Source: Pseudomonas hormoni (GTDB taxonomy: Bacteria > Pseudomonadota > Gammaproteobacteria > Pseudomonadales > Pseudomonadaceae). Taken from it: 64,000 bases of DNA. Both the position numbers and the translations under genes were made by a program. How positions within the stretch are numbered: the first letter of the stretch is position 1; each line of letters begins with the position of its first letter. Positions 1-64,000 of the stretch are shown here, in pieces. Under the pieces are notes generated by a model, which saw only the letters and a list, made by a program, of their open reading frames with translations, did not search any database and had not been told where the DNA came from. The DNA lies in the NCBI RefSeq assembly GCF_018502625.1, contig NZ_CP075566.1:2361001-2425000 (forward strand), in the 5' to 3' direction.

Positions 1-917
1 TTGCCCGTTCGGCCACCACGACGGTTTCGCCATCGGTGCGCAATCAGGAGGAAGTGGCCAAGCTGATCGACACCACCAAGTGCATCGGCTGCAAGGCCTG
101 CCAGGTCGCCTGTTCGGAATGGAACGAGTTGCGCGACGACGTCGGTCACAACCTCGGCACTTACGACAATCCCCAGGACCTGAGCGCCGAAACCTGGACC
201 CTGATGCGCTTCACCGAGCACGAAACCGACGCCGGCAACCTCGAGTGGCTGATCCGCAAGGACGGCTGCATGCATTGCGCCGAGCCGGGCTGCCTGGCGG
301 CGTGCCCGAGTCCAGGGGCGATCATCAAGCACGCCAACGGCATCGTCGATTTCGATCAGGACCATTGCATCGGCTGCGGTTATTGCATCACCGGCTGCCC
401 GTTCAACATCCCGCGGATCTCGCAAAAGGATCACAAGGCCTACAAGTGCACGCTGTGCTCCGACCGGGTCGCGGTGGGCCTGGAACCGGCCTGCGTGAAA
501 ACCTGCCCGACCGGAGCGATTGTGTTCGGCACCAAGGACGACATGAAGGAACACGCCGCCGAACGCATCGTCGACCTCAAGAGCCGCGGCTTCGCCAACG
601 CCGGTCTGTACGACCCCGAAGGTGTGGGCGGCACGCACGTCATGTACGTGTTGCATCACGCCGACACGCCGGTGCTGTACGCCGGTTTACCGAACAGCCC
701 GACGATCAGTCCGCTGGTGGAGTTGTGGAAAGGCGTGAGCAAACCCTTGGGTCTGTTGGCCATGGGGCTGGCGGTGCTGGCCGGGTTCTTCCATTACGTG
801 CGCATTGGCCCGCAGATTGTCGAGGAAGACGAACTTCCGATCCTCAAAGACTCTGCGGTGCATGAAGTCGACCCGGCGGTGCACACCTTCGATCCGCGCG
901 GGGAGGACAGACCATGA
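1..917 (+). CDS. fdoH: Formate dehydrogenase iron-sulfur (beta) subunit, 5' end cut by window
   Basis: This is the electron-transfer subunit of a respiratory membrane-bound formate dehydrogenase (FdnH/FdoH family). It passes electrons from the catalytic alpha subunit to the cytochrome b subunit. The frame is already open at base 3 and reads through the window edge with typical family residues before the GTG at 36, so that GTG is internal and the true start lies outside. Four Cys-rich ferredoxin-type clusters are visible (for example [34 protein letters not shown]), followed by one C-terminal membrane helix near codons 735-810. It overlaps the next gene by 4 bases (ATGA). The alpha subunit gene, probably a selenoprotein, should lie just upstream. 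Confidence 0.95.
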
Positions 918-1567
918 TTCGCAAACAGATCCTGCGCTACACCTCGAACCAGCGCACCAACCACTGGCTGGTGGCGATCTCCTTCTTCATGGCGGCGCTG
1001 TCGGGGCTGGCGCTGTTTCATCCGGCGCTCTTCTGGCTCAGCAACCTGTTCGGCGGCGGGCCGTGGACGCGCATCCTGCATCCGTTCATGGGCGTGGTGA
1101 TGTTCGTGTTGTTCCTCGGTCTGGTGATTCAATTCTTTCGGGCGAACTTCTTTATCAGCAATGACCGCTTGTGGCTGCGCCGCGTCGGGCGGGTGATCCA
1201 GAACGAGGAGGAGGGCGTACCGCCGATCGGCAAGTACAACCCGGGGCAGAAGCTGCTGTTCTGGACGTTGCTGCTGTGCATGCTGGTGCTGCTGTTCAGC
1301 GGGTTGGTGATCTGGCGCGCGTATTTCAGCGAGTATTTCGGCATCACCTCGATTCGCTGGGCGATGCTGCTGCATGCCTTGGCGGGATTTGTATTGGTGT
1401 TGAGCATCATCGTGCACATCTACGCTGGTATCTGGATCAAGGGCTCGGTCAGCGCCATGGTGCATGGCTGGGTCAGCCGCGCCTGGGCAAGGAAACACCA
1501 TGAACTCTGGTACCGGGAAGTGACGCGCGACGAACACCCCGAACGGCCGGTCAGTAAAAAAGGATAA
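914..1567 (+). CDS. fdoI: Formate dehydrogenase cytochrome b556 (gamma) subunit
   Basis: A 217-residue integral membrane protein of the FdnI/FdoI family. It anchors formate dehydrogenase in the inner membrane and delivers electrons to quinone through two b-type hemes. Four hydrophobic helices are evident. Family landmarks include the N-terminal R-x-TxNQRTNHW stretch with a candidate heme His, and later histidines in the LLHALAGF and IVHIYAG helices. It starts inside the end of the beta-subunit gene (4-base overlap) and is followed after 5 bases by fdhE, so the three are co-transcribed. Length agrees with the family (about 210-220 residues). Confidence 0.94.
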
Positions 1568-1572
1568 GCACC

Positions 1573-2499
1573 TTGGCGACGATTCTTGAGCCTGGCGAGA
1601 TTGAAGCGGCGGCAAGTTCACCGCCGTTTCTGCACCTGCCGCCGAACAACCTGTTTGCGTTGCGCGCGCGGCGACTGGAACGGTTGGCCGAGGGGCATCC
1701 TTTGGCCGATTACCTGCTTTTGGTGGTTGGGTTGTGTGATGTTCAGCAGCAGTTGATGGACGCTCCTCCCGTCGCTGCGTCGCCGGACCCCGAACGCCTG
1801 CTGGTTTGCCAGCAGCATGGCTTGCCGCCGTTCGCTGCCGACAGTCTGGTGCGCGAGGACGATTGGTTGCCTTGGCTCGATGCGCTGTTGCGGCGTTATA
1901 AGCCACCGGCGCAACTGGAAGTCGAGAACGCGATAATCCGTTTGCGCAATGCCAGCGTCGGCCAACTCAAAGGCTGGGCAATTGCTTTGGTCAGTGGCCA
2001 GTTTGCGTTGCTGCCTGCGGCGTTGGTGCCGTTCCTGGGCGCGGCATTGCAGGTCGTCTGGAGCCATTGGTTGCTGAACACGCCTGATCTGGTCTTGAAA
2101 CCTGGCGACAGCCTCAGCCAGTGTCCGGCCTGCGGTTCGCCGGCGATGGCCGGGGTGATCCGGCATCGCGGCAAACACAATGGCTTGCGCTATCTGGTGT
2201 GTTCGCTGTGTGCTTGTGAATGGCATGTGGTGCGGGTCAAATGTGTGTATTGCGAGCAGAGCAAGGGACTTGAATATGTCAGCCTTGATGATGACCGCCA
2301 TGCCGCCAATCAGGCGCCGTTGCGGGCTGAGGTCTGTCCTGGCTGTCGCAGTTACCTGAAGTTGTTGTATCTGGAGAACGATGCTGATGCTGAAGCGCTG
2401 TCGGGTGACTTGACTAGTCTGATGCTGGATATGCGCTTGGAGCAGGAAGGGTATCAACGGCTAGCGCCGAACCTTTTGTTTGCGCCTGGGGGGGATTGA
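1573..2499 (+). CDS. fdhE: FdhE, formate dehydrogenase accessory protein
   Basis: A 308-residue cytoplasmic protein needed for assembly and activity of respiratory formate dehydrogenases. The C-terminal half carries the family's CxxC pairs: CPAC, CSLC, CVYC and CPGC, a rubredoxin-like metal-binding pattern. The start is a TTG 5 bases after the gamma-subunit stop, preceded by an AAAAGGA ribosome-binding stretch. No ATG fits the family N-terminus better. It is the last gene of the formate dehydrogenase operon; downstream come about 1 kb of repeats and then the selenocysteine genes that this enzyme needs. Confidence 0.93.
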   Translation: MATILEPGEIEAAASSPPFLHLPPNNLFALRARRLERLAEGHPLADYLLLVVGLCDVQQQLMDAPPVAASPDPERLLVCQQHGLPPFAADSLVREDDWLPWLDALLRRYKPPAQLEVENAIIRLRNASVGQLKGWAIALVSGQFALLPAALVPFLGAALQVVWSHWLLNTPDLVLKPGDSLSQCPACGSPAMAGVIRHRGKHNGLRYLVCSLCACEWHVVRVKCVYCEQSKGLEYVSLDDDRHAANQAPLRAEVCPGCRSYLKLLYLENDADAEALSGDLTSLMLDMRLEQEGYQRLAPNLLFAPGGD

Positions 2500-2528
2500 G
2501 TCTGTCTTGTTGGGGAATGCTGGGGGGG

Positions 2529-2785
2529 CATATCCGTTTCTTCGGTAACGGCGGCTATTGGTTTCGCCCTTACGGCGAGTCACTTGGAAAAACGGAACGC
2601 CGCCCGGCGCAAAGTAACCAAGCGCTTTTGCCCCTTTCGTTCGGTGCCTCGCTAATGCTCGGCATGCCCTCGCTCCGGTCCTGCTCCGTGGGCCCGCCGC
2701 CATCGGGCATCCATGGCCGGGGGCGGCTACCGCGGCATCCTTGCCGCGGTGCCCACCGCGCAGAACCTCCACTCGGCCTCTCGAT
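2529..2785 (+). repeat. Left arm of large imperfect inverted repeat
   Basis: This segment reappears in reverse complement at 3044-3280. Shared blocks include the sequences around the TACGGCG/CGCCGTA element, the GGCATGCCCTCGCTCCGG block, the GGGCCCGCCGCCAT block and the terminal CGCAGAACCT. Similarity is high but broken by short indels, for example the region near 2720-2755 against 3070-3105. It resembles the families of a few hundred bases scattered through fluorescens-group genomes, which are often mis-called as hypothetical proteins. Confidence 0.75.
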
Positions 2786-2862
2786 ATAGGTTGCGACTAC
2801 CGCCACAGCACCGCGAGGCGGCCTTACCGGCCGGCCTGGCTCTTTGATCGAACGCATTCCCC

Positions 2863-2965
2863 CTGTGGGAGCTAGCCTGCTAGCGATGGACGTTAACGTT
2901 AACGCGTGAGGTCTGAATGAACGCGGTGTCTGGACGTCCATCGCTAGCAGGCTAGCTCCCACAGG
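2863..2965. repeat. REPIN (paired REP elements) hairpin
   Basis: A REP core starting CTGTGGGAGCTAGCCTGC at 2863-2892 is repeated in perfect inverted orientation at 2935-2965, with about 42 bases between. This is the paired REP form common in Pseudomonas intergenic DNA. Confidence 0.85.
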
Positions 2966-3043
2966 TATGAGTTCGCTCCAGTTGTTGATCTGGCTTTAGC
3001 TTTGGCTTTTGATCTGGTTTTTGACCTTGATCTGCCCCGTCGG

Positions 3044-3280
3044 AAGGCCGAGCGCAGGTTCTGCGCAGTGGGCAACCCGGCATGGATGCCGGGTTAGCCG
3101 CCCCCGGCCATGGATGGCCGATGGCGGCGGGCCCACGGAGCAGGACCGGAGCGAGGGCATGCCGAGCCATAGCGAGGCACCGTACGTCAGGGGCGCTGGC
3201 GCTTGGTTACTTGGCGCTCTTCCAAGTAACCCGCCGTAAGGGCGGAACCAATAGCAGCCGTTACCGCAGCAACGGATATG
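3044..3280 (-). repeat. Right arm of large imperfect inverted repeat
   Basis: Reverse-complement partner of 2529-2785, about 260 bases away across the REPIN at 2863-2965. The two arms could fold into a very large cruciform, or could be two oppositely oriented insertions of the same repeat family. Confidence 0.75.
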
Positions 3281-3311
3281 TACACCATCAAAACCTACGT
3301 CTCCTGATACA

Positions 3312-3470
3312 CCGTCATCGCAGGCAAGCCAGCTCCCACAGGGTTTCGGGTACATCCGCGAGAACAGAGGTCGTCTGTCAGGCCGCCTTCGCGAGTAGGC
3401 TCGCTCCCACAGGGGTTCCGGGGACATCCGCAAAAACCGGTCGGCTGTCAGGCCGCCATCGCAGGAGCGC
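3312..3470 (+). repeat. Tandem REP-containing units of about 71 bases
   Basis: Unit 1 (3312-3382) and unit 2 (3383-3452) each start CCG-x-C-x-TCGC, contain the GCTCCCACAGG REP core followed by a TACATCCGC/GACATCCGC block, and end GGTCGxCTGTCAGG or similar. A third partial unit starts at 3453. No palindromic short repeats with unique spacers are present, so this is not CRISPR. Confidence 0.7.
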
Positions 3471-3562
3471 CAGCCGTACGCAGATCCATTGCAGGCGCGA
3501 GCCCGCTCGCAAATAACCTCACCGACTACACTCAGGCGGTCAGCCGTTTACGGGAGCCCCTG

Positions 3563-4980
3563 ATGTCCTCCAGATCCGCCAGCCCGGCCTTGCGGCTACC
3601 TTCCATCGACCGTTTGCTGCGCCATCCGGCCTGTCAGCCACTGGCCGAGCGCTACGGACGCGAGGCGCTGCTGGCCAGTTTGCGGCAACTGCTGGATGAC
3701 CTGCGTGAACCGGTCATTTCAGGGCAACTCGACGCCCTGGAAATCACCCCCGAAACCCTCGCGGGCAGGGCAGGCGAGCGCCTTGCCCAACGACATCGCA
3801 GCCATGTCCGTCGCGTATTCAATCTCACCGGCACCGTGCTGCACACCAATCTCGGTCGCGCGTTGTTGCCACAGGAAGCGATTGACGCGGTGCAGATGGC
3901 CGCCCGTTATCCGCTCAACCTGGAATTCGACCTGCACAGCGGCAAGCGCGGCGACCGAGACGACCTGATCGAAGGCCTGATCCGCGAACTGACGGGTGCC
4001 GAAGCCGTGACCGTGGTCAACAACAACGCGGCCGCCGTGCTGCTGACGCTCAACAGTCTGGGCGCGCGCAAGGAAGGGATCATTTCCCGGGGCGAACTGA
4101 TCGAAATCGGCGGTGCGTTTCGCATTCCCGACATCATGGCGCGGGCCGGGGTGAAGCTGCATGAAGTCGGGACCACCAATCGCACCCACGCCAAGGATTA
4201 CGAAGCCGCCATCGGCCCGCGCAGCGGTCTGGTCATGCGCGTGCACGCCAGCAACTACAACATTCAGGGCTTCACCACGAGCGTGCCGACCGCTGAACTG
4301 GCGGAGCTGGCGCACAAGCATGGTTTGCCGCTGCTCGAAGACCTCGGCAGCGGCAGCCTGCTGGACCTGACTCGCTGGGGCTTGCCCGCCGAACCAACCG
4401 TGCGCCAGGCATTGCTCGACGGTGCGGACATCGTCACCTTCAGCGGCGACAAACTGCTCGGCGGCCCGCAGGCCGGGCTGATTGTCGGCCGTAAAGAGCT
4501 GATCGCGAAGATCAAGAAGAACCCGCTCAAGCGAGCATTGCGCGTCGATAAACTGACCCTGGCCGCCCTCGAAGCCGTGCTGGGTCTGTATCGCGATCCG
4601 GATCGCCTGGCGGAACGCCTGCCGAGTTTGCGCCTGCTCACCCGCCCGCAGGCAGACATCCTCGCCCAGGCCGAACGCCTGCAACCATCGCTGGCCAGGG
4701 TGTTGGGCGAGGGCTGGAGCGTCAGCGCAGTGCCGGCGCTGGGCATGATCGGCAGCGGCAGCCAACCGGTGGCGCGCCTGCCGAGTGCGGCGTTGTGCCT
4801 GCGACCGGATGTCAGCAAGCGCATACGCGGTCGGCGGTTGCTTGATCTGGAGGCTGCCTTCAGAAAACTGGCCATTCCAGTGCTCGGTCGCCTCGATGAC
4901 GACGCACTGTGGCTGGATCTGCGGCAACTGGACGACGAGCCGGCGTGGCTGGCGCAACTCGATCAACTGCAGGTGCCCGG

Positions 4981-4984
<4 letters not shown>
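3563..4984 (+). CDS. selA: SelA, L-seryl-tRNA(Sec) selenium transferase
   Basis: A PLP-dependent cytoplasmic enzyme that converts seryl-tRNA(Sec) to selenocysteinyl-tRNA(Sec) using selenophosphate. It has 473 residues, close to the family norm. The N-terminal tRNA-binding region begins LPSIDRLL, and the PLP-binding lysine lies in the motif [13 protein letters not shown] at residue 297. The ATG at 3563 gives the usual family N-terminus. The gene ends in a GTGA overlap with selB, so the two are translationally coupled; tRNA-Sec follows selB. With the formate dehydrogenase genes upstream, this forms a selenoprotein expression locus. Confidence 0.96.
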
Positions 4985-6888
<1,904 letters not shown>

Positions 6889-6894
6889 GTTCAT

Positions 6895-6990
6895 GGAAGG
6901 CAATCGCGCCCGGTGGCGCGGCCGGGCTTCAAACCCGGTTGGGGACGGCATCCGTTCCCGGGCAGGTTCGACTCCCGCTGCCTTCCGCCA
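6895..6990 (+). tRNA. selC: tRNA-Sec (anticodon UCA)
   Basis: This 96-base sequence folds as a selenocysteine tRNA. It has an 8-bp acceptor (GGAAGGCA with TGCCTTCC), a discriminator G and an encoded CCA at 6988-6990. The anticodon loop CTTCAAA places TCA at 6929-6931. The long variable arm around 6940-6960 and the TTCGACTC T-loop also fit. It starts 6 bases after the selB stop and is probably co-transcribed with selAB. The convergent oprD gene ends 6 bases beyond it. Confidence 0.95.
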
Positions 6991-6995
6991 TTCCA

Positions 6996-8327
6996 TCAGA
7001 AGCGCCCGAAGTTCAACGGGTACTCGATGACCACGTAAACCCGGTCGATATCATCACCGGCCTGGGCGCTGTTGGCCCGGTGCGAGACATGGGACAGTTG
7101 CAGTGACAAGCCCTTGGCCGAACCGGACTGCACGATGTAGCGCAAGTCGATGTCGCGCTCCCAATGCCGTCCGCCATCACCTTGTTGCGGCACGTTCGTG
7201 CCCAGCGATTCATCGAACGGGTTGTAAGCGCCGCCTTGGGGTGCATGGGTGCCATCAATCTGGCTACCCCTGACATACCGGGTCATGAATTTCAGACCGG
7301 GGATGCCATAGGCGCCCAGATCCAGGTCGTAACGCGCTTGCCAGGATTGTTCGTGGGCGCCGTTGAAGTCGGCGTACTTGATCGAGTTGGCGAGGTAAAT
7401 GGAATCGCCGCCGACGAAATCGAACGGTGTATCGCCGTTGACCTTCTGATAGGCCAAGGTGAAGGCATGGGCATCGACGGTGTATTTGCCCGACAGGCTG
7501 AACGCTGTGTTATCGATGGCGCCGGCAAGTGATCGGCCGGTGTCCTGGGTGTGATAAAGATTGGCGTCGAGGAACCAGCCGGACTGTTTGAGGTGCAGAT
7601 TGCCGTAGTACTGATGCCAGGTGTCGGTCAATTCCGATGCGTACAGGGCTGCGCCGAGAGGGCTTTGCGTAAACAGGTCGGCACCCAGCAATGAAATGCC
7701 GCCCGCCTCGGTGTTTGCGCCATAGCCGTAAAAGTTGCCCTTGCCCGAAGAGCCGTCCTGGTTCTTGAACGCCGTAAAGTGGCCGGCGACCAGGTTCATC
7801 CCGTCGATTTCGCGACTGTTCAACAGAAAACCGCTGGCGTATTCCGGTTGCAGACGTTTGTCGGCGGTGTCGAAGACCGGGGTTTCGACCATCATTTCAC
7901 CGAAGGCCAGGGTGGTTTTCGAGGCCTTGATCTTTAATGCGCCGCCGCCACTGGAGTAGTTGTCTTCGCTCCTGCCGTCACTGTCCAGCGGCAATAATCC
8001 TGTCCCGGAATGGCCCTTGCCGCCATCAAGTTTCAGCCCCAGAAACCCGTGGGCATCGAGGCCAAATCCCAGGGTGCCGTGGGTGAACCCCGATTCGAAC
8101 GAGCTGATAAAACCCTGGGCCCATTCCGCCTTGTAACTCTTGCCGGTGGGCGAGGGCGTGCGGTAATCGCTGTTGAGGTAGAAGTTGCGGCTCAACACGT
8201 CGACCTTCGAGCCTTCAAGAAAACCTTGCGCCGAGTCATCGGCACGGGCGGCTCCAGTGGTGCTGGCTAAAAGCACGGACAGGCACAATGGCAACCTGAC
8301 CCGGAGGTCTTGCGAGGAATATTTCAT
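6996..8327 (-). CDS. OprD-family outer-membrane porin
   Basis: A 443-residue beta-barrel porin of the OprD/Occ family, which takes up small carboxylates, amino acids or peptides across the outer membrane. A Sec signal peptide (hydrophobic stretch ending near AARADD, about residue 30) precedes the typical start of the mature protein, FLEGSKVDVLSRNFYLNSDYR. Alternating beta-strand sequence runs to a C-terminal Phe (NFGRF), the usual barrel-assembly signal. The substrate cannot be read from sequence. It lies downstream of, and on the same strand as, an isochorismatase-family gene, with a short spacer holding a possible hairpin. Confidence 0.92.
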   Translation of the reverse strand: MKYSSQDLRVRLPLCLSVLLASTTGAARADDSAQGFLEGSKVDVLSRNFYLNSDYRTPSPTGKSYKAEWAQGFISSFESGFTHGTLGFGLDAHGFLGLKLDGGKGHSGTGLLPLDSDGRSEDNYSSGGGALKIKASKTTLAFGEMMVETPVFDTADKRLQPEYASGFLLNSREIDGMNLVAGHFTAFKNQDGSSGKGNFYGYGANTEAGGISLLGADLFTQSPLGAALYASELTDTWHQYYGNLHLKQSGWFLDANLYHTQDTGRSLAGAIDNTAFSLSGKYTVDAHAFTLAYQKVNGDTPFDFVGGDSIYLANSIKYADFNGAHEQSWQARYDLDLGAYGIPGLKFMTRYVRGSQIDGTHAPQGGAYNPFDESLGTNVPQQGDGGRHWERDIDLRYIVQSGSAKGLSLQLSHVSHRANSAQAGDDIDRVYVVIEYPLNFGRF

Positions 8328-8350
8328 CGGTCAATCACCGCGGGGGAAAG

Positions 8351-8373
8351 CGACTCCGCAGGCCGCGGAGCCG
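8351..8373 (-). terminator. Possible hairpin between hydrolase and oprD genes
   Basis: CGACTCCGC and GCGGAGCCG form a 9-bp stem with one mismatch. On the minus strand it is followed only by a short C/T run, so termination would be weak or Rho-assisted. Confidence 0.3.
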
Positions 8374-8383
8374 CTGGTATTGC

Positions 8384-9037
8384 TTAGTGGCCTTCGGAAG
8401 CACCAAACATAGTCTTGGCGTAGATCAGCCCCAGACCGTAGGAGCCACCGTTGGCAATCGAGGTTTTCACGGTTTCATCATAGGTCTCGGTACGTGCCCA
8501 GTCGCGCTGCAACTCAAGCAGGTATTGCAACGAAGTCATCGGCCGCGCGCCGATCTGGATCATGCGTTGCATGGCCATTTCATGTGCTTCGGTGCTGACG
8601 TCGCCGCAGGCGTCAGCAATCACGTAGACATCAAAACCCTGGTCGATGGCCGACAGCGCCGGGCCGACGATGCACACGGAGGTCCACAGGCCGGCGAGGA
8701 CGATTTTCTGTTTGCCGAACTTGTTCACTTCAACGGCGATGCGCTCGTCTTCCCAGGTGTTCATGCTGGTGCGGTCGATGACGTTGTGTTCCGGGAACAC
8801 CGATTTGATTTCGTCGAAGATCGGACCGGAGAAGCTCTTCTCGGCAACCGTGGTGAGGATGGTCGAGACCTTGAAGCCGCGAGCAGCCTTGGCCACCAGC
8901 GCAGCGTTGTTGCGCAGGGTCACGGCGTCGATCGACTTGGTCGCAAAGGACATCTGCGACTGGTGGTCGATCATGATCAGCGTGTGGTCGGTCGGGGTCA
9001 GCAGGGTTTTGCCGGGAACTGCTTTTGCGATAGCCAT
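8384..9037 (-). CDS. Isochorismatase-family hydrolase (YcaC-like)
   Basis: A cytoplasmic cysteine hydrolase of 217 residues. The catalytic Asp sits in LIMIDHQ, the family Lys is probably in VAEKSF, and the nucleophilic Cys is in GLWTSVCIVG. The ATG at 9037 is preferred over an in-frame ATG 33 bases upstream because AAGGAC lies 8 bases before it, and MAIAKAVPGK is the natural family N-terminus. YcaC-like proteins of this length are common in Pseudomonas; their substrate is mostly unproven, so I give no reaction. It may share a transcript with the oprD gene that follows. Confidence 0.85.
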   Translation of the reverse strand: MAIAKAVPGKTLLTPTDHTLIMIDHQSQMSFATKSIDAVTLRNNAALVAKAARGFKVSTILTTVAEKSFSGPIFDEIKSVFPEHNVIDRTSMNTWEDERIAVEVNKFGKQKIVLAGLWTSVCIVGPALSAIDQGFDVYVIADACGDVSTEAHEMAMQRMIQIGARPMTSLQYLLELQRDWARTETYDETVKTSIANGGSYGLGLIYAKTMFGASEGH

Positions 9038-9184
9038 GGCGATGTCCTTACGGGTGAGTGAGGAGGCCATGGTTGCGTAAATTCACGCGGGGATATTGAA
9101 CTGGTGTGCTGTGTTTTGACTTTCTTGCGGGGCGAGATCACCGCGCCGCCCCGCGCAATAAAAGCTATCGCGCGGGACAGTCCG

Positions 9185-10888
9185 TCATTGCATCACGTAA
9201 CGACCGGGTGCCGATTCAAGTGCAGGGTACTGCGCGTTGCCGGTGTGCAGCGCCGAAGGCTGGCGTTCACCGGCGTGTTCGGCCAGCCAGGCGAACCAGT
9301 CATTCCACCAGCTACCGGGATGTTGCTCGGCATTCTTGAACCAGGTGTCGGGGTTTTTCGTGACCCGGTTGTTGGTCCAGTAATTGCGCTTTTCCCTGGC
9401 GGGCGGGTTGATGACCCCGGCGATATGCCCCGACGCGCCCAGCACGAAGCGCTTGGTGCCGGACAGCAGTTCGGTGCTGGCGTAGGCGCTTCGCCACGGC
9501 ACGATGTGATCGTCATGGGTGGCGAGGATGTACGCCGGCGCGTCGATGGCGCGCAGGTCGAGCTTGACCCCGCAGCAGTCCAGCTCGCCGGATTTCAGGT
9601 CGTTCTGCAAATAGGTGTGGCGCAAATACCAGCAATACATCGGGCCTGGGAGGTTGGTGCTGTCGTTGTTCCAGAACAACAAGTCCAGCGGAATAGGCTT
9701 CTGACCCTTGAGGTACTTGTCGACGTTGTAGTTCCACCACAAATCATTGGGGCGCAACAGCGAGAAGGTGTTGCCCATGTCCTCGCCCTTGAACAGGCCG
9801 ATGGGGCCGTCAACGCCACCGATGGTGCGCTCGCGGTAAGCCACCAGTTGCTCGTCGACGAAGATGTCGATTGGGCCGGTGTCGAGGTAATCGAGGAACG
9901 TGGTCAACAGGCTCACGCTGCCGATTTCCTTGTCACCGCGCGCCGCCAATACGGCCAGCGCCGAACTCAGCAGCGTGCCGCCAATGCAGAAGCCGACGCA
10001 GTTGGGGCGTTGTTCGCCGCTGATTTCACGGGTCACTTGCAGGCCTTTGATGATGCCGGTTTCGATCAGGTCATCCCAGGTGGTGCCGGCATGTGCCTGA
10101 TCGAAGTTGCGCCACGACATCAGAAACACCGGATGACCTTGTTGTAACAGATGGCGAACCATCGAGTTGTCCGGGCGCAGGTCGAGGATGTAGTACTTGT
10201 TGATCGACGGCGGGACGATGAACACCGGGCGCCGATACTGGGTTTCGCTTTGCGGGTAGTACTGAATCAGCTGGAACAGTTCATTCTCGAACACCACTTC
10301 GCCAGGGGTGTTGGCCAGATCGACGCCAACCTTGAAGGCGCCGCTGTCGCACTGGCGCATCTTGCCTTCCTGCAGGTCGCTGGCCAGGTGCAACAGGCCT
10401 GAGAGCAGGCTGCCGCCTTGAGTGTCCGCGGCCCGCTGCAGAGCATCGGGATTACTCACCAGAAAATTGCTCGGCGCACCCGCGGCGATGGCTTGCTCCA
10501 CGAGGTACAGCAGGCGCTGGCGGGGTTTCTTGTCTTTGATCGGCAGTTTGTCGAGCAGTTTGAGCAGGAACCCGGCGTTGAGCAGGTAAAACGCGGCGAG
10601 GGAGCCGAACAGCGGCTGGCTCCAGTTGCCACTGGCGAAACGTCGATCTTCAAAGGTGAAGGGTTGGCCGGTCATCAACCGTTGGCCGAGGTCCGTCCAT
10701 TGCAGCTGATAGTCCGACTGAAGGCTGTCCAGGGTGCCGCGCGGCAGGTCGAACCACTCGTTGTATTCCTGCCCGGTAAACCATGGATTGGTGCTGACCC
10801 ATAAACGTAATTGTTGCACTGCAAAGGAGGCAATGAACGGAACCTGACCGGACCAGAAGGTGTTGAAGGTGTGCGCGTTAGTGTTCAT
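9185..10888 (-). CDS. phbC: Class I poly(3-hydroxybutyrate) synthase
   Basis: Polymerises 3-hydroxyacyl-CoA into PHB on granule surfaces. The N-terminal PhaC domain is followed by an alpha/beta-hydrolase fold whose lipase-like box GFCIGG carries the catalytic Cys at residue 301. An Asp region (DHIVPWRSAY) and a His region (GASGHIAGVINPP) complete the triad. The length is 567 residues, as for class I synthases. The ATG at 10888 has AAGGAG just upstream and gives MNTNAHTF; an ATG 18 bases earlier lacks such a site. It is third in the order phbB-phbA-phbC but separated from phbA by an intrinsic terminator. Confidence 0.93.
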   Translation of the reverse strand: MNTNAHTFNTFWSGQVPFIASFAVQQLRLWVSTNPWFTGQEYNEWFDLPRGTLDSLQSDYQLQWTDLGQRLMTGQPFTFEDRRFASGNWSQPLFGSLAAFYLLNAGFLLKLLDKLPIKDKKPRQRLLYLVEQAIAAGAPSNFLVSNPDALQRAADTQGGSLLSGLLHLASDLQEGKMRQCDSGAFKVGVDLANTPGEVVFENELFQLIQYYPQSETQYRRPVFIVPPSINKYYILDLRPDNSMVRHLLQQGHPVFLMSWRNFDQAHAGTTWDDLIETGIIKGLQVTREISGEQRPNCVGFCIGGTLLSSALAVLAARGDKEIGSVSLLTTFLDYLDTGPIDIFVDEQLVAYRERTIGGVDGPIGLFKGEDMGNTFSLLRPNDLWWNYNVDKYLKGQKPIPLDLLFWNNDSTNLPGPMYCWYLRHTYLQNDLKSGELDCCGVKLDLRAIDAPAYILATHDDHIVPWRSAYASTELLSGTKRFVLGASGHIAGVINPPAREKRNYWTNNRVTKNPDTWFKNAEQHPGSWWNDWFAWLAEHAGERQPSALHTGNAQYPALESAPGRYVMQ

Positions 10889-10921
10889 GGAACTCCTTGC
10901 CCACATCAGTAAACCGGGCAG

Positions 10922-10954
10922 AAAAAAACCGCGGTGCCGGAATTCGGCACCGCG
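10922..10954 (-). terminator. Intrinsic terminator between phbA and phbC
   Basis: A perfect 10-bp stem (CGCGGTGCCG with CGGCACCGCG) and 5-base loop. On the minus strand it is followed by G and seven T residues (10928-10922). It lies between the phbA stop and the phbC start, in the direction of transcription. Confidence 0.85.
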
Positions 10955-10990
10955 TCAGCAGTCAAGCAAGCAGTCCTGTGTTTCTTATTT

Positions 10991-12169
<1,179 letters not shown>

Positions 12170-12226
12170 GCGTGACCTCATTAAGATTTTGTCCAGCGGG
12201 AGCAGGGCATCCTTGCCCTGATCGGT

Positions 12227-12973
12227 CTACTGCATGTTCATGCCGCCGTTCACCGAGAAGTCGGCGCCGGTGCTGTAGCCCGATTCATCGGAAGCCAGCC
12301 AGGCAACGATCGAAGCGATTTCTTCGGGTTGGCCGAGGCGCCCGACCGGGGTGGCTGCAATCATGGTGTCGAGGATGTCCGGGCGGATGGCCGCGGTCAT
12401 GCTGGTCTGGATGTAACCCGGCGAGACGGTGTTGACGGTCACGCCCTTGCCGGACACTTCCCGTGCCAGTGCCATGGTGAAACCGTGGATGCCGGCTTTG
12501 GCCGCGCTGTAGTTGGTCTGGCCGAACTGGCCACGCTGACCGTTGATCGAGGAGATATTGATCACTCGTCCCCAGCCTTTGGCCAACATCCCTTCAATCA
12601 CCTGCTTGGTGGTGTTGAACACGCCGCTCAGGTTGGTGCCGATGACCGCGTTCCAGTCCTCGGGCGTCAGCTTGCGAAAAGAGGCATCACGCGTGATGCC
12701 GGCGTTATTGACCAGCACATCGATCGGGCCGAATTGTTCGCGCGCCATCTCGAAGGCCTTGCGCGTCGACTCCCAATTGGTGATGTCGCCGTAGATGCAC
12801 TCGAACTGATAACCCGCCGCCAACTGAGTGGCAATCCAGTCGTTCTTGCGGGCGGAATCAGCGCTGCAACCGACGATGACCTTGAATCCTTCCTTGTACA
12901 GGCGCTGGCTTATCGCCGTGCCAATCCCACCCATACCACCCGTGACCAACGCAATACGACCAAGCGACTTCAT
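12227..12973 (-). CDS. phbB: Acetoacetyl-CoA reductase (NADPH)
   Basis: A short-chain dehydrogenase that reduces acetoacetyl-CoA to (R)-3-hydroxybutyryl-CoA. The 248 residues contain the nucleotide-binding TGGMGGIG (11-18), NNAG and the catalytic YSAAK. The ATG at 12973 has GGAG upstream and gives MKSLGRIALVTGG; the frame stays open for 153 bases upstream without family sequence. First gene of phbB-phbA-phbC, divergent from phbR. A TTGC-N3-GCAA palindrome at 12996-13006 lies 23 bases before the start and may be a PhaR site. Confidence 0.94.
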   Translation of the reverse strand: MKSLGRIALVTGGMGGIGTAISQRLYKEGFKVIVGCSADSARKNDWIATQLAAGYQFECIYGDITNWESTRKAFEMAREQFGPIDVLVNNAGITRDASFRKLTPEDWNAVIGTNLSGVFNTTKQVIEGMLAKGWGRVINISSINGQRGQFGQTNYSAAKAGIHGFTMALAREVSGKGVTVNTVSPGYIQTSMTAAIRPDILDTMIAATPVGRLGQPEEIASIVAWLASDESGYSTGADFSVNGGMNMQ

Positions 12974-12995
12974 AAGCTCCAATCCTTTTTGTATT

Positions 12996-13006
12996 TTGCG
13001 CTGCAA
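12996..13006. promoter_or_regulatory. TGC-N3-GCA palindrome in phbB leader, candidate PhaR operator
   Basis: TTGC-GCT-GCAA is centred 28 bases upstream of the phbB ATG. The same TGC-N3-GCA core occurs twice upstream of the phasin gene, and PhaR-type repressors are known to favour TGC-rich palindromes. Binding is inferred. Confidence 0.5.
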
Positions 13007-13254
13007 GATGAGGGAGGATTGTTCGGTATTGGCGCGGGATGCGGAAGTGTTGGGAGGTGACGGGCTGGTGTCCAAAGGTGCCATGTCCGGTTTAGTTGCA
13101 TCTGGGCGACGAATGGCCTGAAACATGGCTAAAAATGAGGATTACCTATACTGGGATCAATATTGGCAACTGAACTACCCGTTAGTCTTTGATTTATCGC
13201 AGATCCGTATGGCTCCGGACAGGATGTTCGGTTCCACAGGTCATTGAGGACGCC

Positions 13255-14292
13255 ATGTATAGAATGAGTTCAGGCTATGCCAGCGTGCTGGTAAATACGC
13301 TCTCGGCTCAAGGACTGGATGTTGCCAGTCTGTGTCGGGAGGCTGGACTAGACGTTAATCTCGCAAACAAACCAGGAGAGTTTTGCGAGCGAAAGGCCAT
13401 CTATCGACTCTGGGAACTGGCCACTGAGGCCTCGGGCGATCCGGACATTGGCTTACGGGCCTATGGCAGTTTCCACCCCGGCAGCTTTCAGATCGTCGGC
13501 TACACAATGATGTCCAGCCTGAATCTGAAAAAAGCCCTTGAACGCCTGGTCCGTTTCAGTCCGTTGATTGGCACCGGGTTCAGCCTTTTCTTCACTTCGG
13601 AACAGCAACATTACCGTCTGTCCGGGCTCGACCATCAGCAGCAGGGTTCGGTCAAACCGCGCCAATACACCGATGCCGGGCTCGCGTCATTGCTGGGTTT
13701 CTGTCGCAAGCTGTCGGGCGGCAACACACCGCAACCCTTGAGTGTCGAATTCACCTATCCCAAACCTGAAGACATCTCCGAGCATCGACGGCTGTTTGGT
13801 TGCAATCTGCATTTCGACGCGCCTTACGACAGCATTTTGTTTGACGGGCAGGAGCTGATGCGGCCGCTGAGCATGGCCAACGAAGCGTTGGCGGTGCTGC
13901 ATGACAGTTTTGCCGAGGCGCAACTGGACCTGCTGTTTGGTTTTTGCATTGTCGGCCGGATTCGCGCGCTGGTTACCGAGCGCTTGAGTCAGGGGCAGGG
14001 GCAGTGCGACATGGAGTCGATCGCGGCAGCCTTGAACATCAGCAAGCGAACGCTGCAACGTGCGCTGGAAAAGGAAGGGACACAATTCAAGGATGTGCTG
14101 AACGCGGTGCGTCGACAACTGGCCGATTTCTACCTGCGTCATTCTCACTTCAACATGAAGCATGTCGCGTATCTCCTTGGTTTTCATGACCACAGCAGCT
14201 TCAACAAAGCCTGTAGCCGCTGGTTTGGCATGACACCGGGTCAGTACCGCTCCGATGAATCGTTCGAGATCGAGGAAGCCGCACCGGTGTGA
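13255..14292 (+). CDS. phbR: AraC-family regulator of the phb locus
   Basis: A 345-residue regulator with an N-terminal arabinose-binding-like domain and a C-terminal AraC DNA-binding domain. The first helix-turn-helix is near ESIAAALNISKRTLQRAL and the second near VAYLLGFHDHSSFNKACSRWFG, which is followed by TPGQYR. The ATG at 13255 follows a GAGGA site; an in-frame upstream ATG gives an unrelated extension. It is divergent from phbB, as described for phbR of Pseudomonas sp. 61-3, where it is proposed to activate phbBAC. That parallel is the basis for the symbol. Confidence 0.85.
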   Translation: MYRMSSGYASVLVNTLSAQGLDVASLCREAGLDVNLANKPGEFCERKAIYRLWELATEASGDPDIGLRAYGSFHPGSFQIVGYTMMSSLNLKKALERLVRFSPLIGTGFSLFFTSEQQHYRLSGLDHQQQGSVKPRQYTDAGLASLLGFCRKLSGGNTPQPLSVEFTYPKPEDISEHRRLFGCNLHFDAPYDSILFDGQELMRPLSMANEALAVLHDSFAEAQLDLLFGFCIVGRIRALVTERLSQGQGQCDMESIAAALNISKRTLQRALEKEGTQFKDVLNAVRRQLADFYLRHSHFNMKHVAYLLGFHDHSSFNKACSRWFGMTPGQYRSDESFEIEEAAPV

Positions 14293-14342
14293 TGCGGTGC
14301 TTGTCAGTGCTTGAGCCTGGTCCACCATTTTGTAAGCAATGA

Positions 14343-14470
14343 ATCCCCTGTGGGAGCGAACCTGTGTGGCGAGGGAGCTTGCTCCCGCTGGGTCGCGAAG
14401 CGGCCCCAAAGCTTTGCGACTGCTTCGCAGCCGAGCGGGAGCAAGCTCCTCGCCACAGACATACACACAG
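14343..14470. repeat. REP element with long hairpin
   Basis: A CTGTGGGAGCGAACC core is followed by a long imperfect inverted repeat. TGTGGCGAGGGAGCTTGC from 14364 pairs with GCAAGCTCCTCGCCACA ending at 14457, with inner arms around GCGAAGC/GCTTCGC. It sits between the convergent phbR and DUF3141 genes and could limit read-through. Confidence 0.8.
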
Positions 14471-14492
14471 GCTCGATCACACAGGTTGCTCA

Positions 14493-17033
14493 TCATGGTG
14501 CAGGCGGTTTCTTCGCGCCTTTTTTGCCCTTCGCGGGTTTGCGCGTTTTTGTCGGCGTTACCGGGGCAGTCGGCTCAGCGACGACGACCGGAGCTTTTTG
14601 CTTGACCGGCTCTGGAACGACGACCGGGGCTTTTTGCTTGACCGGCTCTGGTGCGACGACCGGAGCTTTTTGCTTGACCGGCTCTGGTACAACGACCGGA
14701 GTTTTCGGCTTGATCGGCTCCGGGGTTATCGCCGGGATTTTCTCCACGACAACATCGGCTTCACCTGAAGGCTGAGTCAGGCTGAACCCCGGCAGCGGCA
14801 CATCGAGCAGTGTGTGCAATTCACACCAGAACGGGTTGTCTGCGCCGCTGGTCAACAGTTCCGGCAGCAAATTGGCGACGGCCGCCAGCACTTGTTGGCG
14901 TTCTTCGGGCTCAACCAGCATCAGGGGCAAGCTGTGCAGGCTTTCCTGCGGGTGGGTGGCGACCAGCAGTTTTTGCAGGCGAAGGGTTTCGCGCAGGTCC
15001 AGCGGCTCGGCACTGTAGTCCTGCAGCAGCACTTGCAATTGCAGGATCAGTTTCTCGACGCTTTGCTTGCCCGGCTCATCGCTGTCACGGCCCAGCAGGA
15101 ACAGGATCCGGATCAAGGCTTCCATCAAACCGCCAAGGGGCAGGGCGTCCTGAAGGCGTTGGGTCAGAACTTTATCGTGCTGCCTGGCATGCGCCTGGAG
15201 ATCTCGCCCCGGGGTATTGCCGGCGAGGCTATTGAGTACGCCATACACGCCGTAAAAACTCATCTCCTGAGCGGCATCACGCAGGTCCCGATAGCCATTC
15301 AAGGCATCCTGTACCTGGTTGGAAAACAGTTCCTGCCAGGCCAGCAACGGATTGGACGGGCTGGCGGGATGTCGATCCTTGCTCACTTGAGCGGCACTGC
15401 CTGCCAGCCACCAGAGCGCCGGGTTCAGGCTGTTCCACATCACTTGTTGCTGGTGGAACGGATGGGCCTTGCGCATCATTTCGGCGGTCGGCTCGTTGAT
15501 CAACTGACGCAACCACGGCCGTACAAATCCGTCATAAAGCGTGTTGTTGAAATCAGAGGCACGTTCGACCAGTGCGAATTCGCGATCGTCGTCACGGGGC
15601 GGCTGCACTTTGCCGTGGATGTCAGCGATACGCCGTCGCTCGAAACGCACGGCGTACGGCGTATCCGAGTTTTCCGGCAGGTCATCGATGAGCATTTCAT
15701 AGAGCCCGCCCGGCAGTTCATTGATCGTGTCGACCGCGCCCAGCAACTCACGGTGTTCACGCCGCGCCACTTCACCCGACACGAAGATGCCCAGATGACC
15801 GATGCTCGCGTGCCGCAGGTAAACGATAGTGCGACCGGCATTTTGCAGGGCGAGATCGCTGGGATAGACGTCGGTGATCCAGTCCAGCGCCTGCTGCGGC
15901 GAGGTGATGTTGTCGCCATAGGAGCAGAACACCACCACCGGCACTTCGATGCGTTTGAGGTCGAGCCCGCTGCTCTTGCGCCCAAGGCCGCCGGACAGCT
16001 GATTGCCGATGAACAGATCGTCGACAATCATCTCGATCTCTTCACCATTGAGCAGGGTCGGGCTGCCCCACCAGCGTTCGAAATCCAGAAAGCGCGGTGC
16101 TTCGCTGTCGACTTCGCTGAACAGGTGGTAGTACTTACCCCACCAGGTGTTGGCCGGGTCGAGGCTTTCGAAATTGCTCACCAGCCAGGTGCCGTCGAAA
16201 CGGTCATTGCCCAGGTCGCTGCCCAGGCGCGCCATCCAGCCGCCACCCAGCAAACCGCCGGTGTAGCGCATCGGATTGCGCCCATTGACGCCGGCCCAGT
16301 ACGACAAAGGCGCGCCATTGACGATGATCAGTCCTGGCAGTTCCGGGCGGGTCGCCGCCAGGCCCATCAATGCCCATCCGGCCTGGCAGTTGCCGATCAC
16401 CACGGGTTTGGCGCTGGCGGGATGTCGCGCGCTGACCTCTTCGAGGAACCGCGCCTGGGCTTCAACGATGTCCGCCAGGGTTTGCCCCGGGCGTGGCGAA
16501 TGGCTGAACGAGATGAAATAAGTCGGATGGCCGGCGCGCAGGCTTTCGCCGATGACCGAATCCTGTTTGAAACCGCCAATCCCCGAGCCGTGACCGCCGC
16601 GCGGGTCAATGATGATCACCGGCTGTTTTTTGCTGTCGAGCCGTTGCCCGGGGCCCGCGAGGATCTGCAGCAACGAGTAGTTGACCGGGCGAAGCAGGTC
16701 TTCACCGGCGACCAGGGTTTCATGATTGAACTTGAGCAGCAGCGGATACCCGGCGCGTTCGTGGGCCAGGGTGTTGTCACCGCGCTGACGCAAGGTGTCC
16801 CAGAACAGCACGCTGCGTTGGCCCAGGTCGGTGACGTATTCCTGCCAGTCAGCGCCGGTCGGCTGTTTAAGCAGCCCAAGGCTTGAAGGCGCGTAGGTTT
16901 TGGCCTGGCGCTGTTGAGCGGCGTCGAGAACGTTGAGGGTGTTGAGGCGCTGGAGATGGTTCAGGTGCTCAAACAAACCGGACGGAGCTGAAAGCCCTTC
17001 ATCTTGCAGCGCAATATTTTCTTCCTGACCCAT
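14493..17033 (-). CDS. DUF3141 alpha/beta-hydrolase (PHA-synthetase-like) with Lys/Pro/Val repeat tail
   Basis: An 846-residue protein. Residues of about 60-450 form an alpha/beta-hydrolase resembling PHA synthases (VIIIDPRGGHGSGIGGFK; a GNCQAGWALMG box in the lipase-box position; a PVVVFCSYGDNITSPQQ Asp region; a HASIGHLGIF His). A helical region follows to about residue 760. The last 80 or so residues contain several near-identical EPVKQKAPVV units and end in a very basic KTRKPAKGKKGAKK tail. The family is annotated as poly(3-hydroxyalkanoate) synthetase-like, but polymerase activity is unproven. It is divergent from the phasin gene, sharing a 243-base region with putative PhaR sites. Confidence 0.82.
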   Translation of the reverse strand: MGQEENIALQDEGLSAPSGLFEHLNHLQRLNTLNVLDAAQQRQAKTYAPSSLGLLKQPTGADWQEYVTDLGQRSVLFWDTLRQRGDNTLAHERAGYPLLLKFNHETLVAGEDLLRPVNYSLLQILAGPGQRLDSKKQPVIIIDPRGGHGSGIGGFKQDSVIGESLRAGHPTYFISFSHSPRPGQTLADIVEAQARFLEEVSARHPASAKPVVIGNCQAGWALMGLAATRPELPGLIIVNGAPLSYWAGVNGRNPMRYTGGLLGGGWMARLGSDLGNDRFDGTWLVSNFESLDPANTWWGKYYHLFSEVDSEAPRFLDFERWWGSPTLLNGEEIEMIVDDLFIGNQLSGGLGRKSSGLDLKRIEVPVVVFCSYGDNITSPQQALDWITDVYPSDLALQNAGRTIVYLRHASIGHLGIFVSGEVARREHRELLGAVDTINELPGGLYEMLIDDLPENSDTPYAVRFERRRIADIHGKVQPPRDDDREFALVERASDFNNTLYDGFVRPWLRQLINEPTAEMMRKAHPFHQQQVMWNSLNPALWWLAGSAAQVSKDRHPASPSNPLLAWQELFSNQVQDALNGYRDLRDAAQEMSFYGVYGVLNSLAGNTPGRDLQAHARQHDKVLTQRLQDALPLGGLMEALIRILFLLGRDSDEPGKQSVEKLILQLQVLLQDYSAEPLDLRETLRLQKLLVATHPQESLHSLPLMLVEPEERQQVLAAVANLLPELLTSGADNPFWCELHTLLDVPLPGFSLTQPSGEADVVVEKIPAITPEPIKPKTPVVVPEPVKQKAPVVAPEPVKQKAPVVVPEPVKQKAPVVVAEPTAPVTPTKTRKPAKGKKGAKKPPAP
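14500..14735 (-). repeat. Coding tandem repeats (EPVKQKAPVV units)
   Basis: Three close copies of a 42-48 base unit, plus degenerate flanking copies, run through about 14580-14720. The plus strand repeats GCTTTTTGCTTGACCGGCTC. They encode Pro-Val-Lys repeats at the C-terminus of the DUF3141 protein and may vary in number between strains. Confidence 0.75.
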
Positions 17034-17144
17034 CGTGAACTCCTGACGCCATGCGTGGGAATGTCGTCCTGACTAATAGAAGCCAAGCCGGCCATTTGAT
17101 TGTCACGAGTGTATAGGGAATATCAGCCGAGGAAGCGAACTTTA

Positions 17145-17159
17145 TTGTGCGCCGCACAA
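17145..17159. promoter_or_regulatory. Candidate PhaR operator 1 (phasin/DUF3141 divergent region)
   Basis: Perfect palindrome TTGTGC-GCC-GCACAA about 118 bases before the phasin ATG. A related element lies 36 bases downstream and another before phbB. Phasin genes are the classic targets of PhaR repressors, and phaR is the adjacent gene. Confidence 0.55.
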
Positions 17160-17180
17160 AATAGGCGTTGCCAAATAGTT

Positions 17181-17195
17181 TTGTGCACTGCAATA
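17181..17195. promoter_or_regulatory. Candidate PhaR operator 2 (phasin/DUF3141 divergent region)
   Basis: Imperfect palindrome TTGTGC-ACT-GCAATA, sharing the TTGTGC left arm and TGC-N3-GCA core with 17145-17159. Centre-to-centre spacing is 36 bases, which would place dimers near the same helix face only approximately. Confidence 0.45.
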
Positions 17196-17276
17196 TCAAA
17201 CCCAGCGCGATGACTGGCAGGATCGCTATCGCGTCCTCAGGCCCATCCGGGCCTTCCAGTACCAGGAGATTCAAGC

Positions 17277-17846
17277 ATGTCTTTTTTCAACCCGGAAAAT
17301 CTGCAAACTGCTCAGAAAGCCAACCTCGACCTGTTGCAGCAAATCAGCGGCAAAGTGTTCGCCAGCGTTGAACAGCTGAGCCAGTTGCAGTTCAAGGCAC
17401 TGCGTGACTCCACCGAAGAGCACTTCGAAGGCGTGCGCAAGCTGCTGGCCGTCCGTGATGCACAAGGTTTTGCTGATTTGCAGGCGTCGTTCACCCAGCC
17501 GAGCGCGCAAAGCGAACGCCTGGCGGAGTTCAATCGCCAGGTTCAGGCGCTGATCGTGGGCACGCAGTCGGACATCGCCAAACTGACGTCGAGTCAGGTC
17601 GAGGCGGGCACCCAGCAGGTGAATGAGTTTATTGAATCGATCAGCAAGAATGCACCGGCCGGCTCCGAGCCTGTAGTGGCTGCATTCAAGTCCGGCCTGG
17701 CGAATGCCAGTACCGTGTTTGAAAGCGCACAGAAAGCCGTGAAACAGGCTTCAGATGTGGCTCAGAACAATTTTGACGCCGCCACTGCCGCTGCCGCCAA
17801 AGCAGCGCCAGAAGCCAGCGCCAAGGCCACCAGCGGTAACAAGTAA
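17277..17846 (+). CDS. phaP: Phasin family protein
   Basis: A 189-residue amphipathic, helix-rich protein of the phasin_2 type that coats PHB granules. It opens MSFFNPENLQTAQKAN and is rich in Gln, Ala and Lys, with heptad-like helices and an Ala/Lys/Ser-rich tail (roughly residues 165-189). It has no membrane helix or signal. ATG follows a spaced GGAG. It is divergent from the DUF3141 gene and convergent with phaR, and a strong terminator begins 24 bases after its stop. Two TGC-N3-GCA palindromes upstream suggest repression by PhaR in the absence of granules. Confidence 0.92.
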   Translation: MSFFNPENLQTAQKANLDLLQQISGKVFASVEQLSQLQFKALRDSTEEHFEGVRKLLAVRDAQGFADLQASFTQPSAQSERLAEFNRQVQALIVGTQSDIAKLTSSQVEAGTQQVNEFIESISKNAPAGSEPVVAAFKSGLANASTVFESAQKAVKQASDVAQNNFDAATAAAAKAAPEASAKATSGNK

Positions 17847-17869
17847 GTCAAATCAGGCTGGCAGCACCG

Positions 17870-17905
17870 ATGGCGACGGGTTTATTCCCCGTCGCCATTT
17901 TTTTT
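17870..17905 (+). terminator. Strong intrinsic terminator after phaP
   Basis: An 11-bp stem (ATGGCGACGGG with CCCGTCGCCAT), 7-base loop and a run of 8 T residues on the plus strand. It overlaps the end of the convergent phaR gene, whose stop codon lies in the loop. On the minus strand no T-run follows, so it serves the phasin transcript. Confidence 0.9.
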
Positions 17906-18439
17906 CGTGCCGTTTTCGCTTTCAGGTTTGCCGGTGAACAGGCCAAACATGTTTTGCGTGTTCAGGTAGAGCGCCTTGGACTGGTCGACATACTGGCGCA
18001 TCAGGTCCTTCATGACCGGGGCCTGCTGGTGCATGAAAGTGCTCCAGGCTTCGGAGGATTGCGCGCCGGTCTGGGACTGGATATCGATCACGGTCTGAAT
18101 GCTTTTGTCGAGGTAGCTGCCCAGCACACCCTGATAAGGACCGTAGAACTGGATAATCCCCATCAGCATCTCGCTGGTGAAGATCGGCTCACCGCCGCTT
18201 TCCGCTTCCAGAATCACCTGCAGCAGGATGCTGCGAGTCAGATCCTCGCCAGACTTGGCATCGACCACCTGAAACGAAACCTTATCGACGACCAACTGGC
18301 GTATGTCCGCGAGCGTCAGGTGACTGCTGGTGTGGGTGTCATACAGTCGGCGATTGGGATACTTCTTGATCAGGCGGGGAGTGTTCCGACTGTTATCTGG
18401 CATGCGGGGCGTCTCGTGGCGAGCCTGGTTTGCAGGCAT
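17882..18439 (-). CDS. phaR: Polyhydroxyalkanoate synthesis repressor PhaR
   Basis: A cytoplasmic DNA- and granule-binding repressor of 185 residues. The N-terminal PHB_acc_N domain contains the signature RLIKKYPNRRLYDT (about residues 22-35), followed by the PHB accumulation domain (for example GIIQFYGPYQGVLGSYLDKSI). The start at 18439 has AGGT six bases upstream; the in-frame ATG at 18403 is also possible and would shorten it to 173 residues. Convergent with the phasin gene. PhaR classically detaches from phasin promoters when it binds nascent PHB. Confidence 0.93.
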   Translation of the reverse strand: MPANQARHETPRMPDNSRNTPRLIKKYPNRRLYDTHTSSHLTLADIRQLVVDKVSFQVVDAKSGEDLTRSILLQVILEAESGGEPIFTSEMLMGIIQFYGPYQGVLGSYLDKSIQTVIDIQSQTGAQSSEAWSTFMHQQAPVMKDLMRQYVDQSKALYLNTQNMFGLFTGKPESENGTKKNGDGE

Positions 18440-18516
18440 CTTAACCTACTATGGCTGCGGCCGCGGGATGGTGTCGGGGGAGGGAAGCCAGGTTCAGCAT
18501 CTTTAGTGCTTCTGAG

Positions 18517-18605
18517 GCCGTCTTCGCGAACAAGCCCGCTCCCACAGGGGATTTGTGAACACTGAAGATCCAATGTGGGAGCGAGCCTGCTCGCGATGAG
18601 GCCCG
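18517..18605. repeat. REPIN pair
   Basis: Two oppositely oriented REP cores: CGAACAAGCCCGCTCCCACAG near 18526-18546 and GTGGGAGCGAGCCTGCTCGCGATG near 18575-18598. It lies between phaR and the oprD terminator. Confidence 0.8.
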
Positions 18606-18630
18606 CCGTCACAATGAAAATCCACAATAG

Positions 18631-18667
18631 AAAAGAGGACTGCGCCGTCGAGCGAGTCCTCTTTTTT
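18631..18667. terminator. Bidirectional intrinsic terminator after second oprD gene
   Basis: AAAAGAGGACT pairs with AGTCCTCTTTT. T-runs flank it in both directions (seven T on the plus strand, four on the minus strand). It lies 15 bases beyond the oprD stop. Confidence 0.8.
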
Positions 18668-18681
18668 AAACCTGAATCGAG

Positions 18682-19950
18682 TTACCAGATCGGCAACGTG
18701 TAACTGACAATCAAACGGTTTTCATCGAGGTCGCTGCCAAAATTGGTCGAGCGCACCGTCGCGTTGCGCCACTTCACCCCGACATTTTTCAGCGGCCCGC
18801 TCTGCACGACATACCCGATGTCGGTATCGCGCTCCCACTCCTTGCCTTCCGGGCGGTTGCCGCCCAGGTCGATATTGTCACCAGTGATATAGCGCGTCAT
18901 GAACGTCAGGCCCGGCACGCCCATCGCGGCAAAATTGTAGTCGTAACGCGTCTGCCAGGATTTTTCATCCTTGCTGGCGAAGTCGCCGATCTGCACGAAG
19001 TTCACCAGGAACGCATCGGTGCCATTGACGTAGGCATACCCGGTGTCGCCGCTCATGCCTTGATAACCCAGGCCGAACGCATGCCCGCCGAGGCTGTAGG
19101 TGAACATCGCGCCAATCGCGTTGTTGTCGACATTGCTGCCGCCGTCGTCGGTGGAGCGGGCGAAACGCAAGTCGGTCTTCAGCGACTGGCCGGTGGTGAC
19201 CGGCAATACGTAGGTCAGGTTGACCAGGTGCTGGCTGTAGAAATTGTCGAGGTGACCGTAGCTGTAACCGGTGGCGAGGTTACTGGTCCATTTGTAGTTG
19301 AGGCTGGCGAAATCGAAGCTGTCGCTGTCCAGATGACGGCTGGTGATGCCTTTGGCGCCGGTGCGGGTGATGCCCATGTCCTCGTAGTCCGAGGAGTCGC
19401 GCTGGTTGACCTGCGTCAGTCGTCCGGCATCCACGCTCAGGCCTTCGATTTCCAGGGAGGTCAACTGACCACCCTTGAACGTTTGCGGCAACAGCCGTGA
19501 ATCGTTGGCCAGCACCGTCGGCAATTTGGGCAGCAACGTACCGAGTTTCAGGGTGCTTTTGGAGGCGCGCACTTTGGCGGTCAGGCCCAGTTCACCGTAC
19601 TCGTCCTGAGCACCTTTGCGCGTGTCGCGATGGCGCTGGAGCACACCGGAACCGGCGCGATCCGGACTGGAGTCGAGTTTGACGCCCAGCAGGCCGATCG
19701 TATCGAAGCCGACCCCGATCAAACCCTCGGTAAAGCCGGATTCGTAGCGCAGCAGGAAACCCTGCGCCCATTCCTCCTGTTTCGATTGCGCCGCGTTGGC
19801 CTGACGGTAGTCACGGTTGAAGTAGAAGTTACGCAGCTCGAGGCTGGCCTTGCTGTCCTTGATAAAGTCAGCAGCGGCGGGGGCCGAGAGGCTGATGACA
19901 CCGCCGGCCAGCAACAGTCGGGTAGCGAGAGTTCGGGTGTTGCGATCCAT
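18682..19950 (-). CDS. OprD-family outer-membrane porin (second copy)
   Basis: A 422-residue OprD/Occ barrel. The start at 19950 is supported by an AAAGGGG site and gives MDRNTRTLATRLLLAGGV, a Sec signal peptide ending near APAAADF. Mature landmarks match the first porin: SLELRNFYFNRDYR near the start, EEWAQGFLLRYESGFTEG, and KSWQTRYDYNFAAMGVPGLTFMTRYITG late in the barrel. It ends in a Trp (YTLPIW), an accepted barrel C-terminal residue. Neighbouring genes process short acyl chains and acetate, so a carboxylate substrate is plausible but unproven. Confidence 0.92.
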   Translation of the reverse strand: MDRNTRTLATRLLLAGGVISLSAPAAADFIKDSKASLELRNFYFNRDYRQANAAQSKQEEWAQGFLLRYESGFTEGLIGVGFDTIGLLGVKLDSSPDRAGSGVLQRHRDTRKGAQDEYGELGLTAKVRASKSTLKLGTLLPKLPTVLANDSRLLPQTFKGGQLTSLEIEGLSVDAGRLTQVNQRDSSDYEDMGITRTGAKGITSRHLDSDSFDFASLNYKWTSNLATGYSYGHLDNFYSQHLVNLTYVLPVTTGQSLKTDLRFARSTDDGGSNVDNNAIGAMFTYSLGGHAFGLGYQGMSGDTGYAYVNGTDAFLVNFVQIGDFASKDEKSWQTRYDYNFAAMGVPGLTFMTRYITGDNIDLGGNRPEGKEWERDTDIGYVVQSGPLKNVGVKWRNATVRSTNFGSDLDENRLIVSYTLPIW

Positions 19951-20077
19951 GTGAAGCCCCTTTGTTTTTATTATGGAATGACGGTTTGCGCGACCCTCGC
20001 CAACCGGGCGAGGGCTTATCAATAAAAAACGCGGGCACCGAAAAGAGAGGAGCGTGGCGCCGCGTGCGGTTCAATCG

Positions 20078-21850
20078 TTAGAACTGCTCGGCGCTCAGAC
20101 CGAACAACGAGGCACTGCCGGCGCGAATCGACTGTTCAAGGCTCAAAATGCGCGGCAGCAAGCGATGGATGTAGAAGTCGGCGGTGGCGATTTTCGCGCC
20201 GTAGAACGCTTCGTCTTCGCCGCGTTTTTGCTGGGCAACCTGCGCCATGCGCGCCCATAGCCAGGCGTAAGCGACGTAACCGAACAGATGCAGATATTCC
20301 ACGGAAGCGGCGCCGACTTCGTTGCGGTTGGTCGCCGCCCGGTCCTGCAACCAGTCGCTCAGGTCTTCCAGACGCTGCACGGCATCGAACAGCTGCGCGG
20401 AGTAGGGCGCGTCAGGCTGGTGGGCGAAATGGCGGATCTCGCCGGTGAACTGACGCAGCGCGGCACCGTTATCAGCCAGCACCTTGCGGCCGAGCAGGTC
20501 CAGCGCCTGAATGCCGTTGGTGCCTTCGTAGATCTGTGCGATGCGCACGTCGCGGACCAATTGTTCCTGGCCCCACTCGCGGATGTAGCCATGGCCGCCG
20601 AACACTTGCTGGCCGTTGATGCAGCTTTCCAGGCCAGTGTCGGTGAAGAAGGCCTTGGCAATCGGTGTCAGCAGGGCGACCAGGGTTTGCGCGGTGTCGC
20701 GTTCTTGCGCATCGTCGGAGAACTTCGCCAGATCGAGCTGCTGCCCGACATAACTGGCGAACGCGCGGCCACCTTCGGTCATGGCTTTCATGCTGAGCAG
20801 CATGCGGCGCACGTCGGGGTGAACGATGATCGGATCGGCGACTTTGTCCGGGGCCATGGCGCCCGTCGGAGCGCGGCTCTGAATGCGTTCACGGGCGTAC
20901 GCCACGGCGCTCTGGTAGGACGCTTCGGCGCAGCCAATGCCCTGAATGCCGATGGACAGGCGTTCGTAGTTCATCATGGTGAACATCGCCGCGAGGCCTT
21001 TGTTGGCTTCGCCCACCAGCCAGCCGCTGGCGCCGTCGAAATTCATCACGCAGGTGGCCGAGGCCTTGATGCCCATCTTGTGTTCGATCGAACCGCAACT
21101 CACAGCGTTGGCGTCACCGAGGGAACCGTCGGCATTGAGCAGCACCTTGGGCACTACAAACAGCGAGATACCTTTCGGCCCGGCCGGTGCATCCGGCAGT
21201 TTGGCCAGTACCAGATGGACGATGTTCTCGGTCAGGTCCTGATCGCCACCGGTGATGAAAATCTTGCTGCCGGTGATGCTGAAACTGCCGTCGGCCCGAG
21301 GTTCGGCGCGGGTGCGGATGAGCCCCAGATCGGTGCCGGCATGGGCTTCGGTCAGGCACATGGAGCCGGCCCAGCGACCTTCATACATCGGCGGCAGGTA
21401 CAGGTCTTTCAAACTGTCGCTGGCGTGGGCATCCAGGGCCAGGCAGGCACCGGAGCTCAATGCCGAGTACAGCGCGAAGCTTGAATTGGCGCCGTACAGC
21501 ATCTCTTCAAACTGCACGGCCAGCATCTTCGGCATGCCCATGCCGCCATACTCGGTATTACCCGAGAGGCCGACCCAGCCACCTTCGATGTACGTGGCAT
21601 AAGCCTGTTTGAAGCCGATCGGCGTCGTGACCTGGCCTTCATGCCACTGCGCGCCTTCCTCGTCGCCGCTGCGGTTCAAGGGGGCGATCAGGTGCGCGGT
21701 GACTTTCCCCGCTTCCTCAAGGATCGCGTCGGCGATGTCGGTATCGATGTTGTCAGCCAGGGCCGGCAGGCGTGCCCACAGGGCCGGGGCGTCGAACACT
21801 TCATGCAGGACGAAGCGCATGTCGCGCAGGGGGGCTTTGAATTCGGGCAT
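20078..21850 (-). CDS. Acyl-CoA dehydrogenase, 590 residues (DmdC-like)
   Basis: An FAD flavoenzyme that introduces the alpha-beta double bond into acyl-CoA. It carries N-terminal, middle (LTEAHAGTDLG; GSKIFITGGDQD) and C-terminal domains. The catalytic base lies in IYEGTNGIQALDLLG. At 590 residues it belongs to the long class with an extra C-terminal domain, which includes PA2815-like enzymes and 3-methylmercaptopropionyl-CoA dehydrogenase DmdC. The start at 21850 (MPEFKAPLRDMRFV) is the family N-terminus. The preferred chain is not readable. It follows actP on the same strand. Confidence 0.88.
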   Translation of the reverse strand: MPEFKAPLRDMRFVLHEVFDAPALWARLPALADNIDTDIADAILEEAGKVTAHLIAPLNRSGDEEGAQWHEGQVTTPIGFKQAYATYIEGGWVGLSGNTEYGGMGMPKMLAVQFEEMLYGANSSFALYSALSSGACLALDAHASDSLKDLYLPPMYEGRWAGSMCLTEAHAGTDLGLIRTRAEPRADGSFSITGSKIFITGGDQDLTENIVHLVLAKLPDAPAGPKGISLFVVPKVLLNADGSLGDANAVSCGSIEHKMGIKASATCVMNFDGASGWLVGEANKGLAAMFTMMNYERLSIGIQGIGCAEASYQSAVAYARERIQSRAPTGAMAPDKVADPIIVHPDVRRMLLSMKAMTEGGRAFASYVGQQLDLAKFSDDAQERDTAQTLVALLTPIAKAFFTDTGLESCINGQQVFGGHGYIREWGQEQLVRDVRIAQIYEGTNGIQALDLLGRKVLADNGAALRQFTGEIRHFAHQPDAPYSAQLFDAVQRLEDLSDWLQDRAATNRNEVGAASVEYLHLFGYVAYAWLWARMAQVAQQKRGEDEAFYGAKIATADFYIHRLLPRILSLEQSIRAGSASLFGLSAEQF

Positions 21851-21910
21851 AACGTGAACCTCAACAGGACGGTTGTGCACGGCGCCGCTACGGCGCGCCG
21901 TGCCTTTCAA

Positions 21911-23575
21911 TCAATGACTGGAAGCGCTGGCGGCACCGAGGCCGGTCTGGGCGCGCACGAACTGGTCGGCGTAGGCATCACGTTCCTTGTCGGCCCGCAC
22001 GCTGCGGTCGAGTCGGGACACCAAGACGATCACCAGGAACGCCAACGGCATGGAGAACAGCGCCGGGTGGTCGTACGGGAAGATCGCGTGAGCATGACCG
22101 AGCACGGTCACCCACACGGCCGGGGAAAGAATCACCAGCACCAGGGCGCAGATCAGGCCGGCAAAACCGCCGATGATCGCGCCTTTGGTGGTCAGGCCTT
22201 TCCAGTACATGGCCATGATCAGCACCGGGAAGTTGGTCGACGCGGCGATGCCGAACGTCAGGCCGACCAGGAACGCGACGTTCATCTTCTCGAACAGAAT
22301 GCCCAGCAGAATCGCGATGATGCCCAGGCCAACGGTAGCCAGGCGGGTCACGCGCATTTCCTGTTTCTGGGTGGCTTTGCCTTTCTTGAACACGGTGGCG
22401 TAGAGATCGTGGGAAATCGCCGACGCACCGGCCAGGGCCAGCCCGGAGACCACCGCAAGGATGGTGGCGAAGGCAACGGCCGAGAGGAAGCCGAAGAACA
22501 GGTTGCCGCCCACCGCTTTGGCCAGGTGCATCGCGACCATGTTGCCGCCGCCGATCAAGGCACCGCCGACTTCGCCGTTGACGTAGTACTGCGGATCGGT
22601 GCCGATGATCACCATCGCGGCGAAGCCCAGGGTGCAGACCACCAGGAAGAAGAAACCGATGAAACCGGTGGCGTAGAACACCGATTTACGCGCTTCCTTG
22701 GCGTTGGGCACGGTGAAGAAACGCATCAGGATGTGCGGCAAACCGGCGATGCCGAACACCAGGCCGAGCGACATCGACGCGGTGTTGATCGGGTCGGCGA
22801 GCATTGAGCCGGGGCCCATGATGTTCCAGCCGCTGGCATGCGCCTCGACTGCTTTGGTGGCGAGGGTTTCGTAGCTGAAACCGAACTGCGACATGGCCAT
22901 GACCGCGAGGGTTGTGCCGCCGGCGAGCAGCAGCACGGCTTTGATGATCTGCACCCAGGTGGTGGCGATCATCCCGCCGAAAATCACATACACCAGCATC
23001 AACGCGCCAACGATCATCACCGCTACCGGGTAGTCGAGGCCAAACAGCAATTTGATCAACTGGCCGGCACCGACCATCTGCACGATCAGGTAGCAGCACA
23101 CCACCGTCAACGAACCGAACGCGGCGAAGATCCGTACTTTGTTCTGGTCCAGTCGATAGGAAACGATGTCGGCAAAGGTGTAGCGCCCCAGATTGCGCAG
23201 ACGCTCGGCCATCAGGAAGGTGATGATCGGCCAGCCGACAAAGAAGCCGATGGTGTAGATGAATCCGTCATAACCCTTGGCGAACACCAGGCTCGACAGC
23301 CCCAGCAATGTGGCGGCGGACATGTAGTCGCCGGCGATCGCCAGGCCGTTCTGAAACCCGGTGATGCCACCGCCGGCGGTGTAGAAATCCGACGTGGATT
23401 TGGTCTGGCGTGCGGCCCACCAGGTGATCGCCAGCGTACCGAGGACGAACACGAAGAACATGCCGATGGCATGCAGGTTCAGCGGTTGTTTTTCTATGGC
23501 ACCCAACGCGGGTGCGGCGAACACAGCGGAGGCCGGCAGCAGGCACGCTGCGGCGAGGATGAGGTTACGCATCAC
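21911..23575 (-). CDS. actP: Cation/acetate symporter ActP (sodium:solute symporter family)
   Basis: A 554-residue inner-membrane transporter of the SSS family with about 13 helices and a cleavable-looking N-terminus ([18 protein letters not shown]). It imports acetate and similar short monocarboxylates with a cation. Family motifs include [30 protein letters not shown] and [12 protein letters not shown]. It overlaps the upstream DUF485 gene by 4 bases (ATGA), the conserved yjcH-actP pairing. An acyl-CoA ligase and an acyl-CoA dehydrogenase flank it, so import and activation are probably linked. Confidence 0.94.
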
Positions 23576-23898
23576 TTGCTCTCCTCAAGAATGGCGGCGC
23601 CCAGTGCATCGAAGCGCGTGTTGGCGCTGTAGACATACCAGCCAGTCAGCAGCCAGGAAAAAATAATGATCGCCGCGCCAACCGGCATGCCCAGGGTCAA
23701 CATCCGATGCTCGCCGAGCGGTGCGTGCAGCCACTGCGGGGCAAACGCCACCACGAGCATGAACAGGTAATAAGTGCCCAGCACGGCAGCACTCAACGAC
23801 CAGGCCAGGCGCGAACGGCTGCTGACCAATTGAAGGAATTTCGGGTTGGTCCGAATACGTTCACAGCGTTGGGTATCGGTTGCATGGATGTCGATCAT
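23572..23898 (-). CDS. yjcH: DUF485 inner-membrane protein (YjcH-like)
   Basis: A 108-residue protein with two membrane helices (about residues 30-55 and 68-92). It carries the DUF485 pattern of a charged N-terminus with [16 protein letters not shown] before the first helix. The start at 23898 has GGAGCG upstream. It is almost always encoded directly before actP and overlaps it by 4 bases here, so it probably assists or regulates the transporter; its exact role is not established. Confidence 0.92.
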
Positions 23899-24020
23899 GG
23901 TGCGCTCCACATTGTTGTTGTTATCGGTGTGAGGGGGCAGGGCAGGCCGAATTCGGCCTGCACGAGCCCGAAGCGGCAGGTAAGACACCTGCCGCCTGAT
24001 AGGTGAAACGTGGGTGAGGG

Positions 24021-25643
24021 TTAGAGGGCCTTGGCCCTGTCGCGCAGCACGTACTTCTGGATCTTGCCGGTGGAGGTCTTCGGCAGCAGGGTGAAAATCA
24101 CCGTGCGCGGGACTTTGAAACCGGCCAGGTGTTCGCGGCAGAAACTGATGATGTCGGCCTCGCGAACGTCCTGGTGATCAGCCTTCAAGGTGATGAAGGC
24201 GCAGGGCGTTTCGCCCCATTTTTCATCGGGACGGGCGACCACGGCGGCTTCCATCACGCCCGGATGGCGATACAGCACGCCTTCGAGTTCGATGGTGGAA
24301 ATGTTCTCGCCACCGGAAATGATGATGTCTTTGAGGCGGTCCTTGATCTCGACATAACCGTCGGGATGACACACCGCCAGGTCGCCGGTATGGAACCAGC
24401 CGCCCTCGAACGCTTCGGCGGTGGCCGTCGGGTTTTTCAGGTAGCCCTTCATCACGGTGTTGCCGCGCATGAACACTTCACCGATGGTCTGGCCATCGCG
24501 CGGGGTTGGCTCCAGGGTCTTCGAATCGCCGACCATCACGCCTTCGAGCGTCGGGTAGCGCACACCCTGGCGGGACTTGATCTGCGCCCGTTCTTCCAGT
24601 GGCAGCTCATCCCATTCGGCATGCCAGGCGCAAAGGGTCACCGGGCCATAGGTTTCGGTCAGGCCGTAGACGTGGGTGACCTTGATGCCCATTTCTTCCA
24701 CGGCGCCAATGACTTTGGCCGGCGGTGCAGCACCGGCGACCATGGCGTCGACCGGGTGATCGATGGCCGCCTTCGCCGATTCCGGCATGTTGACCAGCGC
24801 ATTGAGCACAATCGGCGCGCCACACAGGTGGGTGACCTGGTGTTCGCGGATCAGCGTGAGGATTTTCTGCGGATCGACGCGGCGCAGGAACACGTGCACA
24901 CCGGCCAGCGCGGTGATGGTCCACGGGTAGCACCAGCCGTTGCAATGGAACATCGGCAGGGTCCAGAGGTACACCGGGTGATTGCCCATGGCCCAGGTCA
25001 TCTGGTTGCCCAAGGCGTTCAGGTAAGCGCCGCGGTGGTGATAGACCACGCCTTTGGGATTGCCGGTGGTGCCGGAGGTGTAGTTCAGCGAGATGGCTTG
25101 CCACTCGTTGACCGGCCATTGCCAGGCGAACGCCGGATCGCCTTCGGCCAGCAGGGCTTCATAGTCCAGGTCGCTGACGGCCTGGCCTTCGCCGTATTCC
25201 GGGTCGTTGACGTCGATGACCAGCGGCGGGTGATCCAGCATGCCGATGGCGGCGTGAATCACGTTATGGAACTCACGGTCGGTGATCAGCACCTTGGCCT
25301 CGCCATGCTGCAGCATGAAGGCAATGGCTTCGGCATCCAGGCGCACGTTGAGCGGGTTGAGCACGGCGCCGATCATCGGTACGCCAAAATGCACTTCGAG
25401 CATTTCGGGGATGTTGGGCAGCATCACCGCCACGGTGTCGTTCTTGCCGATACCGCGACCGGCCAGTGCCGAGGCCAGGCGTCGGCAACGGGTGTAGGTC
25501 TGCGCCCAGGTACGGCGAATGGAGCCGTGGATGACCGCGGGGTAGTCGGGGTAAACGTTGGCCGTGCGCTCGAGAAAGCTGAGCGGAGACAGGGCGATGT
25601 GATTGACAGCCGAAGGGCCTAGCCCTTGTTCATAGATCGACAT
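24021..25643 (-). CDS. AMP-forming acyl-CoA ligase (medium/short-chain, DmdB-like)
   Basis: Activates a carboxylic acid to its CoA thioester via an acyl-adenylate. The 540 residues contain the P-loop YTSGTTGNPKGVVYHH, the A5 motif YGLTETYGP, the hinge region GYVEIKDRLKDIIISGGENIS and the C-terminal lysine motif PKTSTGKIQKYVLR. Sequence type is close to fatty-acid and 3-methylmercaptopropionate ligases (FadD/DmdB class), not acetyl-CoA synthetase. It probably precedes the yjcH-actP-acyl-CoA dehydrogenase genes in transcription and is divergent from a histidine kinase. Confidence 0.88.
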   Translation of the reverse strand: MSIYEQGLGPSAVNHIALSPLSFLERTANVYPDYPAVIHGSIRRTWAQTYTRCRRLASALAGRGIGKNDTVAVMLPNIPEMLEVHFGVPMIGAVLNPLNVRLDAEAIAFMLQHGEAKVLITDREFHNVIHAAIGMLDHPPLVIDVNDPEYGEGQAVSDLDYEALLAEGDPAFAWQWPVNEWQAISLNYTSGTTGNPKGVVYHHRGAYLNALGNQMTWAMGNHPVYLWTLPMFHCNGWCYPWTITALAGVHVFLRRVDPQKILTLIREHQVTHLCGAPIVLNALVNMPESAKAAIDHPVDAMVAGAAPPAKVIGAVEEMGIKVTHVYGLTETYGPVTLCAWHAEWDELPLEERAQIKSRQGVRYPTLEGVMVGDSKTLEPTPRDGQTIGEVFMRGNTVMKGYLKNPTATAEAFEGGWFHTGDLAVCHPDGYVEIKDRLKDIIISGGENISTIELEGVLYRHPGVMEAAVVARPDEKWGETPCAFITLKADHQDVREADIISFCREHLAGFKVPRTVIFTLLPKTSTGKIQKYVLRDRAKAL

Positions 25644-25872
25644 GTGCGGGTACTCGGTGGCTGATTGTTAGCTCTATCGGTGGACTTTCAGCGTAGCCGC
25701 TGAGGTCACCTTTATGTCCGGTCTGCTTTATATAACAATCTTCCATCAATATGGAAGTACAACCTATAGCGTATAGGATATATACTATATTGAATTCTTG
25801 TTGATCTAAATGACTGCAGTCATATCGCCAAGGCCGGTATATCCTTGGTTTCCCTAACGAAGCGGACCCGTG

Positions 25873-28149
25873 ATGACCCTGACTCCCGTTCGATTGCACA
25901 GCTGGTTGCGCCTGCAGCGCGAAGGCGTTTCTCTGGCTGCCCGGGCCGATGCGTTGTGTCGGGCCTTGCAGGATTGCCCCGAGGTGCGTCGCGCGGTTTA
26001 CCTGAGCTGGCAACCCCAGGCGCGGATCTACAGCCACGAAGGCGCCGCCCAGCATTTTCCACCGGGCCAGGGCGACCCGTCGCAGGCCAGCGACCAGTTG
26101 TTGTTCGAGCGGCTGCTGGAAGCGGGGCGCCTCGATCTGGCGCAAGTACGGCAACTGGATTGCTGGCTGGCCGGTCGACTGCGCCGCGCCGCGATCAGCC
26201 ATGGTCAGGTGTTTGATCTGGCGTTGACGCCTGGGCAGGCGGGCCTGTTGCTGGTGGAAGTGTGCGAGGGCGTGAGTTTCGATTGGCTGGGTTGGGTGCA
26301 GGATCTGCTGACGACTTTGCTCAGCAGCGTCAACGGCATGCTGCGCGGTTCGCCGCTGTTGGGCCACGATCCGCAGCCGAGCCTGTTGCTCGACGCGCAG
26401 GGCAGGCCGCAGGAATTCAATGCGGCGTTGCTGGCGCTGCTGGCGGAAAAGCCGCTGACCGACGTGCTGGGATTTCTGCCGGTCAATCATCGGGTGCTAG
26501 TGCGCGCCTGTCTGGACCAGCAACGCGCCATTGAAGGGGTTGAAGCCCAGTTCGAAGCGCAGATCCTGATCTGGACGTTCATTCCCGATCCCCAGGACAA
26601 CCGCGTGCTTGCCCGTTGCCGCGACGCCACCGTGCAGGTGCTGGCCGAACGCGAAGCGACCCAGGCGCGGCGGCTGTACCGGTTGATCATCGAGAACACC
26701 ACCGACCTGATTTCCCGGCACACACCGGACGGCCGTTTTCTCGATGCTTCGCCCGCCTCGTGGACATTGCTCGGTTACTGGCCGGAAGAATTGCGCGGGC
26801 AAATGGCCCAGGGTCTGTTCCATGGTCAGGACCTGGCCAGCCTGGTGCAGCGGGCCCGCGATGCGCTGGAGCAGGACGGTTATCACACGATGACGTATCG
26901 CATTCGTCATCGGGACGGGCATTACCTGTGGTTCGAGACCGCCAGCCGGGCGATTCGTGAAACCTACACCGGCACGGTGGTCGAGGTGGTCAGCGTCTCC
27001 CGGGACATCACCGCCCGGGTGCAGGCCGAAGAGAACAAGCGGCGCCTGGCCGAAGTCGTCGAGGCCAACATCGACCCGGTGCTGTTTATCGACCCCGAGG
27101 GGCAAGTCACTTACCTCAACCCGGCGGCACGACGCATCCTCGGAATCGGCGAGCAACAGCCGATGCCGACCCTGGCGGAACTGTTCGCCAGCGCTGACTT
27201 GACGCGTCTGCAGCGTGACGGCTGGAGCGGCGCCGAACGTGACGGCGTCTGGAGCACCGATGCGCGCTTGCAACCGCCGGGCGGTGGCGCGTCGGTGCCG
27301 GTGTCGTTGGTGCTGTTGGCGCACCGTTCGGCTGGCGGCGAGCGCTACTATTCCCTCGTGGCGCGGGACATGACCGAACGTGAGCTGCGCGAAGTGCAAC
27401 AGCGTCGCCATCAGGATGAACTGGCGCACACTGCGCGCCTGGTCACCCTAGGTGAACTGGCCTCGGGCATCGCCCACGAAATCAATCAGCCACTGGCCGC
27501 GGTGGTCAATTACGCCAATGCCAGCCAGCGCTATTTGCAGACCGTGGATTCCAATCCGCAAGCCGCCGCCCGGGTGGCGCAAGGCCTGGAGCGCATCACC
27601 CACCACGCCACACACGCCTCGGAAGTGATCCGCCGTTTGCGCGCGTTTCTGCGCAAAGGCCAGCGCCGCATGCAGGCACTGAATGTCACCGATGTCGCCC
27701 GCGAAGCCGTGCGTTTGTGCGCCTGGGAGGCAAGCAATTGCCAAGTGACAATCGAGGATCGACTGCCGGATAATCTGCCGCCCGTTTATGCCGACCGGGT
27801 GCTGCTGGAGCAGGTCCTGCTCAATCTGTTGCGCAACGCCATCGATGCCAATCGCGAACAACATCCCGGCCAGCCTTCGCTGATCGTGATGACTGCGGGG
27901 CAGGGCAATGCTGCCACCCTGGACATCAATGTGCAAGACCAGGGCCCCGGCGTGAGCGAGCCGGAACTGGAGCAGATCTTTACCCCGTTCTATACCAGCA
28001 AGGCCGATGGCCTGGGGCTCGGGTTGTCCATGAGCCGCAGCATCATCGAAGGTTTCGGCGGCGAATTGCAGGCCCGCCGCCAACCGGTCGGGCTGCTGAT
28101 GTGCTGTCGCTTGCCGCTTGCCGGCCCAACAAAACAACAACAGGAATAA
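25873..28149 (+). CDS. PAS-containing sensor histidine kinase (FixL-like)
   Basis: A 758-residue soluble sensor without clear membrane helices. An unassigned N-terminal region of about 250 residues is followed by PAS/PAC (about 272-400; LIIENTTDLISRHTPDGRFL), a second PAS (about 400-520; DPVLFIDPEGQVTYLNPAARRILG), a HisKA H-box with phospho-His 535 (GIAHEINQPL), and an HATPase domain (N-box NLLRNAIDANRE; DQGPGV; GLGLGLSMSRSI). ATG 25873 is chosen; GTG lies 3 bases before. It pairs with the FixJ-type regulator 4 bases downstream. The signal is unknown; the divergent acyl-CoA ligase/actP genes are candidate targets. Confidence 0.9.
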   Translation: MTLTPVRLHSWLRLQREGVSLAARADALCRALQDCPEVRRAVYLSWQPQARIYSHEGAAQHFPPGQGDPSQASDQLLFERLLEAGRLDLAQVRQLDCWLAGRLRRAAISHGQVFDLALTPGQAGLLLVEVCEGVSFDWLGWVQDLLTTLLSSVNGMLRGSPLLGHDPQPSLLLDAQGRPQEFNAALLALLAEKPLTDVLGFLPVNHRVLVRACLDQQRAIEGVEAQFEAQILIWTFIPDPQDNRVLARCRDATVQVLAEREATQARRLYRLIIENTTDLISRHTPDGRFLDASPASWTLLGYWPEELRGQMAQGLFHGQDLASLVQRARDALEQDGYHTMTYRIRHRDGHYLWFETASRAIRETYTGTVVEVVSVSRDITARVQAEENKRRLAEVVEANIDPVLFIDPEGQVTYLNPAARRILGIGEQQPMPTLAELFASADLTRLQRDGWSGAERDGVWSTDARLQPPGGGASVPVSLVLLAHRSAGGERYYSLVARDMTERELREVQQRRHQDELAHTARLVTLGELASGIAHEINQPLAAVVNYANASQRYLQTVDSNPQAAARVAQGLERITHHATHASEVIRRLRAFLRKGQRRMQALNVTDVAREAVRLCAWEASNCQVTIEDRLPDNLPPVYADRVLLEQVLLNLLRNAIDANREQHPGQPSLIVMTAGQGNAATLDINVQDQGPGVSEPELEQIFTPFYTSKADGLGLGLSMSRSIIEGFGGELQARRQPVGLLMCCRLPLAGPTKQQQE

Positions 28150-28153
28150 TGCA

Positions 28154-28789
28154 ATGGCGGGTGTGACGGAGCACGTGGTGTATGTGGTCGATGACGATCA
28201 AGGCATGCTCGATTCAACAGTCTGGTTACTCGAGTCGGTCGGCCTCAAGGCGTTGCCGTTCACCAGTGGCGTCGAGTTCCTCAATGCCTGCGATGCCAGT
28301 CTGGCGGCCTGTGTGCTACTGGATGTGCGTATGCCTGGCATGGGCGGCTTGAACGTGCAGGAAGAAATGCGTGTGCGCGAACTGAATCTGCCGATCATCT
28401 TCGTCAGCGGTCACGCCGATGTGCCGATCGTGGTGCGTGCATTCAAGGCCGGTGCTCACGACTTCATTGAAAAGCCTTATAACGAGCAATTGCTGCTGGA
28501 CAGCGTGCAACAGGCTCTCAGCAACTGCGCGACCCACCGTTCGGGCAATCAAGGGCATGAAGCGTTGCAGGCTCGCTTGCTCACGCTGACCCCACGGGAA
28601 CGTGACGTCTTGCTGCCGCTGGTGCAGGGTTACACCACCCGGGAAATCGCCGAACAACTGGGCGTCAGCGCAAAAACCGTCGACCTCTACCGCTCACGCG
28701 TGATGAAACGCATGCAGGCCAATACCCTGCCGGACCTGGTCGGCATGGCCATTGCCGCCGGATTGGTTGATCCATTGAAACTGCGTTGA
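28154..28789 (+). CDS. FixJ/NarL-type response regulator
   Basis: A 211-residue DNA-binding regulator. The receiver domain has acidic residues in VVDDD, phospho-acceptor Asp57 in LLDVRMPG, and Lys in IEKPYN. The LuxR-type helix-turn-helix is at the C-terminus (LTPRERDVLLPLVQGYTTREIAEQLGVSAKTVDLYRSRVMKRM in essence). The ATG at 28154 has AGGA eight bases upstream; an in-frame upstream ATG lies inside the kinase gene and encodes an Asn-rich stretch unlike a receiver. It is the cognate partner of the preceding kinase by adjacency. Confidence 0.92.
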   Translation: MAGVTEHVVYVVDDDQGMLDSTVWLLESVGLKALPFTSGVEFLNACDASLAACVLLDVRMPGMGGLNVQEEMRVRELNLPIIFVSGHADVPIVVRAFKAGAHDFIEKPYNEQLLLDSVQQALSNCATHRSGNQGHEALQARLLTLTPRERDVLLPLVQGYTTREIAEQLGVSAKTVDLYRSRVMKRMQANTLPDLVGMAIAAGLVDPLKLR

Positions 28790-28864
28790 ATCCTCGCGTT
28801 TTCCGCCGAACGACTATGCTGGGCTAACCGATCCCGTACCGTTGCAGTGATCAGGGAGGCATCC

Positions 28865-29959
28865 ATGGAGCCCACGTCCTTATCCGAAAAAACGCTGACG
28901 CGCACGCTGCTCGATGTTTTTATCCGGGCCGGGTTGATCGCCGTTCTGGTGCTGTTCTGCTTCGAGATCTTCAGCCCGTTCCGCGACCTGATGCTGTGGT
29001 CGCTGATCCTGGCGATCACCCTTTATCCGTTGCAAGAGCGACTCAAAGGACCGCTGGGGCAAAAGGAAGGGCGCATTGCGACGCTGATCATACTGGTCGC
29101 CATCCTGATCCTGATGGTACCGATCTATCTGATGGGCACCTCGATTGCCGACTCGGTCGAGCATGCCATCAGCGTGATCAAGAACGGTGGCTTCCACATT
29201 CCGCCGCCCGCCGATTCAGTCGCCGAATGGCCATTGGTGGGCAAGCCTCTGTCGGCCCTTTGGCTACAGGCTTCCACCGATCTTCCGGGCCTGACAGAGA
29301 AGTACATTCCGCAGATCAAAGACGTCAGCCTGAACCTGTTGAGCAAACTCGCCGGTGTCGGCATGGGTTTCCTGATGTTCATTTTCGCCTTGATCATCGC
29401 CGGGATCTTCATGGCCTATGGTGAAAACGGTTACCGCAGCTCGGTTCAGATAGCCTCCCGCATCAGCGGCCCGGAAAAGGGGGCGAAAATCGCCGGGCTG
29501 TGCACCGCAACGATTCGTGCGGTTGCACTGGGGGTGGTCGGCATCGCCTTCATCCAGATGCTGCTGGTAGGCCTGGGTTTCGTGGTCAAGGGTGTTCCCG
29601 GTGCCGGGTTGCTGGCACTGGGGGTGCTGCTGCTCGGAATCATGCAGTTGCCGGCGACGTTGATTACGCTCCCCGTGATTGCCTTTGTGTTCGCCACGGA
29701 AGGTGCCAGCACGGCGACAATCGTGTTTGCTGTCTATGTCTTCGTTGCCGGCCTGGTGGATAACGTACTCAAGCCGTTGCTGCTGGGGCGCGGTGTCGAT
29801 GTGCCGATGCCGGTGATACTGATCGGCGCCCTTGGCGGCATGGTCACTGGCGGGATTCTCGGCCTGTTCATCGGCCCGGTAGTGCTGGCGGTCGGGTACC
29901 AATTATTCTGGCAATGGGTACAGGATCGGCATCCGGAAAGTGGAGGGCCGCCACCATGA
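28865..29959 (+). CDS. AI-2E family transporter (PerM-like)
   Basis: A 364-residue inner-membrane protein with about eight helices, of the UPF0118/AI-2E family. The large extra-membrane segment between helices 3 and 4 (about residues 95-170) and the late glycine-rich helices (GLVDNVLKPLLLGRG; LGGMVTGGILGLFIGPV) are typical. Members have been linked to export of autoinducer-2 or to Na+/H+ antiport, so substrate prediction is unsafe. ATG 28865 follows GGGAGG. It overlaps the next gene by 4 bases, indicating co-translation. Confidence 0.88.
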   Translation: MEPTSLSEKTLTRTLLDVFIRAGLIAVLVLFCFEIFSPFRDLMLWSLILAITLYPLQERLKGPLGQKEGRIATLIILVAILILMVPIYLMGTSIADSVEHAISVIKNGGFHIPPPADSVAEWPLVGKPLSALWLQASTDLPGLTEKYIPQIKDVSLNLLSKLAGVGMGFLMFIFALIIAGIFMAYGENGYRSSVQIASRISGPEKGAKIAGLCTATIRAVALGVVGIAFIQMLLVGLGFVVKGVPGAGLLALGVLLLGIMQLPATLITLPVIAFVFATEGASTATIVFAVYVFVAGLVDNVLKPLLLGRGVDVPMPVILIGALGGMVTGGILGLFIGPVVLAVGYQLFWQWVQDRHPESGGPPP

Positions 29960-30687
29960 GTGCACCGTGTCATGAACTGCTGGACCAGGTACTGATCGCC
30001 CACGGTGGGCTGGAACGCTGGAACAGTTTCAATCAGGTACGCGCGACAATCGTGACCGGTGGCTCGCTCTGGGCAATGAAAGGGCTGACCCAGGACAGCG
30101 CGCCACGGCAGATGACCGTGTGGCTGCATGAACAACGGGCTTCGGTGACGCCCTTTGGCGGAGCCGATCAATTCACCGCCTACACCCCGGATCGAATTGC
30201 CATCGAAAATACCGCCGGCAAGGTGATTGCCGAGCGAGCAACGCCGAGGGAATCCTTCCTCGACCATGGGGAAAACAGTCCATGGGATCCCCTGCATCGT
30301 GCGTACTTCAACGGTTACGCACTCTGGTCCTACCTGACCATGCCTTTCCAGTTCACCTGGCCGGGTGTCGTGACCGAGGAAGTCGAGCCCTGGCAAGAGG
30401 GTTCACAACGCTGGCGACGCTTGCGAGTGACCTTTCCCGAGAGCATCGCCACGCACTGCGCGGTGCAGGATTTCTACTTCGGTGACGACTTTCTACTGTG
30501 TCGACACGACTACAACGTGGACGTCAGCGGTGGCCTGTCTGCCGCCCAGTACGTGCATGGCTATGTTGAAGCCGATGGCTTGCGCATGCCCGGCAAGCGG
30601 CGTGCCTATCGCCGCAAGGCTGACGGCCAGGCGGACAAGGACGCCTTGCTGGTGGCCATCGACCTCAGCGACATCGGCTACTCGTAA
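29956..30687 (+). CDS. Conserved protein of unknown function (243 residues)
   Basis: I do not recognise this family. The start at 29956 overlaps the AI-2E transporter stop (ATGA) and has GGAGG upstream. There is no signal peptide or membrane helix. The sequence is rich in Trp and aromatic residues and looks like an antiparallel beta protein (for example ARATIVTGGSLWAMKG, PRQMTVWLHEQRASVTPFGG, HCAVQDFYFGDDFLLCRHDYNVDVSGG). An N-terminal helix, LDQVLIAHGGLERWN, precedes it, a layout reminiscent of LolA/LppX-like folds but without export signals. It is followed after 21 bases by a MaoC-like gene. Confidence 0.7.
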   Translation: MSAPCHELLDQVLIAHGGLERWNSFNQVRATIVTGGSLWAMKGLTQDSAPRQMTVWLHEQRASVTPFGGADQFTAYTPDRIAIENTAGKVIAERATPRESFLDHGENSPWDPLHRAYFNGYALWSYLTMPFQFTWPGVVTEEVEPWQEGSQRWRRLRVTFPESIATHCAVQDFYFGDDFLLCRHDYNVDVSGGLSAAQYVHGYVEADGLRMPGKRRAYRRKADGQADKDALLVAIDLSDIGYS

Positions 30688-30708
30688 TGCACTGCGGAGG
30701 AATGAATC

Positions 30709-31173
30709 ATGACCCTGCATTCCTGGGAAAAACTCTATCTCGATGACCTGAGCCTGGGTCAGGAATTTGAAAGCGACCCTGTTCGCGTCCACCGGGAAGC
30801 GATGCTGGCGTTTGCTCGCGAATACGATCCGCAACCCTTCCACCTGAGCGCCGAAGAGGCCAAGTTGAGTCTGTTCGGCGGCCTGGCTGCCAGCGGCTGG
30901 AACACCGCGGCCCTGACCATGAAACTGCTGGTGGCCAGCGTGCCCTTGGCGGACGGCATCATTGGCCTGAGCATCGAGCTGAGTTGGCCAACGCCGACCT
31001 ATCCGGATGACGTGTTGCGCCTGTTCAGCACGGTGCAGGCCATCGATCCGTCTGCCTCCAAACCGGATCGGGGCGTGGTGACGCTGTTCATGGAAACGCT
31101 CAATCAGAATGACAAAGTGGTGCAACGCGCGACCGGGAAGTTGCTGGTGTTCAGAAGGCCGGCAGAGGATTGA
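30709..31173 (+). CDS. MaoC-like hot-dog fold dehydratase
   Basis: A 154-residue single hot-dog domain of the MaoC/(R)-specific enoyl-CoA hydratase family. Recognisable elements are the N-terminal YLDDLSLGQEFES, the hydratase region FAREYDPQPFHLSAEEAK with Asp and His in the positions of the catalytic dyad, and FGGLAASGWNTAALTMKLL. An (R)-hydratase could supply PHA precursors from beta-oxidation, but single-domain MaoC proteins have several roles. ATG 30709 follows GGAGGAATGAATC. It is last in a three-gene run with the AI-2E transporter and the unknown protein. Confidence 0.85.
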   Translation: MTLHSWEKLYLDDLSLGQEFESDPVRVHREAMLAFAREYDPQPFHLSAEEAKLSLFGGLAASGWNTAALTMKLLVASVPLADGIIGLSIELSWPTPTYPDDVLRLFSTVQAIDPSASKPDRGVVTLFMETLNQNDKVVQRATGKLLVFRRPAED

Positions 31174-31656
31174 ATTAGCTGGCCCCGGCTTCAGGTGTTG
31201 GGGGCCGGCGCACTGTCTATACGTTTTCCACACACATGACCTGCTTGGGTTTCTCCCGGGCCGGACGCCATCAGACAAAAGCCCGGAGCACCGCCGGAGC
31301 GCCTTCGACCTGTACATTTCGCGCCAGCCTCAGGCATGGATCACGTAGCAGGAGACCAGCGACATTTGAATGCTGTGATCGGCCGCAGTGTTAAAAAATG
31401 TTATATAGAAAAAATACTTCACATAATCCGCTCATTGGGGGATGATCTGTGCAGCCGGTATGACAACTTGCTAACAAGATAAAAGCAGGACTGCCTTGAT
31501 GTTCGATGAGATCTCGACTCACGTGCTGAACGACAGCGCTCCTCAGCTGGTTTATCCGCTCGGTGCTGATCCTGACTGCCGCGCCCCTATCCAACGCGCC
31601 CGCCGTCTGCGCCTTACAGGCGTGGAAGCAGTCGCAGCTTTCCTCTGGAGTACGCC
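31174..31656. other. Non-coding spacer upstream of the tetronate cluster
   Basis: 483 bases without a credible gene. The first part is GC-rich; 31390-31430 is strikingly AT-rich (TTAAAAAATGTTATATAG and neighbours) and is a good place for the ltnD promoter. The last 30 bases hold the ltnD ribosome-binding site TCTGGAG. I found no clear DeoR operator by eye. Confidence 0.6.
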
Positions 31657-32562
31657 ATGAATAACAAGAATGTCGGTGTTGTCGGTCTGGGCGCGATGGG
31701 ACTGGGCATTGCCCGCTCGTTGCTGCGCAGCGGTTTCAATGTGCATGCCTGTGATGTGCGCGCTGCCGTAACAGAACAGTTCGCCGGGGAGGGCGGTGTA
31801 GCTTGCCCTTCGCCATCGCACATGGCCGCTGAGTGTGACGTGATCATTACCGTCGTGGTCAACGCCGAGCAGACCGAAACCGTATTGTTTGGTGAGGGTG
31901 GTGCCGTGGCCTCGCTACGGCCGGGTAGCCTGGTGATCGGCTGCGCCACCGTGGCCCCGACCTATGCCGTGGAACTGGGCCAGCGCCTGGCCGCGTTGGG
32001 CCTGCTGTATCTGGATGCACCGATTTCCGGGGGCGCCGCCAAAGCTGCCGCTGGCGAGATGACCATGATGACCTCGGGTCCAGCCGACGCCTATGCCAAG
32101 GCTGAGTCGATCCTGGCGGGCATGGCCGGCAAGGTTTATCGCCTGGGTGACGTCCATGGCCTGGGTTCGAAGGTCAAAATCATCAACCAGCTGCTCGCCG
32201 GGGTACATATTGCCGCCTCTGCCGAAGCCATGGCGCTGGGCCTGCGTGAAGGGGTCGATGCCGATGCGCTGTATGAGGTGATTACCCATAGCGCCGGTAA
32301 TTCCTGGATGTTCGAAAACCGCGTACCGCACATTCTCAAGGCTGACTACACGCCGTTGTCCGCGGTGGATATTTTCGTCAAGGACCTGGGACTGGTGCTG
32401 GATACCGCCCGGGCCAGCAAATTCCCGCTGCCGCTGTCGGCCACCGCTCACCAGATGTTCATGCAGGCTTCCAGTGCAGGTTTCGGTCGTGAGGATGATT
32501 CGGCGGTGATCAAGATTTTCCCGGGCATCGAATTGCCGACTGCCAAGCCTGAGTCCGTTTGA
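31657..32562 (+). CDS. ltnD: L-threonate dehydrogenase (beta-hydroxyacid dehydrogenase family)
   Basis: Oxidises the C2 hydroxyl of L-threonate (or D-erythronate) to 2-oxo-tetronate with NAD. The 301 residues carry the Rossmann motif GLGAMGLGIA (about 10-19), the substrate-binding LDAPISGGAAKAA and the catalytic lysine K174 in GLGSKVKIINQ. ATG follows TGGAG with a 7-base gap. The next gene begins 10 bases after the stop. Assignment over other hydroxyacid dehydrogenases rests on the neighbouring otnK, otnC and otnI, the set defined for acid-sugar (C4) catabolism. Confidence 0.9.
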   Translation: MNNKNVGVVGLGAMGLGIARSLLRSGFNVHACDVRAAVTEQFAGEGGVACPSPSHMAAECDVIITVVVNAEQTETVLFGEGGAVASLRPGSLVIGCATVAPTYAVELGQRLAALGLLYLDAPISGGAAKAAAGEMTMMTSGPADAYAKAESILAGMAGKVYRLGDVHGLGSKVKIINQLLAGVHIAASAEAMALGLREGVDADALYEVITHSAGNSWMFENRVPHILKADYTPLSAVDIFVKDLGLVLDTARASKFPLPLSATAHQMFMQASSAGFGREDDSAVIKIFPGIELPTAKPESV

Positions 32563-32572
32563 GGAACACACC

Positions 32573-33871
32573 ATGACTACCTCCACCGCACGCCCGCTGT
32601 TGGGCTGCATCGCCGACGATTTCACGGGTGCCACGGACCTTGCCAACATGCTGGTGCGCGGCGGTATGCGTACCGTGCAAAGCATCGGTATCCCGAGCTC
32701 GGAAGTTGCTGCCGGGCTTGACGCCGATGCGATCGTCATCGCCCTGAAGTCGCGTACCACGCCGGTTGCCGAAGCGGTCGAACAGTCTCTCGCTGCGCTG
32801 GAATGGTTGCGCGAACAAGGCTGCGAGCAGATCTTCTTCAAGTACTGCTCGACGTTCGACTCCACCGCGGCCGGCAATATCGGCCAGGTCAGCGAAGCAC
32901 TGCTGGGCGCATTGAGTAGCGACTTCACCCTGGCCTGCCCGGCATTCCCGGAGAATGGCCGGACGATCTTTCGCGGCCACTTGTTTGTGCAGGATCAACT
33001 GCTCAGCGAGTCGGGTATGCAGCATCACCCGCTGACGCCGATGGACGATGCCAATCTGGTTCGGGTGCTTCAATCGCAGACCCGCCTGAATGTCGGCCTG
33101 TTGCGCTACGACACCATTGCCCGCGGTATCGAGCCGGTACGTGCGCGAATCGCAGAGTTGAAGGCTCAAGGTGTCGGCATGGCAATCGCCGATGCCTTGT
33201 CTGACAGCGATCTGTATACCCTCGGTGCCGCTTGCGCCGATCTTCCATTGTTGACGGGTGGTTCGGGGCTGGCATTGGGCTTGCCGGAGAATTTCCGTCG
33301 TGCCGGCAAGTTGCGCGACCTCGATGCCTCGAAACTCCCGGCAGTGTTCGGTGGAGAAGTGGTGTTGGCCGGTAGTGCTTCGATCGCCACCAATGGGCAA
33401 GTGGCGGCCTGGCTTGAAGCCAGTCGGCCAGCCTTTCGGATTGATCCGTTGGCCTTGGCTGCGGGTGAACCGGTGGTGGCGCAAGCCTTGACCTTCGCCC
33501 GTGATAACGAAGAAACCGTATTGATCTACGCCACCAGCTCACCGGAAGAGGTCAAGTCGGTGCAACAGCAACTGGGTGTGGAGCAAGCTGGCAGCCTGGT
33601 GGAAAACGCCCTTGGCGAAATTGCACAAGGTCTGCGCCAGAGCGGTGTGCGCCGCTTCGTGATCGCCGGCGGTGAAACGTCGGGCGCTGTGGTTCAGGCG
33701 CTGGGCGTACAACTGCTGCAGATCGGCGCGCAGATCGATCCGGGTGTGCCGGCGACCGTCAGCAGCACTGACGAGCCTTTGGCGCTGGCACTCAAGTCGG
33801 GCAACTTCGGTGGCCCGGACTTCTTCACCAAGGCCTTGAATCAACTTGCCCAGGCCGGAGGCGCGCAGTGA
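32573..33871 (+). CDS. otnK: 3-oxo-tetronate kinase (DUF1537 family)
   Basis: Phosphorylates 3-oxo-tetronate at O4 with ATP. The 432-residue protein has the two-part DUF1537 architecture: the N-terminal substrate domain begins LGCIADDFTGATDLANMLV, and the C-terminal nucleotide domain contains FVIAGGETSGAVVQALG and ends with ALKSGNFGGPDFF. ATG is preceded by GAGGA. The stop overlaps the otnC GTG start. DUF1537 kinases act on several C4 acid sugars; the neighbouring dehydrogenase, isomerase and aldolase point to the tetronate version. Confidence 0.92.
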   Translation: MTTSTARPLLGCIADDFTGATDLANMLVRGGMRTVQSIGIPSSEVAAGLDADAIVIALKSRTTPVAEAVEQSLAALEWLREQGCEQIFFKYCSTFDSTAAGNIGQVSEALLGALSSDFTLACPAFPENGRTIFRGHLFVQDQLLSESGMQHHPLTPMDDANLVRVLQSQTRLNVGLLRYDTIARGIEPVRARIAELKAQGVGMAIADALSDSDLYTLGAACADLPLLTGGSGLALGLPENFRRAGKLRDLDASKLPAVFGGEVVLAGSASIATNGQVAAWLEASRPAFRIDPLALAAGEPVVAQALTFARDNEETVLIYATSSPEEVKSVQQQLGVEQAGSLVENALGEIAQGLRQSGVRRFVIAGGETSGAVVQALGVQLLQIGAQIDPGVPATVSSTDEPLALALKSGNFGGPDFFTKALNQLAQAGGAQ

Positions 33872-34506
33872 GTAACGAAAACGCCCTGCGCGAAGAAATC
33901 TGTGAGGTGGGCCGCAGCCTCTACCAGCGCGGTTACACCGTCGGCAGCGCCGGCAATATCAGCGCGCGCCTGGACGACGGCTGGTTGATCACCCCGACTG
34001 ACGTCTGCCTCGGGCGCCTCGATCCGGCGACCATCGCCAAGGTCAATCTGGCCGGTGAATGGGTGTCCGGTGACAAACCTTCAAAGACCCTGGCGCTGCA
34101 TCGCCAGGTCTACGACCGCAACCCGAGCGTTGGTGGCGTGGTACATACCCACTCCACCCATCTGGTGGCGTTGACGCTCGCCGGTGTCTGGCAGGCGGAC
34201 GATATTCTGCCTCCACTGACGCCGTATCAAGTCATGAAAGTCGGGCATATCCCGTTGATTGGCTACCAGCGCCCCGGCTCGCCGAAGGTGGCCGAGCAAG
34301 TCGCCCAACTGGCCAACAGCGTTCGCGGCGTAATGCTCGAACGGCTGGGCCCGGTGGTCTGGGAGAGTTCGGTATCCAGGGCCAGCTACGCTCTGGAAGA
34401 ACTCGAGGAAACTGCGCGGCTGTGGCTGATGAGCAATCCCAAGCCCGAACCGCTCGACCAGGCAGCGCTGGACGAGCTGCGAGAGACCTTTGGCGCGCAC
34501 TGGTAG
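33868..34506 (+). CDS. otnC: 3-oxo-tetronate 4-phosphate decarboxylase (class II aldolase family)
   Basis: A 212-residue member of the class II aldolase/adducin family that decarboxylates 3-oxo-tetronate 4-phosphate to dihydroxyacetone phosphate. Landmarks are GSAGNISARL near the N-terminus, the metal-binding VHTHSTH, and a downstream catalytic-acid region. The start is GTG at 33868, overlapping the otnK stop (GTGA), so the two are translationally coupled. DHAP feeds glycolysis directly. Confidence 0.92.
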   Translation: MSNENALREEICEVGRSLYQRGYTVGSAGNISARLDDGWLITPTDVCLGRLDPATIAKVNLAGEWVSGDKPSKTLALHRQVYDRNPSVGGVVHTHSTHLVALTLAGVWQADDILPPLTPYQVMKVGHIPLIGYQRPGSPKVAEQVAQLANSVRGVMLERLGPVVWESSVSRASYALEELEETARLWLMSNPKPEPLDQAALDELRETFGAHW

Positions 34507-34697
34507 AGCGCTGGTTCAGCACGACAGAACTCGATAGATCGAAAACGCAGGCCTTGTTTGGGAGACGCGCAGCGACTCCCAACGACCCCGGCTTGCCTGA
34601 AAAATACAATAACAAGAGGACATCCAGGTATGACTCACTTTCACTGCGGCATTTTTAGAACAACCCTTTCGCTCTCCCGGCACGGAGGGCTTCTGAA

Positions 34698-36158
34698 ATG
34701 AGCCCGTTAATCCTTTTGGTTACAGCGGGGTTAGGGATCGCTCTGTTGTTGTTTCTGGTGCTCAAGTACAAGTTCCAGCCCTTCGTGGCCTTGATGCTGG
34801 TGAGTATTCTGGTGGCGCTGGTGGCCGGGGTAAAACCGGCCGATCTGGTCGCTACCATCGAAGGAGGCATGGGCAAGACCTTGGGCCATATCGCGATCAT
34901 CATTGCCTTGGGCGCGATGATCGGGCGGATCATCGAACTCTCCGGTGGTGCCGAGGCGCTGGCCAAGACACTGATTTCCCGTTTCGGCAACCGGCGTACT
35001 CCCCTGGCGTTGACGATTGCCGGCTTCATGGTCGGGGTGCCGGTGTTCTTCGAGGTCGGTGTGATCATCCTCATGCCGCTGGCCTATGGCGTTGCCCGCA
35101 GTGCGCGTAAGCCGCTGTTGGTGTTCGCGCTGCCGATGTGCGCGGCGTTGTTGACCGTTCACGCCTTTCTGCCGCCACACCCGGGCGCAGTGGCCGCTGC
35201 CAGCCAATTGGGCGCAGATCTGGGCCGCGTGCTGATGTTCGGGCTGCCGATGACCGCGTTCCTTTGCTATGTCGGTTACCGCGTGGCCGGGCGCATGACC
35301 CGTCGCGTGTACCCGATGACCGACGATATTCGTGCCGAGGTCTATGGCCCGCATGTCACCAACGAAGATCTGGCCGCCTGGTCCAATGGCAACGACAAAA
35401 GCTCTGAACAGGCGGCTGTCGCTGTGTCGCACATGGGCCTGGAAGAATCCACCAGCAGCATCGTTTCCAAATTGCCGCCGGCACCACCGCCGGGTTTTGG
35501 TCTGATCGTCAGCCTGATCCTGCTACCCATCATTCTGATTCTGTTGGGAACACTGTCCACCTCATTGCTGCCTGCTGAATCGACCCTGCGCGGCATCATG
35601 ACCGTGCTCGGCGCTCCGCTGGTGGCGTTGCTGATCGACACCTTGCTGTGTGCCTGGTTGCTGGGTTCACGTCGGGGCTGGAGCCGCACTCAGGTGTCAG
35701 ATGTCATCGGTTCGGCCTTGCCCGGTGTGGCGATGGTGATTCTGATTGCCGGTGCCGGCGGTGTGTTCGGCAAGGTGCTGGTGGATACCGGAATCGGTGC
35801 CGTGGTCTCCGATATGTTGCGCACCACCGGTCTGCCGGTGCTGGCGCTGGGCTTTCTGCTGACCATGCTCTTGCGCGCGGTGCAGGGCTCGACCACGGTG
35901 GCGCTGGTGACCACTGCCGGCATCATCAGCCCGCTGATTGCGACCCTCAGTCTCACTCCGAACCACATGGCCCTGCTGTGCCTGGCGATGGGTGGCGGCG
36001 GGTTGGCCATGTCCCATATCAATGATGCCGGTTACTGGATTTTCACCAAACTGGCCGGGCTGAATGTGGCCGACGGCTTGCGCACCTGGACGGTATTGAC
36101 CACCTTGCTCGGCACCCTGGGTTTCTGTATTACCCTGTTGATCTGGCCCTTTGTCTAA
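34698..36158 (+). CDS. GntP-family sugar-acid permease
   Basis: A 486-residue inner-membrane transporter with about 12-14 helices of the gluconate:H+ symporter family. Typical stretches are GMGKTLGHIAIIIALGAMIGRIIELSGGAE, the GVPVFFEVGVIILMPL segment, and the late VQGSTTVALVTTAGI and GGGGLAMSHINDAGYW segments (each given in part). ATG has GGAGGG upstream. Its place inside the cluster suggests it imports threonate/erythronate. A 191-base gap separates it from otnC and a REP-rich gap from otnI, so it may have its own expression level. Confidence 0.92.
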   Translation: MSPLILLVTAGLGIALLLFLVLKYKFQPFVALMLVSILVALVAGVKPADLVATIEGGMGKTLGHIAIIIALGAMIGRIIELSGGAEALAKTLISRFGNRRTPLALTIAGFMVGVPVFFEVGVIILMPLAYGVARSARKPLLVFALPMCAALLTVHAFLPPHPGAVAAASQLGADLGRVLMFGLPMTAFLCYVGYRVAGRMTRRVYPMTDDIRAEVYGPHVTNEDLAAWSNGNDKSSEQAAVAVSHMGLEESTSSIVSKLPPAPPPGFGLIVSLILLPIILILLGTLSTSLLPAESTLRGIMTVLGAPLVALLIDTLLCAWLLGSRRGWSRTQVSDVIGSALPGVAMVILIAGAGGVFGKVLVDTGIGAVVSDMLRTTGLPVLALGFLLTMLLRAVQGSTTVALVTTAGIISPLIATLSLTPNHMALLCLAMGGGGLAMSHINDAGYWIFTKLAGLNVADGLRTWTVLTTLLGTLGFCITLLIWPFV

Positions 36159-36183
36159 CGAACTGTCGACCTGTAGGAGCCGA

Positions 36184-36227
36184 GCTTGCTGGCGATGGCG
36201 ATCCCAAGGACGCCATCGCCGGCAAGC
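36184..36227. repeat. REP hairpin after the gntP-like gene
   Basis: GCTTGCTGGCGATGGCG pairs with CGCCATCGCCGGCAAGC across a 10-base loop, 25 bases beyond the permease stop. REP elements in such places commonly limit read-through and stabilise upstream mRNA. Confidence 0.8.
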
Positions 36228-36261
36228 CGTGATGCCGATCAGTTAAGCGAAGGTGATGCAC

Positions 36262-36395
36262 TGTAGGAGCAGCCGGTCGACGCCCGATTGCTCGCGATGG
36301 TCTTTAACGAAAACGCGTGTTTACTGGCTAAACACGGCGCTCTTGAGTCCATCGTCGGAACGCCGCCCGGAGCAAGCTCGCTCCTCAAATTCTCT
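36262..36395. repeat. Second REP-like block with internal perfect hairpin
   Basis: It begins CTGTAGGAGC and ends GGAGCAAGCTCGCTCC. Inside lies a perfect CGTGTTTA-CTGGC-TAAACACG hairpin (36316-36336). Together with 36184-36227 it fills most of the 297-base gap between the permease and otnI. Confidence 0.7.
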
Positions 36396-36455
36396 TAACT
36401 GACAGGCATTACGGCAAGCCGTGCTACTGCAATAACGCCATCTATAGGAGCTACC

Positions 36456-37238
36456 ATGCCTCGTTTTGCTGCCAATCTAAGCATGCTCTACCCGGAGCAT
36501 CAGTTTCTGGATCGTTTCGCCGCCGCAGCTGCCGATGGTTTCGAAGCGGTGGAGTACCTGTTTCCCTACGACTACAGCACTCAAGAACTCAAGCAACGCT
36601 TGAGTGACAATGGCCTGGTACAGGCACTGTTCAATGCACCGCCCGGTGATTGGGCGGCGGGCGAGCGGGGGATAGTGTCGTTGCCCGGTCGGGAGAGTGA
36701 ATTTCGTAGCGGTTTTGATCGCGCACTGGAATACGCCGGCGTGCTGGGCAATTCACGCATCCATGTCATGGCCGGCCTGCTGCCCTCCGAGGATGACCGG
36801 GTGCGGCATCAAGGTGTTTACCTGGACAACCTTGCCTACGCCACTGCACAGGCGGCCAAGGTAGGCGTCACAGTATTGCTCGAGCCGATCAATACACGGG
36901 ACATGCCGGGCTTTTTCCTCAATCGACAGGATCAGGCTCAGGCCATCTGCAAGGAAGTGGGCGCCAGTAACCTGAAGGTTCAGTTCGACTGCTACCACTG
37001 CCAAATCGTCGAAGGTGACCTGGCCACTAAACTGCGTCGGGACTTCGACGGAATCGGCCATATCCAGATCGCCGGCGTGCCTGACCGGCATGAACCGAAC
37101 CTGGGAGAAATCAACTATCCCTATCTGTTCGAGCTGATCGACCAGTTGGGTTATGACGGTTGGGTAGGGTGCGAATATCGGCCGCGAGGCAACACGTCTG
37201 CCGGCTTGCAGTGGTTGCGGGACTGGAAGGCGCGCTAA
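36456..37238 (+). CDS. otnI: 2-oxo-tetronate isomerase (hydroxypyruvate-isomerase-like)
   Basis: A 260-residue TIM-barrel protein of the xylose-isomerase-like/Hyi family that converts 2-oxo-tetronate to 3-oxo-tetronate. Expected metal/catalytic glutamates are in [12 protein letters not shown] and [11 protein letters not shown]; the start [16 protein letters not shown] is typical. ATG follows AGGAG. It completes the pathway ltnD, otnI, otnK, otnC. On its own it could be called hydroxypyruvate isomerase; context favours OtnI. Confidence 0.9.
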
Positions 37239-37257
37239 GCGCAGCACAGGAGGGGAG

Positions 37258-37290
37258 ACGGGCTCTGCCGGATGCGGGAGCCCGTTGTTT
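37258..37290 (+). terminator. Intrinsic terminator after otnI
   Basis: An 8-bp perfect stem (ACGGGCTC with GAGCCCGT), 12-base loop and then TGTTT. It lies between the convergent otnI and deoR-type genes. The T-run is short, so efficiency may be moderate. Confidence 0.6.
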
Positions 37291-38111
37291 CAAGCCGGAA
37301 TATTGTTCGACGGCAGCAACAATTCGACACCCTGCTTGCGGATGCCATCGGCTGCGGCAGGGGCCAACGCGTCATCGCTGAGGATGATGTCGAACTGCTC
37401 GAGCCCGGCGATCCTGTACATACTGAATGTGCCGTATTTCGAACTGCTGGCCACCAGCACCGCTTGCGAGGCCGATTGCATCGCGGCTTGTTTGACCTCC
37501 ACCTTCAGCGCCGAAGGCGTGGTCAGGCCTCGGCGCAAATCCCAGGAACTGGTCGATATGAAGGCGATATCAGTAACGACTTGACGCAAGGTGGCAACCG
37601 CCAGGCTGCCCACGCACGATTGATTCGAGTGATCCAGCTGCCCGCCGGTATGAATCACCGTGACATGGGGTGCGTCGATCAGTGCCTGGACAATACCGAA
37701 GTCGTTAGTCACCACGGTCATGCCGGAAAGCGCCTTGATGTGGGGGACGATTTCCAGTGTGCTGGTTCCCGCATCCAGGTAAATCGTCATATCGGCATGC
37801 AGTAACCCGGCGGCGAGCCTGGCCATGGCCTGCTTCTGTGGCAACTCGACCACCGCCTTGAACTGATGGCTGGGCTCACTATGGAGCTGGCTGGCGATCC
37901 GCACCCCACCCGTTACCGAGTAAGCACGACCTTCCTGCTCCAGCAACGCGATGTCGCGGCGAATGGTCATGTGCGAACAGTCGAACATTTCCATCAATTG
38001 ATGAACGCTCAGCACCTGATGCTTGCGCAACTGTCGCAGCATCAATTCACGGCGCTGTTCAGGGATCATCGGTGCGCCGTTTTCGGTGGCGATGTCCTTT
38101 TGACTAGGCAT
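37290..38111 (-). CDS. DeoR-family transcriptional regulator
   Basis: A 273-residue regulator. The N-terminal winged helix (MIPEQRRELMLRQLRKHQV, then FDCSHMTIRRDIALLEQEG) is followed by the DeoR C-terminal sugar-phosphate-sensing domain (LDAGTSTLEIVPHI; VVTNDFGIVQAL; FISTSSWDLRRGLT). The ATG at 38111 has GGAG six bases upstream; longer in-frame readings add non-family sequence. It is convergent with otnI and most likely represses the tetronate genes until an acid-sugar intermediate is present. Confidence 0.88.
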   Translation of the reverse strand: MPSQKDIATENGAPMIPEQRRELMLRQLRKHQVLSVHQLMEMFDCSHMTIRRDIALLEQEGRAYSVTGGVRIASQLHSEPSHQFKAVVELPQKQAMARLAAGLLHADMTIYLDAGTSTLEIVPHIKALSGMTVVTNDFGIVQALIDAPHVTVIHTGGQLDHSNQSCVGSLAVATLRQVVTDIAFISTSSWDLRRGLTTPSALKVEVKQAAMQSASQAVLVASSSKYGTFSMYRIAGLEQFDIILSDDALAPAAADGIRKQGVELLLPSNNIPA

Positions 38112-38275
38112 TCGGACTCCAAAGTGAGGAAAGCTGACGGTAAAGGAAACGGACAAACATAGTAGCGAATCTGCGGCTGGATCAGTAGCTCGACGATGTG
38201 ACGGACCCTGCTCAGTCAGCAGGTAGTTGAGGTGATTCGCCAATGCGAGGACAGCTCAACGATAGCGTCGGGGGG

Positions 38276-39898
38276 CTAGAAACTGAACCGCTGCAGAATT
38301 ACGCCCAGTCCGTCGGACATTGCCTTGAGTTTCTGGGTTGTGCTAACGATCCCGCCTTGGGCTGTGGCGTTCTCTTCCACGCTTTGCGCCACTCTTTCGA
38401 CGTTGCTGGCGACCTGTTCACTGGCGGCGCGTTGTTCCTGGAGCGACAACGAAATGAAACTGACGGCTGCCAGGGATTCGTCCAGTGCTCCCTTGATCCT
38501 GCCCATGGAAAGGCCCGCGCTTTCGACCAGTTGCTGGCCATGGGTCACGCGCTCACAGCCGGCGGCCATGCTGTCTTTTGCTTTGACCATGCCGCTTTGT
38601 ATGGCATTGACCAAGGCCACGATTTCCGTGGTGGATTGGGCGGTGCGGGCGGCCAGGCTGCGCACTTCATCGGCGACCACGGCGAAGCCGCGACCTTGCT
38701 CCCCCGCGCGTGCCGCTTCGATGGCGGCATTGAGGGCCAGGAGATTGGTCTGTTCGGCGATGCCCCGAATCACACCGACAATCAGGCTGATGTCGTTAGA
38801 CTGAATCGCCAGTTGATCGATGTCCGATGAGCTTTGTGCAACCAGATCGGCAATCTGGCTCATTTCCTGGATGGATGCTTGCATGACCTCCATGCCTTCG
38901 CTGGTGATTTCGCCCGCTTTCTGCGCGGTGCTCTGGGCCTGTCGAGCATTGTCGGCGATGTGAGTGATGCTGACGGAAAGCTCTTCTACCGTGGCCGCCA
39001 TGGAAGAGGCTGTCTCGCTTTGCATGGCGGCGCTGCTCAATCCTTGTTCGGAGGACGCAGACAATTGCAGCGCGGCACTCTCGATCTGCTCGGAGGCCTG
39101 GCTGATCTTGCCGATCATGTCGCTCAGGCTGTGGCGCATCGCCTGGACGGAGTGCAGCACGCCCGTCGACTGCTGTTGATCAAACTGTGTAGCGGCCAGT
39201 TTCCCTTGGGCGATGTTCGAACTGATGGCGGCAAGTTCTGCCGGTTCGGCACCGAGCTGGCGACTCAACAGTCGGGTGAACAAAAACGTGTAGGCCACGC
39301 CCGCGATCAACGCCAATGCCAGAATCAACAGGCTGAGCTGGAGACTGGAGGTATAGGCGATCTGGTTCTGCTCGAACTGGGACTTGGCCTCAACCAGTTG
39401 AACCTCGATCAACTCGGAAAACTTGGCTGACAAGGGATCGATCAGTGGATACAGCTGGTCTGTCGCGAAACGTGCGAGACCGGCGTTGTCGTTCTGGCGC
39501 AGCATGCCCTGCAGGTTTTGCAAGGGCCCGCGGGTGGCTTCCATCAGCGGGTTGATTTGCGCGATCAACCGGGTTTCTGCGGGGATCAGTGTTGTCGATT
39601 GGTACGCTTGCCACGTGTGATCGATTTCCCGCTGCGCTTGCTCTATCCGGCTCAATGATTCAGCGCTGGTGAAGTTGCCATTGCGTGCCTTGTGGGTGGC
39701 ATCGACGATGTCCACGGCGTACAGGTCAGCGATTTTTTTCAAGTCCCGCAGCGGCACGACTCGATCGAGGTACACGGTCTCCAGATTGTGTACAGCGGAT
39801 TGCATTCCCAAGAGTCCAAGCCCGCCGACACACAACAAACCCAGGAGCAAAGTGCTGGTGAGCACAAGCAGGTGAGTCCTGATTTTCCAGTTTTCCAT
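38276..39898 (-). CDS. Methyl-accepting chemotaxis protein
   Basis: A 540-residue inner-membrane chemoreceptor. It has an N-terminal helix (about 10-30), a periplasmic four-helix bundle of the 4HB_MCP type (about 35-185), a second helix (about 190-210), then HAMP and the signalling domain. The highly conserved hairpin tip reads [35 protein letters not shown] in essence. No C-terminal CheR-docking pentapeptide is seen. It sits next to the tetronate regulator, so a C4 sugar acid is a possible ligand, but the ligand domain is not diagnostic. Confidence 0.93.
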
Positions 39899-40080
39899 AG
39901 TCCATAATTCCTGAGTCAGCTAGTCGATGGGCGATCGAGAGGTCAGCGTAAGCTGCAATGAAGGCACATTGGCATCATCTACGGAGATTAAGGAAAAAAA
40001 GATCGTGTGACCGGCGAGAATTTATGAATTTGCGACGTTTGATAACTACTCTGCTTGTTACCCCTGAGGGCTAAAGTCCC

Positions 40081-41868
40081 ATGAGCGATTCGGATGCTCC
40101 GCCCCCCGTTCCTGAACCGGGTCGGATTACGCGCAGGCATACTGGCGATCTAACCAGCTGGAGCCGTTGGATGCCGGGGCTGCGGACGTTGGGCCGCTAT
40201 AAGATGGCATGGTTGCAGCACGACATTGTGGCCGGACTCGTGCTCACCACCATGCTGGTGCCCGTCGGCATCGCCTACGCGGTGGCATCGGGGGTGCCCG
40301 GCATTTATGGCCTTTACGCGACCATTGTTCCATTGCTCGCTTATGCGTTATTCGGCCCCAGCCGAATCCTGGTGCTGGGGCCGGATTCCTCATTGGCAGC
40401 CGTCATTCTCGCTGTCGTTCTGCCGCTGTCCGGCGGCGACCCGCATCGCGCGATTGCCCTTGCCGGCATGATGGCGATCGTTTCGGGGACGGTGTGCATC
40501 CTGGCCGGCATAGCGCGGCTGGGTTTCGTCACCGAGTTGCTTTCCAAACCGATCCGTTATGGCTACATGAACGGCATTGCACTGACGGTGTTGATCAGTC
40601 AACTACCCAAGTTTTTCGGCTTTTCGATCGAAACCGACGGACCGTTGCGCAACCTGTGGGCCATTGCCACCTCGGTGATGGATGGAAAAACCAACTGGAC
40701 CACCTTCATGATCGGCGCGGCCACCGTGGCGGTCATCTTGTTGCTCAAGGACAAAAAACGCGTGCCCGGGATTCTGATCGCCGTGGCAGGAGCCACCGTC
40801 GCCGTTGGCGTGCTGGACCTTGCAGCCCACGATGTGGCGGTCCTCGGTTCTCTGCCCCAAGGCTTGCCTGCGTTTGCCATCCCCTGGATCAGCAGCGCCG
40901 ATATCGTTCCTGTGCTGATCGGGGGTTGCGCCGTTGCGCTGGTCTCGTTCGCCGACACCAGTGTGCTCTCGCGTGTCTATGCGGCGCGGACCCAGACCTA
41001 TGTCGACCCCAACCAGGAGATGGTAGGACTCGGCGTCGCCAACCTTGCCGGCGGTTTGTTCCAGGGCTTTCCCATCAGCAGCAGTTCGTCACGGACGCCC
41101 GTGGCCGAGGCCGCGGGCGCCCGAACCCAACTCACCGGCGTGGTGGGAGCGCTGGCTGTTGCTTTATTGCTTTTGTTTGCCCCGGATTTGCTGAAGAACC
41201 TGCCCACAAGCGCATTGGCGGCGGTGGTCATCGCATCGGCTATCGGCCTGATCGAAGTCGCCGACCTGCGACGGATTTATCGTATCCAGCGCTGGGAATT
41301 CTGGTTATCGATCGTTTGTACGGCAGGTGTGGCCGTATTCGGCGCCATCGAGGGCATTGGCCTGGCCATCGTCATAGCTGTGATCGAGTTTCTATGGGAT
41401 GCCTGGCGTCCGTATTCTGCGGTTCTGGGCCGCGCCAAAGGCATCCAGGGCTATCACGACATCACGCGTTATCCAGATGCGCATCTTATTCCCGGTCTGG
41501 TGCTGTTTCGCTGGGATGCCCCGTTGTTTTTTGCCAACGCAGAACTGTTCCATGACCGAGTGCTGGATGCCGTGGCGACATCGCCCACGCCGGTTCGTTG
41601 GCTGGTGGTCGCTGCGGAACCGGTCACCAGCGTGGATGTGACTTCCGCCGACATGCTGGCCGAACTGGACGAAACCTTGAACGCGGCTGGCATCACATTC
41701 TGCGTGGCCGAGATGAAGGACCCCGTCAAAGACAAGTTGAAGCGATTCGGACTTTTCGAGCGGTTTGGCGAAGCTGCGTTCTTTCCGACATTAGGCGTCG
41801 CCGTCAGCAGCTATCTAAAGGTCCATCCGGAGGACTGGAAGGAAGGGCAGGGCGAGGGTCGCGAGTAG
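40081..41868 (+). CDS. SulP-family anion transporter with STAS domain
   Basis: A 595-residue inner-membrane protein. About 14 helices (about residues 45-440) carry the SulP core, including DIVAGLVLTTMLVPVGIAYAVASGVPGIYGLY and LGVANLAGGLFQGFPISSSSSRTPV (given in part), followed by a cytoplasmic STAS domain (about 455-580, LVLFRWDAPLFFANAELFHDRV). SulP proteins move sulfate, bicarbonate or dicarboxylates; none can be chosen from sequence. ATG follows GAGGG. It stands alone, with a chemoreceptor upstream on the opposite strand and a convergent gene downstream. Confidence 0.92.
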   Translation: MSDSDAPPPVPEPGRITRRHTGDLTSWSRWMPGLRTLGRYKMAWLQHDIVAGLVLTTMLVPVGIAYAVASGVPGIYGLYATIVPLLAYALFGPSRILVLGPDSSLAAVILAVVLPLSGGDPHRAIALAGMMAIVSGTVCILAGIARLGFVTELLSKPIRYGYMNGIALTVLISQLPKFFGFSIETDGPLRNLWAIATSVMDGKTNWTTFMIGAATVAVILLLKDKKRVPGILIAVAGATVAVGVLDLAAHDVAVLGSLPQGLPAFAIPWISSADIVPVLIGGCAVALVSFADTSVLSRVYAARTQTYVDPNQEMVGLGVANLAGGLFQGFPISSSSSRTPVAEAAGARTQLTGVVGALAVALLLLFAPDLLKNLPTSALAAVVIASAIGLIEVADLRRIYRIQRWEFWLSIVCTAGVAVFGAIEGIGLAIVIAVIEFLWDAWRPYSAVLGRAKGIQGYHDITRYPDAHLIPGLVLFRWDAPLFFANAELFHDRVLDAVATSPTPVRWLVVAAEPVTSVDVTSADMLAELDETLNAAGITFCVAEMKDPVKDKLKRFGLFERFGEAAFFPTLGVAVSSYLKVHPEDWKEGQGEGRE

Positions 41869-41940
41869 ACAACGGTGCGTGCACGCTGTCGGAGCCGGCG
41901 CGGTAGTCCGGCCCCGACGCAATCGGGCTGGCAATCCCGG

Positions 41941-43977
41941 TCACTTGCGCACGTTCTGGTACAGCATCAACCTTGAGGTTTCATGCAAGCCGCGGGTCAG
42001 CTGCACCAGGCGCGTGAACTCTTCAGGGTTTTGCCGGGCCACGTTGTCCAGCGGCGTCCGTGAGGCCAGGTCGTGCAGCGTCGGCGAGCTGCCGTCGTGC
42101 TGCATCTGCACCATGTAGTGTTGAGTGACGCCCGCAATCAACGGGAACGTGCCTTCACGCAGCACCAACGGCACCACGCGTTCACCCTCGGGCGAAGGCT
42201 GCTGGATATCACGCCCCAGGCCGCTGTTGCGAAACTCAAGACCGGCCATACCCGCCACGGTTGGCAACAAGTCCACCAGACCGACGGCTTCCTTGACGGT
42301 CCGCGTGCCGAGCAGGCCCGGTGCGTGGATGATCATGGGCACCGCGTTGCTTTCCAGACCCAGTTGCTCATAAGCCGGTGCCAGGAAAGGGATCTGGGCG
42401 ATACGGGTGTTGTGGTCGCCAAACAGCACGAAAATGGTGTTGTCGTAATAACCACCTTCCTTGGCAATTTCCATCAAGCGTCCGATGTTGAAGTCCAGCA
42501 AGCGCACGGCGTTGTACTGCTCGACACTGCGCGACCCTGCGGCCTGAACTTCCGCGAGGGTAGGGTGCTTGACCTCGAATCCGTCATTGCTCTTGGGAAT
42601 CGTGAAGGGACGATGGTTGCCGGCCGTCTGCACATAGGCAAAGAACGGTTTGTCCTTGGGCAGTGCCTGCAGGATCTTGTCGGTTTCCTTGAACAGGTCG
42701 AGGTCTGAAATCCCCCAGACATCCACGACCGGGGATTGCCAGTCCCGCTCTTCGAGCAAACGAACCCCGTCGATACTTTGCCGAATCAAGGCGTTCATGT
42801 TGGCCCAACCGGAGTTGCCGCCAATGGTGTAGATCTTCTCGTAACCGGTGAAGGCATTGATCAATGTGTGCTGCTTGGTGATCAGCGGATTACGCGTCGC
42901 GGTTTCCTGTCGAGTGACGTCTGGAACCCCGCTGATGCTGGCCCATACGGTTTTTGCAGTCCCGGTGACCGGAACATAGAAGTGCTCGAAGAACCAGCTC
43001 TGCGTGGCCAGGCGATCGATATTGGGTGTCGGATTGATCGGGTTGCCATAGGCGCCGACGGCACTGGTACCCAGGGACTCAAGCATCACAAACATCACGT
43101 TCGGCGGCCGTGTGCTCGATACTTTGTAGGGTTGTGGCGATTGATGACGGACGAAATTCAGGGTTTGCGGGTCGGGCTGGTCGACCCCCAGGTACTTGGC
43201 AATCACGGCGTAGTGTTCACGCACCTGCGCTTCGTCATAGCGCGACTGGCCGACCTTGACCGTGTCGTAAAGGAAAATCACCGGGTTCAGGCCCAACGCA
43301 GCGACCTGGTTATTGCCGGAGAAGAACGCATCGCTCCAGCGCAATGGCACAGGGTTTTCAAGGTTCATGTTCTCGACACGGCCCAAAATACCCAGCAGCA
43401 CCAGCACGACCATCAACGCGCCACCCCATGTGGCGGAGAGCGGGTGGATGGCTTTGCGGGAGCGGTCCAGTGTCACGCGTTCCAGACGCACCAGGGCCAG
43501 CGTCACCAGTGCAACCGTTGCCAGCCACCCCAGTGAAATCCAGATGACCGGGTAGGTTTGCCAAACCATGTCACGGGAAATTTGCGCGTCTTCGATGAAG
43601 CGCAGCACGGTTGCGTTGATCCTTACGCCCAGGTAGGCGTAATGGCCAAAATCGACGATATAGATCAGCAGCAGGGCGCCCATGGCGGCTGACACATACA
43701 CACGTGCCAATCGACGAAGCAGGCGGCTACTGACAAGATTCCAACGCGGAATCCAGGCCAGCAACGCCAGTGGCAACATGACCAGGATGGCCAGGCGCAG
43801 ATCGAAACGAAAGCCGATGCCCAAGGTTTCGAGGACTGCATGGTCGTCGCTCAATGCTCTGGCGTCAAAACCGGAGAATCCGAAAAAGAACACCACCCGT
43901 AGCACTGCAAACAGCACAAACGCAATCGCTGTTGCGCCTAGCCAATAGTGCAAACGTCTTGATTGCAGCCAACCCAT
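41941..43977 (-). CDS. LTA-synthase-like membrane phosphoglycerol/phosphoethanolamine transferase (sulfatase fold)
   Basis: A 678-residue protein with about five N-terminal helices (to about residue 200) and a periplasmic alkaline-phosphatase/sulfatase-fold domain. Metal/catalytic landmarks are NVMFVMLESLGTSAVGAYG, the probable nucleophilic Thr in VTGTAKTVWAS, NSGWANM, and the late FVLFGDHNTR. Enzymes of this type transfer phosphoglycerol or phosphoethanolamine to lipids or glucans. The ATG at 43977 follows GGGGAACAGGG. It is downstream of a membrane protein and a sialidase-like gene on the same strand, with a 32-base gap. Confidence 0.87.
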   Translation of the reverse strand: MGWLQSRRLHYWLGATAIAFVLFAVLRVVFFFGFSGFDARALSDDHAVLETLGIGFRFDLRLAILVMLPLALLAWIPRWNLVSSRLLRRLARVYVSAAMGALLLIYIVDFGHYAYLGVRINATVLRFIEDAQISRDMVWQTYPVIWISLGWLATVALVTLALVRLERVTLDRSRKAIHPLSATWGGALMVVLVLLGILGRVENMNLENPVPLRWSDAFFSGNNQVAALGLNPVIFLYDTVKVGQSRYDEAQVREHYAVIAKYLGVDQPDPQTLNFVRHQSPQPYKVSSTRPPNVMFVMLESLGTSAVGAYGNPINPTPNIDRLATQSWFFEHFYVPVTGTAKTVWASISGVPDVTRQETATRNPLITKQHTLINAFTGYEKIYTIGGNSGWANMNALIRQSIDGVRLLEERDWQSPVVDVWGISDLDLFKETDKILQALPKDKPFFAYVQTAGNHRPFTIPKSNDGFEVKHPTLAEVQAAGSRSVEQYNAVRLLDFNIGRLMEIAKEGGYYDNTIFVLFGDHNTRIAQIPFLAPAYEQLGLESNAVPMIIHAPGLLGTRTVKEAVGLVDLLPTVAGMAGLEFRNSGLGRDIQQPSPEGERVVPLVLREGTFPLIAGVTQHYMVQMQHDGSSPTLHDLASRTPLDNVARQNPEEFTRLVQLTRGLHETSRLMLYQNVRK

Positions 43978-44009
43978 CCCTGTTCCCCTAATAAAAATGT
44001 CGTTGAATC

Positions 44010-44624
44010 TCAAACGGATCCGGAGTCTTTCACTGAGCCACGCCGCGTGTTTAGCCAGCCATACGTCCAGCGCACCGCAAGCATCAGCAGTGCCGCGCAG
44101 CAATACAGGCCCAGCAGCGGATCAACCAGGTAATCCCAATAGTTTTGCGAAGGTTTTATCCCGGCGATGAAAGCCAGGGTCGCACTGGCCAGCATTACGA
44201 CGGCCAGGTAACTGCGCAGGTAAAACAGACCTGCCGTGAGCAGTGCGACGAAGATCAGCATCGGGCGCGGGCTGAAGCCAAACCGGTAAGGGTCCAGATA
44301 GCTCAATCCCAGCGTCGCCGGATAGAGCACTAGCGCCATCGCGGCAAAGATGATCAACACGCCGGTTGCACCTTGCTGCGCAAACGGCAGTAAATTCAGT
44401 CGGCGTAAACAGCCCCACGCCATGAACACCAAGGTCGTGACCGCAAGGTCATCAATGTGGCTGCGTAAGTACGCAGCCAACGACAAGCCATCCAGCGGTA
44501 TGAAGCTGGCTGCCAGCAATGCGACCAACAGCGCGATCCGCGCGGCCCTCTTTAAACCAAACGAAGGCAGCAACAGGAAGATGATAATGGTGAAGCTGAT
44601 ATGGGCTTGCCACAGATTGATCAT
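44010..44624 (-). CDS. Multi-spanning membrane protein of unknown function
   Basis: A 204-residue inner-membrane protein with about six hydrophobic segments and few polar stretches; conserved domains are not recognisable by eye. The ATG at 44624 overlaps the stop of the upstream sialidase-like gene (ATGA). A basic, Ser/Arg-rich tail ends the protein. It lies between two envelope-directed enzymes in what looks like a single operon, so a role in surface glycan or lipid metabolism is inferred only from context. Confidence 0.8.
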   Translation of the reverse strand: MINLWQAHISFTIIIFLLLPSFGLKRAARIALLVALLAASFIPLDGLSLAAYLRSHIDDLAVTTLVFMAWGCLRRLNLLPFAQQGATGVLIIFAAMALVLYPATLGLSYLDPYRFGFSPRPMLIFVALLTAGLFYLRSYLAVVMLASATLAFIAGIKPSQNYWDYLVDPLLGLYCCAALLMLAVRWTYGWLNTRRGSVKDSGSV

Positions 44625-45940
44625 TTGGCACGCTCCGACAACCATGCATCGTTGAAGGTGACGTGCTTGATGAAGGTGTTGTTCCAGGAATAAACCAGGT
44701 GATACATACCGTCGGGACTTCGGATGAAGTACGGGTATTCATATTCGAAACTGCAGGCCTGGTCTTTGCAGACTCGGCTGTCTAGGTTGTTCAGGAACTG
44801 AGCCTCCAGCGGTTGGCGAAGTGCACCACTGGATCCGCGAAACTCTCTGCCGATGATTTCCTTGTACGCCTCGGGTGAAAACGTATCGCCCTCTGGGTCA
44901 GGTGATTTGTCGAGATCCCGCAGCGAGCGCCAATCATCCATTTTTGCGTCGGTACCATAAAGACTCAGTTTGAAGCGCCCGTCCTGCAAGTCATTGAGCG
45001 CCACCAGCAACCCGTGTTCGGGTGTTGCGATGGCCGCCAACGAAGAATTCGGATTCGAGGGGTCGAGCGGATAAGGCTCGCTCCAGGTTTGCCCGGCGTC
45101 TTCAGTGCGGGTCGCCAGCACACGGTGGTGGGTGTTGCCGGCATAGCGCAACAAGGCGATACCGCGCTGGCCATCCAGTGGAACGACCGTGGGTTGCAAT
45201 GAGTTATTGCCGTGGCTGATGCGGAATTTGTCGATCACATCACCGTCTGCGCTCAGGTACAGGTACTCGGCAAACTTGCCCAGAAATTCGTGATAGACCG
45301 GTAAGCCGATGGATCCGTCGGCATGGAACACCGGGGCCGAACGTACCAGGGTGCTGATATTCAGAAAGGGTGAGGTGATCAATTGGCGTGGCTCGGACCA
45401 CTGGCGACCATAGTCGTCAGAGACCATCACGTTGACCGCACTACCGGCCCAGCCCCCCATGGAGACGGACACGTAGAACAACCAGAGGCGGTTGTCCGGT
45501 GCGAGCGCAATGACCGGGTTACCCAATTTGCGTATGTATTTTCCAGTGCCCTGTTGGGTCGAATCCCGCGTCGCCAATACCTGTTCCGCGCCCCATTCGC
45601 CGGTTGCCGCGTCGAAGCGGGCAGAGCGCACCTGCACGTCGGCCGCACCCTCGCGAGTGCCGGCGAACCAGACCGCCATCAGGCTGCCGTCCGGCAAGGC
45701 GGTTACCGCCGAGGAATGCACGAAATCCACCAGCCCGGATGAGGCAAACCGACTGGTATAAATGGGTTGAGCGACTTGATCTGCCACAGCCCTCACCGGA
45801 TTCATCTGGGCAAAGGAAGCATGCTCGGGAGCGGGATGGGTGAACCAAGCGGTCGCAAAAAGGCAAGAGAGGGCAACATAAGCCCCGAAGGCAGGGAGGG
45901 TGGGTAGGTGGATGCGCATCATTGAGGCTGTGCATCTCAT
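44621..45940 (-). CDS. Sialidase/neuraminidase-like BNR-repeat protein
   Basis: A 439-residue (or about 432) protein with an N-terminal hydrophobic signal or anchor (LPAFGAYVALSCLFATAWF) and a six-bladed propeller typical of exo-alpha-sialidases. Asp-boxes are visible: SDDYGRQW and TEDAGQTW. An Arg-containing first strand and the late YEYPYFIRSPDGMYHLVYSW are also family-like. ATG codons at 45940, 45922 and 45919 are all possible and none has a good ribosome-binding site. The Pseudomonas substrate is unlikely to be host sialic acid; a self-made nonulosonic acid or other glycan is possible. Confidence 0.8.
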   Translation of the reverse strand: MRCTASMMRIHLPTLPAFGAYVALSCLFATAWFTHPAPEHASFAQMNPVRAVADQVAQPIYTSRFASSGLVDFVHSSAVTALPDGSLMAVWFAGTREGAADVQVRSARFDAATGEWGAEQVLATRDSTQQGTGKYIRKLGNPVIALAPDNRLWLFYVSVSMGGWAGSAVNVMVSDDYGRQWSEPRQLITSPFLNISTLVRSAPVFHADGSIGLPVYHEFLGKFAEYLYLSADGDVIDKFRISHGNNSLQPTVVPLDGQRGIALLRYAGNTHHRVLATRTEDAGQTWSEPYPLDPSNPNSSLAAIATPEHGLLVALNDLQDGRFKLSLYGTDAKMDDWRSLRDLDKSPDPEGDTFSPEAYKEIIGREFRGSSGALRQPLEAQFLNNLDSRVCKDQACSFEYEYPYFIRSPDGMYHLVYSWNNTFIKHVTFNDAWLSERAK

Positions 45941-46342
45941 GGCCAGGTCAGGCAGCTCAACCTATCACTTGTAGCTATAGGCTCGGTGTTTAGCGAGCTG
46001 CTGCTTTGTAAGCAAATGTTTGTAGCCTGTCATTCGAATCGGTACGCAGTAAAAACAGTCAATCTATCAATAGTTTGCAAGCCTCATTAGGCGTCAGACC
46101 GTTAATCGAAAATCTGGTTACCACGGTGGATGACTCGACTCACCCCCTCGGTACACTTGGAGGCCATCGGTAAGGCCAGTACCGGTTGGCGATAGTATTT
46201 GAAGTGCCAATTTTGCGGAAATACGACTAATTGATTGTTCACTACGACGAACAATCAATTCAAGTTATTGCCGTAGTCAGGGCGATAACTGCTGCCTACT
46301 GTGGAGGTGAAATTTAATTTCATTCACCGCAGCGAGACTGTC
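45941..46342. other. Regulatory spacer between sialidase-like gene and mmsA
   Basis: About 400 bases without a gene, relatively AT-rich. It contains the perfect palindrome at 46229-46260 and the mmsA leader. An SD-like TGGAGGTGA at 46301-46309 is not followed by a usable start within range. No other strong element was seen. Confidence 0.6.
46229..46260. promoter_or_regulatory. Palindromic operator upstream of mmsA, candidate LysR site
   Basis: AATTGATTGTTC and GAACAATCAATT form a perfect 12-bp inverted repeat around an 8-base spacer. The inner 22 bases (ATTGTTC-N8-GAACAAT, 46234-46255) recur with one arm change just before the lysR gene at 53061-53082. Size and symmetry suit a LysR dimer site. 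Confidence 0.65.
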
Positions 46343-47866
46343 ATGACCCATGTTATCGACAACAAAGAAATTGCCCAGTACATCCACGGCGCCCACGTCG
46401 TCGGCAGCGGTGTACGCACTCAACCCGTTTACAATCCGGCCACCGGCGCCGTCAGTAACCATGTGCGCCTGGGCACCTCGCAGGACGTAGACGCCGCAGT
46501 GGCCTCCGCCCAGGCTGCCTTTCCTGCCTGGTCGAACACGCCGCCCATCCGCCGTGCCCGGGTATTGTTCAAGTTTCTGGAACTGTTGAACCAGAACAAA
46601 GACGCACTGGCGCATCTGATCACTGCCGAACATGGCAAGGTCTTCACCGATGCTCAGGGCGAAGTGGCCCGTGGTATCGACATCGTTGAATTCTCTTGTG
46701 GCATTCCGCAATTGCTCAAGGGCGACTTCTCCGATCAGGTGTCCACCAACATGGACAACTGGACGCTACGCCAACCCTTGGGTGTCGTCGCCGGCATCAC
46801 GCCGTTTAACTTTCCGGTGATGGTACCGATGTGGATGTTCCCGGTGGCGATCGCGGCGGGCAACACCTTCATTCTCAAGCCAAGCCCGACCGATCCTAGC
46901 GCCAGTCTGTTCATGGCTGATTTGCTGAAGCAGGCTGGTTTGCCTGACGGCGTGTTCAACGTGGTTCAAGGCGACAAAGAGGCCGTGGATGCGTTGCTGG
47001 TCCACCCGGATGTGAAAGCGGTGTCCTTCGTCGGCTCCACGCCAATCGCCAATTACATCTACGAAACCGGTGCTCGCCACGGCAAGCGCGTGCAAGCCCT
47101 GGGCGGTGCGAAGAACCATATGGTGGTCATGCCTGACGCTGATGTCGATCAGGTCGTTGATGCACTGATCGGCGCGGGTTATGGCTCGGCAGGCGAACGC
47201 TGCATGGCGATCTCGGTTGCAGTGCTGGTCGGCGACGTGGCTGACAAAGTCATGCCAAAACTGCTGGAGCGTACCAAGGCCCTGAAGGTCCTCAACGGCA
47301 GCAACCTGGCGGCTGAAATGGGTCCGATCGTCACCCCGGCTGCCCATGCCCGTATTACCGGATATATCGAGCAAGGCATCAACGAAGGCGCGCAATTGCT
47401 CGTCGATGGCCGAAATTTCAATAGCGCGGACGCTGGCGAAGGCTGCGAGGAAGGCTTTTGGATGGGCGGCACCCTGTTCGACCATGTCACCCCGGATATG
47501 CGCATCTATAAAGAAGAAATCTTCGGCCCGGTGCTTGCGTGCATGCGCGTGCCTGATTTCGCTACTGCGGTGCAGTTGGTCAACGACCACGAGTTCGGTA
47601 ACGGCGTGGCCTGCTTCACCCGCGACGGCAACGTGGCACGTGAGTTCAGCCGTCGCATCCAGGTCGGCATGGTCGGCATCAACGTGCCGATCCCGGTGCC
47701 CATGGCCTGGCATGGCTTTGGCGGCTGGAAAAAGAGCCTGTTTGGGGACATGCATGCTTATGGAGAGGAGGGCGTACGCTTTTACACCAAGCAAAAATCC
47801 ATCATGCAGCGCTGGCCGGAAAGCATCGGCAAAGGTGCCGAGTTTGCGATGCCGACCGCGAAATAA
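46343..47866 (+). CDS. mmsA: CoA-acylating methylmalonate/malonate-semialdehyde dehydrogenase
   Basis: An aldehyde-dehydrogenase-family enzyme that converts (methyl)malonate semialdehyde with CoA and NAD to propionyl- or acetyl-CoA plus CO2. The 507 residues contain [30 protein letters not shown] and the nucleophilic Cys287 in [14 protein letters not shown] 46343 gives [16 protein letters not shown]. In context (GMC dehydrogenase, CoA-transferase, hydratase, decarboxylase-like tautomerase) the likely substrate is malonate semialdehyde, the role played by DddC of Halomonas. The classical mmsB partner is absent, which argues against a valine-only role. Confidence 0.92.
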
Positions 47867-47919
47867 AGCCGCTGTTTCAACAGGAGGGATGCGAGCGTGA
47901 GAAATCAGTTGATTTATAA

Positions 47920-47938
47920 AGACGATCTGTCTATTAAT
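47920..47938. promoter_or_regulatory. Candidate TetR operator in tetR leader
   Basis: AGAC-GATCT-GTCT with flanking A/T, followed by ATTAAT, is an imperfect palindrome. The stretch ACGATCTGTCTATTAAT closely matches ACGATCGGTCTAATTAAT before the GMC gene. It ends 7 bases before the preferred tetR ATG, consistent with autoregulation. Confidence 0.5.
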
Positions 47939-47944
47939 CGACGC

Positions 47945-48580
47945 ATGACGAACATTACTGCTATCCCTCGCAAGCGCGGTCGCCCGGCGAAAGCCGCAGG
48001 CGACTTCCGGGAGACACGCGAAACCCTTTGCCGTGCCGGGGTTGCCGCCTTGACCGAGAAGGGGTTTTCGGCCACTGGCATTGACGAAATACTCAAGTCA
48101 GTCGGCGTGCCCAAAGGCTCCTTCTATCATTTCTTCGCGAGCAAGGAAGCGTACGGCAGTGAGCTGATCACGCTGTACGCCCGTTATTTCGTGCGCAAGC
48201 TTGATCGGTATCTGCTCGACGAGAGCCTGACACCGCTCAAGCGCATCGAAGCCTTTTGCCAAGAAGCAGAGCACGGCATGCAGCGATTCGATTTCCGCCG
48301 GGGTTGCCTCGTCGGTAACTTGGGACAGGAAATGGGAGCGTTGCCGGAAGCCTTTCGCGCACAACTGACCGATGTCCTTCTGGACTGGCAGGCCCGGTTC
48401 GAGCGCTGCCTGGACGAAGCCAAGGCAGCGGGCGAAATCTCCACGAATGCGGATAGCGCGCGTTTGGCGGCGTTTTTCTGGATTGGCTGGGAAGGTGCTG
48501 TTCTGCGCGCCAAGCTTGAGCGCAACGGCGAGCCGTTGCGGGTTTTTGCAGATATTTTTTTGATGAGCCTGAGGTCTTAG
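47945..48580 (+). CDS. TetR/AcrR-family regulator of the C3-acid cluster
   Basis: A 211-residue repressor with an N-terminal helix-turn-helix (RETRETLCRAGVAALTEKGFSATGIDEILKSVGVPKGSFYHFFASKEAYG, given as landmarks FSATGIDEIL and GSFYHFF) and a ligand domain. Two starts compete: GTG 47897 has AGGAGGG eight bases upstream, while ATG 47945 gives a normal TetR N-terminus and leaves the palindrome 47920-47938 in the leader. I prefer the ATG. A terminator overlaps the stop codon, so the GMC gene needs its own promoter. AcuR, which controls acrylate genes in Rhodobacter, is also a TetR protein. Confidence 0.82.
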   Translation: MTNITAIPRKRGRPAKAAGDFRETRETLCRAGVAALTEKGFSATGIDEILKSVGVPKGSFYHFFASKEAYGSELITLYARYFVRKLDRYLLDESLTPLKRIEAFCQEAEHGMQRFDFRRGCLVGNLGQEMGALPEAFRAQLTDVLLDWQARFERCLDEAKAAGEISTNADSARLAAFFWIGWEGAVLRAKLERNGEPLRVFADIFLMSLRS

Positions 48581-48592
48581 GCTCTTTTTTTT
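48565..48592 (+). terminator. Intrinsic terminator overlapping tetR stop
   Basis: GAGCCT-GAGGTCTT-AGGCTC forms a perfect 6-bp stem followed by eight T residues (48585-48592). The tetR stop codon lies in it. It separates tetR from the downstream catabolic genes. Confidence 0.8.
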
Positions 48593-48601
48593 CACCCTTT
48601 A

Positions 48602-48622
48602 TATACGATCGGTCTAATTAAT
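48602..48622. promoter_or_regulatory. Candidate TetR operator before the GMC gene
   Basis: TATACGATCGGTCTAATTAAT contains the same ACGATC-x-GTCTA core and TTAAT flank as 47920-47938. It ends about 42 bases before the GMC start, where it could overlap a promoter. Control by the adjacent TetR protein is inferred. Confidence 0.5.
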
Positions 48623-48663
48623 ATGAAAGACTTTGAATCGTTCGTTAGAAGTGAGGCGTCCCA

Positions 48664-50331
48664 ATGAGTGAGCCAACTTTCGACTACATCGTCATCGGCG
48701 CCGGCACGGCCGGCTGCTTGCTGGCCAACCGGCTCAGTGCCGATCCAAACCATCGGGTGTTGCTCCTCGAGGCCGGCGGCCCGGACAACTATCCGTGGAT
48801 TCACATCCCCGTGGGTTATCTGTATTGCATCGATAACCCGCGTACCGACTGGCGTTTCCGAACGGCGCCATCGGCCGGCCTCAATGGCCGCGAATTGCTC
48901 TATCCACGCGGCAAGACACTGGGCGGAAGCTCAAGCATCAACGGCATGATCTACATGCGCGGCCAGGCTCAGGACTACGATCACTGGGCAAGCGTCACTG
49001 GCGATGAAGAGTGGAATTGGGAAACCTGCCTGAAGGACTTCCGTGCTCACGAGGACCACTATCGCCTCGATGCAGCGATGACCGAGGGCGAAAACAGCCA
49101 GGCCGCACGCTTCAGAACCTTGCACAGCAACGGCGGCGAGTGGCGCGTTGAAAAACAGCGCCTGCGCTGGGACATTCTTGATGCCTTTGCCAAGGCAGCA
49201 GAGCAGGCAGGTATTGCTGCGACCGATGACTTCAATGGCGGGGACAACCGCGGTGTCGGTTACTTTGACGTCAATCAGCGCAGCGGCTGGCGCTGGAATG
49301 CCTCCAAAGCGTTTCTTCGACCGATCCTCAAGCAACGCACGAACCTCACTGTCTGGACCGGCGCGCAAGTCTCTCGTCTGCGATTTGAACCGCGTGAAGA
49401 CGGGCAACAAACCTGTTGCGGCGTCGATCTGATTCACGAAGGCGGGCAACGTAAAGTCCGGGCCAACCGCGAAGTGATTCTTAGCGCCGGCGCCATCGGA
49501 AGCCCACAGTTGCTGCAGCTTTCAGGTATCGGCGATGCCGCCTTGCTGAATGATCACCAGATTCCGGTGGTCCGGCATTTGCCGGGCGTGGGTGCAAACC
49601 TGCAGGACCATTTGCAGATCCGTTCGGTGTACAAGGTGCAAGGTGCGCCTACCTTGAACACCAAGGCGACGTCTCTGCTGGGCAAGGCCGCTATCGCCCT
49701 TGAGTACGCACTCAAACGCAGTGGACCGATGAGCATGGCGCCTTCGCAACTGGGCATTTTCACCAGCAGTGATGAGTCCTATGCCCAACCCAATCTCCAG
49801 TACCACGTACAACCGTTGAGTCTGGAAGCGTTTGGCCAGCCGCTACACACATTCCCCGCCATCACCGCCAGCGTCTGCAACATCCACCCGACCAGTCGCG
49901 GCACGGTGTCGATTCGCAGCGCGGATTTCCGCGACGCGCCAATCATTGCACCTGAGTACTTGAGCACCGACGAAGACCGTCGCGTGGCCGCTGATTCGCT
50001 GCGTGTGACACGTCGCATCGCGTCACAGCCGGCGATGGCGGGCTTTAGCCCCGAGGAATACAAACCGGGCATCCAGTACCAGACCGACGAGCAACTGGCA
50101 CGCCTGGCGGGCGACATTGGCTCGACGATTTTCCATCCCGTTGGCACGGCGAAAATGGGCAAGGCCTCCGATCCGATGGCCGTCGTGGACAGCCATCTGC
50201 GAGTGCACGGCATCCAGGGCCTGCGGGTCGTCGATGCGAGCATCATGCCGACCATCACCGGCGGCAACACCAACAGCCCGACGCTGATGATCGCGGAGAA
50301 AGCCGCACGCTGGATCATCGCCGGTCACTAA
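48664..50331 (+). CDS. GMC-family FAD dehydrogenase (choline-dehydrogenase-like; probable 3-hydroxypropionate dehydrogenase)
   Basis: A 555-residue flavoprotein alcohol dehydrogenase. The FAD-binding GAGTAG is at residues 12-17 and LLLEAGG follows; RGKTLGGSSSINGMIYMRG and SAGAIGSPQLLQLSGIG are the two GMC signatures. The active-site His491 lies in TIFHPVGTAKMG, and the second partner is the Asn in GGNTNSPTLMIAEK. Related GMC enzymes oxidise 3-hydroxypropionate to malonate semialdehyde (DddA in Halomonas; 3HPDH in Pseudomonas denitrificans), which fits the adjoining mmsA, CoA-transferase and hydratase. Sequence alone would also allow choline or another alcohol. Confidence 0.85.
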   Translation: MSEPTFDYIVIGAGTAGCLLANRLSADPNHRVLLLEAGGPDNYPWIHIPVGYLYCIDNPRTDWRFRTAPSAGLNGRELLYPRGKTLGGSSSINGMIYMRGQAQDYDHWASVTGDEEWNWETCLKDFRAHEDHYRLDAAMTEGENSQAARFRTLHSNGGEWRVEKQRLRWDILDAFAKAAEQAGIAATDDFNGGDNRGVGYFDVNQRSGWRWNASKAFLRPILKQRTNLTVWTGAQVSRLRFEPREDGQQTCCGVDLIHEGGQRKVRANREVILSAGAIGSPQLLQLSGIGDAALLNDHQIPVVRHLPGVGANLQDHLQIRSVYKVQGAPTLNTKATSLLGKAAIALEYALKRSGPMSMAPSQLGIFTSSDESYAQPNLQYHVQPLSLEAFGQPLHTFPAITASVCNIHPTSRGTVSIRSADFRDAPIIAPEYLSTDEDRRVAADSLRVTRRIASQPAMAGFSPEEYKPGIQYQTDEQLARLAGDIGSTIFHPVGTAKMGKASDPMAVVDSHLRVHGIQGLRVVDASIMPTITGGNTNSPTLMIAEKAARWIIAGH

Positions 50332-50355
50332 TCCATCTAAAGAGGAAATAACATT

Positions 50356-51597
50356 ATGGATTTCTCGCAAGGCCTGCCTGCCAAGAAGGGGCCTTTGGAC
50401 GGCATCACCGTCCTTGATTTCTCACGCGTTCTGTCAGGTCCGTATTGCACGATGGTGCTCGCTGACCTCGGCGCCCGCGTAATCAAGGTCGAACGACTCG
50501 CCACTGGCGACGACACGCGCGCCTTTGGCCCCTTTGTAGAGGATGACTCCGCGTATTTCACCTGTTTCAACCGAGGCAAGGAAAGCATTGCGCTGGACCT
50601 CAAAAGTCCTCGGGACCGGCAGCTGGTCGACCGCATGCTTGCCGAGGCCGACGTCTTGGTAGAAAACTTCCGGCCGGGGGTAATGGACCGTCTGGGCTAC
50701 GGCGCCGAGCGGCTTGCGCAGTCTCATCCGCACCTGGTTTATGCCTCCATTTCGGGTTTTGGCCAGACCGGCCCGATGAGTGACCTGCCGGGCTACGACA
50801 TGGTGGTACAGGCCATGGGCGGCATCATGAGCCTGACCGGTTGGCCCGATGCACCGCCGGCTCGCGTCGGCACCAGTTTTGGCGATCTCAGTGCCGGGCT
50901 GTTTGCAGTGATCGGCATCCTGTCATCACTGTACAAGCGAACCCGGGACGCGCAGGGCTCTCGGGTTGATATCGCGATGCTGGACTGCCAGGCGGCACTC
51001 ATGGAAACCGCGTTGGCGACTTACGACGTGGAAGGGAAGGTGCCAACACGCACGGGCGACGCCCATCCCTCGCTTTCGCCGTTTGAAGCTTATGACGCGC
51101 AAGACGGGCGCTTCATCATCGCGGCAGGTAACGACCAGTTGTTCATGTTCATGGCCGACGCACTTGGCAGCCCGCAAATGGCGCTGGAGCCGCAGTTTCT
51201 CAGCAACGCCCAGCGTTGCCGCAATCGCCCGGCGTTGATCGAGGCGATACAGGCGATCACGCGGACCGCCCCCATCGCACACTGGATTGACCGGCTCAAC
51301 GAAGCAGGGGTGCCGTGCTCACCGATCAACACCATCGACAAGCTGTTCGAGCATCCGCAACTGGCCGCACGCAACATGATCATCCAGGTGCAGGGCGAGG
51401 GCGGTCGTGCTTTCCGCACCGCCGGCAATCCCATCAAGCTCAACGCCTATGCCGACATCGACGTCACCACGCCGGTGCGCGCGCCGGGTCTGGATGAGCA
51501 CCGTGAACGCATCCTCTCGCAGCTGATGTCACCCACCGGAGACTACGCGCCAGCCACGGGTGCCTTCGACGAATCGCTGCTGAAAGAAGCTATCTAG
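50356..51597 (+). CDS. Class III (CaiB/BaiF) CoA-transferase, AcuN-like
   Basis: A 413-residue family III CoA-transferase that moves CoA from a donor thioester to a carboxylic acid. The start [33 protein letters not shown] is typical (landmarks [11 protein letters not shown] and IKVER), [13 protein letters not shown] follows, and the catalytic Asp177 is in [14 protein letters not shown] follows AGAGGAAA; it is 24 bases after the GMC gene and 49 before the hydratase, so the three form one operon. AcuN of the Halomonas acrylate pathway is of this type; acrylate or 3-hydroxypropionate is the likely acid here. Confidence 0.85.
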
Positions 51598-51646
51598 CAC
51601 ATCGACTCACTTTTCATACCTGCCCATTTCCCCAGGAGAATTCTCC

Positions 51647-52516
51647 ATGACAGCCGCAACCGTTCCAGCCACCCAAGACAAAAAATCGGCAACCACCAAC
51701 ATCAAGCTCAGCAACGAGACAGAGACCCGGAGCGCATCGACACCTCGCTACGAATCGATCCTGGTCGAACGACGCGAACGCGTCGGGCTGATCACGCTGC
51801 ACAGACCCAAGAGCCTCAATGCACTGAGCGTGGCCATGTCCCGCGAAGTGGTCGCAGCGCTGCACAGCTTCGATGTCGATGACAATATCGGCGCGATCGT
51901 TATCGCCGGCAGCCCAAGGGCATTCGCCGCAGGTGCGGACATTGAAGAAATGGCTGAGAAGACCTTCGTCGAACTGCAGCAACACGACGTCTTCGCGGCA
52001 TGGTCGCAATTGCACACAGTCAGCAAACCAATCATCGCAGCCGTTAGCGGCTATGCACTGGGGGGCGGTTGCGAACTGGCGATGATGTGTGACTTTATTA
52101 TCGCTTCAGAAGACGCACAGTTCGGCCAACCGGAAATCAAGTTGGGTATCCTGCCCGGGATCGGCGGCTCGCAGCGCCTTACCCGATCGGTCGGCAAGGC
52201 GCTGGCGATGGACATGATCCTCACCGGTCGCACCATCAACGCCATCGAAGCCAAGGCAGCCGGGCTGGTTGCCCGAGTCGTCCCTTCGGCTGATCTGTTG
52301 CAAACCGCGCTGGAGGCCGCTCACACCATCGCCGGCTACAACGCCCCCGCCGTGCGAATGGCCAAAGAAGCGGTCAATCGCGCGCAGGAAGTGAGCCTGA
52401 CCGAAGGCATGCTGCACGAGCGCAGATTGTTCCAGGCTGCATTCGCGACCGACGGCCAGAAGGAAGGCATGCAGGCGTTTCTCGCCAAGCGAGCTCCGGT
52501 TTTCCGGCATCGCTGA
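51647..52516 (+). CDS. Enoyl-CoA hydratase/isomerase, AcuK-like
   Basis: A 289-residue crotonase-fold protein with an unusual 35-residue hydrophilic N-terminal extension before the family start ([27 protein letters not shown] in essence). The oxyanion hole is [11 protein letters not shown] and [15 protein letters not shown]; both catalytic glutamates are present (GGCELA and [13 protein letters not shown]). It would hydrate acryloyl-CoA to 3-hydroxypropionyl-CoA, the AcuK role. ATG 51647 follows CAGGAG. A GC-rich hairpin lies just after the gene. Confidence 0.87.
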
Positions 52517-52525
52517 ATGAGGGGG

Positions 52526-52555
52526 GCAGGGGAGCCATTGAGTCTGTTCCCCTGC
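52526..52555. terminator. Possible terminator hairpin between hydratase and tautomerase genes
   Basis: GCAGGGGA pairs with TCCCCTGC (8 bp) across a 14-base loop, between two convergent genes. No T-run follows on either strand. Confidence 0.4.
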
Positions 52556-52571
52556 AACGCCTGTGTGCGGA

Positions 52572-52961
52572 TCAGAGCTCGCCCGTCAGAAACTGTGCCC
52601 GTCCATTGCCGAAACTCCAGTCGGCATCGTCGTTGATCACAATGGAAACGATCACGTCGCTTGGCTGGATATTGCAATGGGTGTGTAGCTCGTGAGTGAG
52701 CAGCTCGTAGAATTTGATCTTCGAGGCTTCACTGCGCGGTCTGCTGGTGACGCTGACAATGATCACGTCTTTCGTTCTCGGGATATCCAGCCCGGTATCT
52801 TCGACGATCATACGGCTGGGGCGGTGTTCATTGACGATCTGATAACGATCACGTTCGGGCACTTCAAAAGCGACGACCATCGCACGATGCGCAGCATCCA
52901 GTAATGCGTTGAGCTGCGCATCATCACGACCTTCTACGACATCGAATTTCATCAGGGGCAT
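52572..52961 (-). CDS. Malonate semialdehyde decarboxylase-like tautomerase
   Basis: A 129-residue member of the 4-oxalocrotonate tautomerase superfamily. The ATG at 52961 is fixed by the family's catalytic Pro1 (MPLMKFDVVEGR) and gives exactly the length of Pseudomonas pavonaceae malonate semialdehyde decarboxylase (MSAD). Counting from Pro1, Asp37 (PERDRYQ), Arg73 and Arg75 (SRPRS) all fall where MSAD has its active-site residues, and DADWSFG-x-GRAQFLTGEL matches the MSAD end. It would turn malonate semialdehyde into acetaldehyde and CO2. It is divergent from lysR and convergent with the hydratase gene. Confidence 0.88.
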   Translation of the reverse strand: MPLMKFDVVEGRDDAQLNALLDAAHRAMVVAFEVPERDRYQIVNEHRPSRMIVEDTGLDIPRTKDVIIVSVTSRPRSEASKIKFYELLTHELHTHCNIQPSDVIVSIVINDDADWSFGNGRAQFLTGEL

Positions 52962-53060
52962 GTGGGTAATCTCGAGTATGGAGGGGATGCCTGCGTCGCA
53001 GGTCTTGATGTCCACACTAAGCGGTTGCTTTGTTCATGACGAGGCGCAAAAATCGAATTA

Positions 53061-53082
53061 ATTGTTTCTACAGGAGAACAAT
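53061..53082. promoter_or_regulatory. Candidate LysR operator before lysR, overlapping its Shine-Dalgarno region
   Basis: ATTGTTT-CTACAGGA-GAACAAT matches the 22-base core at 46234-46255 before mmsA, with one difference in the arms. The AGGAG ribosome-binding sequence (53072-53076) lies within it, so bound regulator would block its own gene. Confidence 0.6.
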
Positions 53083-53088
53083 CAAATC

Positions 53089-54027
53089 ATGCTGAAAGTG
53101 GAAGTCGAAAGACTCTGGACCCATCTTCACTGGTTGGCGATCCTTGCAGAGCAGGGCACGTATACCGCGGCGGCGATCCGATTAGGGGTGAGCAAGTCAG
53201 CGGTGAGCCAGCGAATTGCCGAACTGGAAAAAGCCACGGGGCTGAGCCTGGTGTTGCGCACGACGCGCAGTGTGCGGTTGACCGATGCGGGAAACGCTTT
53301 GGTACGTGACGTGCGCAGCGCATATGAGCACATTGCCCGCAGTTTTTCCGATGTTCGAGACTCGGCAGGTGTGGCACGGGGACTCATACGGCTGACGGCT
53401 CCGGTCGCGTTTGCGCGCCAGCAATTGATTCCGGAACTGGCCGGGTTCTTCAAAAAATATCCCGAAGTCAAAGTGCAGCTTGACGTTTCCGATCATATTT
53501 CCTCCATCGCCTCGGAGGGGTTTGATCTGGCGGTTCGGCATAGCAATCAGATCCCGGATACCCATGTCGCCTGGAAGTTGTGCGCGACTCGGTCGGTGCT
53601 TGTTGCAACCCGCAGCTATCTGGAGAGATTCGGCGAACCTCAACGTCCGGAAGATCTCGTCGAACACAACTGCCTGTTCTACCCACGAGGCAACGATACG
53701 CCTGCCTGGGCTTTTGAAGGCATCGACCTCGCGCACGGAGAGGAGAAACGGTTGACTGTTCCTATCGGCGGCACCTTTGCAACCAACAATAGCGAAGCGT
53801 TGCGTGATGCGGCCTTGACTGATCTGGGTATAGCGCTTTTGCCCGACTTCAGCGCCCAAGCAGGGCTCAAAAATGGAGGACTGGTGCAGGTGCTGCCAAC
53901 GTGGAGAGTCGTAGGAGCCTTCCCGGAGGACATTTATCTGGTGCGTCCTTATTCCGCCCATGTGCCCAGAGCTGTTAGCGTTTTTGTCGACTACTTGCGC
54001 GGGCGGTTTACGACCGGTTTTATCTGA
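53089..54027 (+). CDS. LysR-family transcriptional regulator
   Basis: A 312-residue regulator. The N-terminal winged helix (LAILAEQGTYTAAAIRLGVSKSAVSQRIAELE region, about residues 14-45) is followed by a periplasmic-binding-like effector domain (about 95-300) starting GLIRLTAPVAFARQQLIPELAGF. The ATG at 53089 is preferred; an upstream TTG would begin inside the operator. LysR regulators govern 3-hydroxypropionate genes in P. denitrificans, and the shared palindrome before mmsA supports a similar role. The divergent neighbour is the MSAD-like gene. Confidence 0.9.
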   Translation: MLKVEVERLWTHLHWLAILAEQGTYTAAAIRLGVSKSAVSQRIAELEKATGLSLVLRTTRSVRLTDAGNALVRDVRSAYEHIARSFSDVRDSAGVARGLIRLTAPVAFARQQLIPELAGFFKKYPEVKVQLDVSDHISSIASEGFDLAVRHSNQIPDTHVAWKLCATRSVLVATRSYLERFGEPQRPEDLVEHNCLFYPRGNDTPAWAFEGIDLAHGEEKRLTVPIGGTFATNNSEALRDAALTDLGIALLPDFSAQAGLKNGGLVQVLPTWRVVGAFPEDIYLVRPYSAHVPRAVSVFVDYLRGRFTTGFI

Positions 54028-54239
54028 GAGCCTTTGATTCAGGATTTAACTTACGGGCGACGACCGATGTCATAAGCGGCTATAACCCCGGATTTTGAGA
54101 CCCGTTAGCCAAAAACCAAGTTAGAGTGTTCATCAATGTCTGCTCATCAGGTCCCTCCACTCGATTCGCGTAGTCGCGCCAAGCGGTTCCAGCGAACGAA
54201 CCGGGCAAAAAAAACCGTATCTCAATCGTTATGTGAAGA

Positions 54240-54857
54240 ATGAATCGTCCGCTGTTTGTTTCTCTAGATGGGCCCAAGGGAGCCGGCAAAACCACACTGT
54301 TGGAAGCCGTGACGAAAGTACTGAGGGCAGACAACAAAAAGGTGATCCGTCTTTGCGAGAAAAAAAGCGATCCCTATAGAGGGGAAACAATGACCCTCGT
54401 TAACAAGCTCGTCAGAAATCCCACCCGGGATCTGGAGTTGAGGGTTTGTGAGCGCTTTGCCGATAGCCGTACCTGGATTTCCCGGCACGTGCTGACTAAA
54501 CAGCCACCAGACAGCATCATCCTGATCGATCGCTGGTACCCGTCTGATGCCGCATTTCGCCGGTTAGTCCCGTTTGCAGAAATACTACAGTTGAACATTG
54601 ATCGAAACGTGCAAGTGCCAGACCTGCATGTCGGGGTTGTCACCGCCCCTGAAATTTCGTGGGCAAGGGCTGCAGCACGAGGGCGTGGGCTGGGCAGTAC
54701 TGTGATCCATAAGCTGGAAGAACATGTCGCTTGTACCAAGGCGTTCGAGCAAACAATTGCAGATCACGGCTGGGTTTTATGCCGTAACGAAGGAACGATC
54801 GAAGACGCAACGATGCAGGTTGTTTCCGAGATCTATAGAGTCCTTCGGTGCCCGTAG
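54240..54857 (+). CDS. Thymidylate-kinase-like P-loop NTPase
   Basis: A 205-residue protein of the dTMP/deoxynucleoside kinase fold. The Walker A motif GPKGAGKTT is at residues 11-19, the DR-type motif ILIDRWYPSDAAFRR near 93-107, and a Lys/Arg-rich lid region near ARAAARGRGLGS. It is unlike the housekeeping Tmk, which normally sits beside holB. Codon use and the flanking 54,030-54,240 DNA look less GC-rich than neighbouring genes, so transfer is possible. It stands alone between the LysR gene and the lipid island; the phosphate acceptor is unknown. Confidence 0.75.
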   Translation: MNRPLFVSLDGPKGAGKTTLLEAVTKVLRADNKKVIRLCEKKSDPYRGETMTLVNKLVRNPTRDLELRVCERFADSRTWISRHVLTKQPPDSIILIDRWYPSDAAFRRLVPFAEILQLNIDRNVQVPDLHVGVVTAPEISWARAAARGRGLGSTVIHKLEEHVACTKAFEQTIADHGWVLCRNEGTIEDATMQVVSEIYRVLRCP

Positions 54858-54919
54858 GCGAAGCTCGCTGCGCCGGCCTTGATCAGACGCTCTTCATATT
54901 GATGCGCCATAGCCCTCAA

Positions 54920-57280
54920 TCAGTAACTTGATGGGTGGTCACCTATTATCAAGCCGCGAATAGCGTTGATGGCTCGTTCGCGGGCACTTTTCAGCAATTG
55001 TGGAGAAAGGCCTGGTGGCTGGATAAGCCCTTCTGACAAGGGCATCACGCCCAGTGCGATATGCGCCTGCTCGAATTGTCGTTCCCGCCTTATCAATCCG
55101 CCCGACACGAGTTTGAAATAGAGTCTGCTGAAGCCCTCCTGCTGCTTGGGCGTGCCACGTACCCCTGTTGTCCGGTCAATTACCCCCAGTCGTTGTTCCA
55201 GTGCGTGGCGAAGCCGGGCTTTGCCCCTGCGTTGGATGGGCAACGGAAATACCGCAACCGGACGCCCGGTCATGCAGGCCTCAGTCAGCATTGAAAGGCT
55301 GTCGCCGGTGACGATAAATCCATCCGCCAGCGCGAGAAATGCGGGATAAGGATTATCTTGCGTCTCACCGAATCGATACGACCAGCATGGGATGTCAATG
55401 GCAGACAGCAACGTATCGGTGGTCGTTGCAGATGAGCGAGGACTGGTCGATAACAGGATCGAGCCACCCATGGCTTTGACCGCAGCATTGGCTTCACGGC
55501 CGAGTCGAACCTCTGCATCCGCGTCCATACAATAGGGTGAGGCGCTTGCTCCCACGAGGACGGCGATCCAGGGACGAGGCAGTGAAGTGAAGCGCTGTCG
55601 CCATAACTCCAGTTGCGCCTGATCCAGCGTGCGCGGGTTCATATACGGGGCAGGGAGGTCCACTACATTGTCTGCCAGGGCAAGCCCATATTGCGGAGTC
55701 GACAAGACCAGGTCGAAGCGCCACAACGGGACCTGGGCACGTCCCACATGGGCCAGTCGTGTCGTGCCCCTGGAGCGATGCTTGATCCATTGGGCAACCT
55801 GGGCGCAACGCCGTCCCGAACTCAAGACCAGGTCTGGCCAGGGCGCGCTCAGGCCCGGTACTGGCTGTCTGGGCAACCTGGTGCCCAGCAGGGCGTCGAG
55901 CAGATAAGGACGGGGAGGTGTGGTTATACGTTTGCATTCGTAGGGCCAGCCCAACGCGTCGGCCATCGCAATCAGCTGTGCGTTGTCGCCCGCATGTTTG
56001 CTCAGCAACACCCAGACCTTGGGGCTATCAGCCGTCTTGACACGCAACGCATAGTCAGCGACGAAGCGCTGCGTGCGACCCTTTTCATCCTCGCAATCGA
56101 GCTGCCAGCAACGATCCGGATAGCGCCGTGCGATGCGCCGCAGGAGTCGGCGCCAACCGCTTACAGAGCTGATCATCGAACCATCGCCACTGAGCCTTGC
56201 CTGAATGTAAAGCAATCGGGTGGCCAGACTGAACAGGCGATCCATGACCCAGGGCAGATCTTCCGGAGCCAACTTTTCAAGACCATGGGCCGCGATGAAA
56301 TCCTGAGGGGGTAAATCGACCTGGCGAAGCTGGTCAATATCGATCTGCCTGACCGCCGGGCCGAGTGTCTTCGCTTGTTGCCAGGGTCCGATCAGCCCGA
56401 GCTTCGCGCACTGCAGCTTACGACTGAGCAGCTTGACATCTTCCGGGATAAGCGCCGGGTGCGTAGTGACTTCCCGACTGGAGTGAACGAATCGAGGACT
56501 GGGCTGCGCTGCCGTGTAGAGCTCATACCCGCTGGCATCTGCCGCCTCCTCAAGGCTGAGAAAAATTTCGGCGTAGGGATGGATCTGATAGCTGTATTGG
56601 GCGGGCAGCGGTCTCCAGGGCTGCAGATGCAGCGTTGTGTAATGCAACAATCGGGATTCGCCGTGTTTGTATTCCAGATCCCGGGCGTGCCAGATGGCAT
56701 CCAGTATCCCGAAGCAGCCCGGTATTTCGGCTGCAAGCGCGTGCAATTTTTTTTTGCTGGTCGTGGTGGCTGCTTTCATATTCCAGCAGCGTTGCATCCG
56801 CTCGCAGTCGATGAGCATGACAGCCGTTTCTCTGGGAGAGAGCGCCAGGTAGCCGTGCTCGCCCATCGGTTGGTCGAACAGAGGGGCCGGGTCGGCGGTA
56901 TAGAGTTGATCGACGTCGTTATATAGAGCGCGACCGTGGCGCCCCGCCAGGTCCGGGATAGCGAAGCGATAATTGGTGAAGCCGGTACGCCAGCCCGCCT
57001 GGGCGAAACCGGGCAGGCCCGTCATCCGGTAAATCTCATAGCGGCGGTCCGGGTTTCGCACCTGCTCCAGCGCATAGACAAACATGCGCTCGGCGCGGTG
57101 TTGCGCAGGTTCGGTACCCAGAAATATGCGCACGGCGGGTGCCTGCGGTGCCCCGGCTCGGGCTACCAAAACTATCGGCTCGATGCGGGGTATCGCGATT
57201 TGTTCCCCTATGTCCCCTGAGGCGACGGGGTCGCAGGTATCGATGCTTGAGGATGACTGTGCTGAACCCTCCAAGCGCAT
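54920..57280 (-). CDS. Fusion of glycosyltransferase-like domain and ELM1-family domain
   Basis: A 786-residue soluble protein. Residues of about 40-200 resemble a retaining glycosyltransferase (GT8-like): RIFLGTEPAQHRAERMFVYAL, YRMTGLPGF, and RALYNDVDQLY with a DxD-like DVD. A middle region (about 200-430) is unassigned. Residues of about 440-740 match the ELM1 family (PF06258): KVWVLLSKHAGDNAQLIAMADALGWPYE, LVLSSGRRCAQVAQWIK and IVTGDSLSMLTEACMTGRPVAVF. In bacteria ELM1 proteins look like GT-B enzymes. ATG 57280 follows GAGGAAA. It is next to, but not clearly in, the lipid operon. Confidence 0.75.
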   Translation of the reverse strand: MRLEGSAQSSSSIDTCDPVASGDIGEQIAIPRIEPIVLVARAGAPQAPAVRIFLGTEPAQHRAERMFVYALEQVRNPDRRYEIYRMTGLPGFAQAGWRTGFTNYRFAIPDLAGRHGRALYNDVDQLYTADPAPLFDQPMGEHGYLALSPRETAVMLIDCERMQRCWNMKAATTTSKKKLHALAAEIPGCFGILDAIWHARDLEYKHGESRLLHYTTLHLQPWRPLPAQYSYQIHPYAEIFLSLEEAADASGYELYTAAQPSPRFVHSSREVTTHPALIPEDVKLLSRKLQCAKLGLIGPWQQAKTLGPAVRQIDIDQLRQVDLPPQDFIAAHGLEKLAPEDLPWVMDRLFSLATRLLYIQARLSGDGSMISSVSGWRRLLRRIARRYPDRCWQLDCEDEKGRTQRFVADYALRVKTADSPKVWVLLSKHAGDNAQLIAMADALGWPYECKRITTPPRPYLLDALLGTRLPRQPVPGLSAPWPDLVLSSGRRCAQVAQWIKHRSRGTTRLAHVGRAQVPLWRFDLVLSTPQYGLALADNVVDLPAPYMNPRTLDQAQLELWRQRFTSLPRPWIAVLVGASASPYCMDADAEVRLGREANAAVKAMGGSILLSTSPRSSATTTDTLLSAIDIPCWSYRFGETQDNPYPAFLALADGFIVTGDSLSMLTEACMTGRPVAVFPLPIQRRGKARLRHALEQRLGVIDRTTGVRGTPKQQEGFSRLYFKLVSGGLIRRERQFEQAHIALGVMPLSEGLIQPPGLSPQLLKSARERAINAIRGLIIGDHPSSY

Positions 57281-57493
57281 GAGCGTTTCCTCGGCGAATT
57301 AATCCCCAAAGCATAGAGCGAAATACGAGAAGTCGAGGACAAAGTTTCCGTGCGGTGCTTTTTTGAATCGAGGCGATGGGCGGGTGTCGAAAGGTTTAAC
57401 TGAGCGAATGGATTGTTCTAGTCTACCAAGCAAGTATTTAAATGATCGCAGGGTCTTGCTAGTTCAAATCCTTAGACAGGAGCCCGGTAGAAA

Positions 57494-58303
57494 ATGGGTC
57501 TATTCGAACAACGCACTCGTACAACTGCAATCCTATTGAGCGCCGGGCAAGGACGACGGCTTCTTCCCTATACGACGAACACTCCCAAGTGCCTGATCGA
57601 GGTCGGTGGCCAGCGGGTTATAGAATGGCAGATTGATGCACTAATGGCCGCCGGGATAAGCCGGATCACCGTTGTGATCGGCTATGGTGCAGAGCAGGTC
57701 GAACGGGTGTTGAACGACCGTTACGGGCCAGGCTTCATTTCTACGATTTACAACCCGTTCTTTGAGGTTGCCGATAATCTGGCCAGTTGTTGGATGGCTC
57801 GGCAAATCATGCATGACGATTTCATCCTGCTTAATGGCGATACGTTATTCGACCAGCCAGTCCTGGAGCGACTACTTGATGCTCCTGCCAGGGCGATAAC
57901 ACTCGCGGTCGACAGGAAACCGGCTTATGACAGCGACGATATGAAAGTCCAACTCATCGGTGATCGAATTAGCGCCATCAGCAAACTGATTCCGCTCGAT
58001 TTTGTCGACGGGGAGTCTATTGGCATGATGCATTTTCAGACAGGGGGAGGACCGCTGTTTCGAAGTGCGCTGGAAGAAAGCATGCGCCGCCCTGAAGCCT
58101 TGCAAATGTGGTACTTGAGCATCATCGATTACCTTGCAGGGACTACTGGACAGGTTTTCGCACAGTCAATCGAAGGGTTGGGCTGGGTGGAGTTGGACTT
58201 TCCTGCCGACCTTAGGGCAGCGCAGGAACTGGTCAAGCCTTGGGCCGACCGCGAGCCTGGCACGGAACTCTCCCTTGCTCAGGGCGAGAAACCACGGTCC
58301 TGA
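57494..58303 (+). CDS. NTP-transferase-family nucleotidyltransferase (LicC/IPCT-like)
   Basis: A 269-residue sugar- or alcohol-phosphate nucleotidyltransferase. The nucleotide-binding signature LSAGQGRRLLPYTTNTPKCLIEVGG spans about residues 15-39 (G-x-G-x-R and PK motifs), and the metal Asp is in ILLNGDTLFD. The family includes choline-phosphate and inositol-phosphate cytidylyltransferases, which supply CDP-alcohols for head-group transfer. It is convergent with the metallophosphoesterase gene, whose 3' end it overlaps by 25 bases. The partner phosphatidyltransferase may be the product of 61922-63106. Confidence 0.82.
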   Translation: MGLFEQRTRTTAILLSAGQGRRLLPYTTNTPKCLIEVGGQRVIEWQIDALMAAGISRITVVIGYGAEQVERVLNDRYGPGFISTIYNPFFEVADNLASCWMARQIMHDDFILLNGDTLFDQPVLERLLDAPARAITLAVDRKPAYDSDDMKVQLIGDRISAISKLIPLDFVDGESIGMMHFQTGGGPLFRSALEESMRRPEALQMWYLSIIDYLAGTTGQVFAQSIEGLGWVELDFPADLRAAQELVKPWADREPGTELSLAQGEKPRS

Positions 58304-59127
58304 CGTGGCGACGCAGACAGCACACAGTCACAATGAAATTCGGCGCTGCGCTCAAAGGCAGCGCGGGAGTCAGAATACTCCCAGCGCTCGATAGCGACTT
58401 GCCTTGTTCGTTTGTCCAGATAAAGTCGATTGAACGAATTGGGGGAATTGCCGCGTATACGTGACGAGAGGGTCGTTCCCGCCTGCACACCCCAGATTTC
58501 CTTGGACAGTCCGGCATATTGCGTGCTGAGTGCCAGCACATAGGGAAGATGTATGTGCCCCCCCATCACCAGATCCAGCCCGGACGAGGCCCAGCGTTCC
58601 AGTGCAGCCCTTGCACCGATCTGCAGATTGCGTCGGTCGGACGCGACGATTGAGCCGAACGGTTGATGAGCGACGACGATGCGCAGCTTTTGCGGATCGC
58701 ACTTCTGTAGCCGCTCAGCCACTTCCTCGACTTGCCGGGCAGTGACCTTGCCTGCTTTGCGGCGTGTAGGGTGCGTTGTATTCAAACCGATGATCAATGC
58801 ATCGTCATTCTCGAAAATGGGTGCGAGATTGCTGTCGATGTACCTGCGATAATTCCCGTAGGGTGAAAATATGCGCGCGAGCAGGTTGTACATGGGGATA
58901 TCGTGGTTGCCGGGTATCGTCAGGACTTGCGGTACTCCGTAGTCCTTGATGCGCTTGATGAATGCCTGCGCCGAGGCGAACTGCTCACGTCTGGCGCGTT
59001 GCGTGATGTCCCCTGTAAAAAGTACCAGATCGGCGCCATGAGCCTTGACGTGCGTTTCGAAAGCTTGCATGACAGGGGGCTGTTCTGTGCCGAAATGCGT
59101 ATCGGAAATATGCAGAAGACTGGTCAT
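58279..59127 (-). CDS. Calcineurin-type metallophosphoesterase
   Basis: A 282-residue cytoplasmic phosphoesterase with all five metal-site motifs in order: DTHFG (about 9-13), GDITQ, GNHD, the isolated His in VVAHQPFG, and GGHIH. No signal peptide. It is last in a run of six leftward genes with lipid functions, so it may remove a phosphate from a lipid or head-group intermediate, as in PgpA/B-type steps or UDP-diacylglucosamine hydrolases (LpxH is in the same superfamily). The substrate is inferred only. Its 3' end overlaps the convergent nucleotidyltransferase gene. Confidence 0.87.
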   Translation of the reverse strand: MTSLLHISDTHFGTEQPPVMQAFETHVKAHGADLVLFTGDITQRARREQFASAQAFIKRIKDYGVPQVLTIPGNHDIPMYNLLARIFSPYGNYRRYIDSNLAPIFENDDALIIGLNTTHPTRRKAGKVTARQVEEVAERLQKCDPQKLRIVVAHQPFGSIVASDRRNLQIGARAALERWASSGLDLVMGGHIHLPYVLALSTQYAGLSKEIWGVQAGTTLSSRIRGNSPNSFNRLYLDKRTRQVAIERWEYSDSRAAFERSAEFHCDCVLSASPRQDRGFSP

Positions 59128-59190
59128 CGTTGCTGGAAATCCTCTATACCCGACAGGGCTCTGCGCTTCATTTTTCGTCCGTTGGCGCCG

Positions 59191-59940
59191 CTATGGTTCA
59201 AGACCACGCTCCCAGGCACGATGGTTGCGGCGCGCGTCCTGAATGAATGGCGACCAGCGAATCAGACGAAGCACGAATCTATTGAGCAGTCTGCCCCGTC
59301 GGTTGAGCGGTCGTTCGACGTCAAGAAACAAAATCACCCGGGTGCCCGTCGTATCGTTCCACACTTGATGCCGGTATGTGTCGTCGAATATCAGGCATTT
59401 GCCGCTTTCCCAATGGCGGATTTGATCGCCGACCTGAATTCGACATCTCTCTTCAGGTTCAGGCACCACGAGCCCTAGATGCACGCGCAAAAGCCCGTTG
59501 TAAGGGCCTCGATGGAGGGGGATATGTTTGCCTGGGGCCAGGATCGAAAAGAACGCGGTAAACATGCCCGGTATCGCTTCTACCACTCTCGTGGTGTCAG
59601 GGCACCCGGCACAGTTCTTATCCATTTTGTAACCATAGCCGAAGAGGAAAAAAGTTTTCCACTTGTCGTCCTGGGTAATGTTGCGCTGATCTTTGGAGAT
59701 GTCTTGAAAGTTGGGCAGCCGGTCGCGGTCATGGAGGACGGCTTCAAGTTCCTTGAGAATGCTCGGCCAGTTCGCTTCCAGCTCGGCAACCCACGCAAAC
59801 TGTCGGGGCTCGAAGAAAGGGCTGTCGCCCACTGTGGAATATCGCAGGATGGCCTTTTCAAGACACTTGATGATCCACAAGCCGAGCGCCACGCTAGGGC
59901 GATGCTTACGCTTTGCTGGTCGATCTTTGCCTCTATTCAT
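59191..59940 (-). CDS. Aspartyl/asparaginyl beta-hydroxylase-family oxygenase (LpxO/OlsC-like)
   Basis: A 249-residue Fe(II)/2-oxoglutarate dioxygenase fold. Iron-ligand histidines are in GKHIPLHRGPYNG and DTYRHQVWN, and the 2-oxoglutarate Arg in GTRVILFLDVERP. The HRGPYNG-x-LRVHLGL block is typical of LpxO (lipid A 2-hydroxylase) and OlsC (ornithine lipid hydroxylase). A hydrophobic N-terminal helix could place it at the membrane. ATG follows AGAGG. Its position inside a phospholipid-type operon suggests hydroxylation of an acyl chain on the lipid made here. Confidence 0.85.
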   Translation of the reverse strand: MNRGKDRPAKRKHRPSVALGLWIIKCLEKAILRYSTVGDSPFFEPRQFAWVAELEANWPSILKELEAVLHDRDRLPNFQDISKDQRNITQDDKWKTFFLFGYGYKMDKNCAGCPDTTRVVEAIPGMFTAFFSILAPGKHIPLHRGPYNGLLRVHLGLVVPEPEERCRIQVGDQIRHWESGKCLIFDDTYRHQVWNDTTGTRVILFLDVERPLNRRGRLLNRFVLRLIRWSPFIQDARRNHRAWERGLEP

Positions 59941-59980
59941 GGGTTGCCTCTGTTGTTCGCGTTGGCGAGGAGCAACGTCA

Positions 59981-60946
59981 TCAGCGTAGCCGGCGGCTTT
60001 TCAACAGGCGCCAGAGCAATGGCCATCCAAAGACCAACGGAAAGCGGCGCAATCGATGGGTCACCACGATGGGCTCACCCAAGTGGCGCTCGAGCTTCCA
60101 GATGAGATAGTCGACGCCGTTTTCGAAGGTGAAAAAAGATTTGACCAATCGCGCTACGTTCAAGGTTCTTCCCTGGATTCGCCTGAGTCTCCACTGTCGT
60201 TCGTAACCTCGGCGCGTTGCGGGCGGGCAAAGGTTGCGATAACAATTCTCTTCGCCCGCACAGGCTGCAATGTGCTTCACAGCAGGCGCGGCGGCTCGGG
60301 TAATGCGCGAATAATAGGCTTTGTCATGCCTGACGAGTTGCCCGGGACGATCGGCTGACTCGGGACGCAACTCGGCTCCGTAGGTCAGCGACAGTGCTCT
60401 TTCCCATAGTGTAAAGCTGTCGAATCGATCCGGTAGATTGGCGACGCAGCGACCCATCAGCGTCATCACGGCTTGAGCCAGTGCGAAATGGATTCGCTTG
60501 TGCGCCTCCTCGTCCTTGAAATAAACGAGCCGGCACGGTTGGGCAAAACGGGCCCAGAGGTAGCTTTGAAACCACGAACCGGTACCCGCCTCGAAGTCCT
60601 GCAGCGAGAGGATGGCGCATTTGGCATGGAGTATTTGTCCATCGGGCGCAGGAACCCTGACGAGGATCACGGTAGGCGGAAGCCATGCGTTGGCGAGCTG
60701 CTGAAAGCGCTTGTGATGAGCGTGAGCGTAGCTATCGACCAGCGCATAAAAGTCGACCATGCCATCGGTGAGATCGCCGTTGCGCAGGCATGAACCGTAG
60801 ACCAGCAGCGCCACCAATGCATCGCCCAGGCGTGTGTGCAATGCCTGGACAATCCCATCCAGCTCGCCGGGCATCGGTTGCATGCATTGCTCCCTGACCT
60901 GTTCAAGCAGGTCCGCGGGGGGCGGCATGGAATCAGAAGCTCGCAT
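59981..60946 (-). CDS. Tam41-like nucleotidyltransferase (possible CDP-diacylglycerol synthase)
   Basis: A 321-residue protein. The segment LVYGSCLRNGDLTDGMVDFYALVDSYAHAH resembles the nucleotidyltransferase core of mitochondrial Tam41/MMP37 (YGSG, then a hydrophobic-D-F pattern followed by V-D and His residues). A later helical half ends LVKSFFTFENGVDYLIWKLERH, also suggestive of Tam41. Tam41 makes CDP-diacylglycerol from phosphatidate and CTP and is unrelated to CdsA. The ATG at 60946 is preferred; an in-frame TTG lies at 60955. The preceding gene (DAG kinase) and the phosphatidyltransferase would supply and use the product. Confidence 0.6.
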   Translation of the reverse strand: MRASDSMPPPADLLEQVREQCMQPMPGELDGIVQALHTRLGDALVALLVYGSCLRNGDLTDGMVDFYALVDSYAHAHHKRFQQLANAWLPPTVILVRVPAPDGQILHAKCAILSLQDFEAGTGSWFQSYLWARFAQPCRLVYFKDEEAHKRIHFALAQAVMTLMGRCVANLPDRFDSFTLWERALSLTYGAELRPESADRPGQLVRHDKAYYSRITRAAAPAVKHIAACAGEENCYRNLCPPATRRGYERQWRLRRIQGRTLNVARLVKSFFTFENGVDYLIWKLERHLGEPIVVTHRLRRFPLVFGWPLLWRLLKSRRLR

Positions 60947-60960
60947 CGATCTCAATTGTC

Positions 60961-61932
60961 CTAAAAGGTCATGAAGCGGATCGGGTCCGTGGCGGCTAAC
61001 GTGATCGTGCCTTGTGCTGCAAAAATTTCACCGTCCAGCACGTACTCGTCAGCACCACCGAGATCCATCCGGGTGAAATTGTGACTGAAGTAACCATCCT
61101 GCTCTTTGATCATCGAGATGGCCCGCCCGCAGAGCAGGAACGGTAGGATGAGGGCCAGTCGTTTGGGCCGATGTGCGATGGCGGTCAGATGAATGGGCTC
61201 CTGTTCGGTGCCCCAATAAGGTCTGCTCCCAGCCAGGAGCCTGTTCAGGGTGGTGGCAAACACCACCAGCCAGTCGCCTTCCCAGACACCATGTTGGGTG
61301 CCCAGGCGAGCAGGCAATGCCCGGAACAGATCGTGCGGCAAGTTGTGCAGCGCTGAAAGCAGCATTCGGCCGAAGGCCAGCGACGGTCCCAGCGCCCCGG
61401 GTACGCGTTTGGGCCGCAGCGTTCGATGGTAGTAGCGCACCCCGTTCACAACAGCGCCAATGCCGAAGAACATCCCGAATCGCGGTCCGTGGCACAGCGG
61501 GTCATCAACCCGAAGTGCCGCGCGGGATACGATTTTTGGCGTGGCGACGTTCCCGGCGAGCCAGTTGGATAAGCTCATCAAGGCCTTTTCGACGCTCAGG
61601 TGCGCGCCCAGATCGATCGCGCTCATGTTAGTGGTGCCCCCCGGTACAACCAGAACGATGGGTAGGCTTGAAGGCTCGCGGCTCAGCAGACTGGAGATGG
61701 CGGCTTGCAGCGTTCCGTCCCCACCCAGGATGACCAGCAGGTCACTTTCCCTGAGCTGGAAGTGGCGCACGGCGTGGGCGATCTGCTGGGGGGTAGTCGC
61801 TTCGAGTACAGCAGCGCCGCGTACGTTTCGAGCGAGCAGGCGGAACTTGGGCAAGGCGCGTCGAATGGTTCCGCTGCAAGGGTTGAGCAAGATTCCGACT
61901 TTCTGTGGCCGCGAGCAGGCGTCATGCATCAT
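60961..61932 (-). CDS. Diacylglycerol-kinase-family lipid kinase
   Basis: A 323-residue DAGK_cat-type kinase. The nucleotide loop LLVILGGDGTLQAAIS and the following VVPGGTTNMSA are clear; the C-terminal beta domain ends DEYVLDGEIFAA as in YegS/DgkB proteins. Start ATG 61932 (or 61929) overlaps the stop of the phosphatidyltransferase gene; an upstream in-frame start is less likely. It would phosphorylate diacylglycerol, a ceramide-like lipid or another lipid alcohol. The stop is 14 bases before the Tam41-like start, so they are co-expressed. Confidence 0.85.
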   Translation of the reverse strand: MMHDACSRPQKVGILLNPCSGTIRRALPKFRLLARNVRGAAVLEATTPQQIAHAVRHFQLRESDLLVILGGDGTLQAAISSLLSREPSSLPIVLVVPGGTTNMSAIDLGAHLSVEKALMSLSNWLAGNVATPKIVSRAALRVDDPLCHGPRFGMFFGIGAVVNGVRYYHRTLRPKRVPGALGPSLAFGRMLLSALHNLPHDLFRALPARLGTQHGVWEGDWLVVFATTLNRLLAGSRPYWGTEQEPIHLTAIAHRPKRLALILPFLLCGRAISMIKEQDGYFSHNFTRMDLGGADEYVLDGEIFAAQGTITLAATDPIRFMTF

Positions 61933-63106
61933 TGAGGCCGGAGCGGGGCGCGAACATCCGCACAATCAAACGGTCGCTTTCGGCGGCCATGTCGATTCGA
62001 CTAAGCCAGGGCTGTGGCGGGTGACCTCGGTGCTTCAAGACAATGGCGGACATCGTGCGAACCCCCAGCACCAGGGTCGAGACGCAGGTCCAGACGGCCA
62101 CCCAGATCAACCCCGTGTCATGGGCATCCACCGCCCATAAGCAGGTCAATATGAGCAAATTGGGATTGCGTCGCGCGGTCACCAGCCTGTTGAGTGAGTC
62201 GAAGGGGCGCCAGAGAAACAGCGAAAAAGGCGCGGCGAACCTGAACGCAACTTCGCACAGCCGACCTGCGACATAGCCCAGGCAAATGGCCCAGAGCACA
62301 GGGCTGAGGGGGATATCCGAGTCCCAGGTTGCCTCATACCCCATTCCCCACGCGATATACCAGAGCGGTGGGTGTATCAGGTCCAGGCCATGGTCGAAAA
62401 TGTTTCCGAAACGAGTGGAGGTCACGGTGACGCGTGCCAGCTTGCCATCCACCGTATCCAGAAACGTCATCAGCCAGCCGGCGACCAGGCCCGCGCCAAA
62501 ATGCCCATGCCAGAACAGAATGCCTGCCAGGATGGCCAGGACATAGCTGGCTGCCGTGACCTGATTGGGACTGAGCCCCAGCCGCACGCACCAGACGGTG
62601 GCCCAGCGAGCCGGGACAGGCCAGATCGCGCGGGTGATGAAGTCGGTGACGCCTTTGTAGGAACCGTTGAACAGAGACTTCTCGAGATGTGCCTGATTGG
62701 CAGCGGTGATTTGCGCGACCCACGGCGGATCGAATTTGCGCAGTTGTGTCTGCATCGCGGTGGCCACGGTGCCGGGAACCACTTTGCGTAATCCGGCTAC
62801 GGCGTCACTGTCCAGGCTGGGCAAGTGTGCGAGCCGGTCGACACTGGCGTGGGCTGCGACGATGGTACCGGTCCGCGGATCCTGTAGAGCGACCTCAGGC
62901 GTTGCCATCAGCCCCCGGAGCACGCGGTCATCGTAAAGGTAATCCTCGCGCAGCAGGACGACTTCACCTTGTGCCGGCAACGGATCGTCTGCATTGCAGA
63001 GATGGGCGTTGGGAAGCTTTGCGAGCATACGGCCCACTCGCTCCCTGGACGTCAGGCCCCACAGCCGCACCGGGCTACTACAGATCAGGTATACGGGAGT
63101 CTTCAT
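61922..63106 (-). CDS. CDP-alcohol phosphatidyltransferase with degenerate nucleotidyltransferase-like N-terminus
   Basis: A 394-residue membrane enzyme. From about residue 165 on, several helices carry the complete CDP-OH signature DTVDGKLAR-x8-GNIFDHGLD (D-x2-D-G-x2-A-R-x8-G-x3-D-x3-D). The first 130 or so residues are soluble and look like a worn NTP-transferase domain: RERVGRMLAKL and VVLLREDYLYDDRVLRGLMA match in outline, but the G-x-G-x-R loop is missing. The same order is found in the IPCT-DIPPS fusion for inositol phospholipid-like products. It overlaps the DAG kinase gene and follows the LptG-like gene by 76 bases. Confidence 0.85.
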   Translation of the reverse strand: MKTPVYLICSSPVRLWGLTSRERVGRMLAKLPNAHLCNADDPLPAQGEVVLLREDYLYDDRVLRGLMATPEVALQDPRTGTIVAAHASVDRLAHLPSLDSDAVAGLRKVVPGTVATAMQTQLRKFDPPWVAQITAANQAHLEKSLFNGSYKGVTDFITRAIWPVPARWATVWCVRLGLSPNQVTAASYVLAILAGILFWHGHFGAGLVAGWLMTFLDTVDGKLARVTVTSTRFGNIFDHGLDLIHPPLWYIAWGMGYEATWDSDIPLSPVLWAICLGYVAGRLCEVAFRFAAPFSLFLWRPFDSLNRLVTARRNPNLLILTCLWAVDAHDTGLIWVAVWTCVSTLVLGVRTMSAIVLKHRGHPPQPWLSRIDMAAESDRLIVRMFAPRSGLNDA

Positions 63107-63182
63107 TGTTCCGCCTGCGCCGAATCACATTGATTGAAGGAGCGGGCGGCAACGCCCTGTCCATTGAATAGCATGACCGGTT

Positions 63183-64000
63183 TCAACGACTGCCCCGGTC
63201 CAGATGTCCCACCATCACAATAGCCACTGCGAGCAAGACCAGTGCCGGCCCCAAAGTAGTAATCAGGATGTTCATCTTTAGCAGTAGACCGAGGTTTACG
63301 ATGATCTGATTACTTACATAGACCATTAACCCGACGAGCGCACCCAATGCCAACCGCGCCCCCAGGTTGGGCGAGCGCGGTTGTGCAAAGGCAAACGGGA
63401 TGGCGAACAGGATCATCGCCAGGGTCAGGATCGGTCGCCCGAGCTTTTGCCACATCGCCATTTCGTATTGTGCCGAGGGCTGGCCCGAGCCTTTGAGGTA
63501 CGCGATGTAACGGTAGAGCTGGCGGGCAGACAGGCTTTCGGTCGGCAGCGTGATGTCGCCCAATCGTGCTCCGCCAAAAATCGAGTGCCAAGGCATATGA
63601 TCGAGTTGCTGCGTAGTTTCGGCGCCCTGGTCCCACTGTTTCACCTGGACATTGTTCAAACGCCATTGGCCTGCGTCCTGTATGTCCGCCGTCTCTGCAA
63701 AGATGTAGGAAACCAGTGAACGGTCATTGTCGAACCTGAAGATCTCGATATTCACCGGCAACCGTTTGTGCTGAAGATTGCCAATACGTACGATCTGATC
63801 GTCCTGTCGAGCCCATACACTCCCTTGATCGTTGCTGGACTGCGCGCCGGCGGCCATTGCCTCGTTGCGCAGTTCCAGGCCATTTTGCTGGAGGGGAGAG
63901 GCCACCCATTCATCCAGCGCCGCCCATGCCAGCGCCAGCGCGAGCCCGGCCAGCGTCGCCGTGAACCCGATCCGGGCAATCGACAGCCCGGTGGCGCGCA
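63183..64000 (-). CDS. LptG-like permease (LptF/LptG family), N-terminal part beyond window
   Basis: The visible 272 residues are the C-terminal part of an LptF/LptG-type inner-membrane subunit: a transmembrane helix leading to EWVASPLQQNGLELRNEAMA, the periplasmic beta-jellyroll (SVWARQDDQIVRIGNLQH onward), and three closing helices (YEMAMWQKLGRPILTLAMILFAIPFAFAQPRS; LVGLMVYVSNQIIVNLG; LGPALVLLAVAIVMV). The frame is open through base 63998. The housekeeping lptF-lptG pair of Pseudomonas normally lies near pepA, so this looks like an extra paralogue tied to the lipid genes that follow. Confidence 0.87.
   Translation of the reverse strand, partial: RATGLSIARIGFTATLAGLALALAWAALDEWVASPLQQNGLELRNEAMAAGAQSSNDQGSVWARQDDQIVRIGNLQHKRLPVNIEIFRFDNDRSLVSYIFAETADIQDAGQWRLNNVQVKQWDQGAETTQQLDHMPWHSIFGGARLGDITLPTESLSARQLYRYIAYLKGSGQPSAQYEMAMWQKLGRPILTLAMILFAIPFAFAQPRSPNLGARLALGALVGLMVYVSNQIIVNLGLLLKMNILITTLGPALVLLAVAIVMVGHLDRGSR

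What the first reader, a model, noticed from the sequence alone, without database searches (positions are those of the whole stretch)
58279..64000. Six-gene leftward operon that looks like a private phospholipid pathway
Order of transcription: LptG-like permease, CDP-alcohol phosphatidyltransferase, DAG-kinase-like, Tam41-like nucleotidyltransferase, LpxO/OlsC-like hydroxylase, metallophosphoesterase, with overlaps or gaps under 80 bases. Known family roles line up as lipid phosphorylation, CDP-lipid formation, head-group transfer, phosphate removal, acyl hydroxylation and transport. A convergent NTP-transferase could supply a CDP-activated head group. Housekeeping genes for these steps (cdsA, pgsA, lptFG) are elsewhere in Pseudomonas, so this should make a distinct lipid. 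I know of no described system with this composition.
Basis: partly seen in the sequence, partly recalled or inferred. Interest (0 to 1): 0.85.

Follow-up and report, generated by a model that had tools for sequence, protein, structure and literature searches.

The report
Sphingolipid synthesis and export gene cluster
These genes sit beside a serine palmitoyltransferase in a Pseudomonas gene cluster whose counterparts are known from Caulobacter, so the bacterium likely makes and exports a ceramide-based outer-membrane lipid with a phosphate-containing head group, with added genes predicted to hydroxylate it, put sugar on it and flip it across the membrane.

Summary
The operon is real but is cut by the window's right edge. 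Beyond it lie lptF2, a CofC-like nucleotidyltransferase and a ceramide-synthase-like gene, then divergently an acyl ligase, ceramide-reductase-like epimerase, acyl carrier protein, serine palmitoyltransferase (E=3e-123 to a solved SPT) and an MsbA-like ABC exporter. This is the Caulobacter-type ceramide phosphoglycerate cluster, already reported in print for Azotobacter vinelandii and Pseudomonas luteola. The backbone is very likely ceramide, not diacylglycerol, and "no described system" is wrong; the dedicated lipid pathway, CDP-activated head group and own Lpt permeases hold up. New here: an OlsC-like hydroxylase in 7 of 398 sampled Pseudomonas genomes, all 7 among the 9 with cpgC (not adjacent in two); a two-domain (GT8 + GT-B fold) protein that, with cpgA, a close cpgD and a phosphoesterase, is present or absent as a set (4 versus 5 of those 9); and an ABC exporter at the cluster in 17 of 18 genomes, a candidate sphingolipid flippase. 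New variant of a known kind; no lipid was measured.

The parts
63183..64000 (-). lptG2, LptG-like permease (3' part; gene runs on to about 64265 outside the window; lptF2, cofC-like and cerS-like genes follow further right)
   Evidence: two LptF/G pairs in the genome
61922..63106 (-). cpgA-like: N-terminal domain with a nucleotidyltransferase-like fold plus CDP-alcohol phosphotransferase membrane domain
60961..61932 (-). cpgB-like lipid kinase (predicted ceramide kinase), GGDG present, CxxxCxxC absent
   Evidence: PMC10331486 passages
59981..60946 (-). cpgC-like, Tam41-type nucleotidyltransferase
59191..59940 (-). OlsC-like Asp/Arg-hydroxylase-family protein, predicted acyl 2-hydroxylase of the ceramide
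58279..59127 (-). calcineurin-type metallophosphoesterase; possible counterpart of CC_1158 (orthology not shown)
57494..58303 (+). cpgD-like nucleotidyltransferase, predicted CTP:phosphoglycerate cytidylyltransferase
   Evidence: PMC12275187
54920..57280 (-). ELM1/GtrOC1-type protein: GT8-like (GT-A) N domain (about 47-253) and GT-B-like C domain (about 417-782), predicted glycosyltransferase of the same lipid

Best explanation
The six genes and their convergent neighbour are the right half of a cluster that also encodes serine palmitoyltransferase, and together they likely build a ceramide, phosphorylate it, join it to a CDP-activated (probably phosphoglycerate) head group and export it to the outer membrane, as is known or proposed for the homologous Caulobacter cluster. 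Steps: AasR/AcpR load a fatty acid and Spt condenses it with serine (inferred from family and order); CerS-like and CerR-like proteins complete ceramide (inferred); CpgB phosphorylates ceramide (inferred; shown for the Caulobacter enzyme in print); CpgC (Tam41-type) and the CofC-like protein attach or activate glycerate (order open in print as well); CpgD makes CDP-glycerate and CpgA transfers it to form the second phosphoglycerate (inferred; CpgD activity shown in Caulobacter); the phosphoesterase trims a phosphate (guess); the OlsC-like enzyme 2-hydroxylates the N-acyl chain (inferred); the ELM1-type double glycosyltransferase adds sugar to the CPG2-type lipid (inferred, weakest step); the ABC exporter flips it and LptF2G2, with shared LptB and the only LptC found, carry it outward (inferred). 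What is shown here is the gene content, the family assignments, the conserved order and the co-distribution.
For: Spt E=3.3e-123 to a solved SPT 2x8u. aasR, cerR, acpR and spt adjoin, the set the paper lists for CC_1165-CC_1162. Same core order in P. luteola L030 and A. vinelandii L034, which PMC11324152 names as carriers of the CPG/CPG2 genes. In the 50 of 80 named loci with enough flank, cpgC has cerS in 42, cofC in 43, lptF2 in 37, lptG2 in 38, cpgB in 43, aasR in 36. CDP-alcohol signature in the window CpgA and in all 36 relatives of over 90% coverage (L009 and L019 are one genome); GGDG in 67 of 73 CpgB and GxGxR..PK in 26 of 26 CpgD of over 80% coverage. CpgA fold = AF2299/IPCT-DIPPS. 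In those 50 loci cpgA and cpgD are both present in 25, cpgA only 4, cpgD only 1, neither 20. Hydroxylase (E<=1e-80) in 7 of 398 Pseudomonas genomes, all inside the 9 with cpgC. ABC exporter (E<=1e-60) in 17 of 18 genomes, all 17 inside or within 2.4 kb of the fetched locus.
Against: No lipid was measured. No Caulobacter sequence was fetched, so orthology to it goes through P. luteola/A. vinelandii and families. The query's own CpgB and CpgC matches to curated models are weak (below NCBIfam cut-offs; Tam41 Pfam E=0.25). cpgB is absent from 6 of the 50 loci and was not found in one whole genome of 9 (G273), so either another kinase serves there or the step differs. No second LptC in the genome. 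The 4-of-9 pattern may reflect one ancestral split, and P. luteola's visible locus has cpgA, cpgD and the glycosyltransferase but no phosphoesterase. In the wide protein database the hydroxylase has 1716 relatives and CpgC 862 (capped candidates), so beyond Pseudomonas the hydroxylase subfamily may occur without the cluster; their contexts were not looked at.
Confidence: 0.87

Rival explanations
1. A private glycerophospholipid pathway on diacylglycerol.
For: The families (DAG kinase, Tam41, CDP-alcohol transferase) classically act on diacylglycerol lipids (families; the roles recalled); Caulobacter CpgB also phosphorylates DAG in vitro (PMC10331486 passages).
Against: Contiguous spt, acpR, aasR, cerR- and cerS-like genes and synteny with described sphingolipid clusters.
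Confidence: 0.05
2. Plain CPG/CPG2 as in Caulobacter: the hydroxylase and the ELM1-type glycosyltransferase act on LPS, ornithine lipid or something else.
For: Deletion of the ELM1-like 2903 of Acinetobacter truncates the LOS core (PMC10936431 passages); OlsC and LpxO, the nearest models, act on other lipids; the hydroxylase subfamily is wider than CpgC in the protein database.
Against: In the 398 Pseudomonas genomes the hydroxylase is confined to cluster carriers, even where it is not adjacent; the ELM1-type gene is in 4 of 398, the same four that have cpgA and a close cpgD. The genome has two separate LpxO-like proteins.
Confidence: 0.3
3. A phosphosphingolipid with another head group (for example phosphoglycerol or a sugar phosphate), because CpgD-like enzymes differ in substrate.
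For: Among solved structures the CpgD-like protein is nearest LicC (phosphocholine, 7e-15), then MurU-type enzymes (8e-14, 3e-11) and 4jd0, the inositol-phosphate enzyme (1.5e-10); none settles the substrate.
Against: The same gene set in species for which CPG2 is predicted in print.
Confidence: 0.2

Closest known systems
Caulobacter crescentus ceramide phosphoglycerate cluster CC_1168-CC_1152 (PMC11324152: outline and abstract, section 8 part 1 of 2, sections 9 and 13, and passages seen)
   Same: spt with acpR, cerR, aasR; cerS; cpgA, cpgB, cpgC, cpgD; a CofC-like protein; a second LptF/LptG pair; a phosphoesterase gene
   Different: Adds an OlsC-like hydroxylase, an ELM1-type double-domain protein and an MsbA-like exporter; one LptC only in the genome. 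In Caulobacter hydroxylation is ascribed to CC_0202, a DesA-type enzyme elsewhere in the genome, and CC_1166 is named as a potential flippase
Azotobacter vinelandii and Pseudomonas luteola clusters (same paper, section 9; loci L034, L030)
   Same: Same core order cerS-cofC-lptF2-lptG2-cpgA-cpgB-cpgC-hydroxylase, 48-76% protein identity (second hydroxylase left out); both also carry the ELM1-type gene and the exporter
   Different: They have a second, oppositely oriented hydroxylase (47-50%) that the window lacks; cpgD lies between cofC and lptF2 there
Pseudomonas fluorescens SgaAB polyketide sphingolipids (PMC12134224, passages seen)
   Same: Sphingolipid made by a Pseudomonas
   Different: Iterative PKS route; no PKS-sized ORF was seen in the stretch read here
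AF2299 and IPCT-DIPPS of Archaeoglobus (4o6n, 4mnd)
   Different: The soluble domain of CpgA lacks the GxGxR...PK pattern (0 of 36 relatives have it), which the separate CpgD keeps; the substrates need not be the same
OlsC and LpxO acyl 2-hydroxylases
   Same: Asp_Arg_Hydrox family; both histidine-containing motifs (motifs recalled) are in the window protein
   Different: Below both NCBIfam cut-offs (278.8 of 450; 133.7 of 500); own genomic context

Membership tests
Caulobacter-type phosphosphingolipid (CPG/CPG2) cluster | Serine palmitoyltransferase with an acyl carrier protein and an acyl ligase | tested here: met
   (E=3.3e-123 to 2x8u; TFSKS motif; 87-aa acyl-carrier-like protein between cerR and spt, told by sequence and place)
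Caulobacter-type phosphosphingolipid (CPG/CPG2) cluster | Ceramide synthase- and reductase-like genes | tested here: met
   GNAT-type 384 aa (weak Pfam, E=0.0028) and NAD epimerase 305 aa in conserved positions; met by family and position only
Caulobacter-type phosphosphingolipid (CPG/CPG2) cluster | CpgB ceramide kinase: DAGK domain, GGDG, no CxxxCxxC | tested here: met
   criteria from PMC10331486 passages; 6 of 73 relatives lack GGDG
Caulobacter-type phosphosphingolipid (CPG/CPG2) cluster | CpgD active-site R, K, D of the IMPCT type | tested here: met
   alignment to 4jd0; residues named in PMC12275187
Caulobacter-type phosphosphingolipid (CPG/CPG2) cluster | CpgA CDP-alcohol phosphotransferase signature | tested here: met
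Caulobacter-type phosphosphingolipid (CPG/CPG2) cluster | CpgC with CDP-DAG-synthase (Tam41) type domain | tested here: met
   profile to 6ig2 E=9e-6, (single-sequence Pfam E=0.25)
Caulobacter-type phosphosphingolipid (CPG/CPG2) cluster | CC_1153 CofC-like nucleotidyltransferase | tested here: met
   NTP_transf_3 2e-15; F420_cofC model E=0.00045, below its cut-off
Caulobacter-type phosphosphingolipid (CPG/CPG2) cluster | CC_1158 phosphoesterase ortholog | tested here: inconclusive
   A calcineurin-type phosphoesterase is present and tracks cpgA/cpgD in 9 Pseudomonas genomes; no Caulobacter sequence compared, and the paper reports no ortholog in A. vinelandii, whose locus has a 64% relative of ours
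Caulobacter-type phosphosphingolipid (CPG/CPG2) cluster | Second LptF/LptG pair | tested here: met
   four genes, two pairs
Caulobacter-type phosphosphingolipid (CPG/CPG2) cluster | Second LptC (CC_1168) | tested here: not met
   one LptC; the paper reports the same lack in A. vinelandii and P. luteola, so it does not define the gamma branch
Caulobacter-type phosphosphingolipid (CPG/CPG2) cluster | Direct sequence orthology to the Caulobacter proteins | not tested
   no Caulobacter locus among the 80 of 160 kept
Caulobacter-type phosphosphingolipid (CPG/CPG2) cluster | Production of CPG or CPG2 | not testable with these tools
   needs lipidomics
OlsC equivalog (NF052565) | Score over curated cut-off 450 | tested here: not met
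   278.8 bits
LpxO equivalog (NF033391) | Score over curated cut-off 500 | tested here: not met
   133.7 bits
SgaAB polyketide sphingolipid cluster | Adjacent iterative PKS gene | tested here: not met
   no PKS-sized ORF (this locus only; rest of genome not searched)

The most novel reading that the evidence does not exclude
Pseudomonadaceae make a new outer-membrane lipid class, a 2-hydroxylated and glycosylated ceramide phosphoglycerate, built in two separable modules (first phosphoglycerate: cpgB, cpgC, hydroxylase; second: cpgA, cpgD, double glycosyltransferase), flipped by a dedicated MsbA-like exporter, the missing bacterial sphingolipid flippase, and carried out by an Lpt line that borrows the LPS LptC.
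Probability: 0.3. Interest if true: 0.7.

Novelty: new variant of a known kind. Interest (0 to 1): 0.45.

Why it matters
In Caulobacter the anionic sphingolipid CPG2 supports survival without LPS (PMC12275187). How these lipids cross the envelope was stated as unknown in 2024 (PMC11087976: no flippases or lipid transporters yet identified; PMC11324152 names CC_1166 as a potential flippase but reports no ortholog of it in A. vinelandii or P. luteola), and the order of the head-group enzymes is open too. The gamma-proteobacterial cluster names a concrete exporter candidate, a hydroxylase candidate and a glycosyltransferase candidate, and Pseudomonas genomes that lack the cpgA/cpgD set offer a ready test of which genes make the first and which the second head-group unit.

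Tried and rejected
Considered and rejected: a diacylglycerol-based pathway (no support once the spt side was read); a PKS sphingolipid locus (no PKS ORF seen). Considered and left open: phosphoesterase = CC_1158. Single-sequence Pfam and NCBIfam scans did not place the Tam41-like protein; a profile did. phmmer of the kinase against solved structures gave nothing at E<=0.001. NCBIfam had no model for the ELM1-type protein; its fold did. The thymidylate-kinase-like gene 54240-54857 had no match in any of the 88 loci L008-L095, many of which are too short to show it, and was dropped from the cluster. Paper searches: LpxO-type hydroxylase with bacterial sphingolipids (one paper, PMC3972451, listing only, not opened); ELM1-type protein (one paper, passages read, on LOS); LptG or exporter (listings, passages of PMC11324152 and PMC11087976); (listing). 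In what was seen none gives these three proteins this role; subscription papers are not in that library, and supplementary files were not open to me. Limits: one search kept the best 80 of 160 loci; one search used 50 of 80 with at least 7.5 kb upstream and 1.2 kb downstream of cpgC, and looked only within the fetched stretch; one search's tree used cluster hydroxylases of over 80% coverage from L016-L095, 20 of the 120 listed proteins, the window and two own paralogs (pieces in L026 and L036 dropped); one search scored at most two candidates per genome; one search's second look covers Foldseek's own top 1000.
Full report
What was checked. The window is bases 2361001-2425000 of a 6.48 Mb one-contig genome. 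It is a Pseudomonas: genomes of the same genus have contigs with the same lengths as named Pseudomonas records, for example the 2,245,851-base contig of P. umsongensis DSM 16611. All six leftward genes and the convergent NTP transferase are present as described. The operon is cut by the window end. Reading on (window coordinate = L005 coordinate + 54000), lptG2 starts near 64265, overlaps lptF2, and is preceded by a CofC-like nucleotidyltransferase and a 384-aa GNAT-type protein. Divergently come a 578-aa acyl-AMP ligase, a 305-aa NAD epimerase, an 87-aa acyl-carrier-like protein, a 402-aa alpha-oxoamine synthase and a 575-aa ABC exporter.

What it is. The oxoamine synthase matches solved serine palmitoyltransferases at E=3e-123. 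Ligase, epimerase, acyl carrier and spt adjoin, as the ceramide genes CC_1165-CC_1162 of Caulobacter do; CC_1162 is spt in the paper, and I match the other three to aasR, cerR and acpR by the order in which it lists them. The kinase, CDP-alcohol transferase, Tam41-type protein, two nucleotidyltransferases, LptF2 and LptG2 match CC_1160, 1159, 1161, 1153, 1152, 1156 and 1155 by family (PMC11324152: outline and abstract, section 8 part 1 of 2, sections 9 and 13, passages). That paper names A. vinelandii and P. luteola as having the genes in one region. Both loci were fetched here (L034, L030) and show the same core order, cerS-cofC-lptF2-lptG2-cpgA-cpgB-cpgC-hydroxylase, with 48-76% identity to the window genome's proteins (second hydroxylase left out); cpgD and the ELM1-type gene lie at other places in them. 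So the finding is a further member of a described kind, and the lipid is very likely a phosphosphingolipid.

Distribution. In 398 sampled Pseudomonas genomes the CpgC-like gene occurs in 9. The cluster-type hydroxylase (E<=1e-80) occurs in 7 of 398, all among those 9; in G037 it lies about 136 kb from cpgC, and in the draft genome G396 on another contig and not within 10 kb downstream of cpgC (L027), so adjacency alone does not explain the match. The two without it, G263 and G273, carry cpgA, cpgC, cpgD, the phosphoesterase and the ELM1-type gene; G263 keeps only a hydroxylase fragment between cpgC and the phosphoesterase. The ELM1-type gene occurs in 4 of 398, and the same four of nine have cpgA, a close cpgD (83-100% identity, all other matches at most 37%) and the phosphoesterase. 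cpgB is in 8 of 9. Chance figures (1e-13, 1e-7, 0.008) ignore common descent: the four are close relatives, so the all-or-none pattern may be one or two events. Outside this sample the set is not strict: among 50 of 80 named loci with enough flank, cpgA and cpgD are both present in 25, cpgA alone in 4, cpgD alone in 1, neither in 20, and P. luteola's visible locus has no phosphoesterase.

Export. The genome has two LptF/LptG pairs but one LptC, so LptF2G2 would have to share LptC or do without. This fits the reported lack of CC_1168 orthologs in A. vinelandii and P. luteola.

Which steps are shown. Shown: gene content, order, family, motifs, predicted folds, co-distribution. Inferred: every chemical step, the head group, hydroxyl position, glycosylation and flipping. 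The Caulobacter proteins were not aligned directly.

Noticed in passing
   Followed up: partly
L022, L026, L028, L029, L030, L033, L034, L039, L086: A second, oppositely oriented hydroxylase (46-52% to the window's) follows the first; in L026 it is in two pieces.
   Followed up: partly
L008 (G263) about 1308: Remnant of the hydroxylase between phosphoesterase and cpgC; no hydroxylase ORF is seen at that place in L017-L019 either.
   Followed up: partly
window 54240-54857 (+): Thymidylate-kinase-like P-loop protein beside the ELM1-type gene, with no counterpart in the other loci scanned.
   Followed up: no
G000:C1:2265486 and 866398 (L097, L098): Two LpxO-like hydroxylases elsewhere in the same genome; one is over and one under the LpxO cut-off.
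   Followed up: partly
G273 cpgD, G263 phosphoesterase, G396 cpgB: Matches flagged with one in-frame stop; possibly decaying copies or matches running past the gene end.
   Followed up: no
L034 (A. vinelandii CA): The aasR-like gene matches in two separate frames (63% and 31% of the query), which may be a frameshift or a sequencing artefact.
   Followed up: no
L047, L063, L069, L082, L087, L090, L092: In more distant Gammaproteobacteria an ELM1-type gene (31-44% over part of the protein) directly follows cpgC on the same strand, a hint that such proteins go with this lipid widely.
   Followed up: no
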